Shown here: positions 1 to 64,000 of the stretch, one piece after another
How positions within the stretch are numbered: position 1 is the first letter of the stretch
How the letters are laid out: each line of letters begins with the position of its first letter
NCBI GenBank assembly: GCA_900316975.1
Contig: ONFA01000002.1
Span: forward strand, 1 to 64,000
Origin: an uncultured Prevotellaceae bacterium
GTDB lineage: Bacteria > Bacteroidota > Bacteroidia > Bacteroidales > Bacteroidaceae
Direction: 5' to 3'
DNA: 64,000 nt
Translations under genes and position numbers: made by a program
Notes under the pieces: generated by a model
The model's database searches: none
Seen by the model: the letters and a program-made list of their open reading frames with translations, nothing else
Told to the model about the DNA's origin: nothing

Positions 1-95
1 GCTGCTGGCAGAGTATCGGCTTTTAACTCCTGAGCGGAGCGATAACTCCTTTTAACTCCTTTAACTCCAATAAACTAAAACTTGCGAAAGTTGAA

Positions 96-824
96 TCATA
101 TTTCTTTTACTTTGAATACATTGTAGGAGATGTTCTCGTCGTATGCATCTGTGCGGTCAAAGCGCTTCACTAACTTGACCACTTGGATGGTGACGGGCAG
201 CACAAGGATTTCGTAGAGTGTCTTGGCAATGACTTGTGTGAACATTAGTTCGGACATGAGGGGAAGGGGCAGTTGGGGCTCGCCCATGAAGAAGAGGGGA
301 AAGATGTAGAATGCGAGAGGGAAAAAGATGAGGGAATCTGCGCTTTCTCCTGCCAGCGTGGAAAGGATGGCGCGCATGGAGAAGTGGTAGTCGAAGTTTC
401 CTTTGTGGCGGTCTGCCATCTTCATTTTGCTCATCACCAAGGCGTTGAGAAACGAACCGACGATGAAGGCGAGCAGGCTTGCCACTGCCACTTGGGGCGC
501 AAAAGCGAAGACTTGCTTGAAGGCATCATCGCTTCCCTCCACCGCAGCGGGGAGTGCGCAGGCGATGCCTCCGATACCCACGACAAAAAAGTTCATGAGG
601 AAGCCCAGCCAAATGATGAGTCGGGCTTTGCGGTAGCCCCACACTTCGGCAATGACATCGTTGAGGATGTAGGAGATGGGAAAAACTAAGAAACCGCAGG
701 TGAGGGTGATGGAACCCCATGCACGAAAAACTTTGGTCTCGAGAAGATTGGATGCCACAAGGCAGATACAGAAAACGATTCCTGCAATCATGAAGGAAAC
801 GCTCACTTGGTTGTTTTGTTTCAT
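96..824 (-). CDS. yhhQ: Queuosine precursor transporter, YhhQ/DUF165 (VUT) family
   Basis: The 242-residue protein is almost entirely hydrophobic, with about six predicted membrane segments, and matches the YhhQ family by memory of its sequence: an N-terminal segment followed by LLETKVF, then a segment ending YILNDVIAEVWGYRKAR, and a late VKLVKRFDRTDAYDENI tail. Family members import preQ0 or preQ1, precursors of the queuosine modification of tRNA. The ATG at 822-824 is the only sensible start. It stands 5 nt downstream of the last of three preQ1-I-like aptamers, which fits the assigned substrate independently. No other queuosine gene is nearby, so the cell may depend on salvage; that is inference. 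Confidence 0.93.
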   Translation of the reverse strand: MKQNNQVSVSFMIAGIVFCICLVASNLLETKVFRAWGSITLTCGFLVFPISYILNDVIAEVWGYRKARLIIWLGFLMNFFVVGIGGIACALPAAVEGSDDAFKQVFAFAPQVAVASLLAFIVGSFLNALVMSKMKMADRHKGNFDYHFSMRAILSTLAGESADSLIFFPLAFYIFPLFFMGEPQLPLPLMSELMFTQVIAKTLYEILVLPVTIQVVKLVKRFDRTDAYDENISYNVFKVKEI

Positions 825-829
825 TTGTT

Positions 830-861
830 CTTGTTTTTAACGAGGTTTGTCAAGCACTCGC
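830..861 (-). promoter_or_regulatory. preQ1-I-like riboswitch aptamer 3 (start-codon proximal)
   Basis: Read on the minus strand from 861: stem GCGAG pairs with CTCGT around the 12-nt loop TGCTTGACAAAC, followed by the A-rich tail TAAAAACAAG. Loop CUUG can pair with tail CAAG, the H-type pseudoknot of preQ1-I. The Bacillus subtilis aptamer loop recalled from the literature also has 12 nt, with U6, C8, U9, G11, A14, A16 and C17 at matching places. The pseudoknot strand ends 5 nt before the yhhQ ATG, so ligand binding should block translation initiation. Confidence 0.8.
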
Positions 862-891
862 TGGTTTTTAACGTGGTTATCTGGTACACGC
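861..891 (-). promoter_or_regulatory. preQ1-I-like riboswitch aptamer 2
   Basis: Middle of three units. Stem GCGUG pairs with CACGU, a compensatory change relative to CGAG/CUCG in the other two, around the 11-nt loop TACCAGATAAC, with tail TTAAAAACCAG. Only the outer two pairs of the pseudoknot (C-G and G-C) form; the inner two are mismatched, which resembles the imperfect P2 of the Thermoanaerobacter tengcongensis aptamer. Its first G is the last base of aptamer 1's tail, so the units touch. Confidence 0.65.
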
Positions 892-920
892 CTGTTTTTA
901 CGAGGTGGTCAGGCACTCGG
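891..920 (-). promoter_or_regulatory. preQ1-I-like riboswitch aptamer 1 (promoter proximal)
   Basis: First unit transcribed, about 15 nt after the predicted transcription start. Stem CGAG pairs with CTCG around the 11-nt loop TGCCTGACCAC, with tail TAAAAACAGG. Loop CCUG pairs fully with tail CAGG; compared with CUUG/CAAG in aptamer 3 this is a covarying pseudoknot pair. The closing base of the stem is a mismatch. Confidence 0.75.
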
Positions 921-937
921 ATTGTTGAAATCGGGTG

Positions 938-945
938 CAAAGGTA
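938..945 (-). promoter_or_regulatory. -7 promoter element for yhhQ
   Basis: TACCTTTG on the minus strand matches the Bacteroidetes -7 consensus TAnnTTTG. Transcription from it would give a leader of about 110 nt containing the three aptamers. It lies inside the left arm of the 936-1082 inverted repeat. No clear -33 TTTG was found. Confidence 0.7.
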
Positions 946-1072
946 GGAAATAATTAGGAATTAGGAATTAGGAATTAGGAATTATTTGCTTCTCAACTTG
1001 TCTTTTTTGCAAAAAAGCATCTCGGATGAGAAATAATTCCTAATTCCTAATTCCTAATTCCTAATTATTTCC

Positions 1073-1080
1073 TACCTTTG
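1073..1080 (+). promoter_or_regulatory. -7 promoter element for the 1116-7491 operon
   Basis: TACCTTTG, in the right arm of the inverted repeat, 35 bp before the ATG at 1116. It is the mirror image of the yhhQ promoter and probably drives the four-gene operon. Confidence 0.7.
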
Positions 1081-1115
1081 CAACTGTCTAATAAAAAACT
1101 CTAAATGACGATTCT

Positions 1116-3629
1116 ATGAATAGCATTGCAAATATGGCAATTGATGCGTTTGTCCTCTACGCTGATGAAAAGACGATGATGACTTTGAGTCAGTTGAAGG
1201 AGGAACCTCTGGTGAGAAATATATATGTGATGATGAAAGGTGGGGAGGAGTGCCCGTGTAAGGGATGTGAGGTAATTCGTGTGGATGATTACCGCAGTTC
1301 TGCCACCATCCGAAAGATGACGGAGGCATTGAAAGCTCCTTTTGCGTTGTTGTGTACGGCACAGACTCCTGTGACTTTTGGCTATCAGGCCATTCCCCGT
1401 ATGTGTTCGGTGGCAAGCAGCGTGGACTCTGCTGTGGTATATGCTGACCGCTATGTGGTGAAGAATGGTGAGACGACCAAATGTCCTACGATGGACTTCT
1501 ACTATGGCAGTGTGCGCGATGATTTTGATTTCGGCTCAGTTAGTCTGTTCAGTGCCGAAACGCTGCGGAGTTACATGGAGGAGTTTCCGAGTGTTAACTA
1601 CTTCTATTCAGGCTGGTATGACTTGCAACTTTTTGCTTTGCGTCGAAAACGCCGCTCGGCTCTTTTCCATCTGCGTGAGTACCTTTATACAGAGGAGGAA
1701 TTGGACCTGCGCACCAGCGGAGAGAAACAGTTTGACTATGTGAATCCCCGCAATCGGGAGGTGCAGAAGGAGCGAGAACTTGTGTGCACGAAACATCTGA
1801 GGTTGGTGGGTTCTTACATCGAGCCTGAGAGCATTGTGGATGTGTCGGTGGAACGATATGACTTCGATAAGGAGGCTTCGGTCATCATTCCTGTGAGGAA
1901 TCGTGTGAAGACAATTGAGGATGCCATCAGAAGTGCCTTGTCGCAACAAGCGACTTTTGATTTTAACGTGATGGTGGTGGATAATCTTTCGACGGATGGA
2001 ACAACGGAGGTCATTGAGAAACTGGCTGCTGAGGATGCGCGGGTAGTGCATATCATCCCGACCCGTAAGGATTTGGGCATTGGCGGGTGCTGGAGTCTTG
2101 CTTTTAATGATGACCGATGTGGGCGTTTTGCCATACAATTGGACAGTGATGATCTGTATAGTGGCACGGACACTTTACAGCGTATTGTGGATAAATTCTA
2201 TGAAGAGCATTGCGCTATGGTGATTGGTTCGTACCGAATGTGCAATTTCCAGTTGGAAACGCTGCCCCCTGGACTGATTGACCATCGTGAATGGACTGCG
2301 GAGAATGGTCATAATAATGCGCTGCGCATCAATGGATTGGGCGCACCACGTGCATTCTTCACTCCTTTGCTCCGAAAGATAGGGATGCCTAACACTTCCT
2401 ATGGGGAGGACTATGCTGTGGGCTTGGCATTCTGTCGTAAATATAAGATTGGAAGAATCTATGATGAGTTGTATCTCTGTCGTCGTTGGGAGGGTAACAG
2501 CGATGCTTCGTTGACTCCCGAACAGGTGAACCGCAATAACGTCTATAAGGACAGTCTTCGTACGATGGAAATCATTGACCGTCGCCGACTGAACGAGTAT
2601 TGGCAGAGCGGTGTGACGGATGGTTATGCAAACAGTTTGTTTGAAAGGCAATTGCCTGTGTGGAAGGAAGCCCGTGAACGCTACGGACAGTTGGCGGACG
2701 TTGATACGATGGAGATGGAGATTGACGGATGTAAATTGATGGTACAATATAATCCTGCACGTATCGTTTCTACGGGCGCAAAAGTGGATGCCCATACCAT
2801 CAAGCATCGTCCTTGTTTCCTCTGTGAGGTGAATCGACCAGAAGAACAAATCAGTAGCCCGATGTTGAAGAAGTATTATCTGCTGCTTAACCCGAATCCC
2901 ATTCTTCCGAAGCACTTCACCATTCCGCTCCGTCATCACCGCAGGCAGCAGATTCTTGACTACTATGAGGACATGATGGAGATTACGTCGCAACTCAATG
3001 AGATGTTTGTGTTCTATAATGGTCCTCAGTGTGGGGCGAGCGCGCCAGACCACATGCACTTCCAGGCTGGCAGCCGTGGGGTGGTGCCTTTGGAGCGTGA
3101 TTGGGCGGATTTGTATAAACCATATCTCTCGCGCATCTGGCCTATCAGTGAGGAGGAGTACATGGAGGCTATGAACATGTATCTGGTGGCTGACAGCACG
3201 GGGGTGTTCAGCCTTCGCAATTATCTGTGTCCGGGCATTGTCATCATCACCCGAACTCCACGTGCCAGCAAGATTCTTTTTGACAAGGTGTATAATGCTC
3301 TTCCCGTCAAGGAGGGTGAATATGAACCGATGATGAATATTTTTGCATGGTCGCAGTCAAGCAACACGGATGGCTATGAACGCATCGTGAGTGTCATCAT
3401 CCCACGTTCGAAACATCGTCCCGATTGTTATTATAAGCAGGGGGAGGAACAGGTGCTTGTCAGTCCTGGTGCACTTGACATGGGTGGTATGCTTATCACT
3501 CCGCGTGGGGAGGATTTCAAACGGATGAATGCGGAATTGGCAAGATCAATCATTCAGGAGTGTGGCATGTCGCTTGACGAGGAACTGGAGATGGTGATGA
3601 AATTTAAGGGTGGGGAGTTGAGGGTTTAG
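1116..3629 (+). CDS. Glycosyltransferase family 2 fused to a DUF4922 (HIT/GalT-like) domain
   Basis: 837 residues in three parts. Residues 1-230 look like a degenerate GT-A fold (the VVYADRY stretch near 107-113 resembles GT2 enzymes). Residues 254-460 are a full GT2 domain: ASVIIPVRNR, VVDNLSTDGT and the metal-binding DSDD at 343-346. Residues 560-837 resemble the HIT/GalT superfamily: a CFLC pair at 567-570, PILPKHFTIPLRHH, and GASAPDHMHFQ ending at 650, close to the HxHxQ site of ApaH-like and GalT nucleotidyltransferases. I recognise the C-terminal part as DUF4922, whose reaction is unknown to me. The fusion suggests a nucleotide-sugar handling step coupled to sugar transfer (inference). 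First gene of an operon with a SpoIID protein and two AmpG-like transporters. Confidence 0.82.
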   Translation: MNSIANMAIDAFVLYADEKTMMTLSQLKEEPLVRNIYVMMKGGEECPCKGCEVIRVDDYRSSATIRKMTEALKAPFALLCTAQTPVTFGYQAIPRMCSVASSVDSAVVYADRYVVKNGETTKCPTMDFYYGSVRDDFDFGSVSLFSAETLRSYMEEFPSVNYFYSGWYDLQLFALRRKRRSALFHLREYLYTEEELDLRTSGEKQFDYVNPRNREVQKERELVCTKHLRLVGSYIEPESIVDVSVERYDFDKEASVIIPVRNRVKTIEDAIRSALSQQATFDFNVMVVDNLSTDGTTEVIEKLAAEDARVVHIIPTRKDLGIGGCWSLAFNDDRCGRFAIQLDSDDLYSGTDTLQRIVDKFYEEHCAMVIGSYRMCNFQLETLPPGLIDHREWTAENGHNNALRINGLGAPRAFFTPLLRKIGMPNTSYGEDYAVGLAFCRKYKIGRIYDELYLCRRWEGNSDASLTPEQVNRNNVYKDSLRTMEIIDRRRLNEYWQSGVTDGYANSLFERQLPVWKEARERYGQLADVDTMEMEIDGCKLMVQYNPARIVSTGAKVDAHTIKHRPCFLCEVNRPEEQISSPMLKKYYLLLNPNPILPKHFTIPLRHHRRQQILDYYEDMMEITSQLNEMFVFYNGPQCGASAPDHMHFQAGSRGVVPLERDWADLYKPYLSRIWPISEEEYMEAMNMYLVADSTGVFSLRNYLCPGIVIITRTPRASKILFDKVYNALPVKEGEYEPMMNIFAWSQSSNTDGYERIVSVIIPRSKHRPDCYYKQGEEQVLVSPGALDMGGMLITPRGEDFKRMNAELARSIIQECGMSLDEELEMVMKFKGGELRV

Positions 3630-3666
3630 AGTTAAGGACTGAGTGTGTGTGTTAATTGGGAACGGC

Positions 3667-4893
<1,227 letters not shown>

Positions 4894-4904
4894 AGGGATG
4901 AGAT

Positions 4905-6185
4905 ATGGTAAACCACAAACAACATAATCCGTGGCTTTGGATTCCAAGCCTTTGTGCAGCCGAGGAGATACCTTCGGCTGTGGTGATGTTTGTGGCTTTG
5001 TTGATGTTGCTGCAATTTGGGGCAGACGAGGTGATGGCTGCTTTTTATAGTGCTTTGCTGTTTTTGCCTTGGGTGACGAAATCCTACCTTTACAGCAAGG
5101 TGCGGAAGGCTGCTTCTTTCAAGCGTAATCTTCATATTTGTGAGTCGTTGCTGTTCCTTTGTCTTATGGGCATTGCTGTGTATATATCGGAGGCACATGT
5201 GTGTCCGTGGGTGCTTTTCTTGTTCCTGTTCGTGCTCTCCTTGCTGTGTGCATGGCACGAACTGTTGTCGCGTCTGTATTACAGTCGTATGCTCTATCCT
5301 CGGCAACAGCAACTGTTCACGAATACGAAGTTGCTTTCTTCGCAGATGGCACTGGTGGTCACTTATGGTGTGCTCATCATTGTGGCAGGTTTCTTCGAGG
5401 TGTTTTTCCGCAGTTATCAGAAGGCATGGGCGATGGAGAGTTCCTTGGTGGCTGGTGGCTTCATGGTCTTTCTTGTTTTGAACATCCTTCTTTTGCGCAC
5501 TCCCAAAGGGGGGAATCTTTATCGATACGAGACGCTGAGCGACACCGTGAAGAATGAATTGCATGTGCTTTCCCGCATTCAGCAGAAACCGCATGTGCTG
5601 CCTGTGTTGCTCAGCCTGTTCTTCTTGTTGCTGCCCCAAGCGTTGATGTTCAACACCCGCGTGTTCTTCCTGTTGACATTGCCCGAACAGGGAGGGCTTG
5701 GCTGTTCGGTGCAGGATGTGGGTTTTGCGCAGGGCACTATTGGTGTGCTTGCCTTCTCTCTCGGCATCATTGGTGGAAAAGCGTTGATGAAGAAGTATAG
5801 CAGGTCGCAGATGTTCTGGTGGACTGCCATTGTGCTGACGCTTTCTCCACTTTCATATATGCTTATGGCATGGCATCCGCAACTTGACAACATGTTGATG
5901 CTTTGCCTCATGACGTTCTTTGCCCAATTGTGCTTTGGCTTCGGACTGAATGTGTGCAGTATCTATGTTCCTTACATTTCGGAGCAACGTTATCGCAACA
6001 CCACCAATTACCTCTATATGCCCTTGGTGATTAGTCTCATGCTCGTGCCGCTGGCACTGTCGGGCTGGCTCAGCCAGTGGTTGGGCTATCGGGCTTTCTT
6101 TGCTTTTTGTGCCATCTGTGCCCCTGTGGCATGGGTGGTGTCAATGATATGTAAAACAAAACAAATTTTAACGACATATGAATAA
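4905..6185 (+). CDS. MFS transporter, AmpG-like, first of a pair
   Basis: 426 residues with about twelve membrane segments. The opening PWLWIPSLCAAEEIPSAVVM, then LPWVTKSYLYSKV after the second segment, follow the AmpG pattern of muropeptide permeases and are paralogous to the next gene. It starts 11 bp after the SpoIID stop and overlaps the next gene by 8 bp, so the two transporters are translationally coupled. AmpG carries anhydromuropeptides into the cytoplasm for recycling; assignment of that substrate here rests on the SpoIID neighbour. The basic DNLKTKR loop found in the partner is replaced by SKVRKAASFKRN, so the two may differ in substrate or act as a pair. Confidence 0.75.
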   Translation: MVNHKQHNPWLWIPSLCAAEEIPSAVVMFVALLMLLQFGADEVMAAFYSALLFLPWVTKSYLYSKVRKAASFKRNLHICESLLFLCLMGIAVYISEAHVCPWVLFLFLFVLSLLCAWHELLSRLYYSRMLYPRQQQLFTNTKLLSSQMALVVTYGVLIIVAGFFEVFFRSYQKAWAMESSLVAGGFMVFLVLNILLLRTPKGGNLYRYETLSDTVKNELHVLSRIQQKPHVLPVLLSLFFLLLPQALMFNTRVFFLLTLPEQGGLGCSVQDVGFAQGTIGVLAFSLGIIGGKALMKKYSRSQMFWWTAIVLTLSPLSYMLMAWHPQLDNMLMLCLMTFFAQLCFGFGLNVCSIYVPYISEQRYRNTTNYLYMPLVISLMLVPLALSGWLSQWLGYRAFFAFCAICAPVAWVVSMICKTKQILTTYE

Positions 6186-7491
6186 TTTGCGTACTAAAGC
6201 GTATTCTTGGGTGCCCAGCCTCTATCTGGGCGAATCATTACCATTTTCAGCCGTCATGCTTATCTCGGTCATCATGTTCAAGGAACTGGGACTGACCGAT
6301 GGACAAATCACCTTCTATACAGGTTGGCTCGGCCTTCCGTGGGTCATCAAGCCCATCTGGAGTGCGATTATTGATAACCTCAAGACTAAACGCTGGTGGA
6401 TTGTGTCCATGCAGTTCTTCATGGGAGTCGCCTTGGCACTCGTCGCATTCACCTTGCCCACCTCCTTCTGGCTCCAAGGCTCTTTAGTCATCTTCGTGCT
6501 CATCGCCTTCGCCAGTGCCACCCATGACATCTCAGCCGACGGCTTCTACATCATCGGTCTGCCCGATAAGGAACAGGAACTCTACGTCGGAGTGCGCAAC
6601 ACCTTCTACCGTATCGGTATGGTGATAGGGCAGGGTGGATTGGTGCTTCTGGCTGGTTTCTTGCAAGAAAGGATGAAAGAGACGGGTACCTTAGATTTTT
6701 CACTTTTCACTTTTCACTTTTCACTCCAATCGGTGATTGCCTCATGGATGGTCGTCTTCATCATTCTCGGCATCCTCATGTTCCTCTTGGGGCTTTATCA
6801 CACTTTCATTCTTCCTAAGGTGGAGACGGTGGTACACGACCGCTTCGAATTCAGGGAACAACTGCGTGAGTTTGGTCGCACCTTGAAAGTCTTCGTCACC
6901 AAGCCTCACCTCATCTCAGCCCTCTGCTTCATCCTCCTGTTCCGTCTGCCAGAGGGTTTGCTGACCAAGATTGTGCCGCTCTTCCTCAAACGTGGGGCAG
7001 AAGAAGGTGGTCTTGCCATGAGTGACGTGGATTTCGGACTCATCTATGGTACGCTCGGCGTCATTGGTCTGCTGTTGGGTGGCATCATTGGTGGATGGGC
7101 TGTGTCGAAGTGGGGTTTGAAGAAATGCTTATGGCCCCTTGTGCTCTGCATCACCTTGCCCGACATCGTGTATGTCTATCTCAGTTATTTCCCCACCGAC
7201 AACCTTTGGCTTGTGGGTTCTTGTGTGTGCATTGAGCAGATAGGCTACGGCCTTGGCTTTGCCGCCTACACTCTCTATCTCGTCACCTTCTCCCGTGGCG
7301 AACGCTCCACGGCAGTCTTTTCCATCTGCACCGCAGGTCAGTACCTTGGTGGCGTGATGATTCCCGGCATGGTGTCGGGTCTCATCTCTGAGAATATCGG
7401 CTACCAGAGTTTCTTCTGGATCGTCATGGCATTCTGCCTCGTCACTTTCGCCGTCACCGCCTGTGTGAAGATTGAAGACCACCAAGATTGA
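6178..7491 (+). CDS. MFS transporter, AmpG-like, second of a pair
   Basis: 437 residues, about twelve membrane segments. YSWVPSLYLGESLPFSAVM and GWLGLPWVIKPIWSAIIDN are close to AmpG, as is ATHDISADGFYI in the fourth segment. Expected role: import of peptidoglycan fragments. The loop before the seventh segment carries an insertion, DFSLFTFHFSL, encoded by four TTTTCAC heptamers (6697-6724) that looks foreign to the fold. Last gene of the operon; a strong hairpin follows at 7510-7542. Confidence 0.8.
   Translation: MNNLRTKAYSWVPSLYLGESLPFSAVMLISVIMFKELGLTDGQITFYTGWLGLPWVIKPIWSAIIDNLKTKRWWIVSMQFFMGVALALVAFTLPTSFWLQGSLVIFVLIAFASATHDISADGFYIIGLPDKEQELYVGVRNTFYRIGMVIGQGGLVLLAGFLQERMKETGTLDFSLFTFHFSLQSVIASWMVVFIILGILMFLLGLYHTFILPKVETVVHDRFEFREQLREFGRTLKVFVTKPHLISALCFILLFRLPEGLLTKIVPLFLKRGAEEGGLAMSDVDFGLIYGTLGVIGLLLGGIIGGWAVSKWGLKKCLWPLVLCITLPDIVYVYLSYFPTDNLWLVGSCVCIEQIGYGLGFAAYTLYLVTFSRGERSTAVFSICTAGQYLGGVMIPGMVSGLISENIGYQSFFWIVMAFCLVTFAVTACVKIEDHQD
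6697..6724 (+). repeat. Four tandem TTTTCAC heptamers inside the AmpG-like gene
   Basis: Four perfect copies of a 7-bp unit in frame in an MFS coding sequence. It is a different heptamer from the one in the SpoIID gene two genes upstream. A change by one unit would shift the frame halfway through the transporter. Confidence 0.95.
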
Positions 7492-7509
7492 GATTCGTCA
7501 AAAACATAA

Positions 7510-7542
7510 GAAGAGCCACGGCAGTCATTGTCGTGGCTCTTC
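7510..7542. terminator. Bidirectional terminator between convergent genes
   Basis: GAAGAGCCACG (7510-7520) pairs with CGTGGCTCTTC (7532-7542), an 11-bp perfect stem with an 11-nt loop, between the AmpG-like gene and the convergent lipoprotein gene. Confidence 0.85.
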
Positions 7543-7563
7543 TTGTATATAATATGTAATCAA

Positions 7564-8151
7564 TTAGAGACCGAGCGCATTCTTTGCAGCGCCTGCAGCA
7601 TTGTCAATGGCCTTGCCTGCCTCTTTCTTGCCACTCTCAACAGCGTTGTTGGCAGCGTCTGTAGCCTTCTGGGCAGCAGCATTAGCGGCATCGTTAGCAG
7701 CATTGGCGGCATCGTTGGCAGCACCAACTACAGCGTCCTTGGCATCGCCAGCCAAAGCGGCAGCATCTACAGGGATTGCCTTCACAGCAGAAACAACGCT
7801 GTTCAGCGTCTCGTTGCCAGCAGTGAACTGAGCAATCTTGTCCTCGTTCTCGCTGATGAATTGCTGCAGTTTAGCGATGTAAACCTTTGCCTCTTCCAAC
7901 TTGCCGTCAGCCTGCAACTTAGCGATGTACTCCTGAGCCTTCTGGAGGAGTGACTGAGTCTGCTCAGCGTCGTTGGCAGCAAGAGCAGAAGAAAGAGCGG
8001 TGATGGTAGCGTCTGCATCAGCCTCAGGAGCCTCTGCTACAGCAGAGTCGGCTGCGATAGAGTCAGTGTTGTCACCACCTTTAGCGGTACCATTACATGC
8101 AGAGAAAGTGATGGCTGCAACAGCCACGATTGCAAAGAAAATCTTTTTCAT
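7564..8151 (-). CDS. Alanine-rich lipoprotein, function unknown
   Basis: 195 residues. A signal peptide ends in the lipobox FSAC at residue 19. After a short linker there is a helical domain (about residues 45-115) and a C-terminal low-complexity helix rich in Ala, Asn, Asp and Lys with repeats such as AANDAANAAND and KATDAANNAVE. The spacing of Ala patches suggests an amphipathic helix or coiled coil lying on a membrane or on peptidoglycan, in the manner of Lpp or LEA-like proteins. I do not recognise a named family. It has its own promoter, divergent from the S41 gene. Confidence 0.8.
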   Translation of the reverse strand: MKKIFFAIVAVAAITFSACNGTAKGGDNTDSIAADSAVAEAPEADADATITALSSALAANDAEQTQSLLQKAQEYIAKLQADGKLEEAKVYIAKLQQFISENEDKIAQFTAGNETLNSVVSAVKAIPVDAAALAGDAKDAVVGAANDAANAANDAANAAAQKATDAANNAVESGKKEAGKAIDNAAGAAKNALGL

Positions 8152-8199
8152 TTTGCTTTTAGTTTTTAAGGGTTAAACAATTATTTTACTAAACCGTCG

Positions 8200-8207
8200 C
8201 AAAGATA
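8200..8207 (-). promoter_or_regulatory. -7 element for the lipoprotein gene
   Basis: TATCTTTG on the minus strand, 49 bp upstream of the lipoprotein start. It lies 13 bp from the opposing element at 8221, so the two promoters overlap. Confidence 0.65.
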
Positions 8208-8220
8208 GCGAGTTTTTTAT

Positions 8221-8228
8221 TAACTTTG
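8221..8228 (+). promoter_or_regulatory. -7 element for the S41-like gene
   Basis: TAACTTTG, 25 bp upstream of the ATG at 8254. It overlaps the divergent lipoprotein promoter, so polymerase can probably occupy only one at a time. Confidence 0.6.
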
Positions 8229-8253
8229 CAACTTGAAATGAAAAATTGTTCTG

Positions 8254-9615
8254 ATGAAGACTTTTTTAACACATATCATTCTTCTATGTGGGGTTCTGTT
8301 GGCAATCTCATGTGGAGAAGACCGCACCTACGAGTACGAGCAGAAGACCCAACACAACAGTTGGATTCACAAGATGATGCTGGAGCATTATCTTTGGGCT
8401 GACTCCATCGCTGATTATGAACCGTCGTGGAAAAGTTTCTTCGCCAAACCTGCGGATTTCCTGTCGGAGTTGGCGAAACAGAGCAAGCATGACGACAAGT
8501 GGTCATACGTCGAGATTGACACATTGGGTGAGGATGCTCATAAACGTGGCTATTTCAATCATGTCGAATCTTATGGCATAGACTTCACCTTGATGACGGA
8601 TCCTACGGGACAAACCACCCGACAGATGCTCCGCGTGATGACTGTCTATCCTGGTAGTCCTGCTGACAGGGCGGGACTTCTGCGTAACGACTTCATCTGT
8701 TCGTTTAATGGTAACAAATTTTCGAACAATAACGTGTCGAAGTTGGAGAAGGGTGTGGCGCGTACCTTGGAAGTGCGTCACATAGCGGAGAATGAGGAAG
8801 ACTACAGTTTATATTGGAAAGACACGGTGACGGTCTCGTTGGGACATTCCGAATATGTGGAGGATGTGGCATTTCCGGTTAGCCGCATTGTCAGTGTGAA
8901 TGACAACCTTGTGGGATACCTCATGTGTACGCGTCTGACGGAGGGTCCCATCGAGGGACATGTGGATTCCCATAGCCATTATCAGCAGTCGCTTGATGCT
9001 ATCATGGCGCAGATGAAGGCTGTGGGAGTGAACGAGATGGTGCTTGATCTCCGTTTGTGCAACTACGGAACGATAGATATGGCAAAGCGCCTCGCCAGTT
9101 ATGTGGTCAGTCCCGATGCACTGGGCACCACTTTCGCCCAGACTTTCTGGAATGAGGTGCATTCCAACCAAAACAAGAGTTATCCTTACGATACCTCTGT
9201 CGGCAATCTTGGTTTGAGCCGCATCTATATCCTTACGGGACAATATACGCAAGGGGCAGCCGAGTGGCTCATCCATGCTCTTCAGCACTCGATGGGGGAG
9301 GAAAACGTCATACTCGTTGGCTCTGAAACAAAGGGGCAGAACGTGATGACGAGCTGGGTGTGGCACGACTTCTTTGTAACTCTCTACCCTGTGGTAGCAT
9401 ACGTGGCTGATGGGGCAGGTGATTACGAGTATGGCAGCATTGTTCCTACCATTGAACTTGATGAGTCCGCCTATGTGGAGCTCTATGATTATGGCGAGCC
9501 TGATGAAATTCTTCTCAACACCGCAATCCGTCATATGTTGGGTTTAATCGGACAAGATGGCAGTGGAACGGGGAAAAATTCGGACAAAACGTCAGAAGAA
9601 GAGGGCGTGGAATAG
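8254..9615 (+). CDS. S41-family peptidase-like lipoprotein with altered active site
   Basis: 453 residues. Signal peptide with lipobox AISC at about residues 17-20, a helical N-terminal region, a PDZ-like segment at about 115-200 (VYPGSPADRAGLLRNDFI) and a C-terminal-processing-protease fold. In active S41 enzymes the nucleophile sits in a TASASE-type motif; here the matching stretch is YTQGAAEW (331-338), where Gly334 takes the place of the Ser. The general-base Lys is kept in GSETKGQ (Lys360). If the alignment is right this is a non-catalytic S41 protein, perhaps a binding or scaffold lipoprotein. It precedes clpB by 52 bp but probably has its own promoter. Confidence 0.8.
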   Translation: MKTFLTHIILLCGVLLAISCGEDRTYEYEQKTQHNSWIHKMMLEHYLWADSIADYEPSWKSFFAKPADFLSELAKQSKHDDKWSYVEIDTLGEDAHKRGYFNHVESYGIDFTLMTDPTGQTTRQMLRVMTVYPGSPADRAGLLRNDFICSFNGNKFSNNNVSKLEKGVARTLEVRHIAENEEDYSLYWKDTVTVSLGHSEYVEDVAFPVSRIVSVNDNLVGYLMCTRLTEGPIEGHVDSHSHYQQSLDAIMAQMKAVGVNEMVLDLRLCNYGTIDMAKRLASYVVSPDALGTTFAQTFWNEVHSNQNKSYPYDTSVGNLGLSRIYILTGQYTQGAAEWLIHALQHSMGEENVILVGSETKGQNVMTSWVWHDFFVTLYPVVAYVADGAGDYEYGSIVPTIELDESAYVELYDYGEPDEILLNTAIRHMLGLIGQDGSGTGKNSDKTSEEEGVE

Positions 9616-9626
9616 AAGTTGCTGAT

Positions 9627-9663
9627 GCACTTGGTTAGAATATGAAACTAAACAACCAAGTGC
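9627..9663 (+). promoter_or_regulatory. Hairpin immediately before the clpB start codon
   Basis: GCACTTGGTT (9627-9636) pairs perfectly with AACCAAGTGC (9654-9663); the 3' arm ends 4 nt before the ATG at 9668. There is no T-run, so it is a poor terminator; its position could hide the ribosome landing site of a heat-shock gene. Confidence 0.6.
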
Positions 9664-9667
9664 TATT

Positions 9668-11755
9668 ATGAACAACAACTATCAGAATCAGAATGGGCAG
9701 CAACCGTCTGCCAAGGAGGTTCTTGAACTCTATGCAACGAACCTCGTGGAACGGGCTAAGAATGGCAAGCTCGACCCCGTCATCGGTCGTGATGAGGAGA
9801 TTCGTCGAATCTTGCAGATTCTGAGCCGTCGTACTAAAAATAATCCTATTCTTATTGGTGAGCCGGGTACGGGTAAAACCGCCATCGTGGAGGGCTTGGC
9901 AAGGCGTATCGTGCGTGGCGATGTGCCTGAAAATCTGAAGGACAAGCAACTCTACTCGCTGGATATGGGTGCCCTCATTGCCGGTGCCAAGTATCAGGGT
10001 GAGTTTGAGGAACGACTCAAGGCTGTGGTCAAGGCTGTGGTGGAGAGTCAGGGGCAGATTATCCTCTTCATCGACGAGATTCACACCCTCGTGGGTGCAG
10101 GACAGACGAGCGGAGCGATGGATGCCGCCAATATCCTCAAGCCAGCCTTGGCACGTGGCGAATTGCGCTCCATCGGTGCCACCACACTCGACGAATATCA
10201 GAAGTACTTCGAGAAGGACAAGGCACTCGAACGTCGGTTCCAGACCGTCATGGTGGATGAGCCAGACGTGCAGTCGTCCATCTCCATCCTGCGAGGATTG
10301 AAGGAACGCTACGAGAACCACCACAAGGTGCGTATCAAGGACGAAGCCATCATTGCCGCCGTCGAACTCAGCAACCGTTACATCACCGACCGTTTCCTGC
10401 CCGACAAGGCCATCGACTTGATGGATGAGGCAGCCGCAAAACTCCGTATGGAGCGTGACTCTGTGCCAGAAGAGATTGACGAACTCAGTCGTCGGCTCAA
10501 GCAGATGGAGATTGAACGTGAGGCCATCAAGCGTGAGGGCGACAAGGAGAAACTTGCCGAACTGAACAAAATCATCGACACCCTCCGTGCTGACGAACAA
10601 AAGCAACGCGACAAGTGGGAAGGCGAGAAGGCGCTGCTCAACCAGATTCAGAGCGACAAGCAGCAGATTGAGCAACTGAAGTTTGAGGCTGACAAGGCTG
10701 AACGTGAAGGCAACTACGGACGTGTGGCTGAAATCCGCTATGGCAAACTGCAAAGTCTGGAAGAGGACATCAAGGCCGTGCAGTCCAAATTGGCCGAAGC
10801 ACAGGGTGGGGCAGCACTGGTGAAGGAAGAGGTCGATAGCGACGACATCGCCGATGTGGTGAGCCGTTGGACGGGCATCCCCGTGAGCAAGATGCAGACC
10901 TCCGAACGCACCAAACTCATCCACTTGGAAGAGGAACTGCACAAGCGTGTCATTGGTCAGGATGAAGCCATCCGTGCCGTCAGCGATGCCGTGCGCCGCA
11001 GTCGTGCAGGACTGCAAGACCCGAAGCGACCCATCGGCTCCTTCATCTTCCTCGGCACCACAGGTGTGGGTAAGACGGAACTGGCCAAGGCACTCGCCGA
11101 CTACCTCTTCGACGACGAGACCATGATGACTCGTATCGACATGAGCGAGTATCAGGAGAAGTTCAGCGTCACCCGACTCATCGGTGCGCCTCCGGGCTAC
11201 ATCGGCTACGAAGAGGGTGGTCAACTCACCGAGGCCGTGCGCCGCAAACCTTATTCCGTCGTGCTTTTCGACGAGATTGAGAAAGCGCATCCCGACGTGT
11301 TCAACACCCTCCTGCAGGTGCTCGACGATGGGCGGCTGACCGACAACAAAGGTCGTGTGGTGAACTTCAAGAACACCATCATCATCATGACAAGCAATGC
11401 CCAGCGTGAGCAACTCCGCAGCATCTTCCGACCTGAGTTCCTCAACCGAATCGACGACATCATCACCTTCTCGCCCCTCAACGAGGCTGAAATCCGGCAG
11501 ATTGTGCGTCTGCAAGTCGATAAGGTGGTGGGGATGGTGGCACAGAACGGCATCACGCTCCACGTCACCGACGAGGCCATCAGCGTCATTGCCAAGGCCG
11601 GCTTCGACCCACAGTTCGGTGCCCGTCCTGTCAAACGAGCCATTCAGGACAAACTCCTCAACGAACTCAGCAAGCGCATCATCAGCGGAGAGATTGACCA
11701 CGAGAAACCCGTCACCGTCAAGGTCGCAGGCGACGAACTCACATTTGAACAGTAA
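9668..11755 (+). CDS. clpB: ClpB-type AAA+ disaggregase lacking the N domain
   Basis: 695 residues against about 860 for usual ClpB. It starts at the D1 domain after a short Gln/Asn-rich leader and has no Clp_N repeats. D1 has Walker A GEPGTGKT (64-71) and the [11 protein letters not shown]alker B. A full ClpB middle coiled coil follows (about residues 255-380), which separates it from ClpA/ClpC. D2 has GTTGVGKT (about 461-468), the pore loop [13 protein letters not shown] and the arginine finger region [10 protein letters not shown]. Between sensor 1 (IIMTSN) and that finger only about nine residues remain, against roughly 30-40 in the ClpB sequences I recall: a second deletion. It should remodel aggregates with DnaK; without the N domain, substrate choice may differ. 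Codons are notably G+C rich compared with neighbours. Confidence 0.92.
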
Positions 11756-11777
11756 GCATTTCAATTTCCACCAGGAG

Positions 11778-11805
11778 GGGAAGCGGTGTATCTGCACTGC
11801 TTCCC
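11778..11805 (+). terminator. clpB terminator
   Basis: GGGAAGC pairs with GCTTCCC, extended by an inner GTG/CAC, followed by a T-rich run (TTCTTCTTTTTG). It lies 22 bp after the clpB stop. Confidence 0.8.
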
Positions 11806-11824
11806 TTCTTCTTTTTGTTCTTTG

Positions 11825-11952
11825 GCTTTCCCACAACCTCCAAATCGATGTCGTCGACATCGGTTGACCGACCTCGTCGACATCGACTTGCCGACATCGA
11901 CGACATCGATTTAGAGGCTATGGAAGCTCTCCGATAGAGGTTGTGGGAAAGC
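11825..11952. repeat. Extragenic element: three palindromes at 23-nt period inside a 16-bp inverted repeat
   Basis: The outer arms GCTTTCCCACAACCTC (11825-11840) and its exact complement (11937-11952) enclose three 19-nt near-palindromes starting at 11845, 11868 and 11891, i.e. exactly 23 nt apart (core TCGTCGACATCG-like). Units 1 and 3 are nearly reverse complements. The segment GAGGCTATGGAAGC that follows recurs (AAGGCTATGGAAGC) beside the solitary unit at 18,499. It sits between the 3' ends of clpB and a convergent GntR gene. MITE-like architecture, no coding capacity. Confidence 0.85.
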
Positions 11953-11973
11953 TGACTTGGAGGCTGCGTCGTT

Positions 11974-12342
11974 TCAACCTTTGGTGTCTTGCCTTTCCTC
12001 CCATGCCTTCACCACGTCATCGATGGCCATGCCTAAGAGGAGGAGGCGACGGAGGAACTCAGGCAATTCGTGCTTGCGGAATTCCTGTTTGCGGGCGATG
12101 CGGATTTTATGGCGGACACCAGGCGGGACGAACACGCAAATGCCGCGTTTTGGGTAGATGATTTCATCGCGTTGCAGAATGTCGAAGGTGCGCAGGACGG
12201 TGTTGGTGTTCACCTCGTACTCGGCAGCCAGTTCACGCACACTCGGCACCCGTTCGTCCTCCTGATATTTGCCCGACAGAATGTCGTCGCACACTCGGTC
12301 GGCAATCTTCACGTAGATGGCTCTTTCGTTCTGGTAGATCAT
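11974..12342 (-). CDS. GntR-family transcriptional regulator, YtrA type
   Basis: 122 residues: a winged helix-turn-helix (about 10-75, with VPSVRELAAEYEVNTNTVLRT as recognition region) and a short C-terminal helical tail instead of a large effector domain, as in the YtrA subgroup. These small GntR proteins usually repress a neighbouring transport operon and themselves. It is divergent from the RND efflux operon across a 296-bp gap, which makes that operon its likely target (inference). No clear -7 element was found for its own promoter. Confidence 0.85.
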   Translation of the reverse strand: MIYQNERAIYVKIADRVCDDILSGKYQEDERVPSVRELAAEYEVNTNTVLRTFDILQRDEIIYPKRGICVFVPPGVRHKIRIARKQEFRKHELPEFLRRLLLLGMAIDDVVKAWEERQDTKG

Positions 12343-12541
12343 AGGGTGAAGAATTTATGGCTGACAATTTGAGAGTGGCAGAAGGAACGGTAGGCGAGGC
12401 AGGTGAAAGGGATGATGGAAATGGTGGAGAAGGAGAGGGAGTTCTTGGCTTTCTCAGGCAACTTTTGAGAAAAATGTAGAAACAAAAAGGTGAGAATTTT
12501 AAAAAAAGAATGGAAATGTTATGTTTTTTATGAAAAATATG

Positions 12542-12549
12542 TATCTTTG
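12542..12549 (+). promoter_or_regulatory. -7 element for the RND efflux operon
   Basis: TATCTTTG, 89 bp before the ATG at 12,639, in the 296-bp gap between gntR and the efflux genes. The A+T-rich DNA around it is the probable GntR operator region; no clear operator palindrome was found. Confidence 0.65.
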
Positions 12550-12638
12550 CAAATGAAAACACGTTTTTCTGTACATATATATAATGATAATGGGAAAGCG
12601 ATTCTGTAAGCATATAAAAACCATAAATTTAATCATAC

Positions 12639-13748
12639 ATGAAGAGATTGTATTTTGCAAAATGTGCTTTGGCATTGGGCGCAGTGGTCGGTGGACTGAC
12701 CTCGTGCGGATTGGACATGCCAAAAGAAGTTCAATCATCGTTTGAGACGATGACAGTGAAAAAATCAGACATTGAAGTGCCCTACAAGTTCAGTGCCAGA
12801 ATGAAAGGCCAGAACGATGTGACGATTACGCCACAGGCCAGCGGGCAGCTGATGCGGATTTGTGTGACGGAAGGTCAGCAGGTGCAGAGGGGACAGACGC
12901 TCTTTGTCATCGACTCGCGCAATGCCCAGTTGGAATTGGAGGCTGCACAGGCTAATTTGCAGGCTGCTTTGGCGCAGGAGAACTCCGCCAAACTGGAGTA
13001 TGAATCGAACAAGAATCTGTTTGATAAGAAAATCGTGAGCAGCTACATGCTCAGCAACAGTGAGAACCAATATAAGCAGGCTCAGGCATCGGTGGCTCAG
13101 GCTCGTGCGGCAGTGAACCGTGCGAAGGTGGAGCTGGGTTTCTGCACCATCACGGCTCCTGTGTCGGGTATCATTGGTGAAATACCCGTTCGCACGGGTG
13201 ACCAGGTGTCTCCCATGACTCAACTGACCATGTTGAGCGGCAACATGACGATGGAGGCTGAGTTCTCAGTAACGGAGTCCGTTATTGAGACAATGGTGCA
13301 GGAGGGCATGAAAGCCGATGAGGTGGACAAATATATTGCCGAACTTCCTGAGGCTACGTTTGTGATGAAGAACGGTACGGAGTATCCTCATAAGGGACGA
13401 GTTGTCAGTCTGACGGGTGTGGTGAATGCCACTACGGGTTCGCTGACCAGCAAGGTTTCTTTCCCTAATCCCGACGGACATCTGTATTCGGGCATTCAGG
13501 GCACAATCGTCATGCCTTTTGCAGAGAAGAATGTAGTGGTGATTCCCCAGCAAGCAGTGGTACGTCTGCAGGACAAGTCGCTGGTCTATAAGGTGCAGGC
13601 TGACAGCACGGCTACGGCTGTCGATGTGACGACCGAGGATGTGGGCAACGGCAAGGACTTTATCGTGAAGAGTGGTTTGAATGTGGGCGACCGTATTGTG
13701 GCTGTCGGTGCAAACAATGTGACGGAGGGACAGAGAGTCTTGTTTTAA
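12639..13748 (+). CDS. RND efflux periplasmic adaptor (membrane fusion protein)
   Basis: 369 residues. Lipoprotein signal peptide with lipobox LTSC (about 20-23). The order is barrel-sandwich/biotinyl-lipoyl half (VTITPQASGQLMRICVTEGQQVQRGQ), an alpha-helical hairpin rich in Ala and Gln (about 90-160), the second lipoyl half (FCTITAPVSGIIGEIPVRTGD), then beta-barrel and membrane-proximal domains. This is the AcrA/MexA layout. It links the inner-membrane pump to the outer-membrane channel encoded by the next two genes; 29 bp separate it from the pump gene. Drug or bile-salt export is the usual role; the substrate cannot be told from sequence. Confidence 0.93.
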   Translation: MKRLYFAKCALALGAVVGGLTSCGLDMPKEVQSSFETMTVKKSDIEVPYKFSARMKGQNDVTITPQASGQLMRICVTEGQQVQRGQTLFVIDSRNAQLELEAAQANLQAALAQENSAKLEYESNKNLFDKKIVSSYMLSNSENQYKQAQASVAQARAAVNRAKVELGFCTITAPVSGIIGEIPVRTGDQVSPMTQLTMLSGNMTMEAEFSVTESVIETMVQEGMKADEVDKYIAELPEATFVMKNGTEYPHKGRVVSLTGVVNATTGSLTSKVSFPNPDGHLYSGIQGTIVMPFAEKNVVVIPQQAVVRLQDKSLVYKVQADSTATAVDVTTEDVGNGKDFIVKSGLNVGDRIVAVGANNVTEGQRVLF

Positions 13749-13777
13749 TTCATCATTGAGAATTAAAGAATTAAGAG

Positions 13778-16700
13778 ATGAAGAATAATATATTTATCAA
13801 CAAATACGTGATGGCATGTGCCATCTCGATTGTGATTGCGCTGGTGGGCTACATCGCGATGGGCACACTGCCAGTGGAACAATATCCGGACATTGCGCCG
13901 CCTACGGTGCAGGTTACAACGAGCTATTCTGGTGCAGACGAGAACACGGTGATGAAGTCGGTCATCCAGCCTCTGGAGGAGGCCATCAACGGTGTGACGG
14001 ACATGACTTATATGACCTCTAAGGCGGCTTCAGACGGTTCGGCGGAGATTAATGTCTATTTCAAGCAAGGCACTGACCCCGACATGGCGGCGGTGAACGT
14101 GCAGAACCGTGTGACCCGTGCGCAGGCTCTGTTGCCAGCCGACGTGAACAAAATCGGTGTGACCGTGGAGAAACGCCAGAACAACATTCTGCAGATATTT
14201 GCTGTGAAGAGTGTTGATGGCAAGTACGATGAGGACTTCGTGTCGAACTATGTCGATATCAACATCAAGCCGCGCCTGATGCGTATCACCGGTGTGGGTA
14301 ATGTGCTGAGTTTAGGTAACACCTATGCCCTGCGCATCTGGTTGAAGCCCGATGTGATGGCTCAGTATGGTCTGACTCCAAACGATGTCTTTGCCGCCAT
14401 CGGTGGACAGAGCTTCGTGTCGGCAGTGGGTTCTTTAGGCGAGCAGTCGGGCAACTCCTATCAGTATTCGATGCAGTACAAGGGTACGCTGAAGACCGTC
14501 GAGGAGTTCAACGACATTGTACTACGTACCAGTGGAGGCGGCATGCTGCACCTGAGCGATGTGGCCGAAGTGAAGATAGGTGCCATGAGTTACAACTTCA
14601 CATCGAATATTCAAGACTGTCCAGGTGCCCTCTTCATGGTGTTTGCTGCACCGGGTGCTAACGCTACAGAGGTGAATGCCGGCATCAACAAAATGTTTGA
14701 GGAGGCGAAAAAGACGATGCCTGCAGGATTGGAGTTCGTGACCATGATGACCAGTGACGACTTCCTCTTCGCCGCCATCCACAATGTGGTGGAAACGCTC
14801 ATCATCGCGATCATCCTTGTGGTGCTCGTGGTGTTCTTCTTCCTGCAGAACTTCAAGGCCACCATCATCCCCTCTATCTCGATTATCGTATCGCTGTTGG
14901 GCACCTTTGCCGTCGTTTCGCTGGCAGGATTCTCGCTCAACATTCTGACGTTATTTGCATTGGTGCTCGCCATCGGTACGGTGGTCGATGATGCCATCGT
15001 GGTCGTCGAGGCTGTCATGGCGAAGATGGAGGGTGGCATCAGCGATGCCCGTGAAGCGACTCGACAAGCCATGAACGAGGTGTCGGTGGCTGTAGTTTCG
15101 TGTACCTTGGTGTTTATGGCAGTGTTCATCCCTGTGATGTTTATGCCTGGCACTTCTGGAACATTCTTCACCCAGTTTGGTGTGACCATTGCCTCGTCCG
15201 TCGGTCTTTCGTGCGTGTCGGCCCTGACGCTCTGTCCTGCCCTCTGTGCCATCATGATGCGTATGACGGAAGGCAAAAAGGAAGGCAAGAGCCTGACCTA
15301 CTATACCAAGAAAGCCTATACCGTCAGCTATAATGCTATATATAATAAGTATAGCAAGAGTGTCCAGAAGTTCATCAAGCGACCCATTTTGTCATGGAGC
15401 CTGTTGGTGCTGGCCGCCGTGCTGCTGGTGTTCTTTATGAAGAACCTGCCTTCGGGTCTTGTGCCTCAGGAGGACCAAGGTGTGTTCTTGGCAGAGGTAC
15501 GTGCCCCAGAAGGTACTACACTGAAGCAGACCCGTGAGATGATGAAGAAGGTGGAGGAAAAAGTAAAGAAGATTCCAGAGTTGGAGAGTTTCTCCATCAC
15601 CTGTGGCTACGGTATGTTGTCGGGTGCCGGTTCTAACTACGCCACAATGGTCGTGCGCCTGAAGAACTGGGACGATCGTCCTGGCATGAACCACTTGATT
15701 GACCTCGTCATCGGCCGTTTCTACTATGATTGTATGGACATCAAGAATTTGCAGGTGTTGCCCTTCCAGATGCCTCAGATTCCCGGCTATGGTGCAAGTA
15801 ATGACATTACCCTGATTGTCGAGGATCCATCTGACGGTAATCTGTCTGAATTTGCTAAGCATACAGAGCATCTCTTGGCTAAGTTGTCTGAACGCCCAGA
15901 AATAGCTTCCGCTATGTCAACCTACTCAGAGCGTTTCCCGAAGTATCAGGTTGATGTCGATGCTACTCAGTGCGACCGTGCAGGTGTGTCACCCGAAACC
16001 GTACTCAATACGCTTGGCTCTTTCTGCGGCGGTGCGTATATTGGTAACTTTAACCAGTTTGGTAAGGTCTATCGCATCATGGCAGCAGCATCGCCCGAGT
16101 ATCGTCTTGACCCGCAGTCACTGCACAATATCTTTATACAAGTGAAAGACGGCAAGATGGCTCCCATCGCCGAGTTTGTCAGTCTGAAGGAGATTGTTGG
16201 TCCTGCCAATATCGAGCACTTCAATCTGCTCCAGAGCATCACTTGTTATGTGACTCCCAGTAGCGGATATACCGAAGGTGATGTTCACAAAGTCATTGCC
16301 GAGGTTTTCAAGGAGGAGATGCCAAACACTGCCACCTTTGAGTATAGCGGCATGTCGCGTGAGTTGGAAGAGGCTGCTGGCTCCAATGCCACGGCTCTCA
16401 TCTACGTCATCTGTGCCATCCTTATTTACCTCATTTTGGCTTCGTTGTACAACTCTTGGTTCACTCCGTTTGCCGTGCTGTTCAGTGTGCCTTTCGGCCT
16501 GATGGGAGCCTTCGTGTTTGCTTACCTTGGCTATACGCAAGGTCTGCCTGGCATGGATAACAACATCTATTTGCAGACGGGTGTCATCATGCTGATAGGT
16601 TTGTTAGCTAAGACGGCTATCCTCATCACTGAGTTTGCCTCCGAGCGGCGAGCGCAGGGACTGAGCATCGTGGATGCAGCATTTGAGGCATGTAAGGAAC

Positions 16701-16933
16701 GTCTGCGTCCTATCCTCATGACAGTGGTGACGATGATTGCGGGTATGATTCCGCTCATCATTGCGGGCGGTGCCGGTGCCAACGGAAACCGTGCCCTCGC
16801 TCTTGGTGTGGTGGGTGGTATGACGATTGGCACCATTGCTCTGCTGTTCGTTGTTCCTGCCTTCTTCATCGTGTTCCAGAAGTTGCATGAGAGGTTCCAA
16901 GGTAGTGTGCGGAACACAGAATCTAAATCTTGA
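13778..16933 (+). CDS. RND-family efflux transporter, AcrB/MexB type (HAE1)
   Basis: 1051 residues, full length for the HAE1 group. The proton-relay Asp pair is in GTVVDDAIVVVEAVM (transmembrane segment 4), with the partner Lys in LLAKTAILITEFASE (segment 10). Two large periplasmic loops and twelve membrane segments are evident. The N-terminus (NNIFINKYVMACAISIVIALVG) and EQYPDIAPPTVQVTTSYSGA are classic. It should export amphipathic compounds in exchange for protons as a trimer with the flanking adaptor and TolC-like proteins. Middle gene of a three-gene operon under the divergent GntR protein. Confidence 0.96.
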   Translation: MKNNIFINKYVMACAISIVIALVGYIAMGTLPVEQYPDIAPPTVQVTTSYSGADENTVMKSVIQPLEEAINGVTDMTYMTSKAASDGSAEINVYFKQGTDPDMAAVNVQNRVTRAQALLPADVNKIGVTVEKRQNNILQIFAVKSVDGKYDEDFVSNYVDINIKPRLMRITGVGNVLSLGNTYALRIWLKPDVMAQYGLTPNDVFAAIGGQSFVSAVGSLGEQSGNSYQYSMQYKGTLKTVEEFNDIVLRTSGGGMLHLSDVAEVKIGAMSYNFTSNIQDCPGALFMVFAAPGANATEVNAGINKMFEEAKKTMPAGLEFVTMMTSDDFLFAAIHNVVETLIIAIILVVLVVFFFLQNFKATIIPSISIIVSLLGTFAVVSLAGFSLNILTLFALVLAIGTVVDDAIVVVEAVMAKMEGGISDAREATRQAMNEVSVAVVSCTLVFMAVFIPVMFMPGTSGTFFTQFGVTIASSVGLSCVSALTLCPALCAIMMRMTEGKKEGKSLTYYTKKAYTVSYNAIYNKYSKSVQKFIKRPILSWSLLVLAAVLLVFFMKNLPSGLVPQEDQGVFLAEVRAPEGTTLKQTREMMKKVEEKVKKIPELESFSITCGYGMLSGAGSNYATMVVRLKNWDDRPGMNHLIDLVIGRFYYDCMDIKNLQVLPFQMPQIPGYGASNDITLIVEDPSDGNLSEFAKHTEHLLAKLSERPEIASAMSTYSERFPKYQVDVDATQCDRAGVSPETVLNTLGSFCGGAYIGNFNQFGKVYRIMAAASPEYRLDPQSLHNIFIQVKDGKMAPIAEFVSLKEIVGPANIEHFNLLQSITCYVTPSSGYTEGDVHKVIAEVFKEEMPNTATFEYSGMSRELEEAAGSNATALIYVICAILIYLILASLYNSWFTPFAVLFSVPFGLMGAFVFAYLGYTQGLPGMDNNIYLQTGVIMLIGLLAKTAILITEFASERRAQGLSIVDAAFEACKERLRPILMTVVTMIAGMIPLIIAGGAGANGNRALALGVVGGMTIGTIALLFVVPAFFIVFQKLHERFQGSVRNTESKS

Positions 16934-16960
16934 TGAAGTTGAACCGAAAACGAGTAATTT

Positions 16961-18325
16961 ATGAAAAGAATAGCATATCTTTTTGCTGCAGCCGTTTGTT
17001 TTGTACTTTCTGGGTGTGGCATCTACAACAAATACCAATCTACAGCCGAAGTGCCAGCCGACGCCTACGGGACTAATGTCGTGAATACTGATGGTGTAGA
17101 ATTGGCAGAAATGTCTTGGCGTGAGTTCTTCACCGACCCTTTGCTTCAGCAACTCATTGACACTGCTTTGGTGCGCAACACCGATTTGAATTCTGCCCGC
17201 ATTGCAGTGGAGAAGTCGGAAGCATCGCTTCGTGCTGCCAAATGGGCCTATCTCCCCTCGCTTTATTTCTCACCTTCGGGTTCTTTGTCGAGTTTTGACA
17301 ACGGGCCAGTGTCGAAAGCCTACAATTTGCCTCTGCAACTGAGCATGGATCTGGATGTGTTTGGCTCCATCACCAGCCAGAAGCGCAGGTCGAAGGCCGT
17401 GTTGCTGCAAGCTCAGGCTCAAGAGGAGGCAATACGTGCCAACGTGATCTCATCCGTGGCCCAACACTACATTCTCTTGTTGGTGCTTGACCGTCAGATG
17501 GAGATTCTCACATCGACCGACAGTCTTTGGAATGCTTCGTTAGAAACCCAGAAGGCACTGTGGGAAAACGGCAAGTCTTATTCTACAGCAGTCAATCAAA
17601 TGGAGTCTTCTTATTTGAATGTGAAGGCTCAGTTGGTTGATACAAAGCGCAATATCCAACAAATTGAAAATGCACTTTGCCGTTTGCTTGCCATCACGCC
17701 TCAACACATCCAGCGCAAACAATGGGGAAGCTATGAACTGCCCCATCAGTTCAGCGTGGGTGTGCCAGCTGGACTGCTCACACGTCGCCCAGATGTGCGC
17801 ATGGCAGAACATGCGATGGAAGAAGCATTTTACAACACACAGGCAGCCCGCTCTGCTTTTTATCCTTCCATCACTTTGCAGGGAGAGTTGGGTTGGACGA
17901 ACAATGTCGGAAACATTGTAGATCCGGGCAAATTGCTCTGGAATGCAGTGGCTTCACTCACGCAGCCTATCTTTGCCCGTGGCAAACTTCTCGCTAACCT
18001 TAAGGTGAACAAACTCACCCAAGAGGATGTGCAGAACAAGTATGTGCAGACAGTCATCGACGCAGGAAACCAAGTGAACGAAGCGATGGCTGATTGCAAA
18101 GCAGCAAAGGAGAAAGACGTCCTCTACAAGCGGCAGGTGGCTGTGCTTAAAGATGCCTACGACGGCACTCATGAACTGATGGACAACGGCAAGGCCAGTT
18201 ACCTCGAGGTGCTCACCGCACAAGAGAGTCTGCTCAATGCTCAACTTAATGAAGCGATGAACCTCTATGATGGTTCTCAGGCTCTTATTGCATTATATAT
18301 AGCCCTTGGAGGAGGTTCCAAATAA
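16961..18325 (+). CDS. Outer membrane efflux channel, TolC/OprM (NodT) family lipoprotein
   Basis: 454 residues with signal peptide and lipobox LSGC (about 17-20). Two OEP repeats are visible: the first contains NTDLNSARIAVEKSEASLRAAKW, the second ends in SYLEVLTAQESLLNAQ. GVPAGLLTRRPDVRMAEHAM is the family's signature. Trimers form an outer-membrane barrel with a periplasmic tunnel for the RND pump encoded just upstream (27-bp gap). Last gene of the operon; hairpins follow at 18,350 and 18,407. Confidence 0.94.
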   Translation: MKRIAYLFAAAVCFVLSGCGIYNKYQSTAEVPADAYGTNVVNTDGVELAEMSWREFFTDPLLQQLIDTALVRNTDLNSARIAVEKSEASLRAAKWAYLPSLYFSPSGSLSSFDNGPVSKAYNLPLQLSMDLDVFGSITSQKRRSKAVLLQAQAQEEAIRANVISSVAQHYILLLVLDRQMEILTSTDSLWNASLETQKALWENGKSYSTAVNQMESSYLNVKAQLVDTKRNIQQIENALCRLLAITPQHIQRKQWGSYELPHQFSVGVPAGLLTRRPDVRMAEHAMEEAFYNTQAARSAFYPSITLQGELGWTNNVGNIVDPGKLLWNAVASLTQPIFARGKLLANLKVNKLTQEDVQNKYVQTVIDAGNQVNEAMADCKAAKEKDVLYKRQVAVLKDAYDGTHELMDNGKASYLEVLTAQESLLNAQLNEAMNLYDGSQALIALYIALGGGSK

Positions 18326-18349
18326 GTGTGTGAGGTAGCATGGCTTTTT

Positions 18350-18387
18350 AACCCCAATCATCATATCGCTAATGACCTATTGGGGTT
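18350..18387 (+). terminator. Hairpin after the efflux operon
   Basis: AACCCCAAT (18350-18358) pairs with ATTGGGGTT (18379-18387); loop of 20 nt, weak T-run. Probably the first termination point 25 bp after the TolC-like stop. Confidence 0.6.
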
Positions 18388-18406
18388 TAAGTAAGGGCAT
18401 TTTGAT

Positions 18407-18446
18407 GTGACCCCCAGAAGTTAGACAGAAAACTTCTGGGGGTCAC
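18407..18446. repeat. 16-bp palindrome resembling two IS3-family ends joined
   Basis: GTGACCCCCAGAAGTT and its exact complement are separated by 8 nt. The arm followed by AGACA is like the terminal repeat of IS3/IS150-group elements (TGACCCCCAAAAGTTAGACA type). No transposase lies nearby, so it is either a fossil of two IS ends or a minimal element now serving as a terminator. Confidence 0.65.
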
Positions 18447-18498
18447 TTCGTTTTGATACACTCTTTTTTGTTTTCTTGTTTCTTCCACACCCCCAAAA

Positions 18499-18517
18499 CC
18501 GACGTGGGGCACATCGG
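18499..18517. repeat. Solitary unit of the 19-nt palindrome family
   Basis: CCGACGTGGGGCACATCGG preceded by CCCCAAAA, almost identical to the units at 52,377-52,441 (also preceded by CCCAAAA), and followed by AAGGCTATGGAAGC as at the 11.9-kb element. No further units at +/-23 nt. It lies between convergent operons. Confidence 0.8.
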
Positions 18518-18595
18518 TTTTAAGGCTATGGAAGCGTTGTGGCGAAAACTGAATGTCGTCGCACACGCAGTCGGCAATTACTCCTCAGATTAAAT

Positions 18596-18639
18596 ATATC
18601 CCCTACTTTCTCCCTCTTGGGGGAGGAGGTAGGGGATAT
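18596..18639. terminator. Bidirectional terminator between convergent operons
   Basis: ATATCCCCTAC (18596-18606) pairs with GTAGGGGATAT (18629-18639), with further pairing inside. T-runs lie on both sides. It follows the DUF5606 stop by 8 bp on the minus strand, so it ends the nusB operon. Confidence 0.85.
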
Positions 18640-18647
18640 TTTCATTT

Positions 18648-19073
18648 CTACTCTTCAGTGGCAGTCTCCTCGTCCTTGCTTTCAAACTCGGTGATGCCGT
18701 CGGCAGTGAGAATATTATACCACGAGAGGACTTTACGCATGTCGGAAACACGCACACGGTCGGTGTCGTAGTTAGGGAGCACCTTGGTGAAGAAGGCGAT
18801 GATGTCGTCCTGCGAGGCCTTTTTGGGAGAGAGGTCGAGGGGCTTGTCGCCATAGTTCGTTTTGACAGACTCAAAAACGGAAGCGAGAGATACTTCGCTG
18901 TCGTCGTTGGTGTAGATGGAAATGTCGCCAAGAGACACGACACGGTCAGCACCGAAAGCGGGAATGCGCTTTTTTTGTGCATCGACAGTTTCGACGATGA
19001 GGCTCTTGTTGCCTCGTGAGATGAGCTTATAAAGCCCTGGTTTGCCAGAGATGGCGAGAATTTTCTTGATCAT
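18648..19073 (-). CDS. DUF5606 family protein
   Basis: 141 residues, soluble, acidic C-terminus. The opening ILAISGKPGLYKLISRGNKSLIVE and the DKPLDLSPKKASQDDIIAFF segment match what I remember of DUF5606, a Bacteroidetes-restricted family of unknown function. The N-terminal part looks like a small beta barrel of the kind found in RNA or protein binding domains; the C-terminal part is helical. Last gene of the nusB-yajC-ybbR-coaE operon, an arrangement common in the order, hinting at a role near translation or envelope housekeeping. Confidence 0.8.
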   Translation of the reverse strand: MIKKILAISGKPGLYKLISRGNKSLIVETVDAQKKRIPAFGADRVVSLGDISIYTNDDSEVSLASVFESVKTNYGDKPLDLSPKKASQDDIIAFFTKVLPNYDTDRVRVSDMRKVLSWYNILTADGITEFESKDEETATEE

Positions 19074-19095
19074 CGTTTATTTACTATTAAATTAT

Positions 19096-19701
19096 TTATC
19101 GTTTACAATTTGTTTTTTGCTGTTTATTTTCAATTGTCTTCAGTAATTGGTCGAGTTGCTGGTCGAGGTCTGTGGTGCCGTCGTTGAGGATAGTGTAGTC
19201 TGCACGGAGTCGTTTTTCTTCCTCGTCCATCTGCTGTGCCATGCGCGCTTCGATTTGCTCAGAGGTGGCTTGGTCTCGTTTCATGGCTCGCTGCAGGCGG
19301 ATGCTTCTGGGTGCATCAACAAGCACAGTGACATCGACGGTGTCTTGAAAGCCTGCCTCGAAGAGGATGGCACTTTCTTGCACCACGATGGGGGCATCTT
19401 GCTGTTGTGTCCATTCAGCGAAGTCCTGTTTTACCTCTGGATGGACAATGCGGTTCACTTGGGCAGCATGGTTGCTATTGGCAAAGAGGAACTGCGCAAT
19501 GGCAGGCTTGTTGAGCTGTTGCCCATTGTAAGCACCGTTGCCGATCAGTTGGCAGAGTTGCTCTCTGATGGTAGGACTTTCCTGCATGAGTCGCTTTGCC
19601 TCGTCGTCGCAGTGATAGACGGGAATGCCGCGCTGCTTGAGCCGCTGGCAGATGTAGGTCTTGCCGCTGCCGATACCTCCTGTGATGCCGATGCGTATCA
19701 T
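19096..19701 (-). CDS. coaE: Dephospho-CoA kinase
   Basis: 201 residues from the ATG at 19,699-19,701. A longer reading frame exists upstream, but the P-loop GITGGIGSGKT must start the protein, and this ATG overlaps the ybbR stop as ATGA. HCDDEAKRLMQ and the lid region QRAMKRDQATSEQIEARMAQQ are typical. The enzyme phosphorylates the 3'-OH of dephospho-CoA in the last step of coenzyme A synthesis. Coupled translationally to ybbR. Confidence 0.95.
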   Translation of the reverse strand: MIRIGITGGIGSGKTYICQRLKQRGIPVYHCDDEAKRLMQESPTIREQLCQLIGNGAYNGQQLNKPAIAQFLFANSNHAAQVNRIVHPEVKQDFAEWTQQQDAPIVVQESAILFEAGFQDTVDVTVLVDAPRSIRLQRAMKRDQATSEQIEARMAQQMDEEEKRLRADYTILNDGTTDLDQQLDQLLKTIENKQQKTNCKR

Positions 19702-20678
19702 TCGGTGGTTTGTTCTATGATGTATTCGACAGTCTCGGGATTGATGCGCAAATTGCGGATGCTCGTTGGTTTTTGACGGACATGGATGCGGCATCGCTTG
19801 GAGTCAGTCTGGAGTTCTTTATAGTCGATGGCGAGGAGAAAATCCTCGGGAGTGATTTCATCGTAGAGGGTAGAACTGACAAGGAAAGTGACGCTGACCT
19901 TGAGCGGGAAGGTGCGTATGAGTTTGTTGCGAGGAACGTTTTCGCTATAGACAGGTGCCTGCAGGGTCTTGTCGGTGAAGATGTCAATGCAGATGTTGAC
20001 ATCGACGGAGTCGGGAATGGCTTTGGCGCCGCGTGGCACCAGAAGGGCAAGGCGTGTCTGAAGTGTGTCCTCAAGGTCTGTGTAGGTGACGTTTTCTGTC
20101 TTGATGTGGGTGATGCCGCCGAAAATGTGTTTCGGAGCGTAAATGTCCACGGAGTCGGGCATAATGGCTGTGCCACATTGATAACGTCCAGATGTGGTGC
20201 TGACACGCCCATTGAAGATGACGGGCACACGTTTGTGCTGGCCATTGGAGTAGTAGGTCTCAATCTTGCTGGGGGTGGTCGATTTGAAAGTCATGCCTTG
20301 AGGTTTCTTGCGCATGACTGCACGTCGAATCGTGTTGGCATCGATAACAATCTTGCCTGACTTCTGGTTGATATCCTTGAAGTTGATGGTTACTTCGTGG
20401 TCGTCATTGCGCATGAACTTATAGTAGAAAGCATTCCATCCTTTGCTGGTGTAACTGACGTTGATTTCGGAAGGCATGTTGCTGGTATAGACCACATCCT
20501 TGGGGAGGTCCTCGATGCGGAGCCGATAGGTGAGGGTGACTTCAGTGGTTTCCTTGATGGACTGCATGAACCAGAAAATGATGGAGATGCATAGAAAGAT
20601 AAGGAACACAAGGAAATTGCGGTTGAACTTTATCAATCGCAATCTCCTGAATATTACTTTCGTGAAGTTGGTCAGCAT
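19698..20678 (-). CDS. ybbR: YbbR-like domain protein
   Basis: 326 residues: one N-terminal membrane anchor (about 18-40) and three to four YbbR-type beta repeats outside the membrane, e.g. TYRLRIEDLPKDVVYTSNMP. In Firmicutes the homologue (CdaR) controls the c-di-AMP cyclase; no cyclase gene is adjacent here, so that role is not shown. It overlaps coaE by 4 bp. Confidence 0.85.
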   Translation of the reverse strand: MLTNFTKVIFRRLRLIKFNRNFLVFLIFLCISIIFWFMQSIKETTEVTLTYRLRIEDLPKDVVYTSNMPSEINVSYTSKGWNAFYYKFMRNDDHEVTINFKDINQKSGKIVIDANTIRRAVMRKKPQGMTFKSTTPSKIETYYSNGQHKRVPVIFNGRVSTTSGRYQCGTAIMPDSVDIYAPKHIFGGITHIKTENVTYTDLEDTLQTRLALLVPRGAKAIPDSVDVNICIDIFTDKTLQAPVYSENVPRNKLIRTFPLKVSVTFLVSSTLYDEITPEDFLLAIDYKELQTDSKRCRIHVRQKPTSIRNLRINPETVEYIIEQTTE

Positions 20679-20728
20679 CGGTTGGATGGTAGAATGTCAA
20701 ATGTGCGTTGTGGTATCTTAAATGACAT

Positions 20729-21049
20729 TTACTGCTGTTGCTGCTGACTGCCTTCAGCATAGACATAGTTGCGGTCAATCTGTACGGTGACCCCTTTGGC
20801 AATCTCGATGGTGAGGTATGGTTCGCCCTCGTTGAGCGATTTGACGGTGCCATGTACACCACTGGCGGTGATGACCTTGCTGCCAATGGCAAGGCTCTTA
20901 CGGAAGTTCTCGATTTCTTTCTGACGTTTGCGCTGAGGCTTAATCATGAAAAAATAGACAATGGCGAACATGGCAACAATCATGATGATCATGCTCCAGT
21001 CGAAACCGCCTTTTGTAGCACCTTGTGCTGCTTGAATGAGTGTGAACAT
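20729..21049 (-). CDS. yajC: Preprotein translocase accessory subunit YajC
   Basis: 106 residues, one membrane helix (MIIMIVAMFAIVYFFMI) followed by PQRKRQKEIENFRKSLAIGSKVITASGVHGTV-type sequence, the family hallmark. YajC associates with SecDF-YidC around the Sec channel. Second gene of the nusB operon; the C-terminus ends in a run of Gln. Confidence 0.95.
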   Translation of the reverse strand: MFTLIQAAQGATKGGFDWSMIIMIVAMFAIVYFFMIKPQRKRQKEIENFRKSLAIGSKVITASGVHGTVKSLNEGEPYLTIEIAKGVTVQIDRNYVYAEGSQQQQQ

Positions 21050-21087
21050 AGTTTGTTTACAGTTTTTACGTTATATATTATAATGTG

Positions 21088-22014
21088 TTATGCTTTGGTG
21101 AGTCTGTTCTCCTTCTTGAGTTTCTTTGCCACTGCATCAATGATGCCGTTGACATAACTGCCACTCTTTGGGGTGCTGTACCACTTGGCAATCTCCACGT
21201 ATTCGTTGATGGTGACAGAAACGGGAATCTGTGGGAAACTGAGCAATTCTGCCATTGCAATCTGCATGATGATGACATCCATGTAGGCAAGGCGGTTGAA
21301 CTCCCAGTTCTTGATGCTCTGGCTGATGAGGGTGCGGTAGTACTCATCATTCATGATGGTGCGACGGAACAGACGAATGGCGAACTCTTGGTCCTCGATG
21401 TCCTTGTATTCGGGCACGAGTTCCTGGTTGGCTCCATTGACGGGGTCGAATCGCTTGATGGTCTTGAGCACGAAGGTGTCAACCACTTCGCGGTCATCGT
21501 TCCAATAGAGACTCTGCTCCTCGAGGATGTCGTCAATACGTTCATCCTTCATGATGATGTTCTTGTAGAGTTTGCGCCACAGTTCGCGATCATCGGCATA
21601 GGTCACCTTTTCCAATGCCATATATTCTGTATAGTATTCGCTTTGGATGATGTCTGTATAGAGTTTCTTGATGTAATCGATGTCGTTGCTCCACGATTTC
21701 TTCTTCGTGTCAACAAATTCTTGCAATTGCTTGTTTTTTTCCAGTTGAGCAGCAAACTGATTGTCTGCAAATCGGTGGCTGACGACCTCGTCGATATGTC
21801 CAACTCGGTTGAGTTGCTCCTTACGTTCCACTTCCTCAAAGGCATAGCGGGACACGCTCACAATAAGCAGGAGCATATAATTGTAAAGGTCATACGCTTT
21901 GGAGAGACTGAAGAGGAGTTCTTTCTCAGCAATGTCAATGTTTTTGCTACCATTCTGGTAGAATGCATAAATAAGCTGTACTATTTTCAGACGGATAAGT
22001 GTGCGGTTGATCAT
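21088..22014 (-). CDS. nusB: Transcription antitermination protein NusB, long form
   Basis: 308 residues, twice the length of E. coli NusB. The conserved NusB fold is C-terminal (about 200-300: LISQSIKNWEFNRLAYMDVIIMQIAMAELLSFPQIPVSVTINEYVEIAKWY). The N-terminal half (INRTLIRLKIVQLIYAFYQN start, then a charged helical region) is the extra domain usual in Bacteroidetes. NusB with S10 binds boxA in rRNA leaders. First gene of its operon; the promoter element is at 22,111. Confidence 0.9.
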   Translation of the reverse strand: MINRTLIRLKIVQLIYAFYQNGSKNIDIAEKELLFSLSKAYDLYNYMLLLIVSVSRYAFEEVERKEQLNRVGHIDEVVSHRFADNQFAAQLEKNKQLQEFVDTKKKSWSNDIDYIKKLYTDIIQSEYYTEYMALEKVTYADDRELWRKLYKNIIMKDERIDDILEEQSLYWNDDREVVDTFVLKTIKRFDPVNGANQELVPEYKDIEDQEFAIRLFRRTIMNDEYYRTLISQSIKNWEFNRLAYMDVIIMQIAMAELLSFPQIPVSVTINEYVEIAKWYSTPKSGSYVNGIIDAVAKKLKKENRLTKA

Positions 22015-22110
22015 AAGCCAAAAACTCTTTTTTGTGTGTGTTCTTTTGTATAGGTGAAAGACCGTGTGTCTTCTTTCCCTTATTTTTTATTTGTAAAAAC
22101 AATTTGTGTG

Positions 22111-22118
22111 CAAATTTA
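22111..22118 (-). promoter_or_regulatory. -7 element for the nusB operon
   Basis: TAAATTTG on the minus strand, about 97 bp before the nusB ATG. The 248-bp gap to the PUR gene is very A+T rich; no exact TAnnTTTG was found for the plus-strand gene. Confidence 0.5.
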
Positions 22119-22262
22119 GGGATTTTCTTTGAAAAAAAAGGCTTTTTTGAAAGAATGATTGCACGAAAATGAAAAAAACAGTCTAAAATCTTGTGTAAAC
22201 GAAAAAAAAGTAACAATTTTGTAGCAAATTTAAGTTTCAAAATTTATAAAAACAAAGATATT

Positions 22263-22670
22263 ATGGGTGATACAGACAAAGACTTGGTTTATTCCGAGAG
22301 TATCAAGGCGGGCAAGCGCATCTATTATTTTGATGTGAAGCAGAGCAGAAATGGCGATCGTTACATTGCCATTACGGAGAGTAAGAAAATCAATGAGGGT
22401 ACGATGGATAATCCTCGTTTCGTGTTTGAGAAGCATAAACTGTTCCTCTATAAAGAGGACTACGAGAAGTTTGTTGATGCATTGATGAAGACATTAGATG
22501 TGGCAAAAGGCAATGCACCTGCTGTGGCTTCTGCGACAGAAAATTCAGAGTCTGCTGCTCCTGTGGCATCTGCTCAGGCCGAAGTTGAAACCGATGCATC
22601 TGTAGATGAAGAAGCCGAAGATAAAGCAGAGAAGAAGAGTTTCCTTGACAAGGTGAAGGACATTTTCTGA
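22263..22670 (+). CDS. PUR-family DNA/RNA-binding protein (DUF3276)
   Basis: 135 residues from ATG 22,263. Residues 8-80 form one PUR repeat (SESIKAGKRIYYFDVKQSRNGDRYIAITESKK, then FVFEKHKLFLYKEDYEKFVDAL); bacterial PUR proteins bind single-stranded nucleic acid as dimers of this fold. The rest is a disordered Ala/Glu/Ser-rich tail ending in a basic-hydrophobic SFLDKVKDIF. Single-gene unit facing away from nusB. Confidence 0.85.
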   Translation: MGDTDKDLVYSESIKAGKRIYYFDVKQSRNGDRYIAITESKKINEGTMDNPRFVFEKHKLFLYKEDYEKFVDALMKTLDVAKGNAPAVASATENSESAAPVASAQAEVETDASVDEEAEDKAEKKSFLDKVKDIF

Positions 22671-22753
22671 TAGATGGAAGTGCCAGAATGACACTTTGTG
22701 TGAGGAGATAAATCTCAAATCATAAGGAAAATAAGAAAATTCAGAGGAAAACT

Positions 22754-22784
22754 TTTGTCAATTTCGGCAAAAGTCGTACCTTTG
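22754..22784 (+). promoter_or_regulatory. Promoter of rplY (-33 TTTG, -7 TACCTTTG)
   Basis: TTTG at 22754-22757 and TACCTTTG at 22777-22784 with a 19-bp spacer: both halves of the Bacteroidetes consensus. Confidence 0.8.
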
Positions 22785-22787
22785 TGC

Positions 22788-22914
22788 CGCTTTTTTGGGC
22801 AACACATTAGCCCTCCTCCCTAAATGGAGGGTTTTCGTGTGATGGCGAATTAAGCGCAATAGTGGGGTTTTCTCCCCCGAAAGACTTAATTTATAGTAAC
22901 ACAAAACTAAAAAA
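22788..22914 (+). promoter_or_regulatory. Structured leader of rplY (candidate autoregulatory RNA)
   Basis: About 127 nt of untranslated leader. One stem pairs CCCTCC (22811-22816) with GGAGGG (22826-22831) and runs into TTTT; a second is GGGG TTTTCT CCCC (22864-22877). The first could act as an attenuator. Ribosomal protein leaders often bind their own product; that is the inference here. Confidence 0.45.
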
Positions 22915-23517
22915 ATGAAAGAAATTACAATCAATGCACAGGCTCGTACAGAGTATGGCAAGAAGGCAAGTCGTGACCTTCGTCGTGCTGGTCAGATTCC
23001 AGCAGTGTTTTATGGAGTAGAGAAGGGCGAGAACGGTCTTCCTGTAGCAAAGTCAATCCAGATTTCGGAGAAGGAATTGGCTAAACTTCTTTACACTCCT
23101 AATGTTTACATCGTAAATCTCGTGGTTGACGGAAAGTCAGTCAAGGCTATCTTGAAAGACCTGCAGTGCGATTTCGTAACTGACCGCCCTGTTCACGTTG
23201 ACTTCTACCAGATTACAGAGGACAAGCCTGTGGTGTTTGAGATTCCAGTGAAACTCAATGGTCTTGCTGAAGGCGTACGTGCCGGTGGTAAACTCACACT
23301 CAATGTGCGTAAGTTGGCTGTTAAGGCTCTCTACACTCAGTTCCCAGACACACTTGACATTGATGTGACAAACCTTGGTCTTGGCAAGGCAATGAAGGTG
23401 GCAGAACTCTCTTACGAGGGACTCGAAATTATTACTTCAAAAGAAGTGGTTGTTTGTGCTGTCCGTATGACTCGAGCCGCTCGTGCTGCTGCTGCCGAGG
23501 CAGAGTCTGCTGAGTAA
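22915..23517 (+). CDS. rplY: 50S ribosomal protein L25 (Ctc type)
   Basis: 200 residues, the long TL5/Ctc form: N-terminal 5S rRNA-binding domain (ARTEYGKKASRDLRRAGQIPAVFYG) and a C-terminal beta domain (FEIPVKLNGLAEGVRAGGKL). The tail is Ala/Glu rich. It sits alone behind a strong promoter and a structured leader. Confidence 0.96.
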   Translation: MKEITINAQARTEYGKKASRDLRRAGQIPAVFYGVEKGENGLPVAKSIQISEKELAKLLYTPNVYIVNLVVDGKSVKAILKDLQCDFVTDRPVHVDFYQITEDKPVVFEIPVKLNGLAEGVRAGGKLTLNVRKLAVKALYTQFPDTLDIDVTNLGLGKAMKVAELSYEGLEIITSKEVVVCAVRMTRAARAAAAEAESAE

Positions 23518-23675
23518 TGTCATCAGGAGTGTGTGTTATCACACAGAAAAACGGAATGAGAGTGTATCGGTGTCCATGCAGGGCTTGCGGTACACTTTCT
23601 TTATATATCTATATCTAAAGTATGTGGTTGTTTGATTTGTTTCAGAAGAAAGGGACTGAAACACATGATGAATAT

Positions 23676-24239
23676 ATGAAATACTTGATTGTTGGACTTG
23701 GGAACATTGGTGACGAATATGTGGGTACACGCCATAACGTCGGTTTCCGGGCCGTGGATGCCTTTGCCCAAAAGCAAGGTGCTGAGTGGGCTGACAAACG
23801 CTATGGAGCCATAGCAAGAACCCGTGTAAAGAATACAGAACTCATCTTACTCAAGCCGTCGACCTATATGAACCTTTCGGGGCAGGCGGTGCGTTATTGG
23901 GCACAGCAGGAGAAAATTCCTGTAGAACATTTGCTTGTCATTGTTGATGACCTCAGTCTGCCTGTCGGTAAGATTCGTATGCGAGGAAGTGGTAGCGATG
24001 GTGGACATAACGGATTGAAAAACATTGCCTCATGTATGATGACCCAGAATTATCCTCGCATCAAATTCGGCATTGGCAATGAATTTCCTAAAGGCACACA
24101 GGTCGATTTTGTGTTGGGTCAGTTCAGCGATGAAGACAATAGAATCATCGACGAGAAACTGGATTATGTGGGTGAGATGATTAAGAGCTTCTGTCTGCAA
24201 GGTCTCGACCGCACGATGAACCAATACAATAAGAAGTAG
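23676..24239 (+). CDS. pth: Peptidyl-tRNA hydrolase
   Basis: 187 residues from the ATG at 23,676, chosen because [10 protein letters not shown] is the standard start; an in-frame ATG at 23,622 would add 18 residues unlike the family. Catalytic and binding residues are present: Asn in GLGNIGDEY, His in GTRHNVGF, Asp in [12 protein letters not shown], and GGHNGLKNI. It frees peptides from stalled peptidyl-tRNA. The rplY-pth-hslR order makes a translation-related cluster. Confidence 0.95.
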
Positions 24240-24286
24240 TGACTGTTCAATTGTAAATTGTAAACTGTCTAATTGTACATAAGATT

Positions 24287-24730
24287 GTGGAAGCAAGATT
24301 GGATAAATGGCTTTGGGCAGCACGTATCTTCAAGACGCGCTCTATTGCTGCTGATGCCTGCAAGAACGGACGTGTCACCATCGGAGGCGTGAAACAGAAA
24401 GCCTCCAAGATGATCAAGGAAGGGGATATCATTGAGGTGCGCAAGCCTCCCATTACTTATTCCTTTAAGGTCCTTAAAGCCATCCAGAACCGTGTGGGAG
24501 CCAAACTCGTGCCTGAAGTGTTGGAAAACGTCACAGCCAAAGAGCAAATAGAGCTCTTGGAGATGAACCGAATCGGCGGCTTCATCGGCAGAGCAAGGGG
24601 TACAGGGCGTCCCACCAAGAAGGAACGTCGCGAACTTGATGATTTCATTCAACCCGCTTTCTTTGGTGATTTCGACTTTGATCTGGATGATGAGGATGAC
24701 GAGTTTGAGTTCGGTGACGAAGACCTATAA
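24287..24730 (+). CDS. hslR: S4-domain RNA-binding protein, HslR/Hsp15 type, with acidic tail
   Basis: 147 residues from a GTG start at 24,287, which places RLDKWLWAARIFKTRSIAAD at the N-terminus as in Hsp15. The S4 domain continues through NGRVTIGGVKQKASKMIKEGDIIEV. In E. coli the protein rescues 50S subunits carrying nascent chains. The C-terminus differs: the last 25 residues are almost all Asp, Glu and Phe. It lies 47 bp after pth. Confidence 0.88.
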   Translation: MEARLDKWLWAARIFKTRSIAADACKNGRVTIGGVKQKASKMIKEGDIIEVRKPPITYSFKVLKAIQNRVGAKLVPEVLENVTAKEQIELLEMNRIGGFIGRARGTGRPTKKERRELDDFIQPAFFGDFDFDLDDEDDEFEFGDEDL

Positions 24731-24910
24731 TCCCGAATCGTTCATTAGACTGTTTATGTGCTGACAAACTTTCTTTTTGTCATCTGTTTCATCGCTTTTC
24801 AGTTACAATGGAACCCCATTGCACCTTCAAAGCGTCAAATCATCTGCTCAAAAATAGAAGTTGCCATCATTAAAACGCTAATGACCGACTCGGGATAATC
24901 AGTAATGTTG

Positions 24911-24983
24911 AAAAGTGTACCCCTCGGGTACGGCCAGCCATACCCTTCGGGTACGATGTGCTGTACCCGAGGGGTACACTTTT
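24911..24983. terminator. Bidirectional terminator made of three 15-nt palindromes at 23-nt period
   Basis: Palindromes begin at 24917 (GTACCCCTCGGGTAC), 24940 and 24963, each exactly 23 nt apart. Units 1 and 3 are exact reverse complements, giving a 21-bp perfect stem with AAAA/TTTT ends (24911-24931 with 24963-24983) around unit 2. It separates the convergent hslR and pepT genes. The spacing equals that of the arrays at 11.9 and 52.4 kb despite a different sequence. Confidence 0.9.
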
Positions 24984-25003
24984 TTATTAACCGCAGGTCT
25001 CCG

Positions 25004-26239
25004 CTATTCCCCTAATTTCTCGGCTACAATTTTGCAGATATTGACCACGGTTTTCATGGCTTTTTCCAGATTCTGTACAGGGCAGAACTCGTGAGGGCCA
25101 TGGAAGTTGAGACCGCCGGCAAAGATGTTGGGGCAGGGAAGGCCCATGAAAGAGAGTTGCGCACCGTCAGTGCCACCACGGATGGCTTTGATTTTGGGAG
25201 TCATACCCGCTTCTGTAATGGCTTGCTTGGCTATGTCGATGATGTGCATCTTGTCCTCCAACTTCTCGCGCATGTTGTAGTATTGGTCTTTTGTTTCAAG
25301 CAATGCCACACCTTCACCATACTTCTCATTGATGGTTTTCACTATATCGGAAATCTCTGCTTTGCGGCTCTCGAAAAACTCTCGGTCGTGATCGCGAATA
25401 ATGAATGAGAGTTGCGCTTTCTCAACGCTTCCGCTCATGTTGGTGAGGTGGAAAAAACCTTCATAGTCCTCTGTGGTTTCTGGGGTCTCGTCGGATGGCA
25501 GCATCTGAACCAATTCTGTGGCGATGCGGGCAGCATTGACCATCTTGTCTTTAGCATAGCCAGGATGAACGGAACAGCCATTGACGGTGATTTTAGCAGA
25601 GGCGGCATTGAAGTTCTCAAATTCAATTTCGCCTTCCTCGCTGCCGTCCATTGTGTAGGCGAACTCACAACCGAATTTTTCTACATTGAAATGACGTGCT
25701 CCAAGCCCAATCTCTTCATCGGGATTGAAACCGATGCGGATTTTGCCATGTTTGATGTCTGGATGCTGTTGCAGATAGACCATTGCTTGTACAATTTCAG
25801 CAATGCCAGCCTTGTCATCTGCACCTAACAGGGTGGTGCCGTCGGTCACGATGAGGTCCTCGCCTTTATGGTAGAGCAGTTCGGGGAACTTTTCTACAGA
25901 TGTGACAATGCCTTCAGATAGGATGATGTCATTTCCATCGTAATTCCTAATGATGCGGGGTTTTATGTCCTTTCCCGAAGCGTCGGGACTGGTGTCCATG
26001 TGGGCAATGAATCCAATGGTCGGAACCTGCTTGTCAGTGTTAGCAGGTAGGGTGGCGTACAGATAGCCCAATTCGTCCAGTTCAACATCATGTAATCCTT
26101 CTGCCACCAATTCCTCTTTGAGATGTCGTGCGAAGATGCGCTGTTTCTCAGTGGAAGGTGTTATATGGGTCGCTTCAGATGATTGTGTGTCGAAGGCGAC
26201 ATAACTCAAAAAACGTTCAACTATATTCATCTTTTCCAA
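25004..26239 (-). CDS. pepT: Peptidase T (tripeptide aminopeptidase)
   Basis: 411 residues (an ATG three codons later is also possible). M20 metallopeptidase with [14 protein letters not shown] (zinc His), [13 protein letters not shown] (bridging Asp), [14 protein letters not shown] (catalytic Glu pair) and [19 protein letters not shown] near the end. It removes the N-terminal residue of tripeptides. Single gene, convergent with hslR and divergent from the polysaccharide locus. Confidence 0.97.
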
Positions 26240-26357
26240 TGTTAATTAAGTGTTCATAAAAGGAGAGAAAAAGGTCGCAGATAAATGATTCAGGCCTTTC
26301 CTGATGCGAATTTAGTAAAAAACTTTGAATATATGCTATTTATCCATAAATTATCGT

Positions 26358-26365
26358 TAACTTTG
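26358..26365 (+). promoter_or_regulatory. -7 element for the polysaccharide operon
   Basis: TAACTTTG, followed by an A+T-rich leader of about 82 nt up to ATG 26,451. No inverted repeats of an invertible promoter and no UpxY-like antiterminator gene are present, unlike Bacteroides capsule loci. Confidence 0.55.
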
Positions 26366-26450
26366 TTCGATTTTTGTAAAAAAGCAATATAATAAATGTG
26401 TAAGCATTTCGTTATATATTATATATATACAAGGAAAAAGTAAACGATTG

Positions 26451-27062
26451 ATGAATCAAGCGAAAGAGTCGATTAACATAGACGGAATGAATGGACTGGA
26501 AAGGGCTTTGAAGCGTGTGGGCGATGTTGTGGGTGCCATCTTTTTGATGATAGTCCTGTCTCCTGCCTTTCTATACATTTACATTAGACAGAAATGGAAT
26601 GCCTCTGGACCTGTCATCTATAGCCAAGAGCGAATTGGCAAAGGGGGAAAGCCATTTAGGATATATAAATTTCGTACGATGGTGGTGAATGCCGAGAAGG
26701 ATGGTGTGCCGCAGTTGGAGCAAGAGGATGACCCTCGTTTGACTGAGTTCGGAAAAGTGTTGCGTAAGCACCATCTGGATGAGTTGCCGCAGATATGGAA
26801 TGTGCTGAAGGGGGAGATGTCTTTTGTGGGATATCGTCCCGAACGCCAGTTCTTCATTGACAAGATCATGGAACGGAATCCAGACTATCAGTTGCTCTAT
26901 CAGTCCGTTCCAGGTGTCACCTCGATGGCTACGATCCAAAATGGCTATACTGACACGATGGATAAGATGCTGAGGAGGCTTGACATGGATCTTGATTATT
27001 TGAAGCATCGCAGTCTGTGGGTTGATGCCCAAATCATATTCAAAACATTGTTTAATATCTAA
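26451..27062 (+). CDS. Initiating sugar-phosphate transferase (small monotopic PGT)
   Basis: 203 residues from ATG 26,451. One N-terminal re-entrant membrane helix (VGAIFLMIVLSPAFLYIYI), then the bacterial sugar transferase domain: GPVIYSQERIGKGGKPFRIYKFRTM, with the catalytic Asp-Glu in LRKHHLDELPQIWNVLKGEMSFVGYRPER. This is the short PglC-like form, without the N-terminal domain of WcaJ. It moves a sugar-1-phosphate onto undecaprenyl phosphate to start the repeat unit of the locus. Confidence 0.92.
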   Translation: MNQAKESINIDGMNGLERALKRVGDVVGAIFLMIVLSPAFLYIYIRQKWNASGPVIYSQERIGKGGKPFRIYKFRTMVVNAEKDGVPQLEQEDDPRLTEFGKVLRKHHLDELPQIWNVLKGEMSFVGYRPERQFFIDKIMERNPDYQLLYQSVPGVTSMATIQNGYTDTMDKMLRRLDMDLDYLKHRSLWVDAQIIFKTLFNI

Positions 27063-27080
27063 ATCCTATATATAAGCGCC

Positions 27081-29639
27081 ATGAAGTTGTCTTTCGTAAA
27101 AAGATTAGTATTTATCTTCGGACTCTTGGTCTGCACATTGCCTGCTTTTTCTCAGTCAATGACTGATGAGCAGGTTATCAGTTATGTACAGCAAGAACAG
27201 GAAAAAGGTTCCACCCAACAGCAGATTGTGACCAAACTGTTGCAAAAGGGTGTGACCACTGAGCAGTTGCGCCGTATCCGAAAAAAATATGAAGCAGAAC
27301 AACAGAACTTGGGTGCATCAGACTTGACTGGGCAGAATGCGGGAAAGTCGCAGAGCCGTTTGCGTCAGGAAAGACAAGAACAGGGGGAGAGGAATCAGCG
27401 ACAGAATCAGTATATGATTCAATCACAGATGCGTGTCCAGAACCGTAACTACGGAACCCGTGAAGAACGTGAACAGGCTTTGAATGATGAAATCGGTTTC
27501 ATGGACATAGACTCGCTCATCTATTACCAGAATTATTTCAAGAATGAAAGTGAGGTGTTTGGTCGTAACATCTTCAATAATCAGATGCTGACCTTTCAAC
27601 CTAACATGAATATGGCAACTCCAGCTAACTATCGTTTGGGTGCGGGCGATGATGTGATTATAGACATTTGGGGCGCTTCGCAAGAAACTTTTACGGAAAC
27701 GATTTCTCCCGATGGAGTTGTGGTCGTTCAAGGGGTTGGACCATGTAAGATTGGTGGCATGAGTGTGGCAGAAGCCACTAATTATCTTCGTTCACGCTTG
27801 GGACAATTCTATTCTGATTCAAATATATCATTGTCTGTAGGTAGCACACGTAGCATACAGGTGCAGGTGCTGGGCGAAGTCAATGTGCCAGGAACTTATA
27901 CATTGAGTTCTTTGTCATCAGCCTTCAATGCATTGTATGCCGCAGGCGGTATCAACGACATAGGTACGCTTCGTGACATTAAGGTCTATCGCCAAGGGCG
28001 TGCCATTTCCTCTATTGACGTGTATGACTACATCTTGAATGGCAATGCACGTGGTGATGTGCGATTGAACGACAATGACATTGTGGTGGTCGGTGCATAC
28101 GATGCATTGGTGGAAGTGCGTGGTAAAGTGAAACGTCCGATGTTTTATGAGATGAAGCGGAATGAGACTCTTTCCACATTGCTTAGTTATACAGGCGGTT
28201 TCACAGGGGATGCCTACAAAAAGAGTATCCGCGTGACACGCAAGGATGGAGCAGAGTATTCGATTCATACTGTGGGTGAGTTCGATTGGAGCAACTTTAC
28301 GTTGGCTGATGGCGATTCTATCTCTGTTGATAGTGTGGTTCCACGATATTCCAACATGGTAGAAGTGCGTGGTGCCGTTTTCCATAGTGGTATGTATGAA
28401 TTGGGTGGTAATATCAGTTCCGTTAGGGATTTGGTTCATGCAGCCGAAGGCTTGCGTGAAGATGCTTTCATCAACCGCGCTGTGATGCATCGTCAGAAAG
28501 AAGACCTCACACTGGAGGTCTTGGCTGTCGACATAAAGGGTATTATGGATGGTACTGTGGCTGATATACCTCTGCGTAAGAACGATGTGCTGTTTGTTCC
28601 AAGTAAGCTCGACATGAGGGGCGAACAGACGTTGTCTATCACAGGTGAGGTGAATTATCCAGGTGTCTATGTGTATGCCGACAATACGACGGTTGAAGAT
28701 TTGGTGTTGCAGGCTGGAGGCTTGACCGATGCCGCATCAACCGTGAAAGTGGATGTGTACAGACGCATAGATGACCCGCATGCATTGGTGGATAATGAGA
28801 AACTGACAGAAACATTCTCCTTTGCGTTGAAGGATGGTTTTGTGGTGGATGGCGAACCAGGTTTTGTCCTGAAGCCTTATGATCAGGTGGCTGTCAGAAA
28901 GAGTCCTTCTTATTCGGAACAGCAGAATGTCTCTGTCGCTGGTGCCATCAATTTTGAGGGAACTTATGCCATGAGTAATAAAAATTATCGTTTGAGCGAT
29001 TTGGTGAATGCGGCAGGTGGACTCAGTTCATTGGGCTATGCGAAAGGTGCTCGTTTGGAAAGAAAAATGACGGATGAAGAGCGACAGCAGCAAGAGGCAT
29101 CCCTCAGAGCAGCCCAAATCACACTCTATGAAGAGTCTATGCAAGGTGACAATAAGAACTTTGATTTGAATCGTGCCGATTCTTTGTTGCTGATGAAACT
29201 TGACATTGGTACGACTTTCCCTGTGTCCATCGACCTCGAAAAGGCGATTGCGCAACCTGGCTGTGAAGAGGACATCGTGTTGAGAGAGGGTGACAAACTG
29301 ATTGTCCCTCAGTATTCTTCAATTGTGAAGGTGAGCGGAGATGTGATGTACCCAATTTCGATGAACTATAAGAAGGGGGAATCTCTCAACTACTACATTA
29401 AGCGTGCAGGTGGATATGGAGATAATGCCCGAAAGGCTCGTGTCTATGCAGTCTATATGAATGGTGCTGTGGAACTGATCAGCCATCGAAGCAAGAAAGC
29501 AGTAGAACCTGGCTGTACGATTGTGGTGCCATCGAAAAAGCAAAAGAACAAGATGACAACCGCAGAGTATGCAGCCATGGGTACATCTGCCGCATCTATT
29601 GCAACTATGATGGTGACAATTGCAAATATCTTAAAGTAA
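27081..29639 (+). CDS. Polysaccharide export outer-membrane protein with SLBB domains (Wza-like)
   Basis: 852 residues, much longer than Wza. Signal peptide ending AFSQ (about 25), a Gln-rich helical region (to about 150), a polysaccharide export domain (NYRLGAGDDVIIDIWGASQETFTETISPDG) and at least five SLBB repeats, recognisable by phrases like VQVLGEVNVPGTYTL, VEVRGAVFHSGMYEL and VSVAGAINFEGTYAM. The C-terminus has a hydrophobic segment, AAMGTSAASIATMMVTIANIL, which may span a membrane. Expected role: conduit for the polysaccharide. Confidence 0.92.
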   Translation: MKLSFVKRLVFIFGLLVCTLPAFSQSMTDEQVISYVQQEQEKGSTQQQIVTKLLQKGVTTEQLRRIRKKYEAEQQNLGASDLTGQNAGKSQSRLRQERQEQGERNQRQNQYMIQSQMRVQNRNYGTREEREQALNDEIGFMDIDSLIYYQNYFKNESEVFGRNIFNNQMLTFQPNMNMATPANYRLGAGDDVIIDIWGASQETFTETISPDGVVVVQGVGPCKIGGMSVAEATNYLRSRLGQFYSDSNISLSVGSTRSIQVQVLGEVNVPGTYTLSSLSSAFNALYAAGGINDIGTLRDIKVYRQGRAISSIDVYDYILNGNARGDVRLNDNDIVVVGAYDALVEVRGKVKRPMFYEMKRNETLSTLLSYTGGFTGDAYKKSIRVTRKDGAEYSIHTVGEFDWSNFTLADGDSISVDSVVPRYSNMVEVRGAVFHSGMYELGGNISSVRDLVHAAEGLREDAFINRAVMHRQKEDLTLEVLAVDIKGIMDGTVADIPLRKNDVLFVPSKLDMRGEQTLSITGEVNYPGVYVYADNTTVEDLVLQAGGLTDAASTVKVDVYRRIDDPHALVDNEKLTETFSFALKDGFVVDGEPGFVLKPYDQVAVRKSPSYSEQQNVSVAGAINFEGTYAMSNKNYRLSDLVNAAGGLSSLGYAKGARLERKMTDEERQQQEASLRAAQITLYEESMQGDNKNFDLNRADSLLLMKLDIGTTFPVSIDLEKAIAQPGCEEDIVLREGDKLIVPQYSSIVKVSGDVMYPISMNYKKGESLNYYIKRAGGYGDNARKARVYAVYMNGAVELISHRSKKAVEPGCTIVVPSKKQKNKMTTAEYAAMGTSAASIATMMVTIANILK

Positions 29640-30746
29640 ATGATGGATAAAAAATATGATTTTCTGATTGTTGGCACAGGATTGTTTGGTGCTGTGTCTG
29701 CCTACCTCTTGAAGAAGAAAGGATATTCCATTCTTTTGATAGACAAACGTGACCATATTGGTGGCAATATCTATACGGAGAATGTGAATGGCATCAATGT
29801 GCATAAGTATGGAGCCCATATTTTCCATACAAGCAACAAGGAGGTATGGCAATTTGTGAATAGTTTTGTGGAATTCAACCGCTATACTAATTCTCCGGTG
29901 GCAAACTATAAAGGCAGACTCTACAATCTTCCTTTCAATATGAACACTTTCTACCAGATGTGGGGTGTGAAGACCCCGGAAGAGGCGAAGGCGAAGATTG
30001 AAGAGCAGAAGAGGGAATATCATCTTGAGAATCCGAAGAACCTTGAAGAACAAGCCATCAGCCTGATAGGGAAAGACATCTACGAAGCACTGATCAAAGG
30101 TTATACGCAGAAGCAATGGGGACGAAAATGTACGGAACTTCCAGCTTTCATCATCAAGCGTCTTCCAGTGCGTTTCACGTTCGACAACAACTATTTCAAT
30201 GACAAGTATCAAGGTATTCCCGAGGGGGGCTACACTGCTCTTGTGGAGAAAATGATAGAGGGATGCGAGGTGCGTTTAGGTATTGACTATTTCGATCAGA
30301 AAGAAGAACTTGATGCTTGTGTCGGCAAGGTAATTTATACAGGTGAGATTGACCGTTACTTTGACTATCGGTATGGCCATTTGCAGTATCGCACTGTGTC
30401 TTTCGAGACCGAATTGCTGGAAGGTGTGGAGAACTATCAGGGCAATGCCGTGGTTAATTATACCGATGCCGAAACGCCTTATACGCGTATCATTGAGCAT
30501 AAACATTTTGAATATGGTACTCAACCCGACACTGTCATCTCCAAGGAATATAGCAAGGAGTGGCAGCCTGGTGATGAACCCTACTATCCTGTGAATGATG
30601 ATAAGAACTCCGAACTTTATGCCAAGTATAAGGCACTTGCTGATGCCCAAACCAAAGTCATCTTTGGTGGTCGCCTTGCGGAGTATAAGTATTATGATAT
30701 GCACAAGGTGATAGAAAGGGCCTTTGAACTGGTGAGTGGTATTTAA
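29640..30746 (+). CDS. glf: UDP-galactopyranose mutase
   Basis: 368 residues; the ATG directly abuts the stop of the export gene. FAD-binding VGTGLFGAVSAYLLKKKG at the N-terminus, then DKRDHIGGNIYTE and GAHIFHTSNKEVW. It converts UDP-galactopyranose to UDP-galactofuranose, so the surface polysaccharide probably contains galactofuranose. Confidence 0.96.
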   Translation: MMDKKYDFLIVGTGLFGAVSAYLLKKKGYSILLIDKRDHIGGNIYTENVNGINVHKYGAHIFHTSNKEVWQFVNSFVEFNRYTNSPVANYKGRLYNLPFNMNTFYQMWGVKTPEEAKAKIEEQKREYHLENPKNLEEQAISLIGKDIYEALIKGYTQKQWGRKCTELPAFIIKRLPVRFTFDNNYFNDKYQGIPEGGYTALVEKMIEGCEVRLGIDYFDQKEELDACVGKVIYTGEIDRYFDYRYGHLQYRTVSFETELLEGVENYQGNAVVNYTDAETPYTRIIEHKHFEYGTQPDTVISKEYSKEWQPGDEPYYPVNDDKNSELYAKYKALADAQTKVIFGGRLAEYKYYDMHKVIERAFELVSGI

Positions 30747-30788
30747 CGTGGCGAATATCTATAATTGCTAAACGATTAAATAGTTTTT

Positions 30789-31871
30789 ATGGAAGAAAAA
30801 GTTAATAATGCGAAGATTATCGATTTGTATAAAGTTTGGAAAGCAATGTGGCGCGAAAGAAAACTTTATTATAAAGTATTGCCCATTGTTTTTGTGTTGT
30901 CCTGTATATGGATTTTACCACAGCCCAGATATTATGAAACCTCCGTTTCTTTGGCGCCAGAATCGGGGGGGGGAGAGAATGGAGGTCTCGCATCAATTGC
31001 CTCTTCCTTTGGTTTTACTATTGGTGGTATGGATGGTGGTGGAGATGCCATTTACCCGATTTTGTATCCAGAGTTGTTTGAGTCTCCTGAATTTCTGGTG
31101 AGTTTGTTTGATATACAAGTAACAACAGATGATGGAGAACTGACAACCGATTATTATACATATCTGAAGGAGCATCAAAAAAAGAATTGGTTGACGAAGC
31201 CTTTCGTCGATGCCGCGCGTTGGGTGAAAAAGTTATTTGCAGAGAAACGCCAAGATTTGGGTGGCGGTGCTGCTGGGAAAATCAATCCGTTCAGAATGTC
31301 TGAAGAAGATGATGCTTTGATGAATGATGTGAAAGAATCCATTAAGTGTGCTGTAGATAAGAAGACTGATGTGACGACAATTTCCGTGCAAGATCAGGAT
31401 CCGTTGGTATGTGCCATTATTGCAGATTCTGTGAAACAGCGTCTGCAGGATTTTATTATTCGGTATAGAACTAGTAAGGCTAGGCAGGATATGGAATATT
31501 ATCAAACTTTGTCGGCTCAGGCGCTTGCTGATTATGAAGATGCTGTGAAGAAGTACAGTGATTATTGCGACTCTCATAAGAATGTCATTTTACAGGTGAA
31601 CATTTCTGAACGTGACGAGTTGGAGAATAAAATGTCATCAAAGTACAACACTTATAATGCAATGAATCTCCAAATGGAGGCAGCAAAAGCAAAGATTCAA
31701 GAAAGAACTCCGTCTTTTACGACGTTGAAGAGTGCTTCTGTACCTATTAAACCTGCTGGTCCCAAAAGAATGCTTTTCGTTTTGGGTATGGTGTTATTGG
31801 CAACATTCATTACATCGTTGTATGTGGCGAGGGATGAATTCTTTGTTCAGTCAAGCCGTACGTCCCATTGA
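30789..31871 (+). CDS. wzz: Wzz-type chain-length determinant
   Basis: 360 residues with membrane helices at both ends (about 30-48 and 330-350) and a large outer domain with coiled coil (about 215-310). VPIKPAGPKRMLFVLGMVLL is the Pro-rich C-terminal signature. No kinase domain follows, so it resembles Wzz rather than Wzc. It sets the modal length of the polymer made by Wzy. A run of nine G (30965-30973) encodes SGGGE at about residue 60 and could slip; loss of one G leads to a stop at 31,101 after about 103 codons. Confidence 0.88.
   Translation: MEEKVNNAKIIDLYKVWKAMWRERKLYYKVLPIVFVLSCIWILPQPRYYETSVSLAPESGGGENGGLASIASSFGFTIGGMDGGGDAIYPILYPELFESPEFLVSLFDIQVTTDDGELTTDYYTYLKEHQKKNWLTKPFVDAARWVKKLFAEKRQDLGGGAAGKINPFRMSEEDDALMNDVKESIKCAVDKKTDVTTISVQDQDPLVCAIIADSVKQRLQDFIIRYRTSKARQDMEYYQTLSAQALADYEDAVKKYSDYCDSHKNVILQVNISERDELENKMSSKYNTYNAMNLQMEAAKAKIQERTPSFTTLKSASVPIKPAGPKRMLFVLGMVLLATFITSLYVARDEFFVQSSRTSH
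30965..30973 (+). repeat. G9 homopolymer in wzz
   Basis: Nine consecutive G inside the reading frame. Long G or C runs in surface-polysaccharide genes are classic slippage sites. The surrounding glycines are not in a conserved motif, so the run is not required by function. Confidence 0.95.
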
Positions 31872-31986
31872 ATGGCATGATAGTTCATCTCTTGTTATTC
31901 TTTGTGATTGATTCTTATCATTGTTAAAAGAATGCATATGCATGATTTTTAGATAGATACACAACAGGATATACCTCAGACTCTAT

Positions 31987-33315
31987 ATGCGTTTTATAAA
32001 AAGCTATGACATATCTGAAAAAAAGAAAAGAGCTCTTACGAATATTGTATGGGCTATAGGAGGCAAGGTGGTTAGTCTGATGAGTGTCCTTGTTGTAGGA
32101 ATCATTGTCGCGCGATACTTGGGTAAAGAGCAATATGGCATCATGAATTACGTTGTGAGCTTTGTCGCCATTTTTCAAGTGTTTGCAGATTTTGGTCTAG
32201 ACCTTATACAGATACGTGAAGAGTCTAAGAATCCTCATTTAAGGGATAAGATAATAGGTACCGTATTCACTTTGAAACTTTTGTTTGCAGTCGTAGCATT
32301 TTTGGCAATTCTTATCTTTATTTTTCTTCTTGAAAATAATTCGGAAATCCGTTGTTACATCATGCTTTATGCGTTTTCTGTGATTTTGAACACAACATGG
32401 GTGTCACGCAATCATTTTACGGCTATTGTTTGGAATGAGTATGTAGTGAAGACGGAGATTTCCAGAACTCTTGTTGGGATGTTGGTAAAGGTATGCCTTG
32501 TGGCTTTCCATCTTCCTTTGGTATGGTTTATCTGTTCGTTGGTTCTGGATTCTATCCTTTTGGCATCTGGATATACCTTATCATACATTAAAAAGGTGGA
32601 TTCAGTGAAGAAATGGGCTTTTGATAAAACGCTGGCTAATTATATGTTGAAGCAATCATTCCCTCTGCTTTTGTCTGGGGCAGCAATTATTGTTTATAAT
32701 CGTATAGACCAAGTGATGATTGCAAACATGATTGACCAAAGTCATTTGGGAGTGTACTCCGTGGCTGTCCGTTTTGTGGAGATTTTAGTTTTTGTTCCAA
32801 CTATTATCTCGCATACAGTTAGTCCCTTGCTTATAGAAACTCGTCAGAAGAGCATGGAACGGTATGAGTATCTTTCTGGTGTTTTTATGAATGTAACCGT
32901 TTCGGTTTGTGTTATACTTGCAATTTTAACTTGTTTGTTGTCTTATCCAATCGTGTATGTCACTTTTGGACAAGCATATATAGGAGCAGCCTCCGTTCTT
33001 TCCATTTTGGCGTTCAAGGTAATAGGGGATGCGCTCTCACAGACTTCAGGACAACTGATGGTTATAGAGGGGATACAGAAATACGCATCGGTAAGAAATG
33101 TTATTGGTTGCGTGACATGTGTGGTGCTTAATCTGCTCTTGATTAAAGATTTTGGGATTCATGGTGCTGCGTATGTGGCAATTATCACCATTTTTGTCTC
33201 TGGAACATTATCGGACTTTTTAATTCCTCCATATCAAAAGATTTTTCATAAACAGATGAGAGCCGTCTTTATTGGATGGAAAGATATTATTCACATTAAA
33301 ACATTGCTTCGATGA
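31987..33315 (+). CDS. wzx: Wzx-type flippase (polysaccharide biosynthesis protein)
   Basis: 442 residues with about twelve to fourteen membrane segments. KRALTNIVWAIGGKVVSLMSVLVVG and ARYLGKEQYGIMNYVVSFVAIFQVFADFG-like sequence mark the MATE/PST superfamily member that flips undecaprenyl-linked repeat units across the inner membrane. A 115-bp gap separates it from wzz. It overlaps the next gene by 4 bp. A+T content is clearly higher here than in the locus's first genes. Confidence 0.92.
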   Translation: MRFIKSYDISEKKKRALTNIVWAIGGKVVSLMSVLVVGIIVARYLGKEQYGIMNYVVSFVAIFQVFADFGLDLIQIREESKNPHLRDKIIGTVFTLKLLFAVVAFLAILIFIFLLENNSEIRCYIMLYAFSVILNTTWVSRNHFTAIVWNEYVVKTEISRTLVGMLVKVCLVAFHLPLVWFICSLVLDSILLASGYTLSYIKKVDSVKKWAFDKTLANYMLKQSFPLLLSGAAIIVYNRIDQVMIANMIDQSHLGVYSVAVRFVEILVFVPTIISHTVSPLLIETRQKSMERYEYLSGVFMNVTVSVCVILAILTCLLSYPIVYVTFGQAYIGAASVLSILAFKVIGDALSQTSGQLMVIEGIQKYASVRNVIGCVTCVVLNLLLIKDFGIHGAAYVAIITIFVSGTLSDFLIPPYQKIFHKQMRAVFIGWKDIIHIKTLLR

Positions 33316-34307
33316 CCTTCTCGCAAACATATAAAGATATAAGAAAACGTTTGTCGCTTCCAATTCTGTTTCTTATGGAGACGTTTACCTATTGGGTGCT
33401 GCTTTGCCGATATAATGCATCCATGAATACGGATGCAGATATTCGAAAAATGCAATATACATTGTTACGTGAGAATCATACCATAGAAAAGGGTATGTCT
33501 ATACGTAACACACGCCGTGGTTTTGGACAGGCAAAAGTGACAGCACTTATTCAACGTCTTCGCCTCTATAATCGATTGTATGGTTCACAAGATAAGTCTT
33601 TTCTTATCTATCCTCTTTCAACCATCAAGGCATATATTGTGTATCAAAATCAAGATAAAGTTGATATTCCCGAAATCGAAAAACTATACGCGACTCTCTG
33701 CAAAGAAGCTAATATTTCTTCAGATACAATTGGGGTACCTGCAGGAATAGACAGGGTTTTGGCTGCCAATTTGCAGAAAGAAGCAGTTGGAAACTTTTCG
33801 TCTTTGCTTTATAGCAGGCATTCCATTCGTTATTTCAAAGATGAAATACCTTCAAAAGAGTTGTTGGAGCAGGCACTGTCACTCTCTTCTCGTACTCCTT
33901 CAGCCTGCAATCGTCAGGCATGGCACACACACATCTACTTTGGTGATGATGCTCATGAGTTGCTTCATATGCAAGATGGGTGCAAAGGTTTTTGTGAGGA
34001 TGTCCATTGCTGTGTTGTGGTCACAGCCGATATGAAGGGTTTCTTAGGTCATGAACCCTTCCAGTGTTATATTGATGGAGGGCTTTATGCTCAAAATCTT
34101 ATCAATGCGTTGCATTATGTGGGATTAGGGACTATTCCACTTTCATGTGGATTTATGAGTCGGAAACTGAAAAGAATTCAGAAAAAATTTGGCATTTCCC
34201 CCAATGAGGTGATGATTGTTATCATAGGAACAGGGGTGATGTTTGATGAGATGAAAGTAGCCATCTCCACTCGTAAAGCAGTTTCCACAACCAATACTTA
34301 CCACTAA
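33312..34307 (+). CDS. Nitroreductase-family protein in the polysaccharide locus
   Basis: 331 residues. The C-terminal half (about 165-330) is a nitroreductase domain: SRHSIRYFKDEIPSKELLEQAL, then SRTPSACNRQAWHTHIYF, the FMN phosphate-binding pattern. The N-terminal 160 residues are a helical extension I do not recognise (ENHTIEKGMSIRNTRRGFG). Coupled to wzx by ATGA overlap, so it belongs to the locus. It may modify a sugar by a flavin-dependent step, or a partner protein; the reaction is unknown. Confidence 0.8.
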   Translation: MTFSQTYKDIRKRLSLPILFLMETFTYWVLLCRYNASMNTDADIRKMQYTLLRENHTIEKGMSIRNTRRGFGQAKVTALIQRLRLYNRLYGSQDKSFLIYPLSTIKAYIVYQNQDKVDIPEIEKLYATLCKEANISSDTIGVPAGIDRVLAANLQKEAVGNFSSLLYSRHSIRYFKDEIPSKELLEQALSLSSRTPSACNRQAWHTHIYFGDDAHELLHMQDGCKGFCEDVHCCVVVTADMKGFLGHEPFQCYIDGGLYAQNLINALHYVGLGTIPLSCGFMSRKLKRIQKKFGISPNEVMIVIIGTGVMFDEMKVAISTRKAVSTTNTYH

Positions 34308-34320
34308 ATATATATCTGCC

Positions 34321-35613
34321 ATGTATGTTATTCCGCTCATATATTTTATTTGCCTTGCATATTATTTCTGGCAGAAACACAAGACATTTGATGTGGCTGT
34401 ATATATGTCAATACTATACGTTATCACATCATTTTGTGGGGTGTTGATGGTTGTGGGGGGGTATCTTTCATCTGAAGGCGGTGTCTTGGTAGATGGATGG
34501 GAACCAGATTATGATATTAAGCCAACGATTCTTTATTGTGGCCTTATCACTTTGACAATCCTTCCTTTCTCCTTTCTTCGTCCAGAGAAATTGGAGGAGA
34601 TTACAAATGTACATCGTTTCCTTATTTATGCCTTTACAGTCTTTGTCCTTCTACAAGGAGCCGTGATGTATTTTCTTGTGGGGGAATTTGTCTCAGACCT
34701 GCTGAATGGCGATTTCAGGTTTATCAAGGATGCTCATTATGCAGGTGACATCTCACCTGCTGATGTAAAGATGTTGACGATGCCTCTTCCCGTACAAATC
34801 ATGTACCTCCTCAGTTCTATCACATTGCTGGCTCTTCCTCTTTTCTTCTACTATTCTTGCGTGGAGAGGCGTAGTCTATGGTTGACTGTTCCTCTTCTGG
34901 CTGTTTCTATCAGCCCAATTCTTCGGGGAATACTGGTGGCAGACAGAACGGAGATTATACATTATGGTCTGATGTTTTTCTTCTGTTTGGTTTTCTTTCA
35001 AAAAATCATAACAAGAAAAATTAGAAATTTCTTCTTGATTTGTAGCATTCCTGCATTTGCAGCGGGGGCAGTCTATTTTTTTGCAGTTTCGGCATCACGT
35101 TTTGAGGACCAAGATGAGGGAGCAGAGGGCACTTTGCTGGAATACGCAGGACAGTCATATACAAATTTTTGTTATTTTTATGACCATCATAATAGTGAAT
35201 TGTATTATATAGAACGAGAATTACCCATCACGTCCTACTTCTTGTTGAAGAGCCAATACACTGAGACCAAAGAAGAACGGAGTGCTAAAGAAGGGTTCTT
35301 TATAGGAGTCTTTGCCTCTCATGTCGGTTCTTGGATGCTTGACACTGGAGTTGTTGGCAGTATCATAATCAGTGCTCTTTTTACCTTGATATGTTGTTTA
35401 GTCATCAATCGGTACAATAGAACATCGTTTGATATAGCCGATGTGCTGATGCTCTATGTTTTGGGAGCAATACCCACTTTTGGAATCTTTTATTATCGCT
35501 ACTATACAATTGCTACAGCATTTATATATGTTGCGGCAGGTGTACTATATTTCTGTTCTAAAATCATCTTGATTTGGAAAAAAGATGAAACTGAGAAAAC
35601 GACATTGGCATGA
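34321..35613 (+). CDS. wzy: Wzy-like polysaccharide polymerase
   Basis: 430 residues with about eleven membrane segments and one long outer loop (about 255-320, rich in Glu and Tyr). Sequence identity among Wzy proteins is low; the call rests on topology, on the position between Wzx and transferases, and on the absence of any other polymerase in the locus. A G7 run lies at 34455-34461. Overlaps the next gene by 4 bp. Confidence 0.75.
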   Translation: MYVIPLIYFICLAYYFWQKHKTFDVAVYMSILYVITSFCGVLMVVGGYLSSEGGVLVDGWEPDYDIKPTILYCGLITLTILPFSFLRPEKLEEITNVHRFLIYAFTVFVLLQGAVMYFLVGEFVSDLLNGDFRFIKDAHYAGDISPADVKMLTMPLPVQIMYLLSSITLLALPLFFYYSCVERRSLWLTVPLLAVSISPILRGILVADRTEIIHYGLMFFFCLVFFQKIITRKIRNFFLICSIPAFAAGAVYFFAVSASRFEDQDEGAEGTLLEYAGQSYTNFCYFYDHHNSELYYIERELPITSYFLLKSQYTETKEERSAKEGFFIGVFASHVGSWMLDTGVVGSIIISALFTLICCLVINRYNRTSFDIADVLMLYVLGAIPTFGIFYYRYYTIATAFIYVAAGVLYFCSKIILIWKKDETEKTTLA

Positions 35614-36779
35614 AATACTATTTCCCCATACATCTTGATGGTGGCAATCGTGGATGCGAAGCCATAGCAAAAGGTTCTGCTATTCTGATAAATGAAAAAG
35701 CGGAACATCTGATTGGATATTGCAGGAATGTGGAATTGGATCAGAAATTGGGTTTGAGACAGTATCTGACACTGATTCCATATCATTTGGATTCCTATCT
35801 TATCGACCGTTGCGTTGCTGCCATCAATAAAATTTTTCACACGAACAAGACGTTGGAGTGGAGATGGCTCTATTTTTATAGGAGTTTCTTGCGTATGATA
35901 ACCTCTAATGACATCATGATTTCTACGGGAGGAGACATGTTGTGCTATGACAATAATCAGGTGATATATACCAACAACTACTTGCATAAGCGAGGAGTGA
36001 AAACTGTATTATGGGGATGTTCAATGGGCGAGGAAAATCAGACAAAAGAGAAACTGCAAACATTGTTTAACTTTTCTATGATTTATGTCCGTGACTCTTT
36101 GACATACAATTATTTTAAAGGCTTAGGACTGAAAAACCTTTGTTTATGTCCAGATCCGGCATTCATTCTTCCAGCAGAACCATGTAAAGTTCCTGAATGT
36201 TTCTCGTATGGAGATGTTATCGGATTTAATATCAGCAATTTTGTGGTAGGAGGAATGACTTTGGACAGTAGGTTTGGTAAGGAGGTGCTTAGTTTGATTG
36301 ACTATATTTTGAATCAGACAGAATACCATATCCTTTTGGTTCCACATGTAACGTGGAACATAGGCAATGTGAACCAAGACGACCGTCAGATGGCTCAAAT
36401 TATTCGCCAGCACTTTGAAGATTCCAGACGAATACAAATATTGGATATAGACAACATGAACTACTGTCAGATTCGTCATGTCATCTCAAAGTGCAAAATG
36501 TTTATTGGCGCAAGAACTCATGCCGTTATTTCTGCCTATTCAATGTGTGTGCCTGCCATTGCATTAGGTTATTCTGTTAAGTCTCGGGGAATCGCTAAGG
36601 ATATTGGATTAGAGGAGACACTCGTTGTTGATTGTAAGAATAGTTCAGAAGGTTCTCTGCTTCGTTCCTTCTTGTATCTTAAGGACCATGTAGAAGAAAT
36701 ACGGCTGCATTTGGAACAAATAATGCCCAATTATAAGAAACGGACATATTTGATACGTGAATATTTAGAAAAATTGTAA
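35610..36779 (+). CDS. Polysaccharide pyruvyl transferase family protein
   Basis: 389 residues. N-terminal GGNRGCEAIAKGSAILI is the family's Gly-rich opening (GNxGDxA type). The C-terminal half shows IGARTHAVISAYSMCVPAIALGYSVKSRGIAKDIG, the conserved RxHA...PxIALxYxxKxxG block. Such enzymes transfer pyruvate from PEP to form a ketal on a sugar, adding negative charge to the surface polymer. Confidence 0.88.
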   Translation: MKYYFPIHLDGGNRGCEAIAKGSAILINEKAEHLIGYCRNVELDQKLGLRQYLTLIPYHLDSYLIDRCVAAINKIFHTNKTLEWRWLYFYRSFLRMITSNDIMISTGGDMLCYDNNQVIYTNNYLHKRGVKTVLWGCSMGEENQTKEKLQTLFNFSMIYVRDSLTYNYFKGLGLKNLCLCPDPAFILPAEPCKVPECFSYGDVIGFNISNFVVGGMTLDSRFGKEVLSLIDYILNQTEYHILLVPHVTWNIGNVNQDDRQMAQIIRQHFEDSRRIQILDIDNMNYCQIRHVISKCKMFIGARTHAVISAYSMCVPAIALGYSVKSRGIAKDIGLEETLVVDCKNSSEGSLLRSFLYLKDHVEEIRLHLEQIMPNYKKRTYLIREYLEKL

Positions 36780-36789
36780 CTGAAGATAT

Positions 36790-37953
36790 ATGAGAAAAAC
36801 AAGAATCATCGCTTTATATCTCCCTCAATACCATCCGATTCCTGAGAATGACCAATGGTGGGGACCAGGTTTCACGGAGTGGATGAATGTAATAAAAGCA
36901 AAACCGCTTTTTCGGGGTCATGTGCAGCCTCGTTTACCTGCCGATTTGGGATTTTACGACCTTCGCTTGCCCGAGACACGGGAGCAGCAGGCGATGTTTG
37001 CGAAGAATGCTGGCATAGAGGGGTTCTGCTACTATCATTATTGGTTTAATGGTAAACAATTGTTAGAACGCCCTTTCCATGAAGTCTTGACATCAGGAAA
37101 GCCTGATTTTCCTTTTTGTCTATGTTGGGCCAATCACACATGGACGAATAAGACATGGAACAGGAAGTCTAAATTGCAGGCAAATTCCATTTTGATGGAG
37201 CAAACCTATCCTGGCGATGATGATGATATAGCGCATTTTATGTCATTGCTGCCAGCATTCAAAGACCCAAGATACATCACTGTAGATGGGAAGCCTATAT
37301 TCTTTCTATATAACCCTTGGGGACATGTTCGCATCAAAGAATGGATCCAGAATTGGCGTCGTTTAGCGGAAGAATATGGATTGAAAGGATTGTATCTTGT
37401 TGCAATGTGTGACTCTACTTTGACTTTCAAGCAGAAAGCAGACGGAACTCGTACTCGGGCGATTCCGAATTTGGAGAGCAGCGCAGAGTTGTTCCAATCG
37501 TTGTTTGACTTGGGATTTGATGCGGTAAATTCGTTTGGAAGGCGTAGAGGAGAAATGTTGAGTAGAGGTAAGTATAAGGATCTTGTGAAGACAGTTTTGA
37601 GGAAAGTCGGAATTCCTGTTGGTGATGCGTCTTATGATTATGCAAAAACGGTGAGTGGCTTCTTTGCGCCAGAGGATAAATGGGAGAATGTTTTTCCTAC
37701 AATCTTGCCCAATTGGGATCGCAGCCCTCGTGCTGCTTTGCGTGACGGTATCTACACGAACGCTACTCCTCAAAAGTTTAAGGCACATATCTTGCAAGCC
37801 ATGGACATTGTTAAGGAGAAGAATTTTGAGCATCAGATTATTATCCTCAAGTCGTGGAATGAATGGGGGGAAGGTAATTATGTGGAACCAGATCAGGAGT
37901 TTGGGCATGGATGGCTGGATGCTATAAAAGAGGCAATGAACGATGGAAATTAG
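36790..37953 (+). CDS. WbsX-like protein (GH99-like fold)
   Basis: 387 residues. RIIALYLPQYHPIPENDQWW at the start, then GIEGFCYYHYWFNGKQLLERP and LCWANHTWTNKTWN, then the C-terminal ILKSWNEWGEGNYVEPD: the WbsX pattern, related to GH99 endo-mannosidases. WbsX proteins occur in O-antigen clusters and are annotated as lipopolysaccharide biosynthesis proteins; whether they transfer or hydrolyse is not settled. It overlaps the next gene by 11 bp. Confidence 0.88.
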   Translation: MRKTRIIALYLPQYHPIPENDQWWGPGFTEWMNVIKAKPLFRGHVQPRLPADLGFYDLRLPETREQQAMFAKNAGIEGFCYYHYWFNGKQLLERPFHEVLTSGKPDFPFCLCWANHTWTNKTWNRKSKLQANSILMEQTYPGDDDDIAHFMSLLPAFKDPRYITVDGKPIFFLYNPWGHVRIKEWIQNWRRLAEEYGLKGLYLVAMCDSTLTFKQKADGTRTRAIPNLESSAELFQSLFDLGFDAVNSFGRRRGEMLSRGKYKDLVKTVLRKVGIPVGDASYDYAKTVSGFFAPEDKWENVFPTILPNWDRSPRAALRDGIYTNATPQKFKAHILQAMDIVKEKNFEHQIIILKSWNEWGEGNYVEPDQEFGHGWLDAIKEAMNDGN

Positions 37954-38725
37954 TGTAATCATTCCGACCTGTCACCCACAGGAATATACAGTTGAGTGTC
38001 TGAATTCTCTCAAAAACCAGACCCTTGACAGTCAATGTTTTGAGGTGTTAGTCGTCCTGAACGGAGAGCATGACCCTTATTATTCGTTTCTTCTACAGGC
38101 TTTGCCTAAAAATGCAAGGATTCTCTATTCTCCTGTTGCATCGGCTTGCTCTTCCCGCAATATGGGACTTGACCATGCACAGGGAGAGTATATTTGCTTC
38201 ATAGATGATGATGATAAAATCTCACCCACCTATTTGGAGGAACTTCTGGCATGTGCGCATAAAGACATCATTGCTGCGAGCAGTTGTCTTTCTCTTTACG
38301 AAGATGGCCATATTGAAAAAAATTCCTATTCGTGGGAGTATGAGCGGCATGTCAGATTGGGTGTGCAGCCTTTCTATCGGCCTAAGAAAATATTTTCTGT
38401 CCCATGGATGAAACTGATACATAAGGATATTATTGGGACTCGGCGCTTTAATGGGCACTTTCCCAGTGGACAAGATGCCTTGCTAATGTTTGAAATTTCA
38501 GATAAAATGGACAAGGTGCAATTCACCTCTTCTAATGCGGTATATTATTGGCGTCAACGCAGCAATAGTTTGCATCGGATGGGTCGTCTCAAGTGTATTT
38601 CCAAATACAGCAAACTGTCATGGGCATACATTTGTTTATACTTTCATCATCCCCATAAATATAACTTCTATTTCTTCTTGACTCGCCTATTGGCTTCATG
38701 CCATGCAGTGTTGGTGGGGAAATAG
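37943..38725 (+). CDS. Glycosyltransferase family 2
   Basis: 260 residues. GT-A fold: EISVIIPTCHPQEYTVECLNS at the start, ASACSSRNMGLDHAQGEYI, and the metal site FIDDDDKI at about 90-97. The C-terminus is basic with short hydrophobic stretches, suggesting peripheral membrane binding. It adds one sugar of the repeat unit; donor unknown. Confidence 0.92.
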   Translation: MEISVIIPTCHPQEYTVECLNSLKNQTLDSQCFEVLVVLNGEHDPYYSFLLQALPKNARILYSPVASACSSRNMGLDHAQGEYICFIDDDDKISPTYLEELLACAHKDIIAASSCLSLYEDGHIEKNSYSWEYERHVRLGVQPFYRPKKIFSVPWMKLIHKDIIGTRRFNGHFPSGQDALLMFEISDKMDKVQFTSSNAVYYWRQRSNSLHRMGRLKCISKYSKLSWAYICLYFHHPHKYNFYFFLTRLLASCHAVLVGK

Positions 38726-38787
38726 CAGCCGAGAACATCTCTTCTTATGGTGAAATTGTTTAAGTGTTGTCAATAAAAGATTCATAT

Positions 38788-39846
38788 ATGAAAAAAGTTT
38801 TCACTTTCCTGCTTTTCGCTTTTTGTTCTATCACATGGGCGCAAACGACACCCAAGCAGTTGAAGAAAGCCTTAAAAGAAAGTGCAGAAAAAGGCGTTAT
38901 GTTTGGGCATCATGACGATACTATCTATGGATATACGTGGGGAGTGGATGAAAAGGACAGAAGTGATACCCGGGAAGTTGTGGGCATGTATCCAGCCATG
39001 ATGTCCTTTGATTTGCGTCAAATAGAGAAGCGGAGGCATAACAGCAAGATGTATGAAAAGATGCGGGAGGAAATCATCCGGCAGTATGAGCGCGGAGGCT
39101 TTATAACCATTAGTTGGCATGCCGATAATGTTGTGACGGGTGGAAGTGCGTGGGACAATTCCAATAAAGAATCGGTTCGAAGTGTGTTGCCGGGTGGCTC
39201 AAAAGCCAATGAATTTTTGGCACTACTGGATACGGTGGCTAATTATCTGAAGTCACTGACCACAGCGGATGGTACTCAAATACCTTTCATCTTCCGTCCT
39301 TGGCATGAATGTAATGGCACCTGGTTCTGGTGGGGAAGTGATGCATGTACCCCAAAAGAATATAGGGCTTTGTGGAATTTGACGGTGGAACGTTTAAAAA
39401 AGGATGGCGTGAAGAATGTCATCTATGCATTTTCCCCAGGTGCCTACATTAAATCGGACAAGGAATACCTTGAACGCTATCCTGGCGATAAAATCATCTC
39501 CGTATTGGGGGTGGAGGGGTATGCTATCAAGACAACAGGCTCAGATGCAGACCGACAAAAGTTCATAAAATCAAGCAGAAAAAGTTTTGATGTCGTTGCT
39601 CCTTTGGCTCTTCGGAAAAAGAAACTATTAGCATGGACAGAGACGGGGACAAAGTTCAATACAGATACACAGTGGTGGACAAAATCTTTGATACCGGCAA
39701 TGGAGGGCTATCCTGTATGTTACCTTGTCACATGGCGTAACGGAACAAACAGGGATGATGATTGTTTTAGTGTATATAAAGGACATATTTCAGAAGAAGA
39801 TTTCAAACTCTTTGCAAAGAATCCTCGCATGATCTTTAAAAAATGA
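38788..39846 (+). CDS. Secreted glycoside hydrolase family 26 (beta-mannanase-like)
   Basis: 352 residues from ATG 38,788, which begins the signal peptide MKKVFTFLLFAFCSITWAQ; an upstream GTG is possible but would disrupt it. GH26 features: GVMFGHHDDTIYGYTW, the acid/base Glu in RPWHECNGTWFWWG (Glu174), FSPG, ERYPGDKIISVLGVEGYA, and the nucleophile in LLAWTETG (Glu285). Both catalytic residues are present. GH26 enzymes cut beta-1,4-mannans. Inside a synthesis operon (4-bp overlap with the next transferase) its job is more likely trimming or release of the locus's own polymer than diet breakdown. Confidence 0.93.
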   Translation: MKKVFTFLLFAFCSITWAQTTPKQLKKALKESAEKGVMFGHHDDTIYGYTWGVDEKDRSDTREVVGMYPAMMSFDLRQIEKRRHNSKMYEKMREEIIRQYERGGFITISWHADNVVTGGSAWDNSNKESVRSVLPGGSKANEFLALLDTVANYLKSLTTADGTQIPFIFRPWHECNGTWFWWGSDACTPKEYRALWNLTVERLKKDGVKNVIYAFSPGAYIKSDKEYLERYPGDKIISVLGVEGYAIKTTGSDADRQKFIKSSRKSFDVVAPLALRKKKLLAWTETGTKFNTDTQWWTKSLIPAMEGYPVCYLVTWRNGTNRDDDCFSVYKGHISEEDFKLFAKNPRMIFKK

Positions 39847-41024
39847 CAGATAAAAAGATGAAAATATGTATATTGACACCTCGCTTTCCTTTTCCTGAAA
39901 ATGGAGGAGACGTGCTTCGGATCAATCATATTGCACGCTATTTGAAAGCACAAGGACATACGCTTTTGCTGGTTTCACTCAGCGATGTTCGGACTCCTAA
40001 TATAGAAGAGGCAGCCATGCTGTATGACAAGGTCTTCTTTACACCTCGCAGCCATACTCTTTCACTTGTGAATGGACTTCTGTATATGATGCGTGGGAAA
40101 CCCATTCAATGCGGTTACTATGATTCGAAGACATATCAGGCACAACTGAAAGAAGTTGTGCAGCATGAACATCCCGATTTATTCATCTCTCACTTGCTGC
40201 GTATGGTGCCTTATCTAGAAGAGTTGGGAGTGGAGAAACAATCTATTGTTGAAATGACGGATGCTCTGTCGAAAACTTATGCGTTATCTGCGGGAGCCAA
40301 AGGGGGATGGATCAAAAAAAAGGTTTATGCTATCGAAAAAAATTTGATTCGGGAATATGAACAGAGAGTCATTCGCACTTTCCCGAAGGTGGTTCTCGTG
40401 TCGAAAGATGACGTTGATTTTTTGAAGAGAGGAGCAGACGGTGAACATACTTCCTTGGCTATGCATACCAATGGGGTGGATTGTGTGGAGACTCCGTCTA
40501 AAACCTATGATGAGAATAAAATCACTTATATCGGCAATATGAGGACCTTACAGAATCAAGATGCTGTCATTTTCTTTGCTCAAGAGATATTGCCTCTGAT
40601 TAAGAAAAAGCGTCCTTTGGTTAAATTCCATGTAGTCGGTGCAGAACCTCCTCAGAATATTCAGGCATTAGCATCGGATGATATTGTTGTGACAGGATTT
40701 GTGGATGATTTGGAAGCGACCATCCAAGACTCATGCTTGGCAGTTGCTCCAGTTCGAGTGGCTGCGGGCATTCAGAACAAGGTGTTGGTTGCAATGGGAT
40801 GTGGATTGCCTGTGGTCATGACATCTCTCATCTCCCGTGCCATTCCCGAACTGGAAGATGGTGTGAACTGTTATATTCGTGATGATGCTCCATCAATCGC
40901 GGATAGATGTCTCCTTCTAATGAATAACAAAGATATTCGTGATACCATAGGGTTAGAAGGCTATCACATGGTGAAAGAAAATTATTCGTGGAGTGAAAAA
41001 CTGAAGGGATATGAAAGAATATAG
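39843..41024 (+). CDS. Glycosyltransferase family 4
   Basis: 393 residues. GT-B fold: KICILTPRFPFPENGGDVLRINHIA opening, a linker, then the donor domain with ITYIGNMRTLQNQDAV, VVTGFVDDLEATIQDSCLAVAPVRVAAGIQNKVL and the family's E/D-rich nucleotide-binding end. Last gene of the polysaccharide operon, followed by a terminator at 41,051. Confidence 0.92.
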   Translation: MTDKKMKICILTPRFPFPENGGDVLRINHIARYLKAQGHTLLLVSLSDVRTPNIEEAAMLYDKVFFTPRSHTLSLVNGLLYMMRGKPIQCGYYDSKTYQAQLKEVVQHEHPDLFISHLLRMVPYLEELGVEKQSIVEMTDALSKTYALSAGAKGGWIKKKVYAIEKNLIREYEQRVIRTFPKVVLVSKDDVDFLKRGADGEHTSLAMHTNGVDCVETPSKTYDENKITYIGNMRTLQNQDAVIFFAQEILPLIKKKRPLVKFHVVGAEPPQNIQALASDDIVVTGFVDDLEATIQDSCLAVAPVRVAAGIQNKVLVAMGCGLPVVMTSLISRAIPELEDGVNCYIRDDAPSIADRCLLLMNNKDIRDTIGLEGYHMVKENYSWSEKLKGYERI

Positions 41025-41050
41025 AATGAGTTTTGCGATTGTCTGATATT

Positions 41051-41087
41051 AGCCCAACGTTGGAATTTCACCGTTGGGCTTTTTTTA
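41051..41087. terminator. Terminator of the polysaccharide operon
   Basis: AGCCCAACG (41051-41059) pairs with CGTTGGGCT (41072-41080), then seven T. The T-run reaches the last codons of the convergent WecA-like gene. Confidence 0.9.
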
Positions 41088-42164
41088 TGCCTTGAGCAAT
41101 GTGACAATCCAGATAAAAAGGGTATAGATGATTATATCGACTCCGATGATATATTCCGTTTGAAGTCCACCGACATATAATCCATAATTGATGAGGCTGA
41201 TAGAGACAAATAAGGCGATAATGATGCCTAATGTTGTATGCATGTCCAATCCCATTTGCATGATACGATGATGAATATGGGTTTTATCTGCCTCAAACAT
41301 GCTTCTGCCACGAAGTTTCCGTAGGATGGCAACACGTATGACATCGATGCAAGGAAGGAAGACGAGCGTGAAGGAGATGAGCAACGATTCTTCTCTGTAA
41401 GGGAAGCCGATAGGCTCGTTTGACATTTGGTATTTGATGGCAAGATAGGCAATGACATATCCCAAAAAGAGACTGCCAGAATCGCCCATGAAGGTCTTGA
41501 GCCGTCCCACTTTCCCATAGAAATTGAAAAAGAAGAATGCGAGTGTGGCACCAGCCAGACTGGTGCTGATGAGGCAAAAGAGATAGGCTCCCAGATCATA
41601 ATAAAGATAGGCAAAGGAACCTAAAATGAGAAATGCGAGTCCAGACGCTAAGCCATCAATGCCATCTATCAGATTCATTGCATTTACAATGAGCAGAATA
41701 ACGAAGACGGTGAGTGGATAGCCAATCCAAAGTGGTATTTCGTGGATGCCAAACAATCCATGAAGGTTACTAATCATCAGATTGCATAGAGGAAAGACAA
41801 GTGCAGCAATTGTTTGGATGATGAATTTGTGAAAGGCTTTCAAACCTTTCAAATCATCGAAGATGCCGATGAGGTAAATCAAAATGGCGCCAATGACCAT
41901 CATCACATTGGACATGCCTATCTCCAATTCTTGATTGATGCCTTGATACATGATGAGTAGTGTCACAATCACACCCAATGCTAAGGATGGCATGAACAAG
42001 GTGCCGCCAAGTCTGGGTATACTGTACTTGTGTACTTTACGTTCATTGGGAAGGTCAAATATTCCATGTGTGTTACACATCTTCACAACGATTGGTGTAC
42101 ATATCAGCGAGAACACAAGGCTTATGGCAAAGGCGATGATGATATATGCATAGTTTATAGTCAT
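41085..42164 (-). CDS. WecA/TagO-like undecaprenyl-phosphate sugar-1-phosphate transferase (polytopic PGT)
   Basis: 359 residues with about ten to eleven membrane segments. MraY/WecA family: FDLPNERKVHKYSIPRLGG, the Asp pair in IGIFDDLKGLKAFHK, NLIDGIDGLASGLAF, FMGDSGSLFLGYV and DKTHIHHRIMQMG (the HIHH loop of the WecA branch, not MraY). It transfers HexNAc-1-phosphate from a UDP donor onto undecaprenyl phosphate. Confidence 0.92.
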   Translation of the reverse strand: MTINYAYIIIAFAISLVFSLICTPIVVKMCNTHGIFDLPNERKVHKYSIPRLGGTLFMPSLALGVIVTLLIMYQGINQELEIGMSNVMMVIGAILIYLIGIFDDLKGLKAFHKFIIQTIAALVFPLCNLMISNLHGLFGIHEIPLWIGYPLTVFVILLIVNAMNLIDGIDGLASGLAFLILGSFAYLYYDLGAYLFCLISTSLAGATLAFFFFNFYGKVGRLKTFMGDSGSLFLGYVIAYLAIKYQMSNEPIGFPYREESLLISFTLVFLPCIDVIRVAILRKLRGRSMFEADKTHIHHRIMQMGLDMHTTLGIIIALFVSISLINYGLYVGGLQTEYIIGVDIIIYTLFIWIVTLLKA

Positions 42165-42260
42165 GTAGTTTGCGCTATTTTAACTATAAAACGTGAAAAG
42201 TTGTTATTTATTGTGAATGGATGCAATTTTTTTGGTAGCATGCATTTTTTCGGTTTGCGA

Positions 42261-42692
42261 TTAGTACTTTCTGAAATGCAGTCTATAACTTTCGTTCTTT
42301 ATGACAAGGCTTCCGTTACTTAGTTCCTCAAAGAAGAAATGGTCTTCAATGTCCTCAATGCCAAGAGGTGAGAGCAGACTGTCATTCTCCAAGGCTGTGA
42401 GTTCATCTTTGGTAACAACAAAATGAGGGGAATGGATGTACAATTCATTTCCTTTCTTCTCAAATCGGAAGAGAATCTTTTGATTTCCATTGTCGATGTC
42501 TCTCACGAGAAGGAGGTCATTCTCGAACGCCCAATAGATATAACTGCGAGACATGTCACAGATGCCGCCCGTGGACACTGTGTCGGTTTGGCGTAACTGC
42601 CAATTCCCGTCCAATTTCCCGTTATCTGACATCTCTAGTTCACACGCCGAAAGCAGGAAACATGATAATATGATGAAAATGATTTTCTGCAT
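42261..42692 (-). CDS. Small lipoprotein, possibly lipocalin-like
   Basis: 143 residues with lipobox LSAC (about 14-17). LDGNWQLRQTDTV near the N-terminus resembles the GxW of lipocalin-like domains, and the rest alternates short beta strands. No named family recognised with certainty. It lies 8 bp downstream of the wzi-like gene, so probably co-transcribed with it. Confidence 0.65.
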   Translation of the reverse strand: MQKIIFIILSCFLLSACELEMSDNGKLDGNWQLRQTDTVSTGGICDMSRSYIYWAFENDLLLVRDIDNGNQKILFRFEKKGNELYIHSPHFVVTKDELTALENDSLLSPLGIEDIEDHFFFEELSNGSLVIKNESYRLHFRKY

Positions 42693-42700
42693 AAATCTGT

Positions 42701-44224
42701 TTATTGTTCTAATCTTATGGTGAGGGTGGCTCCCGTATTGTTTCCCAACAGTTCGCCGCGATCCAGTCCAAAAGCGGCACCAACAGTGATCCCTTTGTAG
42801 ATGCGGTTTGCGTTGTAATTGGCTTCAAGCCCTATGCTGAAATTGCGCTTAGGGTCAAAAAATGGTTTGTCATATGTACCTAATCCCTCTTGCCATGAGG
42901 CTCGGATGCGGTAATGGATATCGCGGGTCGGTTGTCCGGCTATGCCCACATGCCATGCTGTGAAGCGGTTACACTCAAAGTTGAGATTCTTGTCTTCGTT
43001 GTAAATCGGAGAGCGGTACAGCGGATTGCCCAGCGTTTGCCCCCAATGTTGCCAACCAGGCTCAATGCTGTTGTTGTAATAGTTGTCAACTCCTCCGATA
43101 TGGTCGGTTATCTGTGGGGTCCGATCTGTATAGACAGGACCACTTTGGTATCTTGTATAGACGTATTCCACAACAGCATCGCTTACCCAGCGGAAATTTT
43201 TCAGATGTACATCAGCGCCAAGCATAATGTCTTTCAACGGATACACCAGATAGCGGTGCTTTTTCTTTTTCATCTGTCCGTTCTCGTAAGCATAGCCGTC
43301 ATAATCCAGATGAAACATGGCGGAGTGGTCTTCGAAGAAATGATCTGCATAGAGTCCAAATCGGGCTGCTTGGGCGTCATAGTTGAACCTTAGCACCCAA
43401 CTGCCCAGCATGTTGCCCTCGTTGTTTTGGGTTGCTCCGTCCATAGAGTCTGAACCGCCCCCAATGAATGCGTGCCAAAACGAACGGAGGTTTCTTGCAC
43501 TTTTTTCCTTTTGATACCCAGTTTTAGTGCGTTCATAATGCGTTCCTCCAAACTGGGTTGCCATCTCAAGTCCCAGTTCCACAGTGAACGGTTTGTTCTC
43601 TTTTCCTAGTCTGAGGTATCCTGCTTTGGTGTGCATGAGTACATCTTGGTCATAGTGGCTATGACCTTCGGCAAAGTCTTTTTGGAAATGGTTGTCAGTG
43701 AAAAGTCCCCATGCAATATGTCCCTTGAAAGCTATGAATCCTTTTGTATATGGGATCTCCCAATAATAGGGGAGGGCAAGACGTAGTTCGGGGTAGGGTC
43801 GGGCATTGATGCCAAAAGTTTGTGAACCGCTGCTCAGTTCATTGTTCTTCAACTGCATCGGTTGTTGTTTCTGCCCGACGGTTAATGTCCCTTTCATCCA
43901 TCGTACATCGGCATAGAACTGTTGTACGACAAACTTGCTGGTATAATTCGCAGGAATGACAAGGTCTGCACCATATCCAATGTCCCAATGCTGGGTAGAG
44001 TCATTGTCAGCTCTTCGGAACACTCCACCACGGATGTAGCCAGAGTTCCTTTCGACAGAAGACAGACCATACTGATTGGCTGTCAGCCAGAAGGGTGCAT
44101 GCTTACCGTCTGAAAGCGTTCCTGACATCTCTATGGAATAAGAAATGCCTTTGCCCAAATTCGGAGATTGGGCAAAGGCATGTAGAGTGGTGGCCAATAA
44201 TGATGTCAGAATAAGCTTTTTCAT
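42701..44224 (-). CDS. Capsule assembly protein Wzi family
   Basis: 507 residues. Signal peptide ending AFAQ (about 19), then amphipathic beta strands of an outer-membrane barrel, ending in the LTIRLEQ terminal strand with an aromatic-poor end. GKHAPFWLTANQYGL near residue 40 is the Wzi hallmark in Bacteroidetes. Wzi anchors or nucleates polysaccharide at the cell surface. Placed beside, but transcribed against, the main locus. Confidence 0.9.
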   Translation of the reverse strand: MKKLILTSLLATTLHAFAQSPNLGKGISYSIEMSGTLSDGKHAPFWLTANQYGLSSVERNSGYIRGGVFRRADNDSTQHWDIGYGADLVIPANYTSKFVVQQFYADVRWMKGTLTVGQKQQPMQLKNNELSSGSQTFGINARPYPELRLALPYYWEIPYTKGFIAFKGHIAWGLFTDNHFQKDFAEGHSHYDQDVLMHTKAGYLRLGKENKPFTVELGLEMATQFGGTHYERTKTGYQKEKSARNLRSFWHAFIGGGSDSMDGATQNNEGNMLGSWVLRFNYDAQAARFGLYADHFFEDHSAMFHLDYDGYAYENGQMKKKKHRYLVYPLKDIMLGADVHLKNFRWVSDAVVEYVYTRYQSGPVYTDRTPQITDHIGGVDNYYNNSIEPGWQHWGQTLGNPLYRSPIYNEDKNLNFECNRFTAWHVGIAGQPTRDIHYRIRASWQEGLGTYDKPFFDPKRNFSIGLEANYNANRIYKGITVGAAFGLDRGELLGNNTGATLTIRLEQ

Positions 44225-44244
44225 TTTGATTCAGAATAGGTGTG

Positions 44245-45765
44245 CTATTTAGCAAAAGCGACAGCACGAGTTTCACGGATTACTGTGATTTTCACCTGAC
44301 CCGGATAAGTCATCTCATCTTGAATTTTCTTGGCGATATCGGCACTAAGAGCGTCAATATCTTTGTCGGAAATCTTGTCGGCACCCACGATGACACGCAG
44401 TTCTCGACCTGCTTGTATGGCATAAGTCTTGGTCACACCAGGATAACTTGCAGCAAGGTTTTCGAGGTCGTTCAGACGCTTGAGGTATGCTTCGACAATT
44501 TCACGACGTGCACCAGGACGTGCACCGCTGATGGCGTCACATACCTGCACGATAGGAGCCAACAAGGTGGTCATCTCCATCTCGTCATGGTGAGCACCGA
44601 TGGCATTGCAGATGTCAGGCTTCTCTTTGTATTTCTCTGCAATCTGGGCGCCATAAAGTGCATGTGGAATCTCTAATTGTTCATCTGGCACTTTGCCTAT
44701 ATCGTGCAACAGACCAGCACGGCGGGCTTTCTTTGGGTTGAGTCCCAGTTCGGCAGCCATGACTGCACAAAGATTGGCTGTTTCGCGAGCATGTTGTAAC
44801 AGGTTTTGACCATAGGAAGAGCGGTATTTCATTTTGCCGACGATGCGAACCAGTTCTGGGTGCAGGCCATGTACTCCAAGGTCAATGCAAGTGCGCTTAC
44901 CTGTTTCCACTATTTCATCTTCCACTTGTTTCTTCACCTTGGCAACGACTTCTTCAATACGTGCAGGGTGGATGCGTCCGTCAGCCACGAGTTGGTGGAG
45001 GGCCAGACGGCAAATTTCACGACGAACGGGGTCAAAGGCACTAATGACGATAGCCTCAGGTGTGTCATCGACAACTATTTCTGTACCAGTGGCTGCTTCC
45101 AATGCACGGATGTTACGGCCTTCACGCCCAATCACGCGACCTTTAACTTCGTCCGATTCAATATGGAAAACGCTGACAGAATTCTCCACCGCTGTTTCAC
45201 TGGCCACACGCTGGATAGACTGGATGATGATCTTCTTTGCCTCTTTATTGGCTGTCATCTTGGCTTCGTCCATGATTTCATTAATGTACTGCTGCGCTTG
45301 GGTCTTAGCCTCGTCTTTCAGTGATTCTATCAAGGACTCTCTTGCCTCTTCTGTGGTCAAGCCTGAGATTGTTTCCAACTTCGAACGCTGGTCAGTGATG
45401 AGGGCGTCAAGTTTTTCTTGTTGCTTCGACAGATTGATTCGTTGCGATTCAACCTCGTTCTGTTTTTTCTGAAAGTCTTCATTTTGCTGATTCAACGTAA
45501 GTTCACGCTGCTTCAGTTTGTTCTCATACGCTTGCATCTTTTGATTGCGCTGATTGGCTTCTTTGTCCAGCTCAGACTTCCTGTTTAGGAACTTTTCCTT
45601 GAGCTCCAACTGTTTCTTCTCTTTGAGCGCTTCAGCCTCAATCTCTGCTTCCTTAATGATTTGGTTGTACCTCTGCTTGATGATGTAGCGGAATAGGATG
45701 AATCCTAAAATTCCTCCTAGAATCAAACAGCCAATTGCAATGCTTATTGTTAATATTATATCCAT
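44245..45765 (-). CDS. rny: Ribonuclease Y
   Basis: 506 residues from the ATG at 45,763-45,765, which puts the membrane anchor ([22 protein letters not shown]) at the N-terminus; an upstream in-frame ATG would bury it. Then a long coiled coil (about 30-185), a KH domain ([17 protein letters not shown]) and an HD domain ([15 protein letters not shown]). This endoribonuclease starts mRNA decay at the membrane. It follows zapA by 156 bp, the gap holding two hairpins. Confidence 0.96.
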
Positions 45766-45797
45766 GTTTATTTTTTTGTTGGGGTTATACAATATTG

Positions 45798-45856
45798 AAA
45801 AAGCACAATCCAAGTTATTCACATCTGGATATCTATGTGAACACCTGAAATTGTGC
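45798..45856 (-). terminator. Hairpin with T-run between zapA and rny (terminator or small RNA 3' end)
   Basis: On the minus strand GCACAAT pairs with ATTGTGC around an internal bubble and a second 7-bp stem (TTCACAT with ATGTGAA), followed by CTTTTTC. This stem-bubble-stem form ends in an intrinsic-terminator-like tail. Confidence 0.55.
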
Positions 45857-45876
45857 CTTAAAGTCTCATAATAGGA

Positions 45877-45915
45877 AACAGTACCTATATGTAATAATAT
45901 ATGTATAGGACTGTT
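45877..45915 (-). other. Second hairpin just after zapA
   Basis: AACAGT (45877-45882) with ACTGTT (45910-45915), continued by CCTATA with TATAGG: a 12-bp interrupted stem directly after the zapA stop. Together with the next hairpin it could be a short structured RNA; 6S RNA lies after zapA in some other bacteria, but I cannot confirm that here. Confidence 0.5.
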
Positions 45916-45921
45916 GTTCTC

Positions 45922-46215
45922 TTATTTGATTCCGAACGATTCTATTTCTTTCTCAATGTCATGCATCATCTCTATGTATGGCTGGGTGTCTGCTCTGTTC
46001 GAAACCTTGACCGCTTCCACTGCTGTGTTGAGCATTGCCATTACATAATAGTACTTATCATTGGATAACTGGGGATAAGCATCGCGTAATCTTTGAATAC
46101 GGCGCTGTATGTTGGATGCAGCGTCGCGATACACCTTCTCTTCTTCGGGTGATGACACTTGAAGAGGTAGTTGAATGCCTTCAATTGTTACGTTGATGTT
46201 TAGTTTCTTTTCCAT
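45922..46215 (-). CDS. zapA: Cell division protein ZapA
   Basis: 97 residues, ZapA fold: LNINVTIEGIQLPLQV strand region, EKVYRDAASNIQRRIQRLRD helix, and a C-terminal coiled coil. It crosslinks FtsZ filaments at the division ring. The upstream coiled-coil gene may encode a partner. Confidence 0.9.
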   Translation of the reverse strand: MEKKLNINVTIEGIQLPLQVSSPEEEKVYRDAASNIQRRIQRLRDAYPQLSNDKYYYVMAMLNTAVEAVKVSNRADTQPYIEMMHDIEKEIESFGIK

Positions 46216-46271
46216 GACAGATGTACTATTGTGATTTGTAAGTCATTTCTTCTTGTTGCGGGTCAAAAAGC

Positions 46272-46598
46272 TTACTCACCTATATCGCTACCGTCACCTT
46301 CTGTGTCAGTGGATAGGATGTTGATACATTTGTTGATTTCACGAACCAATCGGGAGATTTTCATCTTCGATTCCTTGATGTCGGCATCGCTGATTTCAAT
46401 CATCTTGGCCAATTTCAGATTGTTGTAATCATTTTTGTTCTGAGCCAATTCTGCTTTGAGTCTCTTGATTTCTCCGTCTCTGCCTTCCAATTCAGCATAC
46501 AAGTCGGCATTTTCTTGTTTAAGCACACGAAATTGAGCAAGGACTTGGCGAACCTTCGCTTCAAACTCCTTCATTGACTGTCTTTCTTCTGGCGTCAT
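46272..46598 (-). CDS. Coiled-coil protein upstream of zapA
   Basis: 108 residues, nearly all one coiled coil (about 8-75: FEAKVRQVLAQFRVLKQEN and following) with an acidic Gly/Asp end. Its place before zapA suggests a division-associated role comparable to ZapB, an idea resting on context and shape only; no family recognised. Confidence 0.75.
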   Translation of the reverse strand: MTPEERQSMKEFEAKVRQVLAQFRVLKQENADLYAELEGRDGEIKRLKAELAQNKNDYNNLKLAKMIEISDADIKESKMKISRLVREINKCINILSTDTEGDGSDIGE

Positions 46599-46706
46599 TT
46601 GTAGTGTGCATTATAACGGATTGATACAACATGTCCGCCCTATAGGCACCAGTAATACAAACGAGTGTTGAATTTACCGAGCTGAAGCGGATTTTGAAAT
46701 TTTATG

Positions 46707-46737
46707 CAAATTTATAGAATTGGGTGGATTTATCCAA
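46707..46737 (-). promoter_or_regulatory. Promoter for the zapA-rny region
   Basis: TAAATTTG at 46707-46714 (minus) with TTGG at 46734-46737 about 19-20 bp upstream. It gives a leader of about 105 nt to the coiled-coil gene; the rest of the 224-bp gap shows nothing else. Confidence 0.5.
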
Positions 46738-46822
46738 CCCTTTTCGAAAGTTTTTTTTCGTTTGCTAATGAAAAAAACGAAAAGAAGGTTCTCTTTTGTC
46801 TATTTCTTAGCTTTAAAAGCCT

Positions 46823-47467
46823 TTATTTTTTCATTTTAGCTTGTGCTTTTTCCATTTCTTCGTTTGAAGGAGTTGGTTCTTTCTTCGCCAATGTGATGAG
46901 ATTATAGACATATTCTTGTATCCATGCTTCACTGAATCCTAGCATCTGCTGGTATCGACGCACAGAAAACACGGACTTTCTAACCCCTTCATCGTCCCAT
47001 GTGTCTTTGGTGAGGATGTCATGTACGGTGCTGTCCGTTAATTTCTTCACCATTTTCTTCATGAATCCGGGGATGCGGAACTTCCATTTCAATAAGTTGC
47101 CAACTAACATCATTGTATCTTGGGTGAACCCTTGAAACAGATACAGGTAGCGGCTCACATCATTCTGTGTGCGGCATCCCTTTTTGATGCTCTGGTCTAT
47201 CTCCTTAAAGAAACTGCCGCTAATGCCATATAGGTCTTGGAGCAATTTTGCACACGCTTTTTTCTCTCCGACACCCAACTTGTTGTTGACTGTGGCAACG
47301 TGGAGCGTGCGTTTGAAGGTGAGAAGGTCGGGTAGGGCGGACAGATTGGAGATTCCGAGGTTCGAGGCCAGCACACTCTGGAAATATACTCGAATCAAGG
47401 TCATAAAATCTTCCATTCCTCCCACATTCTCCTTCTTCTTTCTCTTAAAAATATCTAAAAAAGCCAT
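46823..47467 (-). CDS. Conserved hypothetical protein
   Basis: 214 residues, basic, all-helical by composition, no signal peptide or membrane segment. Start chosen at MAFLDIFKRKKKENV. The C-terminal part (QQMLGFSEAWIQEYVYNLITLAKKEP) looks like a helical bundle. I do not recognise it. It lies 36 bp downstream of the WcaJ-like gene and may be co-transcribed with it. Confidence 0.7.
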   Translation of the reverse strand: MAFLDIFKRKKKENVGGMEDFMTLIRVYFQSVLASNLGISNLSALPDLLTFKRTLHVATVNNKLGVGEKKACAKLLQDLYGISGSFFKEIDQSIKKGCRTQNDVSRYLYLFQGFTQDTMMLVGNLLKWKFRIPGFMKKMVKKLTDSTVHDILTKDTWDDEGVRKSVFSVRRYQQMLGFSEAWIQEYVYNLITLAKKEPTPSNEEMEKAQAKMKK

Positions 47468-47503
47468 TTTGGATGTTTTTTATGTTATGAAATGTTTCTC
47501 TGT

Positions 47504-48901
47504 TTAATAGGCGTTACCCTTTTCCTTCCCCAACATATTGGTCACAGTCTTGACTATAATCTTCAGGTCAAGCAAGAATGTCCAGTTTTCAATATACTCA
47601 ATGTCCTTCTTCACACGTCCCTCCATTTGGTCAATATAGCGGGTTTCCCCACGGAATCCTGAAACTTGTGCTAATCCGGTAATGCCGGGCTTTGCAAAGT
47701 GGCGCACCATGAAATGGTTGATGAGTTTTGAATATTCAGCCGTATGCTTCAACATGTGTGGACGGGGACCTACAACTGACATGTCGCCCAGAAACACATT
47801 GATGAATTGAGGAAGTTCGTCTATGTTAGTTTTACGCATGAAATCGCCAAATGGGAACTTTCGCGGGTCGTTCTTTGTTGCTTGTATTTCGTCAGCGTCA
47901 TTGTTCACTTTCATTGAACGGAACTTGATGCATTTGAAGATTTTCCCGTCCAAACCAGTTCTTTCCTGAAGGAAGAAAATGGGGCCAGGCGATTGAATCT
48001 TAATCATAACGGAAACAAAGATGAATATCCAAGGGAAAATTAACAATAGCACGAAGGATGAGAAGATGATGTCAAAGATTCTCTTTGCCAATTTGTTGGA
48101 ACCTTTCCTCAATGGCTCTTCACGACGTGCAATCACGGGAATTCCCTCCATGAAAGTGATGGCCATGTTCCCCTTGAACACATTGATGGCGGGTATGTAG
48201 TAGAAACGTATCAAGTGATTGTCGCAGAATTTACTCATCATATTGATGGTGTCATGTTGCTCCTTCGGAAAATATCCATATATTTCATTGATGTTCGAAT
48301 GGACCGTGAGCCAGCCGTAAATGTCGCCAGTTCCTCCCAGCCGCTTTGCGGCCATTTCCTGATTCGTGCATTCTCCGTCATAAAAGAAGCCTACAATGTT
48401 ATATCCGTATATAGGGGTTTTCAGAATTTCAAATAATTGGTACACTGTCTGTTCGTTCCCGACCAGGATGACGTTCTTCTGGTTTCCTTTGTTGGCTCTG
48501 AAGCGCATGAGAATCTTCCTTAAAATAATCCGTTCTGTCAGCATAAAGATGAAATATGCCAACATGGAATAGAATAAGAACGTGCGAGGAAAATCTGCAA
48601 AGGGTTTTGATACGAAAATGATAAGCGAAACAAAAAGAAGCATCATGAAGCATGTTGATGTAACACGCTTGATGATGTCTTCATATTTGATTAGTCGAAG
48701 TTGAATGAGAGAGGGGAACAGAACATAACTAAAGGAAAATCCTATAATATAGACGAGGACGACCCATGGGATATTTTCTATATTATCAACGGATTCAGGT
48801 GCAATGTGGCACATGAGTTTGTGGAACCCAATGATGAATGCAGTCAATAATACCGTGTCGAGTAAATACACGCCCAACTGGAGATTCTTTTCTGTACCCA
48901 T
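47504..48901 (-). CDS. Undecaprenyl-phosphate glucose phosphotransferase, WcaJ-like (large PGT)
   Basis: 465 residues: four N-terminal membrane segments, a Rossmann-like CoA-binding type domain (NVILVGNEQTVYQLFEILKT), a fifth hydrophobic segment (IIFSSFVLLLIFPWIFIFVSV) and the catalytic domain with GPIFFLQERTGLDGKIFKCIKFRSM and RKTNIDELPQFINVFLGDMSVVGPRPH. It starts polysaccharide synthesis with a hexose-1-phosphate. It is the third initiating transferase in the window and lies apart from the main locus. Confidence 0.93.
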   Translation of the reverse strand: MGTEKNLQLGVYLLDTVLLTAFIIGFHKLMCHIAPESVDNIENIPWVVLVYIIGFSFSYVLFPSLIQLRLIKYEDIIKRVTSTCFMMLLFVSLIIFVSKPFADFPRTFLFYSMLAYFIFMLTERIILRKILMRFRANKGNQKNVILVGNEQTVYQLFEILKTPIYGYNIVGFFYDGECTNQEMAAKRLGGTGDIYGWLTVHSNINEIYGYFPKEQHDTINMMSKFCDNHLIRFYYIPAINVFKGNMAITFMEGIPVIARREEPLRKGSNKLAKRIFDIIFSSFVLLLIFPWIFIFVSVMIKIQSPGPIFFLQERTGLDGKIFKCIKFRSMKVNNDADEIQATKNDPRKFPFGDFMRKTNIDELPQFINVFLGDMSVVGPRPHMLKHTAEYSKLINHFMVRHFAKPGITGLAQVSGFRGETRYIDQMEGRVKKDIEYIENWTFLLDLKIIVKTVTNMLGKEKGNAY

Positions 48902-49030
48902 ATATTAGTAATATGTATATAATCCTTTAACTTGTGATGTACAAGATGCTTTGTTCGATTGCAAAAGACCACACTTTATCTATCGAATAATAGTTATTTG
49001 TACCCCATTGTACTTTTAACTAAATTTATG

Positions 49031-49059
49031 CAAAGGTACATAAAAAAAGTAATAACAAA
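49031..49059 (-). promoter_or_regulatory. Promoter of the WcaJ-like gene
   Basis: TACCTTTG at 49031-49038 (minus) and TTTG at 49056-49059 with a 17-bp spacer. The leader is about 125 nt. The 358-bp gap 48902-49259 holds this promoter, the upp promoter and otherwise featureless A+T-rich DNA. Confidence 0.7.
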
Positions 49060-49183
49060 AACTTTTTGCGAAGATTTTATATACATCTTTTCTGTAAATA
49101 TGCTTTTCTCCCTCGAAAGTGACAAAAAGGAGGTCGCTTACAAGCATTCATACTCTCAAATCATACAATTTTATGGAAATCGT

Positions 49184-49213
49184 TTTGTAAGTGGAAAAAT
49201 ATGATTACCTTTG
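49184..49213 (+). promoter_or_regulatory. Promoter of upp
   Basis: TTTG at 49184-49187 and TACCTTTG at 49206-49213, 18-bp spacer. Leader about 42 nt, no strong hairpin. Confidence 0.8.
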
Positions 49214-49259
49214 CATCAAGAAAAAAGTGGCTTGACGCCTCTTAAATCTTTAAGATACG

Positions 49260-49922
49260 ATGAAAGTAGTCAATTTTGCAAAGCAGAATACCATCATCAA
49301 TCAGTATGTGGCGGAACTGCGGGATGTCAATATTCAGAAGGATCGTGCCCGTTTCCGATACAATTTGTCACGCATTGGGCAAATGATGGCTTATGAAATC
49401 AGCAAGACATTGCAATATTCGGAAAAAACAATCCAGACTCCGCTGGCAACGGCAAAGGCTGCAACTGTAGACAATGAGATTGTGCTCGGTACAATTTTCC
49501 GGGCTGGGCTCCCGTTCCATCAGGGTTTTCTCGACGTGTTTGACAATGCAGGAAATGCTTTTGTTTCAGCCTATCGATATTATAAAGATAAAGAATGTAA
49601 GCACGTCGGAATTAAGATTGAATACATCGCAACACCAGATTTGACAAATAAGACGCTTATCATTGCAGACCCCATGCTGGCAACGGGAGGAAGTCTCGAA
49701 TTGGGATACAATGCCTTTTCCACAAAGGGAATCCCTGCTACCGTCCACCTTTGTAGCGTGATTGCAGCCCAGAAGGGCGTTGATTATATCAAAAAGGCCT
49801 TTGCCGATTACGACAACGTGACACTCTGGTGTGCCGCCATAGACCCAGACCTCAACGAGCACTGCTACATCGTGCCGGGATTGGGCGACGCTGGCGACCT
49901 CGCTTACGGCGACAAACTTTAG
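49260..49922 (+). CDS. upp: Uracil phosphoribosyltransferase
   Basis: 220 residues. PRPP-binding loop IIADPMLATGGSLELG and the C-terminal uracil-binding YIVPGLGDAGDLAYG are both intact; GTIFRAGLPFHQGFLDVF is the middle motif. It makes UMP from uracil and PRPP in pyrimidine salvage. Own promoter at 49,184. Confidence 0.96.
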   Translation: MKVVNFAKQNTIINQYVAELRDVNIQKDRARFRYNLSRIGQMMAYEISKTLQYSEKTIQTPLATAKAATVDNEIVLGTIFRAGLPFHQGFLDVFDNAGNAFVSAYRYYKDKECKHVGIKIEYIATPDLTNKTLIIADPMLATGGSLELGYNAFSTKGIPATVHLCSVIAAQKGVDYIKKAFADYDNVTLWCAAIDPDLNEHCYIVPGLGDAGDLAYGDKL

Positions 49923-49943
49923 TATTCACCAATTCATTTTGAA

Positions 49944-50057
49944 ATGGACTCAGACAGTTATCCGGCGGAAAACAGTGGCCGCCTTACAAATTCTGTTGCA
50001 AACAACACAATGAACGACAACTTTTTGAAAGGGATGAACGTATGGACTCGCAGATAA
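49944..50057 (+). CDS. Possible 37-residue small protein or coupling peptide
   Basis: An ATG at 49,944 opens a 37-codon frame that ends by overlapping the start of the CBS-domain gene (ATG 50,042) by 16 nt in another frame. It begins MDSDSYPAEN. It could be a leader peptide coupling translation to the next gene. No other support. Confidence 0.25.
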   Translation: MDSDSYPAENSGRLTNSVANNTMNDNFLKGMNVWTRR

Positions 50058-51121
50058 CCCTTCTCATCACCTACATGTTGCTGTCGTTGATCATTTCAGC
50101 ACTATGTTCAGTGCTCGAAGCAACCATTCTTTCCACACCCATGTCATACGTCACCACCCTTGAGACACAAGGTGTCAAGGGGTGGGAGCGGCTCAAGCAG
50201 TACAAGACAAGCATAGACCGTCCGATATCTGCAATTCTCATTGTTAATACCATTGCCAACACCGTGGGTGCATCACTCGTCGGCTCTCAGGCAGCAAGTT
50301 ATGCCGCCTCCCACTATGCCGTTTCCAGCGAGACGAGCCTCTTCGTCGGCATCGTTTCAGGTGTGTTCACCTTCCTCATTTTGGTGTTTTCGGAGATTGT
50401 GCCCAAAACCATAGGCTCGACCTATTGGCGCAAATTGGCTCTGCCTGCCAGCCGCATCATACATATATATATAGTGCTCACCTACCTTTTGGTCATCCTG
50501 TTGGAGAAAATTACGCATGGGTTGAGCAATGCCTCCACACAGGAATCAGTCACTCGTGACGAGGTGGCGGCAATGGTCACAGTCGGTACCGAAGAAGGAG
50601 TCCTTGAGAAAAAGGAGAACCGCATGATTCAGAACTTGCTCAGACTTGACAGCGTGGCAGCCCACGAGATCATGACCCCAAGCGTTGTGGTGGCAATGGC
50701 GGAAGAAGAGATGACTTTGCGCGAATTCTACCATGATGAAGAATACAAGAACTTCTCTCGTATTCCTGTCTATAAGGGTGAGGAAAGTGACTATATTACA
50801 GGCTATGTGCTTCGTCAGGAGGTGTTGGAGCGTTTGGCAGAAGACAAGTTCGACACCAAACTGGGCGAATTGGCACGTCCCATCCTTTCCTTCTCCGAAG
50901 ATGAAGATGTCTCCACCATTTGGGAGAAACTGCTCGAAAAGAAAGAACATATCTCTATCATCATCGACGAGTATGGAACGCTCCGTGGCATCGTCACGCT
51001 GGAGGATGTCATTGAAACCATGCTGGGCTTTGAGATTGTCGATGAGAAAGACGAGGTGGTGGATATGCAGGAGTTGGCGAAAGCGCAATGGAAACAAATG
51101 CAGAAAGAACAGCATAAGTGA
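50042..51121 (+). CDS. CNNM/HlyC-CorC family membrane protein with CBS domains
   Basis: 359 residues. DUF21 domain with about four membrane segments (1-175; AILIVNTIANTVGASLVGSQAA, EIVPKTIGSTYWRKLA), then two CBS repeats (about 205-330; HEIMTPSVVVAMAEEE and IIDEYGTLRGIVTLEDVIETMLG). The C-terminal transporter-associated domain of many homologues is missing; the protein ends soon after the second CBS. Family members are linked to magnesium or cobalt efflux. Its stop overlaps the tcdA ATG by one base. Confidence 0.9.
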   Translation: MDSQITLLITYMLLSLIISALCSVLEATILSTPMSYVTTLETQGVKGWERLKQYKTSIDRPISAILIVNTIANTVGASLVGSQAASYAASHYAVSSETSLFVGIVSGVFTFLILVFSEIVPKTIGSTYWRKLALPASRIIHIYIVLTYLLVILLEKITHGLSNASTQESVTRDEVAAMVTVGTEEGVLEKKENRMIQNLLRLDSVAAHEIMTPSVVVAMAEEEMTLREFYHDEEYKNFSRIPVYKGEESDYITGYVLRQEVLERLAEDKFDTKLGELARPILSFSEDEDVSTIWEKLLEKKEHISIIIDEYGTLRGIVTLEDVIETMLGFEIVDEKDEVVDMQELAKAQWKQMQKEQHK

Positions 51122-51933
51122 TGGCACAAGGTATTTTCAGAAGAGAAGAACTTTTGTTGGGTGCCGACATGATGGAGGTGATTGCTTCAAAGCGGGTCAT
51201 CATTTTCGGAGTTGGTGGTGTCGGTTCCTGGTGCGCCGAGAGTCTGGTGCGTTCGGGTGTCATGCAACTTACCATTGTCGATTCGGATCGTGTCTGTCTG
51301 ACAAACATCAATCGCCAACTTATGGCAACAATGAAAACGGTGGGTAAGGTGAAAGTGGACGTGCTTAGAGAGCGTCTTCTCGACATCAATCCTTCGGCAA
51401 ACATCACGGCTATTCAAGACATTTATAATGCGGAAACGGCAGATTCTTTTCACCTTTCTTCGTACGACTACATCATTGATGCAATTGATTCACTGAAAGA
51501 TAAGGCAGACTTGATTCTTCGTGCCACTCAGACCGATGCCAAGTTTTTTGCCTCGATGGGGGCAGCCTTGAAGATGGATCCCGCCAAGATTGCGGTAGCC
51601 GAATTTTGGAAAGTGAAGGGATGCCCATTGGCTGCTGCACTTCGCCGACGGTTTAAGCACAATAAGACTTTCCCTGCCAAGAAGTTCAAGTGTGTGTACA
51701 GTGAAGAACTTCTGAAGAATCGTGGGGAGAACAAAAGTTGTGGCACAAGCCTGTGTCTATGTCCTAAAGCCGTCGATGGACCAGGGCGTGCAGACTTGCT
51801 CAATCATGAGTGGTGTACCTCAAAGGCCCAGATAAATGGCACTATTGCTCACACCACAGCAATTTTTGGTTTTATGATAGCAGGTCTGGTGATGCAAGAT
51901 ATCTATACAAGTTGCTTGGATGACAAAAAATAG
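51121..51933 (+). CDS. tcdA: tRNA threonylcarbamoyladenosine dehydratase (ThiF/E1-like)
   Basis: 270 residues from ATG 51,121. ATP-binding IIFGVGGVGSWCAESLVRSG, then SDRVCLTNINRQL and DAIDSLKDKADLI; the EELLKNRGENKSCGTS region and the C-terminal hydrophobic tail are as in TcdA/CsdL. It cyclises t6A to ct6A in tRNA. Coupled to the preceding gene by TGATG. Confidence 0.92.
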   Translation: MAQGIFRREELLLGADMMEVIASKRVIIFGVGGVGSWCAESLVRSGVMQLTIVDSDRVCLTNINRQLMATMKTVGKVKVDVLRERLLDINPSANITAIQDIYNAETADSFHLSSYDYIIDAIDSLKDKADLILRATQTDAKFFASMGAALKMDPAKIAVAEFWKVKGCPLAAALRRRFKHNKTFPAKKFKCVYSEELLKNRGENKSCGTSLCLCPKAVDGPGRADLLNHEWCTSKAQINGTIAHTTAIFGFMIAGLVMQDIYTSCLDDKK

Positions 51934-51953
51934 CACCTTTTTTACTTGGTTAC

Positions 51954-52244
51954 TTAGTAGAAATGAATGTCTTCGATGACTTGGGCGCCGACGTGTTCGT
52001 TGAGTTTGCGGGCTAAGGCGCGGTGTTCCATGAGAAGGTTCTGCTTGACGGCTGGGGAGGTGATTTGTACGTGAAGCGTTTGGTTCTTGATGAAGATGTC
52101 ACCTGTGTAGCGCTGAATGTTGGGCCCCATGACGATGGGCCATGCTTCGATGAGGCGGTATTGGTTGTAGGGGGTCTCAATACCGTTGATGCGCATGAAC
52201 TGCTGAACTACGTTGTCGATTCGTTCTATCTTGCTTTTTCTCAT
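51954..52244 (-). CDS. DUF721 (DciA-like) protein
   Basis: 96 residues with the DUF721 pattern: NVVQQFMRINGIETPYNQYRLIEAWPIVMGPNI and VQITSPAVKQNLLMEHRAL. DciA, the best studied DUF721 protein, loads the replicative helicase in bacteria lacking DnaC. It follows recF on the same strand, a usual order in the phylum, fitting a replication role. A palindrome array lies between the two genes. Confidence 0.88.
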   Translation of the reverse strand: MRKSKIERIDNVVQQFMRINGIETPYNQYRLIEAWPIVMGPNIQRYTGDIFIKNQTLHVQITSPAVKQNLLMEHRALARKLNEHVGAQVIEDIHFY

Positions 52245-52376
52245 GAGAAAGGTGCTATTATGGGGAATGGTGTTGTGATGGGGAAAGTGCTATTATTACA
52301 GAATGTCATTATGCTTTTAATGAATAAGGGAGCGTGCCAATGGAGTGCGTTCCTTTTTTCTTGTTGTTGCCCAAAA

Positions 52377-52441
52377 CCGACGTGGGGCATGTCGGTCAAC
52401 CGATGTGGGGCATGTCGGTTCATCGACGTGGGGCACGTCGG
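52377..52441. repeat. Three 19-nt palindromes at 23-nt period between recF and the DUF721 gene
   Basis: Units start at 52377, 52400 and 52423: CCGACGTGGGGCATGTCGG, a one-base variant, and TCGACGTGGGGCACGTCGG, with 4-nt spacers. The same unit occurs alone at 18,499. The array ends exactly at the recF stop codon. It could stabilise the 3' end of recF mRNA or terminate it. Confidence 0.92.
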
Positions 52442-53536
52442 TTAAGAGGTTATTTCTCCTCCTCTGACGTGGAAGATCTTGTAATTGCCTTGTGACCGTT
52501 CAAGTATCTTGTCAAGGTGCTCACGATTGGTGTCGGTGATGAAGATCTGTCCGAAAGCATCGCCGGAGACGAGGTTGACGATTTGTTCCACACGTTGGGC
52601 GTCGAGTTTGTCAAAGATGTCATCGAGCAGGAGCAGGGGAGTTGTTTTGCTGCCTGTGCGTTTGAGAAAGTCGAACTGTGCAAGTTTGAGGGATATCATG
52701 TAGGTCTTGTTCTGCCCTTGTGAACCCTCGCGCTTAATGGGGTAACCGTCGAGATTCATCTCCAGATCGTCTTTGTGAATGCCGTGAAGAGAGTATCCCA
52801 CGATGCGGTCTTTCTGGCGGTCACGCTGGATGATGTCGAGCAGGGGGCCACGTTGACAATGGCTATTGTAACGAAGCGACACTTGCTCATTGCCTCCGGA
52901 GATGACAGCGTAGAATTGCTGAAATACGGGTGTGAATTCTTCGATGAACGCTTGCCGCTTGGCATAGATGCGCTCTCCATTTTCTGCCATCATTTCTTCG
53001 TAGATGTTCATGATGTCGGGATTGGGCTCTTCTTCTGCCTTGAGCATGGCGTTGCGCTGTTGTAAGGCTTTGTTGTATGTCAGGAGGGCGGTCATGTATT
53101 CGGTGTCATATTGTGAGATGACCATATCCATCAGCCTGCGTCGTTCTTCGCTTCCGCCAGAGATGATGGTGGCATCGTTGGGCGAGGCAATGATGAGTGG
53201 CAGCAGTCCGATGTGTTCGGTCAGCCGTTTGTATTCTTTCTTGTTGCGCCTCACATGTTTTTTCTGGTGCTGCTTCATGCCGATGGAGATTTCCTCCTCG
53301 ATGCCATTCAAGTCGTAGATACCTTGCACCATCATCATTTCTTCCCCATGACGTATGTTTGCAGAGTCTATGCTGTTGGCTGTACTTTTGGTGAGGGACA
53401 GAAAATAGATGGCATCCAGCACATTGGTCTTGCCCTCACCGTTTTGTCCCACAAAGCAGTTTACCTTGGGGGAAAACTCCAGTTCGGCTGTTGCGATGTT
53501 GCGGTAATTGAGTATGGTCAGTTTCTTTAGAATCAT
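52442..53536 (-). CDS. recF: DNA replication and repair protein RecF
   Basis: 364 residues from the ATG at 53,534-53,536; the frame stays open upstream, but MILKKLTILNYRNIATAELEF is the standard RecF start. Walker A GQNGEGKTNVLDAI (about 30-43), the signature KREGSQGQNKTYMISLKLAQ, and Walker B PLLLLDDIFDKLDAQR. It loads RecA at gaps through RecOR. The -7 box lies only 4 nt before the ATG, so the mRNA is probably leaderless. Confidence 0.95.
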   Translation of the reverse strand: MILKKLTILNYRNIATAELEFSPKVNCFVGQNGEGKTNVLDAIYFLSLTKSTANSIDSANIRHGEEMMMVQGIYDLNGIEEEISIGMKQHQKKHVRRNKKEYKRLTEHIGLLPLIIASPNDATIISGGSEERRRLMDMVISQYDTEYMTALLTYNKALQQRNAMLKAEEEPNPDIMNIYEEMMAENGERIYAKRQAFIEEFTPVFQQFYAVISGGNEQVSLRYNSHCQRGPLLDIIQRDRQKDRIVGYSLHGIHKDDLEMNLDGYPIKREGSQGQNKTYMISLKLAQFDFLKRTGSKTTPLLLLDDIFDKLDAQRVEQIVNLVSGDAFGQIFITDTNREHLDKILERSQGNYKIFHVRGGEITS

Positions 53537-53540
53537 GGTA

Positions 53541-53548
53541 CAAAGGTA
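53541..53548 (-). promoter_or_regulatory. -7 element of recF, 4 nt before the start codon
   Basis: TACCTTTG on the minus strand ends 4 nt from the ATG. In this promoter class transcription begins a few bases after the box, which would place the start at or next to the A of ATG. Confidence 0.7.
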
Positions 53549-53747
53549 GTGAAAGCCGAACACAATACAAAATAAAAGGCATTTTATTTTTATTATTGAG
53601 GTGTATCCAGCCTTCGACAAAGTTAAAGGTGCGGAACTTGAATTGGAAATGGGGAGTTAGATGTTAGGAAATATCTCCTTGGTCATAAAAAACACGCTCA
53701 AAGGGAAAAAAATCTTCATTCTTCATTCCTAATTCCTAATTATTTTC

Positions 53748-53755
53748 TATCTTTG
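53748..53755 (+). promoter_or_regulatory. -7 element of tRNA-Gly
   Basis: TATCTTTG, 26 bp before the tRNA, preceded by CCTAATTCCTAATTATTTT, the same heptamer-plus-box cassette found in the 1-kb inverted repeat. Confidence 0.7.
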
Positions 53756-53781
53756 CACCACGATTTGAAAATAAGTTTTTT

Positions 53782-53854
53782 GCGGTAGTGGCTCAGTTGG
53801 TAGAGCATTGGCTTCCCAAGCCGAGGGTCGCGGGTTCGAGTCCCGTCTGCCGCT
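53782..53854 (+). tRNA. tRNA-Gly(CCC)
   Basis: Cloverleaf: acceptor GCGGTAG with CTGCCGC plus discriminator T, D arm GCTC..GAGC, anticodon stem TTGGC/GCCGA around TTCCCAA (anticodon CCC), T arm GCGGG TTCGAGT CCCGT. CCA is not encoded. A hairpin terminator follows 10 bp later. Confidence 0.96.
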
Positions 53855-53864
53855 CGAAGGTAAA

Positions 53865-53892
53865 AAGGGCATTTCTTTAGGGGAATGCCCTT
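53865..53892 (+). terminator. Hairpin after tRNA-Gly
   Basis: AAGGGCATTT (53865-53874) pairs with GAATGCCCTT (53883-53892); short T content after it. It lies between the tRNA and the NhaD gene. Confidence 0.65.
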
Positions 53893-53921
53893 CGTTCAAA
53901 ACAAAAGAAAAGAGTGGTATT

Positions 53922-55301
53922 ATGCTGTTAATGACTTTAATCATCGTGGCTGTCGTGTTTGTTGGCTTTGTGCTGATGAGTACCGAACAGATGCATCATG
54001 TCAATCGTGCCACCGTTGCGATGGTATGTGGCGTGATTGCTTGGGTGATATATTTGCTAAATGGTGAGGACTTTGTCTTTCTGATGCATGGCGATGATTA
54101 TAGTGCGTATTTGGCTGGTGGTGAATCGACAAGTGACAGCTTGAAGTATTTTGTGGCGGAGAATGTCCTTGCCAAGTATATAGGTGAGGCTTGTTCTGTC
54201 ATTTTGTTTTTGATTGCCACTAACACGATTGTAGAGGTGCTGCACAACAACGGTGTGTTTGATTCGCTGATAGAGTGGCTCCGTATGCGCAATAGCCGTT
54301 TGTTCTTGTGGGTCATCTCGCTGTTGACATTTGCCATCTCTGCCAATGTGGATAACTTGACAACGGTGGTGTTGATGATGAGTATTATCTCGCAGATTGT
54401 GCGGAATCATCATCAGCGTGTCATCTATGCTTGCACCATCATGATTGCGGCTTGTCTGGGTGGTTGTTTTACAGCAATTGGCGATATGACTTCGGTCATG
54501 CTGTGGGTGAGAGGCGCCATCACTCCGTCTGCTTATGCGGCAGGATTGTTCCTGCCTGCATTCGTCAGTCTGTGCGTTTTTAATGTGCTGATTGGTATGA
54601 AGTTGCACGGACGAGTGGAAATCTTCTCGGCGCTTTCCCGTTTTGATGGCGATGATTCTTATTTGGCAGCATGGCAGAAGGTGCTTCTGCTGATTCTCGG
54701 CATTGCCGGTTTGTGGTTTATTCCATCGTTTCATTACATCACGAAATTGCCTCCGTTCTTGGGCTCGTTGTCGGTCTTGGCTCTGATATGGGCGATTGAG
54801 GGGCTTTGCAACTTGGAACGGGATGGTAATGTGCTGTTGGTGCAACGTCATTATTTCCGCAACACGGAGTTTATAGGTATGCGCATGATTCTCTATTTCA
54901 TTGGCGTCTCCTTGGGTGTCGGTGCCTTTGCTGAGTGTGGTGCGCTCGATTTCGTGGGAAACTGGCTTGAGGAACATATTAATAATGTGTATGTATATGG
55001 TGCGGCATTCGGAGCGCTTTCCTCGATTATGGATAATGTACCGTTGATGATGACGGGCATGAACATATTCCAGGTAGATGTGGACTCCTCCACATCGGAG
55101 TTTGCGCAGAATGGCATCTATTGGCAGCTGCTTTCCTTCTGTTGTGCATGTGGTGGCAGTTTGCTTTTTGTGGGCTCGATGGCTGGGCAAGCTGTGCTGG
55201 AGGTGGAGCGTATTCGCTTTAAGTGGTATATCCGTCATTATCTCTGGCGTGCATTTGTTGCATGGATGGCGGGATTGCTTGTGTTTTGGCTTACACATTG
55301 A
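53922..55301 (+). CDS. nhaD: Sodium:proton antiporter, NhaD type
   Basis: 459 residues from ATG 53,922; the frame continues upstream through the tRNA, which rules out earlier starts. About twelve membrane segments. NhaD/ArsB features: ISANVDNLTTVVLMMSII, GGCFTAIGDMTSVMLW and the mirrored SSIMDNVPLMMTGMNIF. Such carriers expel sodium in exchange for protons. Single gene between tRNA-Gly and pfkA. Confidence 0.92.
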   Translation: MLLMTLIIVAVVFVGFVLMSTEQMHHVNRATVAMVCGVIAWVIYLLNGEDFVFLMHGDDYSAYLAGGESTSDSLKYFVAENVLAKYIGEACSVILFLIATNTIVEVLHNNGVFDSLIEWLRMRNSRLFLWVISLLTFAISANVDNLTTVVLMMSIISQIVRNHHQRVIYACTIMIAACLGGCFTAIGDMTSVMLWVRGAITPSAYAAGLFLPAFVSLCVFNVLIGMKLHGRVEIFSALSRFDGDDSYLAAWQKVLLLILGIAGLWFIPSFHYITKLPPFLGSLSVLALIWAIEGLCNLERDGNVLLVQRHYFRNTEFIGMRMILYFIGVSLGVGAFAECGALDFVGNWLEEHINNVYVYGAAFGALSSIMDNVPLMMTGMNIFQVDVDSSTSEFAQNGIYWQLLSFCCACGGSLLFVGSMAGQAVLEVERIRFKWYIRHYLWRAFVAWMAGLLVFWLTH

Positions 55302-55346
55302 TATAATAGTAAAAAGGAATTTATCTAAGAAGAGAAGAAAACAAAT

Positions 55347-56324
55347 ATGGGTAAAATCAATTGTATAGGTATTCTGACATCTGGGGGTGATTCTCCTGGC
55401 ATGAATGCTGCCATCCGCTCAGTGACTCGTTCGGCAATTTGCAAGGGTTTTCGGGTGAAAGGCATCTATCGAGGATATGATGGGTTGGTGAATGGTGAAA
55501 TCAAGGAACTCACGACTGAAAGTGTAAGCAACATCATTGGGCGAGGAGGCACAATCTTGAAGAGTGCCCGCAGCAAGGCTTTTATGACTCCCGAGGGTCG
55601 GAAGCAGGCATATGAGGTGATGCAAGGGGAGGATATAGATGCTTTGGTTGTGATTGGTGGTAATGGTTCTTTGACTGGTGCCCGTATCTTTGCGCAAGAG
55701 TATGATGTACCATGCATCGGATTGCCTGGAACCATCGACAATGACCTTTATGGTACAGACCTAACCATTGGTTATGACACGACGTTGAACACAATTGTTG
55801 AGTGTGTGGATAAGATACGCGATACGGCCAATTCACACGAACGTATCTTCTTTGTGGAGGTGATGGGACGTGATGCTGGTTTCCTGGCGCAGAACAGTGC
55901 GATTGCCAGTGGTGCGGAGGCTGCCATCATCCCTGAAGACAGTACAGATGCCGACCAATTGGAACATTTCATCGGCAGAGGTATTCGCAAAAGTAAGAAT
56001 TCAAGCATAGTGATCGTGAGTGAAAGCCCGAAGTGTGGTGCGATGTTCTATGCCGATAGAGTGAAGAAGGAATATCCTCAGTACGATGTGCGTGTGTCCA
56101 TCTTAGGGCATTTGCAGCGTGGCGGTTCTCCTTCAGCTCGCGACCGAATCTTGGCGAGCCGATTGGGAGCAGGTGTGATTGACGCCATTCTTGACGGACA
56201 GCGCAACGTGATGGTAGGCATACGCAATGACCAAGTGGTCTATGTGCCATTTTCTGATGCCATCCGCTCTGATAAGGCAATGAATAAGAGTCTTATACGG
56301 GTGCTTGATGAATTGTCTATCTAA
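55347..56324 (+). CDS. pfkA: ATP-dependent 6-phosphofructokinase
   Basis: 325 residues. [16 protein letters not shown] at the N-terminus, GGNGSLTGA (Gly at the position that is Asp in PPi-dependent enzymes) and [18 protein letters not shown] (Gly rather than Lys before TIDND), both pointing to ATP as donor. Fructose-6-phosphate site MGRDAGFLA. The usual GGDGS Asp is Asn here. It overlaps miaA by 17 bp. Confidence 0.95.
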
Positions 56325-57084
56325 ATTGTTTGCCTTGAATGATCTGCTGACCATATTGGGACCGACGGCGTGTGGTAAAACAACTTTTGCTGCACAGCTG
56401 GCGTATGAAATGGATGGGGAGATTATCAGTGCTGACAGCCGACAGGTATATCGAGGCATGGACATTGGCACTGGCAAAGATTTGGCAGACTATCATGTGA
56501 GAGGAAAGGACATTCCTTACCATTTAATAGATATAGCTGAGGCTGGTACGAGGTATAATGTATATGAGTGGCAGAAGGGTTTTCTGGATGCTTATGCGGA
56601 CATCACGGAGCGGGGAAAGATGCCGATTCTTTGTGGCGGAACGGGTATGTATATCGAAAGTGTCATTAAGGGCTATGAGTTTGATGGTAGAGAGTTTCCT
56701 CCTTTCCGTTCGCTCATCATAGGACTTGATATCAGCAGAGACCTCCGCAGGAAGAAAATCAGTCAGCGGTTGCGTGCCCGGCTGGAAGAAGGAATGATTG
56801 ATGAGGTCAAAAGGTTGATTGATAGGGGAGTGTCAACAGAACGGCTCATCCGTTATGGATTAGAGTATAAATATGTTACGCTCTATTTGCTTGGGCAGTT
56901 ACAATATGAAGAGATGGTTTCTTTACTGGAGATTGCCATCCATCAGTTTGCCAAGCGGCAGATGACGTGGTTTCGTGGCATGGAGGAACGTCGTGGCATT
57001 CAGATTCATTGGCTTAGTGTTGAGATGCCGATGGGGGAACGTGTGGAACAAGTGAAAGAATTATGGAAGCAACAAATCGCATAG
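56308..57084 (+). CDS. miaA: tRNA dimethylallyltransferase, short form
   Basis: 258 residues from ATG 56,308 against about 300-315 usually. P-loop [50 protein letters not shown] and the C-terminal [13 protein letters not shown] are present. The missing part is the roughly 45-residue helical insert between GTGMY and the FRSLIIGLD strand. It adds isopentenyl to A37 of tRNAs reading UNN codons. Overlaps pfkA and the lipid kinase gene, so the three form one tight operon. Confidence 0.9.
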
Positions 57085-58007
57085 GTGTAATATATAATCC
57101 GCATTCAGGTTTTGACAACTCGCGAAAGCGGTGGACACTGATCCGTAAGTATATGGAGAAGAAAGGAATGCAGTATGATTTCCTGCAGTCTGAAACTCCA
57201 GATTCTGTGGAGCGGTTGGCGAAGATGATGTGTGAAAACGGGTATCATGTCATCGTGGTCGTGGGGGGGGATGGCTCTCTCAATCGGGCTGTCAATGCTG
57301 TCATGCAGTGCCGTGAGTCTTTGCCTGACGATTTTGCTCTTGCGAACATTCCCAATGGAATTGCCAACGATTTTTCTCGTTTTTGGGGAGTGTCGGTGGA
57401 TGATTATAAACTGGCAGTCGATGGCATCATTGCTCATCATGTCAGAAAAATTGATGTGGGATGCTGTACCTATCAGGATGATCATATTCCACAAAGGCGA
57501 TATTTCTTGAATTGCATCAATATAGGTCTCGGTGCAAGGCTCATTAAGACGACCAATGAGGCTGCTCAGATCATTGGGTCACGTAAACTTTCCATCATTC
57601 CTGCCCTGATTAGCCGAATCTTTGAACGAAAGCAGTATAATTTCTCTTTCAAGATTGAGACAGAAACGGTTGTGGATAAATATATGTCAGTGTGCATCGG
57701 TAACTGTCATGGATACGGACAGACCCCCAATTCTGTACCATACAATGGTCTGTTAGATCTGTCTTTGATCACTCGTCCTCAATGGTGGCAACTTTTTGAA
57801 GGATTTTGGTTGTTGGGTAAGGGACGTTTCCTGAATTATAAAAATGTGCATCCTTATCGTGCCCGCCAAGTCATTGTCAATGATGTGGATAAGGCTTTGG
57901 TCTCTCTTGATGGTGTCGTGTTGCAATCCAAGCATCCGGCTCCGATGAAAGTCGGCATTGAAAAAGAAGCGTTGAACTTTATCGTTCCTGTTGTGTCGCA
58001 GGAGTAA
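57063..58007 (+). CDS. Diacylglycerol/lipid kinase family protein (YegS-like)
   Basis: 314 residues. [18 protein letters not shown] (nucleotide site), VVVGGDGSLNRAVNAVM (GGDGT-type motif), ANIPNGIANDFSRFWGV and a C-terminal beta domain. It should phosphorylate a membrane lipid. A run of eight G (57263-57270) encodes the conserved Gly-Gly. Overlaps miaA by 22 bp; convergent with the Crp-family gene 2 bp away. Confidence 0.9.
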   Translation: MEATNRIGVIYNPHSGFDNSRKRWTLIRKYMEKKGMQYDFLQSETPDSVERLAKMMCENGYHVIVVVGGDGSLNRAVNAVMQCRESLPDDFALANIPNGIANDFSRFWGVSVDDYKLAVDGIIAHHVRKIDVGCCTYQDDHIPQRRYFLNCINIGLGARLIKTTNEAAQIIGSRKLSIIPALISRIFERKQYNFSFKIETETVVDKYMSVCIGNCHGYGQTPNSVPYNGLLDLSLITRPQWWQLFEGFWLLGKGRFLNYKNVHPYRARQVIVNDVDKALVSLDGVVLQSKHPAPMKVGIEKEALNFIVPVVSQE

Positions 58008-58009
58008 TT

Positions 58010-58714
58010 TTACCCAATCTTATTGATTCTTTCCAGACATTCTTCATCGATGAGTTTGATTTTCTTGCCATCGATGGCGATGATTTTTTCTTGTGCAAAT
58101 GCCGACAATGTGCGGATGGCATTCGATGTGGTCATGTTTGACATGTTGGCAAGGTCTTCACGCGAGAGGTAGATGGAAAGCGTGGCTCCGTCTTCCTCTA
58201 GTCCATAACTGTCACGAAGAAACAAAAGGGATTCTGCCAAACGGCCTCGGATGTGTTTCTGGGTGAGGTTGACGGTGCGCTGATCAGAATTGCCCACTTC
58301 TATCGCTAACTGTCGAATGAAAAAGAGAGCCAGTTGCCGATTCTCCATAATCCATCTCTCCATCATCTCGATAGGAATGAGGCATACGGTGCTGGACTCG
58401 AAGGCAGCGGCAGAGGTCACATAGTTTTGGTTTGCAAAATAGGCCCGGTAACCGAAATACTCGACAGGTTTGATGACGCGTACTATCTGTGTCCTTCCTC
58501 CGATACCATCTTTATATATTTTCACCTTGCCACTGATAAGGCAATGAAACATTTGAGGCACTTCACCTTCTTGGTAGAGTGTTTCATTTTTTTTGAAGTG
58601 TTGTATGGACATGCCATCTTTCAACTCCTCTTGCTCTTGGGGTGAAAGCATCTGCATAATATCCTGAAGGCTGCTTTCTACATTTATCATTGCAGCCAAA
58701 TCCTTTTTTCTCAT
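58010..58714 (-). CDS. Crp/Fnr-family transcriptional regulator
   Basis: 234 residues: cyclic-nucleotide-binding-type beta roll (about 20-140; HFKKNETLYQEGEVPQMFHCLISGKVKIYKDG) and a winged HTH (LSREDLANMSNMTTSNAIRTLSAF). No Cys cluster of Fnr type. The ligand is unknown. It diverges from the glycogen operon across 227 bp and may control it (inference). Confidence 0.92.
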   Translation of the reverse strand: MRKKDLAAMINVESSLQDIMQMLSPQEQEELKDGMSIQHFKKNETLYQEGEVPQMFHCLISGKVKIYKDGIGGRTQIVRVIKPVEYFGYRAYFANQNYVTSAAAFESSTVCLIPIEMMERWIMENRQLALFFIRQLAIEVGNSDQRTVNLTQKHIRGRLAESLLFLRDSYGLEEDGATLSIYLSREDLANMSNMTTSNAIRTLSAFAQEKIIAIDGKKIKLIDEECLERINKIG

Positions 58715-58736
58715 TACCTTAAAACTTTTTGTAATG

Positions 58737-58744
58737 CAAAGTTA
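58737..58744 (-). promoter_or_regulatory. -7 element of the Crp-family gene
   Basis: TAACTTTG on the minus strand, 22 bp before the ATG, giving a short leader. Confidence 0.6.
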
Positions 58745-58857
58745 CACACAAGTTGCAAATTAAACAAACCTTTTCTGCGATTTTTCTGCTATTTAGCATG
58801 TTTCATGGGTTTTTTCAGTCTTTGTGCAATTTTTTTTTGAAAAAAATGGGAGAAAGG

Positions 58858-58888
58858 TTGTGTACGCCAAAAAAAGTCCTTAAATTTG
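58858..58888 (+). promoter_or_regulatory. Promoter of the glycogen operon
   Basis: TTG at 58858-58860 and TAAATTTG at 58881-58888 with a 20-bp spacer; leader about 50 nt. Confidence 0.6.
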
Positions 58889-58941
58889 AAAAATGAAATT
58901 TATACCGAAATCTAAAAGCAACAATACCTTAAAATACAACT

Positions 58942-60885
58942 ATGAGTTATTTGCATTTTGATAAAGCTCAAATGACCAATCTGCAAGAATCTCTGCCCAA
59001 AGAGATCTTGCGGACAAACAGGTCTGGTGCGTATTCATGCTCTACAATCGTGGACTGTAATACGCGTAAGTATCACGGTTTGTTGGTCGTTCCTGTCAAA
59101 GAGTTGGATGGTGGAAACCATGTGCTTCTTTCGTCGCTTGACGAGACAGTCATTCAGCATGGTGCACAGTTCAATCTTGGACTTCACAAATACTCGGGCA
59201 ATGTGTTTAGTCCCAATGGGCATAAATACATCCGTTCATGTGAATGGGAAAAATTGCCAACAACTATCTATCGTGTAGGTGGTGTGATTTTGAAAAAGGA
59301 GAAGGTTTTTCAGCATTTTGAAAATCGAATCCTGATTCGTTACACATTGCTTGATGCCCATTCTGCAACAACCCTTCGTTTGCGCCCATTCCTCGCCTTC
59401 CGTAGTGTGGAGGATTGTACGCATGAGAATGCTGGTGCCAGCAGAAAGTATGACTTGATAGACAATGGAATCAAGACTCGTATGTATTCCGGCTATCCCG
59501 AACTGATGATGCAGCTCAACAAGAAGAACGAGTTTGTTTTTGATCCAGCATGGTATCGCGGTATCGAGTATCAGAAGGAACAAGAGTTAGGTTATGAGTA
59601 CAGAGAAGATTTGTATGTGCCGGGCTACTTTGAGTTTGACATCAAGAAAGGAGAGAGTGTTGTGTTTGCTGCGGGATTGAGTGAGTTGAAAACCAACCAG
59701 ATGAAGAAAATATTTGACCATGAATATGACGTTCATGTACCACGCACCAACTTCCAATCGTGTCTGGTCAATGCAGCCCACCAGTTCCATTACGAGCGTG
59801 ATGGCGAGACTTATATTATTGCAGGTTATCCTTGGTTCAAATGCCGTGCGCGTGACATGTTTGTTTCCCTTCCTGGTCTTACATTGGCGATTGACGAAGT
59901 TGAATACTATGAGAAGGCTATGAAGACAGCCGTGAAGGCTTTAAATGACTTTATGGATGGGACGGACACGAACATCATGATGTGTGAGATGGAGAAACCC
60001 GATGTCCTTTTGTGGGCAGTGTGGTGCATCCAGCAATACTCTCGATTGGTCAGCACTGAGGCAGCGATGGAGAAATACGGGAAACTTGTCGGTAAAATCA
60101 TTGATTTCATCCGTCAAGGCAAGCATCCCAATCTTTTGCTGCATGACAATGGACTCCTCTTCACCAATGGACGTGACCATGCAGTCACATGGATGAATTC
60201 TGAAGTGAATGGTGTGCCTGTGGTGCCTCGTTCTGGCTATGTGGTGGAAATCAATGCTCTTTGGTACGATGCCTTGCTGTTCTATGCCGAGATGCTGATG
60301 GCAAAAGGACGTCACGCTGAGGCTGGTGATTATACTCGATTGGCAGAACTGACCGGTAAGTCTTTCAAAGAAACATTCTTGAACGAGCATGGTTATCTGC
60401 TTGACTATGTGGATGAAGGTTACATCTCCTGGGAAGTCCGTCCCAATATGCTTATTGCCTCATCTCTCGAATACAGCCCGTTGACTACACCCGAACGCAA
60501 GAAGATATTTGACATTTGTACCAAGGAATTGCTCACCCCGAAAGGCATGCGTTCCCTCTCGCCGAAGTCTGGCGCATACAACCCCGTCTATGTGGGAGGT
60601 CAGGCACAGCGTGATGCCGCTTACCATCAGGGTACCGTGTGGCCTTGGTTGTCTGGTTTCTACCTCGAGACTTGCCTCAAAATTTACAAGCGAAGCGGAC
60701 TCTCATGGGTTGACCGTTGTTTCTTGGGTTTCGAAGAAGAGATGAACTACCATTGTATTGGCACGCTGCCAGAACTCTTCGATGGCAACCCTCCTTTCAG
60801 TGGCCGAGGCGCTCTTTCTTTTGCCATGAATGTGGCTGCTGTGTTGCGTGTGAATAAGGTTCTTTCTAAATTCTATAATTATTAA
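58942..60885 (+). CDS. Glycogen debranching enzyme (amylo-alpha-1,6-glucosidase)
   Basis: 647 residues. N-terminal beta domain (GAYSCSTIVDCNTRKYHGLLV) and a C-terminal (alpha/alpha)6 catalytic domain of GH133/GDE type: GYPWFKCRARDMFVSLPGL, TWMNSEVNGVPVVPRSGYVVEINALWY and QGTVWPWLSGFYLE. It removes alpha-1,6 branches in glycogen. First gene of a three-gene operon with 14-bp and 29-bp gaps. Confidence 0.93.
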   Translation: MSYLHFDKAQMTNLQESLPKEILRTNRSGAYSCSTIVDCNTRKYHGLLVVPVKELDGGNHVLLSSLDETVIQHGAQFNLGLHKYSGNVFSPNGHKYIRSCEWEKLPTTIYRVGGVILKKEKVFQHFENRILIRYTLLDAHSATTLRLRPFLAFRSVEDCTHENAGASRKYDLIDNGIKTRMYSGYPELMMQLNKKNEFVFDPAWYRGIEYQKEQELGYEYREDLYVPGYFEFDIKKGESVVFAAGLSELKTNQMKKIFDHEYDVHVPRTNFQSCLVNAAHQFHYERDGETYIIAGYPWFKCRARDMFVSLPGLTLAIDEVEYYEKAMKTAVKALNDFMDGTDTNIMMCEMEKPDVLLWAVWCIQQYSRLVSTEAAMEKYGKLVGKIIDFIRQGKHPNLLLHDNGLLFTNGRDHAVTWMNSEVNGVPVVPRSGYVVEINALWYDALLFYAEMLMAKGRHAEAGDYTRLAELTGKSFKETFLNEHGYLLDYVDEGYISWEVRPNMLIASSLEYSPLTTPERKKIFDICTKELLTPKGMRSLSPKSGAYNPVYVGGQAQRDAAYHQGTVWPWLSGFYLETCLKIYKRSGLSWVDRCFLGFEEEMNYHCIGTLPELFDGNPPFSGRGALSFAMNVAAVLRVNKVLSKFYNY

Positions 60886-60899
60886 CGGAGGACAGAGGT

Positions 60900-62177
60900 A
60901 TGAAAGTTTTAATGTTTGGTTGGGAATTCCCTCCTAAGATTTATGGTGGACTTGCAGTTGCTTCCTATGGCATCACCAAGGGAATGATTGAAGGTCAGCC
61001 CGATGCGGAAATTACCTTTTGCCTTCCCAAGCCTTGTGGGGAGGAGGAGAAGTTCCTTCGTATCATTGGCATGAACCAAGTGCCCATTGTGTATCGTGGG
61101 CATGACTATGATTATGTGAAGAGTCATATTCCCGACTATATGACTCCCGAGGAATATTACAAATTCCGTGACCATATTTATGCTGATTTTTCCTACATGA
61201 ATGTCAACGATATGGGGTGCATGGAGTTTGCGGGCGGATATCCAGGCAATCTTCACGATGAGATCAACAACTTCTCCATTATTGCAGGAGTCGTTGCTCG
61301 TTCTGAACAGTTCGATATCATCCATGCTCATGACTGGCTCACCTATCCAGCAGGTGTTCATGCTAAAATGGTCAGTGGTAAGCCACTCTGCATTCACGTA
61401 CATGCGACCGATTTCGACCGTTCCCGTGGTAAGGTGAATCCTACGGTTTATTCTATAGAGAAGAATGGCATGGATCATGCAGACTGCATCATGTGTGTGT
61501 CAGAATTGACCCGTCAGACTGTCATCCGTGAGTATCATCAAGACCCACGTAAGTGCTTTGCCGTGCATAATGCAGTCTATCCACTTCCACAAGAGTATTT
61601 GGACATTCCTCGTGTTGATCATGGTAAAGAGAAGGTGGTTACCTTCCTTGGCCGTATCACCATGCAGAAGGGTCCCGAATACTTTATCGAAGCAGCAGAC
61701 CTCGTCTGCAAGCGTTCCAAGAACATTCGTTTCTGCTTTGCAGGTTCGGGTGACAAATATTGGGAAATGGTGGATCTTGCGGCAGCCAAAGGCATTGCTG
61801 ACCGTGTTCATTTCCCCGGTTTCCTGCGTGGAAAGCAAGTGTATGAATGTTACAAGGCAAGCGATGTGTTTGTCATGCCATCCGTGTCAGAGCCCTTTGG
61901 CATTGCGCCATTGGAGGCGATGCAGTGTGGCACTCCATCCATCATTTCCAAACAGTCAGGTTGTGGCGAGATACTCGACAAAGTCATCAAGGTGGATTAT
62001 TGGGACATCAATGCCATGGCTGATGCCATCTATTCTCTCTGCACTAACGAGGGACTGCACAAATATCTGCAAGAAGAAGGCTTAAAGGAAGTGGCAGAGA
62101 TCACATGGGTGAAAGTCGGTCACCGCATCCGCAAACTCTATGACGAGTGCATTTACAACGGAGGATTTATTCACTAA
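60900..62177 (+). CDS. GT4/GT5-like glycogen synthase-type glycosyltransferase
   Basis: 425 residues, GT-B fold. VLMFGWEFPPKIYGGLAVASYG (the GGL loop for the donor), IIHAHDWLTYPAG, VVTFLGRITMQKGPEYFIEAA and MPSVSEPFGIAPLEAMQCGTP with the conserved Glu pair. It is the Bacteroidetes-type synthase placed between the debranching enzyme and a GH57 protein; it probably elongates alpha-1,4-glucan. Classification between GT4 and GT5 is uncertain. Confidence 0.88.
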   Translation: MKVLMFGWEFPPKIYGGLAVASYGITKGMIEGQPDAEITFCLPKPCGEEEKFLRIIGMNQVPIVYRGHDYDYVKSHIPDYMTPEEYYKFRDHIYADFSYMNVNDMGCMEFAGGYPGNLHDEINNFSIIAGVVARSEQFDIIHAHDWLTYPAGVHAKMVSGKPLCIHVHATDFDRSRGKVNPTVYSIEKNGMDHADCIMCVSELTRQTVIREYHQDPRKCFAVHNAVYPLPQEYLDIPRVDHGKEKVVTFLGRITMQKGPEYFIEAADLVCKRSKNIRFCFAGSGDKYWEMVDLAAAKGIADRVHFPGFLRGKQVYECYKASDVFVMPSVSEPFGIAPLEAMQCGTPSIISKQSGCGEILDKVIKVDYWDINAMADAIYSLCTNEGLHKYLQEEGLKEVAEITWVKVGHRIRKLYDECIYNGGFIH

Positions 62178-62206
62178 AAACAATGAACTAAACGAATTAA
62201 TAGAAT

Positions 62207-63622
62207 ATGAAAAGGATTTGTCTTTATTTTGAGATACATCAGATTATTCATCTCAAGCGTTACCGTTTCTTCGACATCGGTCGTGATCATTATTACTATG
62301 ATGATTACGAGAATGAGCGTTCCATCAACGACATCGCAGAGCGCAGTTATGTGCCAGCTTTGCAGACACTTATTCAGATGTGTAGAGACCATCCAGAGTT
62401 CAAGGTTGCCTTTTCTCTTTCTGGCGTGGGTCTTGAGCAGTTGGAATTCCATGCTCCGCAGGTGATTGACTTGTTGCGTGAAATCAACTCCACGGGGCAG
62501 GTCGAGTTCTTGTGCGAGCCTTATAGCCACGGTCTTTCCTCACTTGCCAATGAGGAGAGTTTTGTAGCTGAGGTGAAACGTATGAGCGACCGCGTCAAGG
62601 AACTTTTTGGCAAGCGTCCTAAAGTGTTCCGCAACTCCTCTCTTATCTACAACGACGAGATTGGTGCACAGGTGGCAGCAATGGGCTTCAAGGGAATTCT
62701 GACTGAAGGTGCCAAGCAGGTGCTTGGTTGGAAGTCCCCACATTATTTGTATCATTGTGCAAGCGACCCACGCTTGAAGTTGTTGATGCGCGACATCAAC
62801 TTGTCAGAGGACATCACCGAACGCTTCACTTCTCATCCGCTCATGGCTGACCAGTGGCTCGATTGGATTGCTTCCACCCCGGAAGGTGAAAACATCATCA
62901 ATATATTTGGTGAACTTGTCACCTTCGGCATTTTCCATCCGCTTCAGAGTGGCATTCTCGAATTCCTCAAAGCCATCCCAGTCTTGGCAAAGGAGCGCGG
63001 CATTGGTTTCGCCCTGCCGTCAGAACTTTGTGCCGAAAAGAGCGTGGGAGCTATCGAGGTTCCTTATAACATCTCGTGGGTTGACGAGGAACGCGACACT
63101 TCTTGTTGGCTCGGCAACGTCATGCAGCGTGAAGCTTTCAACAAACTCTACAGTGTGGCAGACCGTGTGCGTGTATGTGGCGACCGTCGCATTCAGATGG
63201 ACTGGGATTCCTTGCAGGCATCCAACAACTTCCGTTTCATGACCACAAAACCTGGCTATCAGTATCGTGGCATTTACGATAGTCCATACGATGCTTTCAC
63301 CAACTATATGAATATTCTTGGTGATTTCATTTCTCGTGTTAACAACCTTTACGGAGGCGCTGATAATGAAGAAATTGATGGACTCATTACCATGATTAAA
63401 AATCAGGATGATGAACTGGCTGCCAAGGATAAGGAAATCGAGCGCCTACGCAAAAAACTGGAGAAATTCAATCCCACGGAAGTGGAAGAGAAGAAGCCTG
63501 TGAAGAAAGCTGTCCCCAAGAAGCCTGCCGCTGCCAAGAAAGCAGCCGAAAAGGCCAAACCTGCGGCAGGGGCAGCAGCTAAGAAAGTTACAGCTCCCAA
63601 GGCTGCTCCCAAGAAAAAGTAG
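62207..63622 (+). CDS. GH57 family alpha-amylase-type protein with histone-like tail
   Basis: 471 residues. GH57 barrel: ICLYFEIHQIIHLKRYRFFD, FSLSGVGLEQLEFHAPQVIDLL, EFLCEPYSHGLSSL (nucleophile-region Glu), FRNSSLIYNDEIGAQVAAMG. Residues about 405-425 form a short coiled coil, and the last 45 are Lys/Ala/Pro rich (KKAVPKKPAAAKKAAEKAK type), like histone H1. GH57 members hydrolyse or branch alpha-glucans. The tail may bind anionic polymers or help localisation; it is unusual for the family. Confidence 0.9.
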   Translation: MKRICLYFEIHQIIHLKRYRFFDIGRDHYYYDDYENERSINDIAERSYVPALQTLIQMCRDHPEFKVAFSLSGVGLEQLEFHAPQVIDLLREINSTGQVEFLCEPYSHGLSSLANEESFVAEVKRMSDRVKELFGKRPKVFRNSSLIYNDEIGAQVAAMGFKGILTEGAKQVLGWKSPHYLYHCASDPRLKLLMRDINLSEDITERFTSHPLMADQWLDWIASTPEGENIINIFGELVTFGIFHPLQSGILEFLKAIPVLAKERGIGFALPSELCAEKSVGAIEVPYNISWVDEERDTSCWLGNVMQREAFNKLYSVADRVRVCGDRRIQMDWDSLQASNNFRFMTTKPGYQYRGIYDSPYDAFTNYMNILGDFISRVNNLYGGADNEEIDGLITMIKNQDDELAAKDKEIERLRKKLEKFNPTEVEEKKPVKKAVPKKPAAAKKAAEKAKPAAGAAAKKVTAPKAAPKKK

Positions 63623-63668
63623 AGATAGTCTTGTGGCGATGTAACATGAGCATCTGCAACATATCAGA

Positions 63669-63698
63669 GGCACATCTGGCGACGGATGTGCCTTTTTT
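63669..63698 (+). terminator. Terminator of the glycogen operon
   Basis: GGCACATC (63669-63676) pairs with GATGTGCC (63685-63692), then six T. It lies 47 bp after the GH57 stop, between convergent genes. Confidence 0.9.
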
Positions 63699-63791
63699 GA
63701 TTTTCATCTGTCATTTTTTGCTTTTTTTCGAAAATTCTGCTAATTCAGCCCTCATATGTCTTGCGAGTGTTCGTTCATGAGTCCTGTGTGC

Positions 63792-64000
63792 TTATTGTCC
63801 ATGAAATGCCACCATGCCATCAAGGGGCGATTGGATGATGGTGCCGACACAGAATCCGCAGCGAGTGGCGGCTTCCGTGAGTTCGGGGCGGTAGTAGTGG
63901 GCAATGCTCCCGATGAAGTGAACCGTAGAGAGGACTGAAGGATGAACGTCCTGAATTGTGAGTTGGGAAGTAAGCGGGATGATGTTGCGACGGAAGAACT
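63792..64000 (-). CDS. BadF/BadG/BcrA/BcrD-type ATPase (N-acetylglucosamine kinase-like), 3' end only
   Basis: The minus strand is open from the window edge to a TAA at 63792-63794, 68 codons. The stretch TVHFIGSIAHYYRPEL followed by VGTIIQSPLDGMVAFH matches the C-terminus of BadF/BcrA-family sugar kinases that I recall from Bacteroidetes, where a VHF(V/I)GS(V/I)A and a IIQSP(L/M)(D/E)G(L/M) motif close the ASKHA fold. The 5' part is outside the window. A GlcNAc kinase would connect to cell-wall sugar recycling, but the fragment cannot prove substrate. Confidence 0.8.
   Translation of the reverse strand, partial: FFRRNIIPLTSQLTIQDVHPSVLSTVHFIGSIAHYYRPELTEAATRCGFCVGTIIQSPLDGMVAFHGQ

What the first reader, a model, noticed from the sequence alone, without database searches (positions are those of the whole stretch)
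830..920. Three tandem preQ1-I-like riboswitch aptamers before a queuosine-precursor transporter
Three ~30-nt units each make a short stem, an 11-12-nt loop and an A-rich tail able to form the preQ1-I pseudoknot. Covariation supports RNA structure: stem CGAG/CUCG against CGUG/CACG, pseudoknot CUUG/CAAG against CCUG/CAGG. Each unit touches the next by one base, and the last ends 5 nt before the ATG of a YhhQ transporter. Single aptamers are the norm; three in a row suggest a steep or stacked response to preQ1.
Basis: partly seen in the sequence, partly recalled or inferred. Interest (0 to 1): 0.93.

Follow-up and report, generated by a model that had tools for sequence, protein, structure and literature searches.

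The report
Triple preQ1 riboswitch in one leader
Just upstream of a queuosine-precursor transporter gene, in a bacterium related to gut Bacteroidaceae, lie three copies, joined end to end, of a tiny RNA motif; they are likely sensors of the queuosine precursor preQ1 and would together switch the gene off, in a sensor class that a 2022 survey lists as not found in tandem.

Summary
On the minus strand, between a TAnnTTTG box (945-938) and the ATG of a YhhQ/QPTR gene (824), lie three head-to-tail units (919-891, 890-861, 860-830) with no base between them. A model built only from single copies in other genera ranks these three 1st-3rd in the 64-kb window, unit 2 barely. The single motif precedes yhhQ in many relatives, and also queC and queD-queE; Rfam's preQ1 model, below its cut-off, picks some of the same places. 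All three units carry the AC signature of preQ1-I type II. Correction: the pseudoknot of unit 2 has only two of four canonical pairs, as has the Tte aptamer. In the genus 18, 7 and 5 of 30 leaders hold three, two and one unit. In 51 of 51 cases a unit is closer to a unit of another species than to its neighbours: a maintained array, not slippage. In the genomes searched, the only other tandem was a Prevotella doublet. PMC9481103 lists preQ1-I as not found in tandem. Most likely a translational OFF switch whose last unit hides the A-rich ribosome motif; ligand binding and cooperativity are untested.

The parts
938..945 (-). Bacteroidota-type -7 promoter box TACCTTTG, 18 nt before the first stem
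   Evidence: Sequence; consensus TAnnTTTG from passages of PMC7366714; 16-19 nt in 25 of 29 parsed genus leaders (the others 43, 49, 51, 64)
891..919 (-). Unit 1: P1 919-916/904-901, specificity C 905 preceded by A 906, P2 913-910 (CCUG) with 894-891 (CAGG), L3 900-895
   Evidence: CCUG/CAGG in 17 of 18 triple arrays
861..890 (-). Unit 2: P1 890-887/875-872, specificity C 876 preceded by A 877, P2 884-881 (CCAG) facing 864-861 (CCAG; two canonical pairs of four), L3 871-865
   Evidence: CCAG/CCAG in 10 of 18 triple arrays
830..860 (-). Unit 3, next to the start codon: P1 860-857/844-841, specificity C 845 preceded by A 846, P2 854-851 (CUUG) with 833-830 (CAAG), L3 840-834
   Evidence: CAAG tail in 18 of 18 triple arrays, CUUG in the fixed register in 17
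825..829 (-). 5-nt spacer between P2 of unit 3 and the ATG; the L3 adenines of unit 3 lie at -14 to -10
96..824 (-). yhhQ/QPTR queuosine-precursor transporter, 242 aa; the window begins at a contig end, so the downstream gene is not visible here (queC then queF in the nearest relative, L045)
   Evidence: TIGR00697 98.6 bits, cut-off 50.95; Vut_1; L045 operon

Best explanation
The leader of this yhhQ gene carries three head-to-tail, zero-linker copies of a small motif, predicted to fold as pseudoknots, that are likely class I, type II preQ1 aptamers and would together act as a translational OFF switch for queuosine-precursor uptake and synthesis. Shown: three abutting units between a promoter-like box and the ATG; the shared signature; three units in 18 of 30 leaders of the genus; no terminator-like site and no internal ATG. 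Inferred: preQ1 binds each unit at the C that ends its loop (905, 876, 845). When the unit next to the gene is bound, its P2 helix and the docking of its L3 adenines would hide bases -16 to -6, which include the A-rich stretch (-14 to -11) that Bacteroidota ribosomes favour in place of a Shine-Dalgarno sequence. Units 1 and 2 show no start codon or terminator of their own, so they would act through unit 3: because the P2 strand of one unit runs straight into the P1 strand of the next, bound upstream units would stack end to end on it and stabilise it, and would turn the leader into a compact rod without single-stranded landing space. Expected result: tighter and steeper shut-off than with one aptamer.
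For: R2, with no genus sequence in it, ranks the three units 1-3 in the window. Motif (R1, E up to 0.01) in 226 of 399 genomes of the family, 46 of 295 of the order, 6 of 395 of the phylum; the samples overlap. R1 hits found without gene information lie before queC-queF (L139) and queD-queE (L138), named by NCBIfam; of 19 further hits that I picked and fetched, 14 lie before yhhQ-like, 4 before queC-like ORFs and 1 before a nucleoside hydrolase. Nine of 112 listed RF00522 matches, among them the two best, lie within 62 nt of a yhhQ place (compared by eye). AC before the 3' strand of P1 in 53 of 54 units of 18 triple arrays, which defines type II (PMC11625349, section 4 read). P1 and P2: 94.6% of cells paired, covariation score 0.213 against 0.063 shuffled (0 of 500) and at most 0.054 slid. 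Array maintained: mean identity between species at one position 0.92, 0.86, 0.95 against 0.68-0.82 between positions; 51 of 51 units closer to a unit of another species than to their own neighbours (17 triples, G202 left out). Zero linker at 40 of 42 junctions parsed. No terminator-like site (only 0.3 expected by chance). A at -12, -13, -14 in 17, 18 and 18 of 18 triple leaders; A at -12 and -13 favours initiation in SD-less Flavobacterium (passages of PMC6847099).
Against: RF00522 does not reach its cut-off in the window stretch, the genome or any of 201 family genomes, and 103 of its 112 listed matches are not at a listed yhhQ. Unit 2 has a weak P2 and scores near noise with R2 (11.8 against 11.3 bits for the next match; not reported in the whole genome). 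The number of pairs with changes on both sides (3) is not unusual in shuffles (79 of 500). Folding energy is not unusual (z = +0.81). The other favourable positions, -3 and -6, are A in only 6 and 8 of 18. No ligand, structure or expression data. Stacking and cooperativity are inference from geometry.
Confidence: 0.75

Rival explanations
1. Only unit 3 regulates; units 1 and 2 are leftovers of duplication with little function.
For: Only unit 3 reaches the start region; five of 30 genus leaders have one unit (G230 by eye), and the leaders read from other genera have at most one recognisable unit, L085 excepted; unit 2 has a poor P2.
Against: Position-specific conservation in 51 of 51 units; stem CGUG/CACG of unit 2 in 17 of 18 arrays, the 18th (G202) having CGAG/CUCA there; on a tree of 37 YhhQ rows a group of 23 has two or three units throughout (support 81/81, so shared inheritance is likely, not proven).
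Confidence: 0.13
2. The array senses more than one ligand or affinity range: unit 2, with its different loop (UACCAG) and two-pair P2, is a weaker or differently tuned sensor (for example of preQ0), so the array spreads the response instead of steepening it.
For: Unit 2 differs from units 1 and 3 across species: CCAG/CCAG in 10 of 18, CUAG/CCAG in 2, a shortened tail in one, longer loops in others.
Against: It keeps AC and the A-rich tail; in 3 of 18 arrays its P2 is the ordinary CUUG/CAAG; the Tte aptamer, also with two of four canonical P2 steps, was solved with both preQ1 and preQ0 (PMC11625349).
Confidence: 0.25
3. Direct repeats about 30 bp apart are DNA operators of a transcription factor.
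For: The units are 29-31 bp long, near three helical turns.
Against: They lie downstream of the -7 box, up to the ATG; stem and pseudoknot change in a compensated way (CCUG/CAGG, CUUG/CAAG and CUGG/CCAG); preQ1-model matches at the same site in some relatives.
Confidence: 0.02
4. The array encodes a leader peptide (a GTG frame is open in this window and ends on the yhhQ ATG).
For: GTG in unit 1 opens 31 codons without a stop in G000; open in 5 of 18 triple arrays.
Against: The same frame has stops in 12 of 18 and lacks the GTG in one; no ATG inside in 18 of 18.
Confidence: 0.02
5. The array works by transcription termination (Rho) or by mRNA decay instead of translation.
For: Long leader, several aptamers, no Shine-Dalgarno element to hide in this window.
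Against: No terminator-like site in 700-1130; unit 3 ends 5-8 nt before the start codon in 18 of 18 triple leaders. Rho sites were not looked for.
Confidence: 0.1

Closest known systems
preQ1-I type II riboswitch (Tte, Bsu aptamers; Rfam RF00522)
   Same: H-type pseudoknot layout by sequence: short P1, P2 from loop to tail, A-rich L3, AC before the 3' strand of P1; Q-pathway genes downstream. [quoted passage not shown]
   Different: Three in a row without linker; four-pair P1; below the Rfam cut-off; no Shine-Dalgarno sequence in the tail (CAAG); the A-rich L3 itself lies where Bacteroidota ribosomes prefer adenines.
preQ1-I type I riboswitch (Carnobacterium antarcticus)
   Same: More than one preQ1 per leader; cooperative sensing shown there.
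   Different: There two ligands stack in one pocket (passages of PMC8752633); here three pockets in series, with AC (type II), not UC.
Tandem glycine riboswitch
   Same: Several aptamers of one class before one expression platform (passages of PMC9481103 and PMC2258182).
   Different: Glycine aptamers are larger and joined by linkers (recalled); here pseudoknots abut with zero linker.
Triple c-di-GMP-I riboswitch of Bacillus thuringiensis
   Same: Three aptamers of one class in one leader.
   Different: Listed under multiple expression platforms with more digital control (passages of PMC9481103); the two upstream units here show none.

Membership tests
preQ1-I riboswitch, type II | AC immediately before the 3' strand of P1 | tested here: met
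   All three units; 53 of 54 units in 18 triple arrays; definition from PMC11625349 section 4
preQ1-I riboswitch, type II | H-type pseudoknot: P1 hairpin whose loop pairs with the tail (P2) | tested here: inconclusive
   Met by sequence in units 1 and 3 (four canonical pairs); unit 2 has two of four. Covariation in relatives. Folding not probed.
preQ1-I riboswitch, type II | A-rich L3 between P1 and the P2 3' strand | tested here: met
   UAAAAA, UUAAAAA, UUAAAAA
preQ1-I riboswitch, type II | Located before queuosine synthesis or salvage genes | tested here: met
   yhhQ by TIGR00697; queC, queF, queD, queE in relatives
preQ1-I riboswitch, type II | Score over the curated RF00522 cut-off (an annotation threshold, not a structural definition) | tested here: not met
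   No match in window 1-3000 or the genome; 0 of 201 family genomes over the cut-off, best 29.6 bits against 39
preQ1-I riboswitch, type II | Binds preQ1 and changes expression | not testable with these tools
   Needs probing, calorimetry and reporters
Tandem riboswitch of one class | Two or more complete aptamers of one class in one leader | tested here: met
   Three units by sequence and by rank with R2; function of each untested, unit 2 the least sure
Pseudo-cooperative tandem riboswitch | Each aptamer has its own expression platform | tested here: not met
   One start codon and no terminator-like site; nearer to the group of several aptamers with one platform (Table 1 of PMC9481103)

The most novel reading that the evidence does not exclude
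Three preQ1-I pseudoknots fused without a linker fold as one continuous rod, P1-ligand-P2 stacked three times, so that preQ1 binding is truly cooperative through end-to-end helix stacking; the adenines that dock in the last unit double as the ribosome's A-rich landing motif, giving a riboswitch expression platform made for bacteria that do not use Shine-Dalgarno pairing.
Probability: 0.35. Interest if true: 0.87.

Novelty: new variant of a known kind. Interest (0 to 1): 0.75.

Why it matters
The 2022 survey of tandem riboswitches lists preQ1-I, -II and -III among the classes not found in tandem (PMC9481103, Table 3). Here is a conserved triple array, with natural leaders of one, two and three units within one genus, so the question of what extra aptamers buy (steepness, range, tightness) can be tested on leaders of one gene family. 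At about 30 nt per unit and without linkers it would be the most compact multi-aptamer switch I know of (from memory, not searched). It also suggests how a riboswitch can block translation where ribosomes do not use Shine-Dalgarno pairing: by folding up the A-rich stretch itself. And it shows that preQ1-like switches of this family lie below the Rfam cut-off (0 of 201 genomes over it, against 226 of 399 with R1) and so may be missing from surveys.

Tried and rejected
Rfam scan of 3 kb and of the leader alone at E up to 10: no preQ1 match; the strongest hits (MIR8643, MIR861) are miRNA hairpin models that match the long inverted repeat at 936-1082. Folding energy of the leader: no signal. Loose pseudoknot scan: 46 other candidates in the window, so topology alone is weak evidence. 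A first alignment of 65 units misaligned tails and was not used; the models use subsets chosen for tail length, 37 rows (A2) and 29 rows (A3). A2 left out short-tailed units, among them unit 1 of this window. For A3 my filter itself demanded four P1 pairs and CUUG/CAAG, so its pair counts are no independent evidence of pairing; 10 of its 29 rows are named contigs that I took as outside the genus from their YhhQ identity (50-58%), and several rows had been found with R1. DNA operator, leader peptide, replication slippage: considered and rejected as under rivals. Arrays elsewhere: family, order and phylum samples gave no second tandem locus; genomes with two matches outside the genus had them on different contigs or over 10 kb apart. 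These searches use strict filters that can miss units (the doublet of G141 was seen as one). Two genus matches (L129, L130) look like coding sequence and were set aside as chance (by eye).

Full report
What is there. The gene is on the minus strand: an ORF of 242 aa at 824-96 that NCBIfam names queuosine precursor transporter (TIGR00697, 98.6 bits, cut-off 50.95; the stricter PRK11212 model is not reached, 46.2 of 252) and Pfam Vut_1. Its leader, read 5' to 3', has a TACCTTTG box at 945-938, and 18 nt later three units that abut: CGAG-UGCCUGACCAC-CUCG-UAAAAA-CAGG, CGUG-UACCAGAUAAC-CACG-UUAAAAA-CCAG, CGAG-UGCUUGACAAAC-CUCG-UUAAAAA-CAAG. Five bases later comes the ATG. Units 1 and 3 can form P1 and a four-pair P2. 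In unit 2 the loop holds CCAG and so does the tail, giving two canonical pairs at the ends and two C-A oppositions between.

Is it more than chance. Nested folding energy says nothing (z = +0.81), and the bare topology is common. Comparative evidence decides. I fetched yhhQ loci from relatives (164 of 201 genomes of the family have a match at E up to 0.001, 30 loci taken; 80 named loci, some of them the same contigs). Of 107 leaders scanned with a loose parser, 99 gave at least one unit close to the start and 8 none (L072, L091, L093, L094, L102, L107-L109); of the 8, L093, L102 and L107-L109 show by eye a unit with an insert. The parser also gave some AT-rich chance hits, which I dropped. A model of 37 units (R1) and a second of 29 singles from outside the genus (R2) were built. 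R2 ranks units 3, 1 and 2 first, second and third in the 64-kb window with 48.9, 21.4 and 11.8 bits; the next match has 11.3. In the whole genome R2 reports unit 3 (E = 3.1e-6) and unit 1 (0.86) and not unit 2, so for unit 2 the argument is position plus conservation. R1 finds all three in the whole genome at E = 8.6e-9, 2.1e-7 and 0.002, next 0.92, but R1 contains units 2 and 3 of this window.

Is it a preQ1 aptamer. Rfam RF00522 gives no match in window 1-3000 or the genome. Over 201 genomes of the family it never reaches its cut-off, but the two best of its 112 listed matches (29.6 and 26.1 bits) and seven others lie within 62 nt of a yhhQ place listed (G056, G092, G086, G192, G065, G075, G159, G047, G044, compared by eye; one search does not list every yhhQ). 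The other 103 are elsewhere and look like chance. Gene context is independent: R1 hits that are not at yhhQ lie before queC-queF (L139) and queD-queE (L138), confirmed by NCBIfam. Of 19 more R1 hits that I picked and fetched, 14 lie before yhhQ-like ORFs, 4 before queC-like ORFs (G027, G170, G243, G326) and one, G117, before an IunH-type nucleoside hydrolase (read from translations; Pfam for the last). In the nearest relative (L045, YhhQ 98% identical) the operon reads yhhQ-queC-queF; in L031, L033 and L041 it reads yhhQ-queF (by eye). [quoted passage not shown] Here AC stands in 53 of 54 units of 18 triple arrays, and unit 2 has the two-of-four pattern. So I call it a variant of preQ1-I type II, noting that the Rfam annotation threshold is not met.

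Covariation. On A2 stem and pseudoknot pair in 94.6% of cells; covariation score 0.213 against 0.063 in shuffles (0 of 500) and at most 0.054 when slid. Pairs with changes on both sides: three, which 79 of 500 shuffles reach. P2 types seen in genus arrays include CCUG/CAGG, CUUG/CAAG and, in G141, CUGG/CCAG; Phocaeicola leaders have UUCUAG facing CAGGA (by eye).

How the array is distributed. Of 45 genomes of the genus, 32 encode yhhQ at E up to 1e-20; two of these (G217, G219, 46-47% identical) have no match to R1. The other 30 leaders hold three units in 18, two in 7 (G208 has in addition a degenerate stretch; the second unit of G201 read by eye) and one in 5 (that of G230 with a hairpin inserted in the loop, by eye). 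In the protein tree of 37 rows a group of 23 has two or three units throughout (support 81/81) and a second group of seven genus rows has one or two; eight changes in all. Outside the genus no tandem locus appeared among 399 family, 295 order and 395 phylum genomes (with 62 for G362; samples overlap, filters are strict, and the match list is cut, so I went by the number of matches per genome and their places). The one other tandem is a doublet in a Prevotella MAG (L085) with a linker of several bases.

Maintained, not slippage. Between species the same position is 0.92, 0.86 and 0.95 identical, different positions 0.68-0.82, and 51 of 51 units are closer to a unit in another species than to their own neighbours (17 triples, G202 left out because its units are arranged differently). 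Neighbouring units use different stems: CGAG, CGUG, CGAG in 17 of 18. The junctions have no linker in 40 of 42 parsed cases and 3 nt in two (G201 and G230 not parsed).

How it most likely works. The region 700-1130 has no terminator-like site, the array has no ATG in 18 of 18 triples, and its GTG frame has stops in 12 of 18, so the only platform in sight is the yhhQ start. Members of Bacteroidetes lack Shine-Dalgarno sequences; adenines at -3, -6, -12 and -13 favour initiation, and -14 to -11 are A-rich (passages of PMC6847099). In the 18 triple leaders A stands at -12, -13 and -14 in 17, 18 and 18, but at -3 and -6 in only 6 and 8. The adenines at -14 to -10 here are the L3 of unit 3, which in preQ1-I structures docks in the P1 groove (PMC11625349). 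Ligand binding would therefore hide the stretch that the ribosome favours. That step is inference, as is the stacking of units: P2 of one unit runs into P1 of the next without a base between, so coaxial stacking is the simplest geometry. Since upstream units show no platform of their own, they differ from the pseudo-cooperative tandems of PMC9481103, in which each aptamer has one.

Novelty. PMC9481103 lists PreQ1-I, PreQ1-II and PreQ1-III among classes not found in tandem (section 40 read). My searches for a report of tandem preQ1 aptamers (listings; passages of PMC11625349, PMC9481103, PMC8752633, PMC9495176, PMC2258182 and PMC3766115) showed none. The library lacks most subscription papers; McCown 2014 is not held, and Roth 2007 was not looked up (seen in reference lists only).

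Noticed in passing
window 936-987 and 1031-1082: A perfect 52-bp inverted repeat with 43 bp between its arms, made largely of AATTAGG repeats, lies between yhhQ and the divergent gene at 1116; each arm carries an outward-facing TACCTTTG box (boxes by eye). The leader of the nearest relative, G231 (L116), shows a similar repeat (by eye).
   Followed up: partly
L158 (G117), 1126-1157 minus strand: The single motif lies upstream of an IunH-type nucleoside hydrolase gene (PF01156), a possible queuosine-salvage hydrolase; QueK is a characterised nucleoside hydrolase of queuine salvage (passages of PMC11130926). Whether this protein is QueK-like was not tested.
   Followed up: partly
L007 (G141), 1426-1458: A doublet whose first unit has the stem of unit 1 but the CCAG tail of unit 2, and a loop (CUGG) that pairs with it: looks like a fusion after loss of a unit, with compensation.
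   Followed up: no
L126 (G230); L093, L107, L108, L109: Aptamers with an extra hairpin-like insert in the loop (by eye).
   Followed up: no
L085, 921-988: Doublet of two near-identical units with a short linker in a Prevotella MAG, probably an independent duplication.
   Followed up: no
window 1116-3629: 837-aa protein that joins a family 2 glycosyltransferase domain and DUF4922, with a weak Ap4A phosphorylase N-terminal match below its cut-off.
   Followed up: partly
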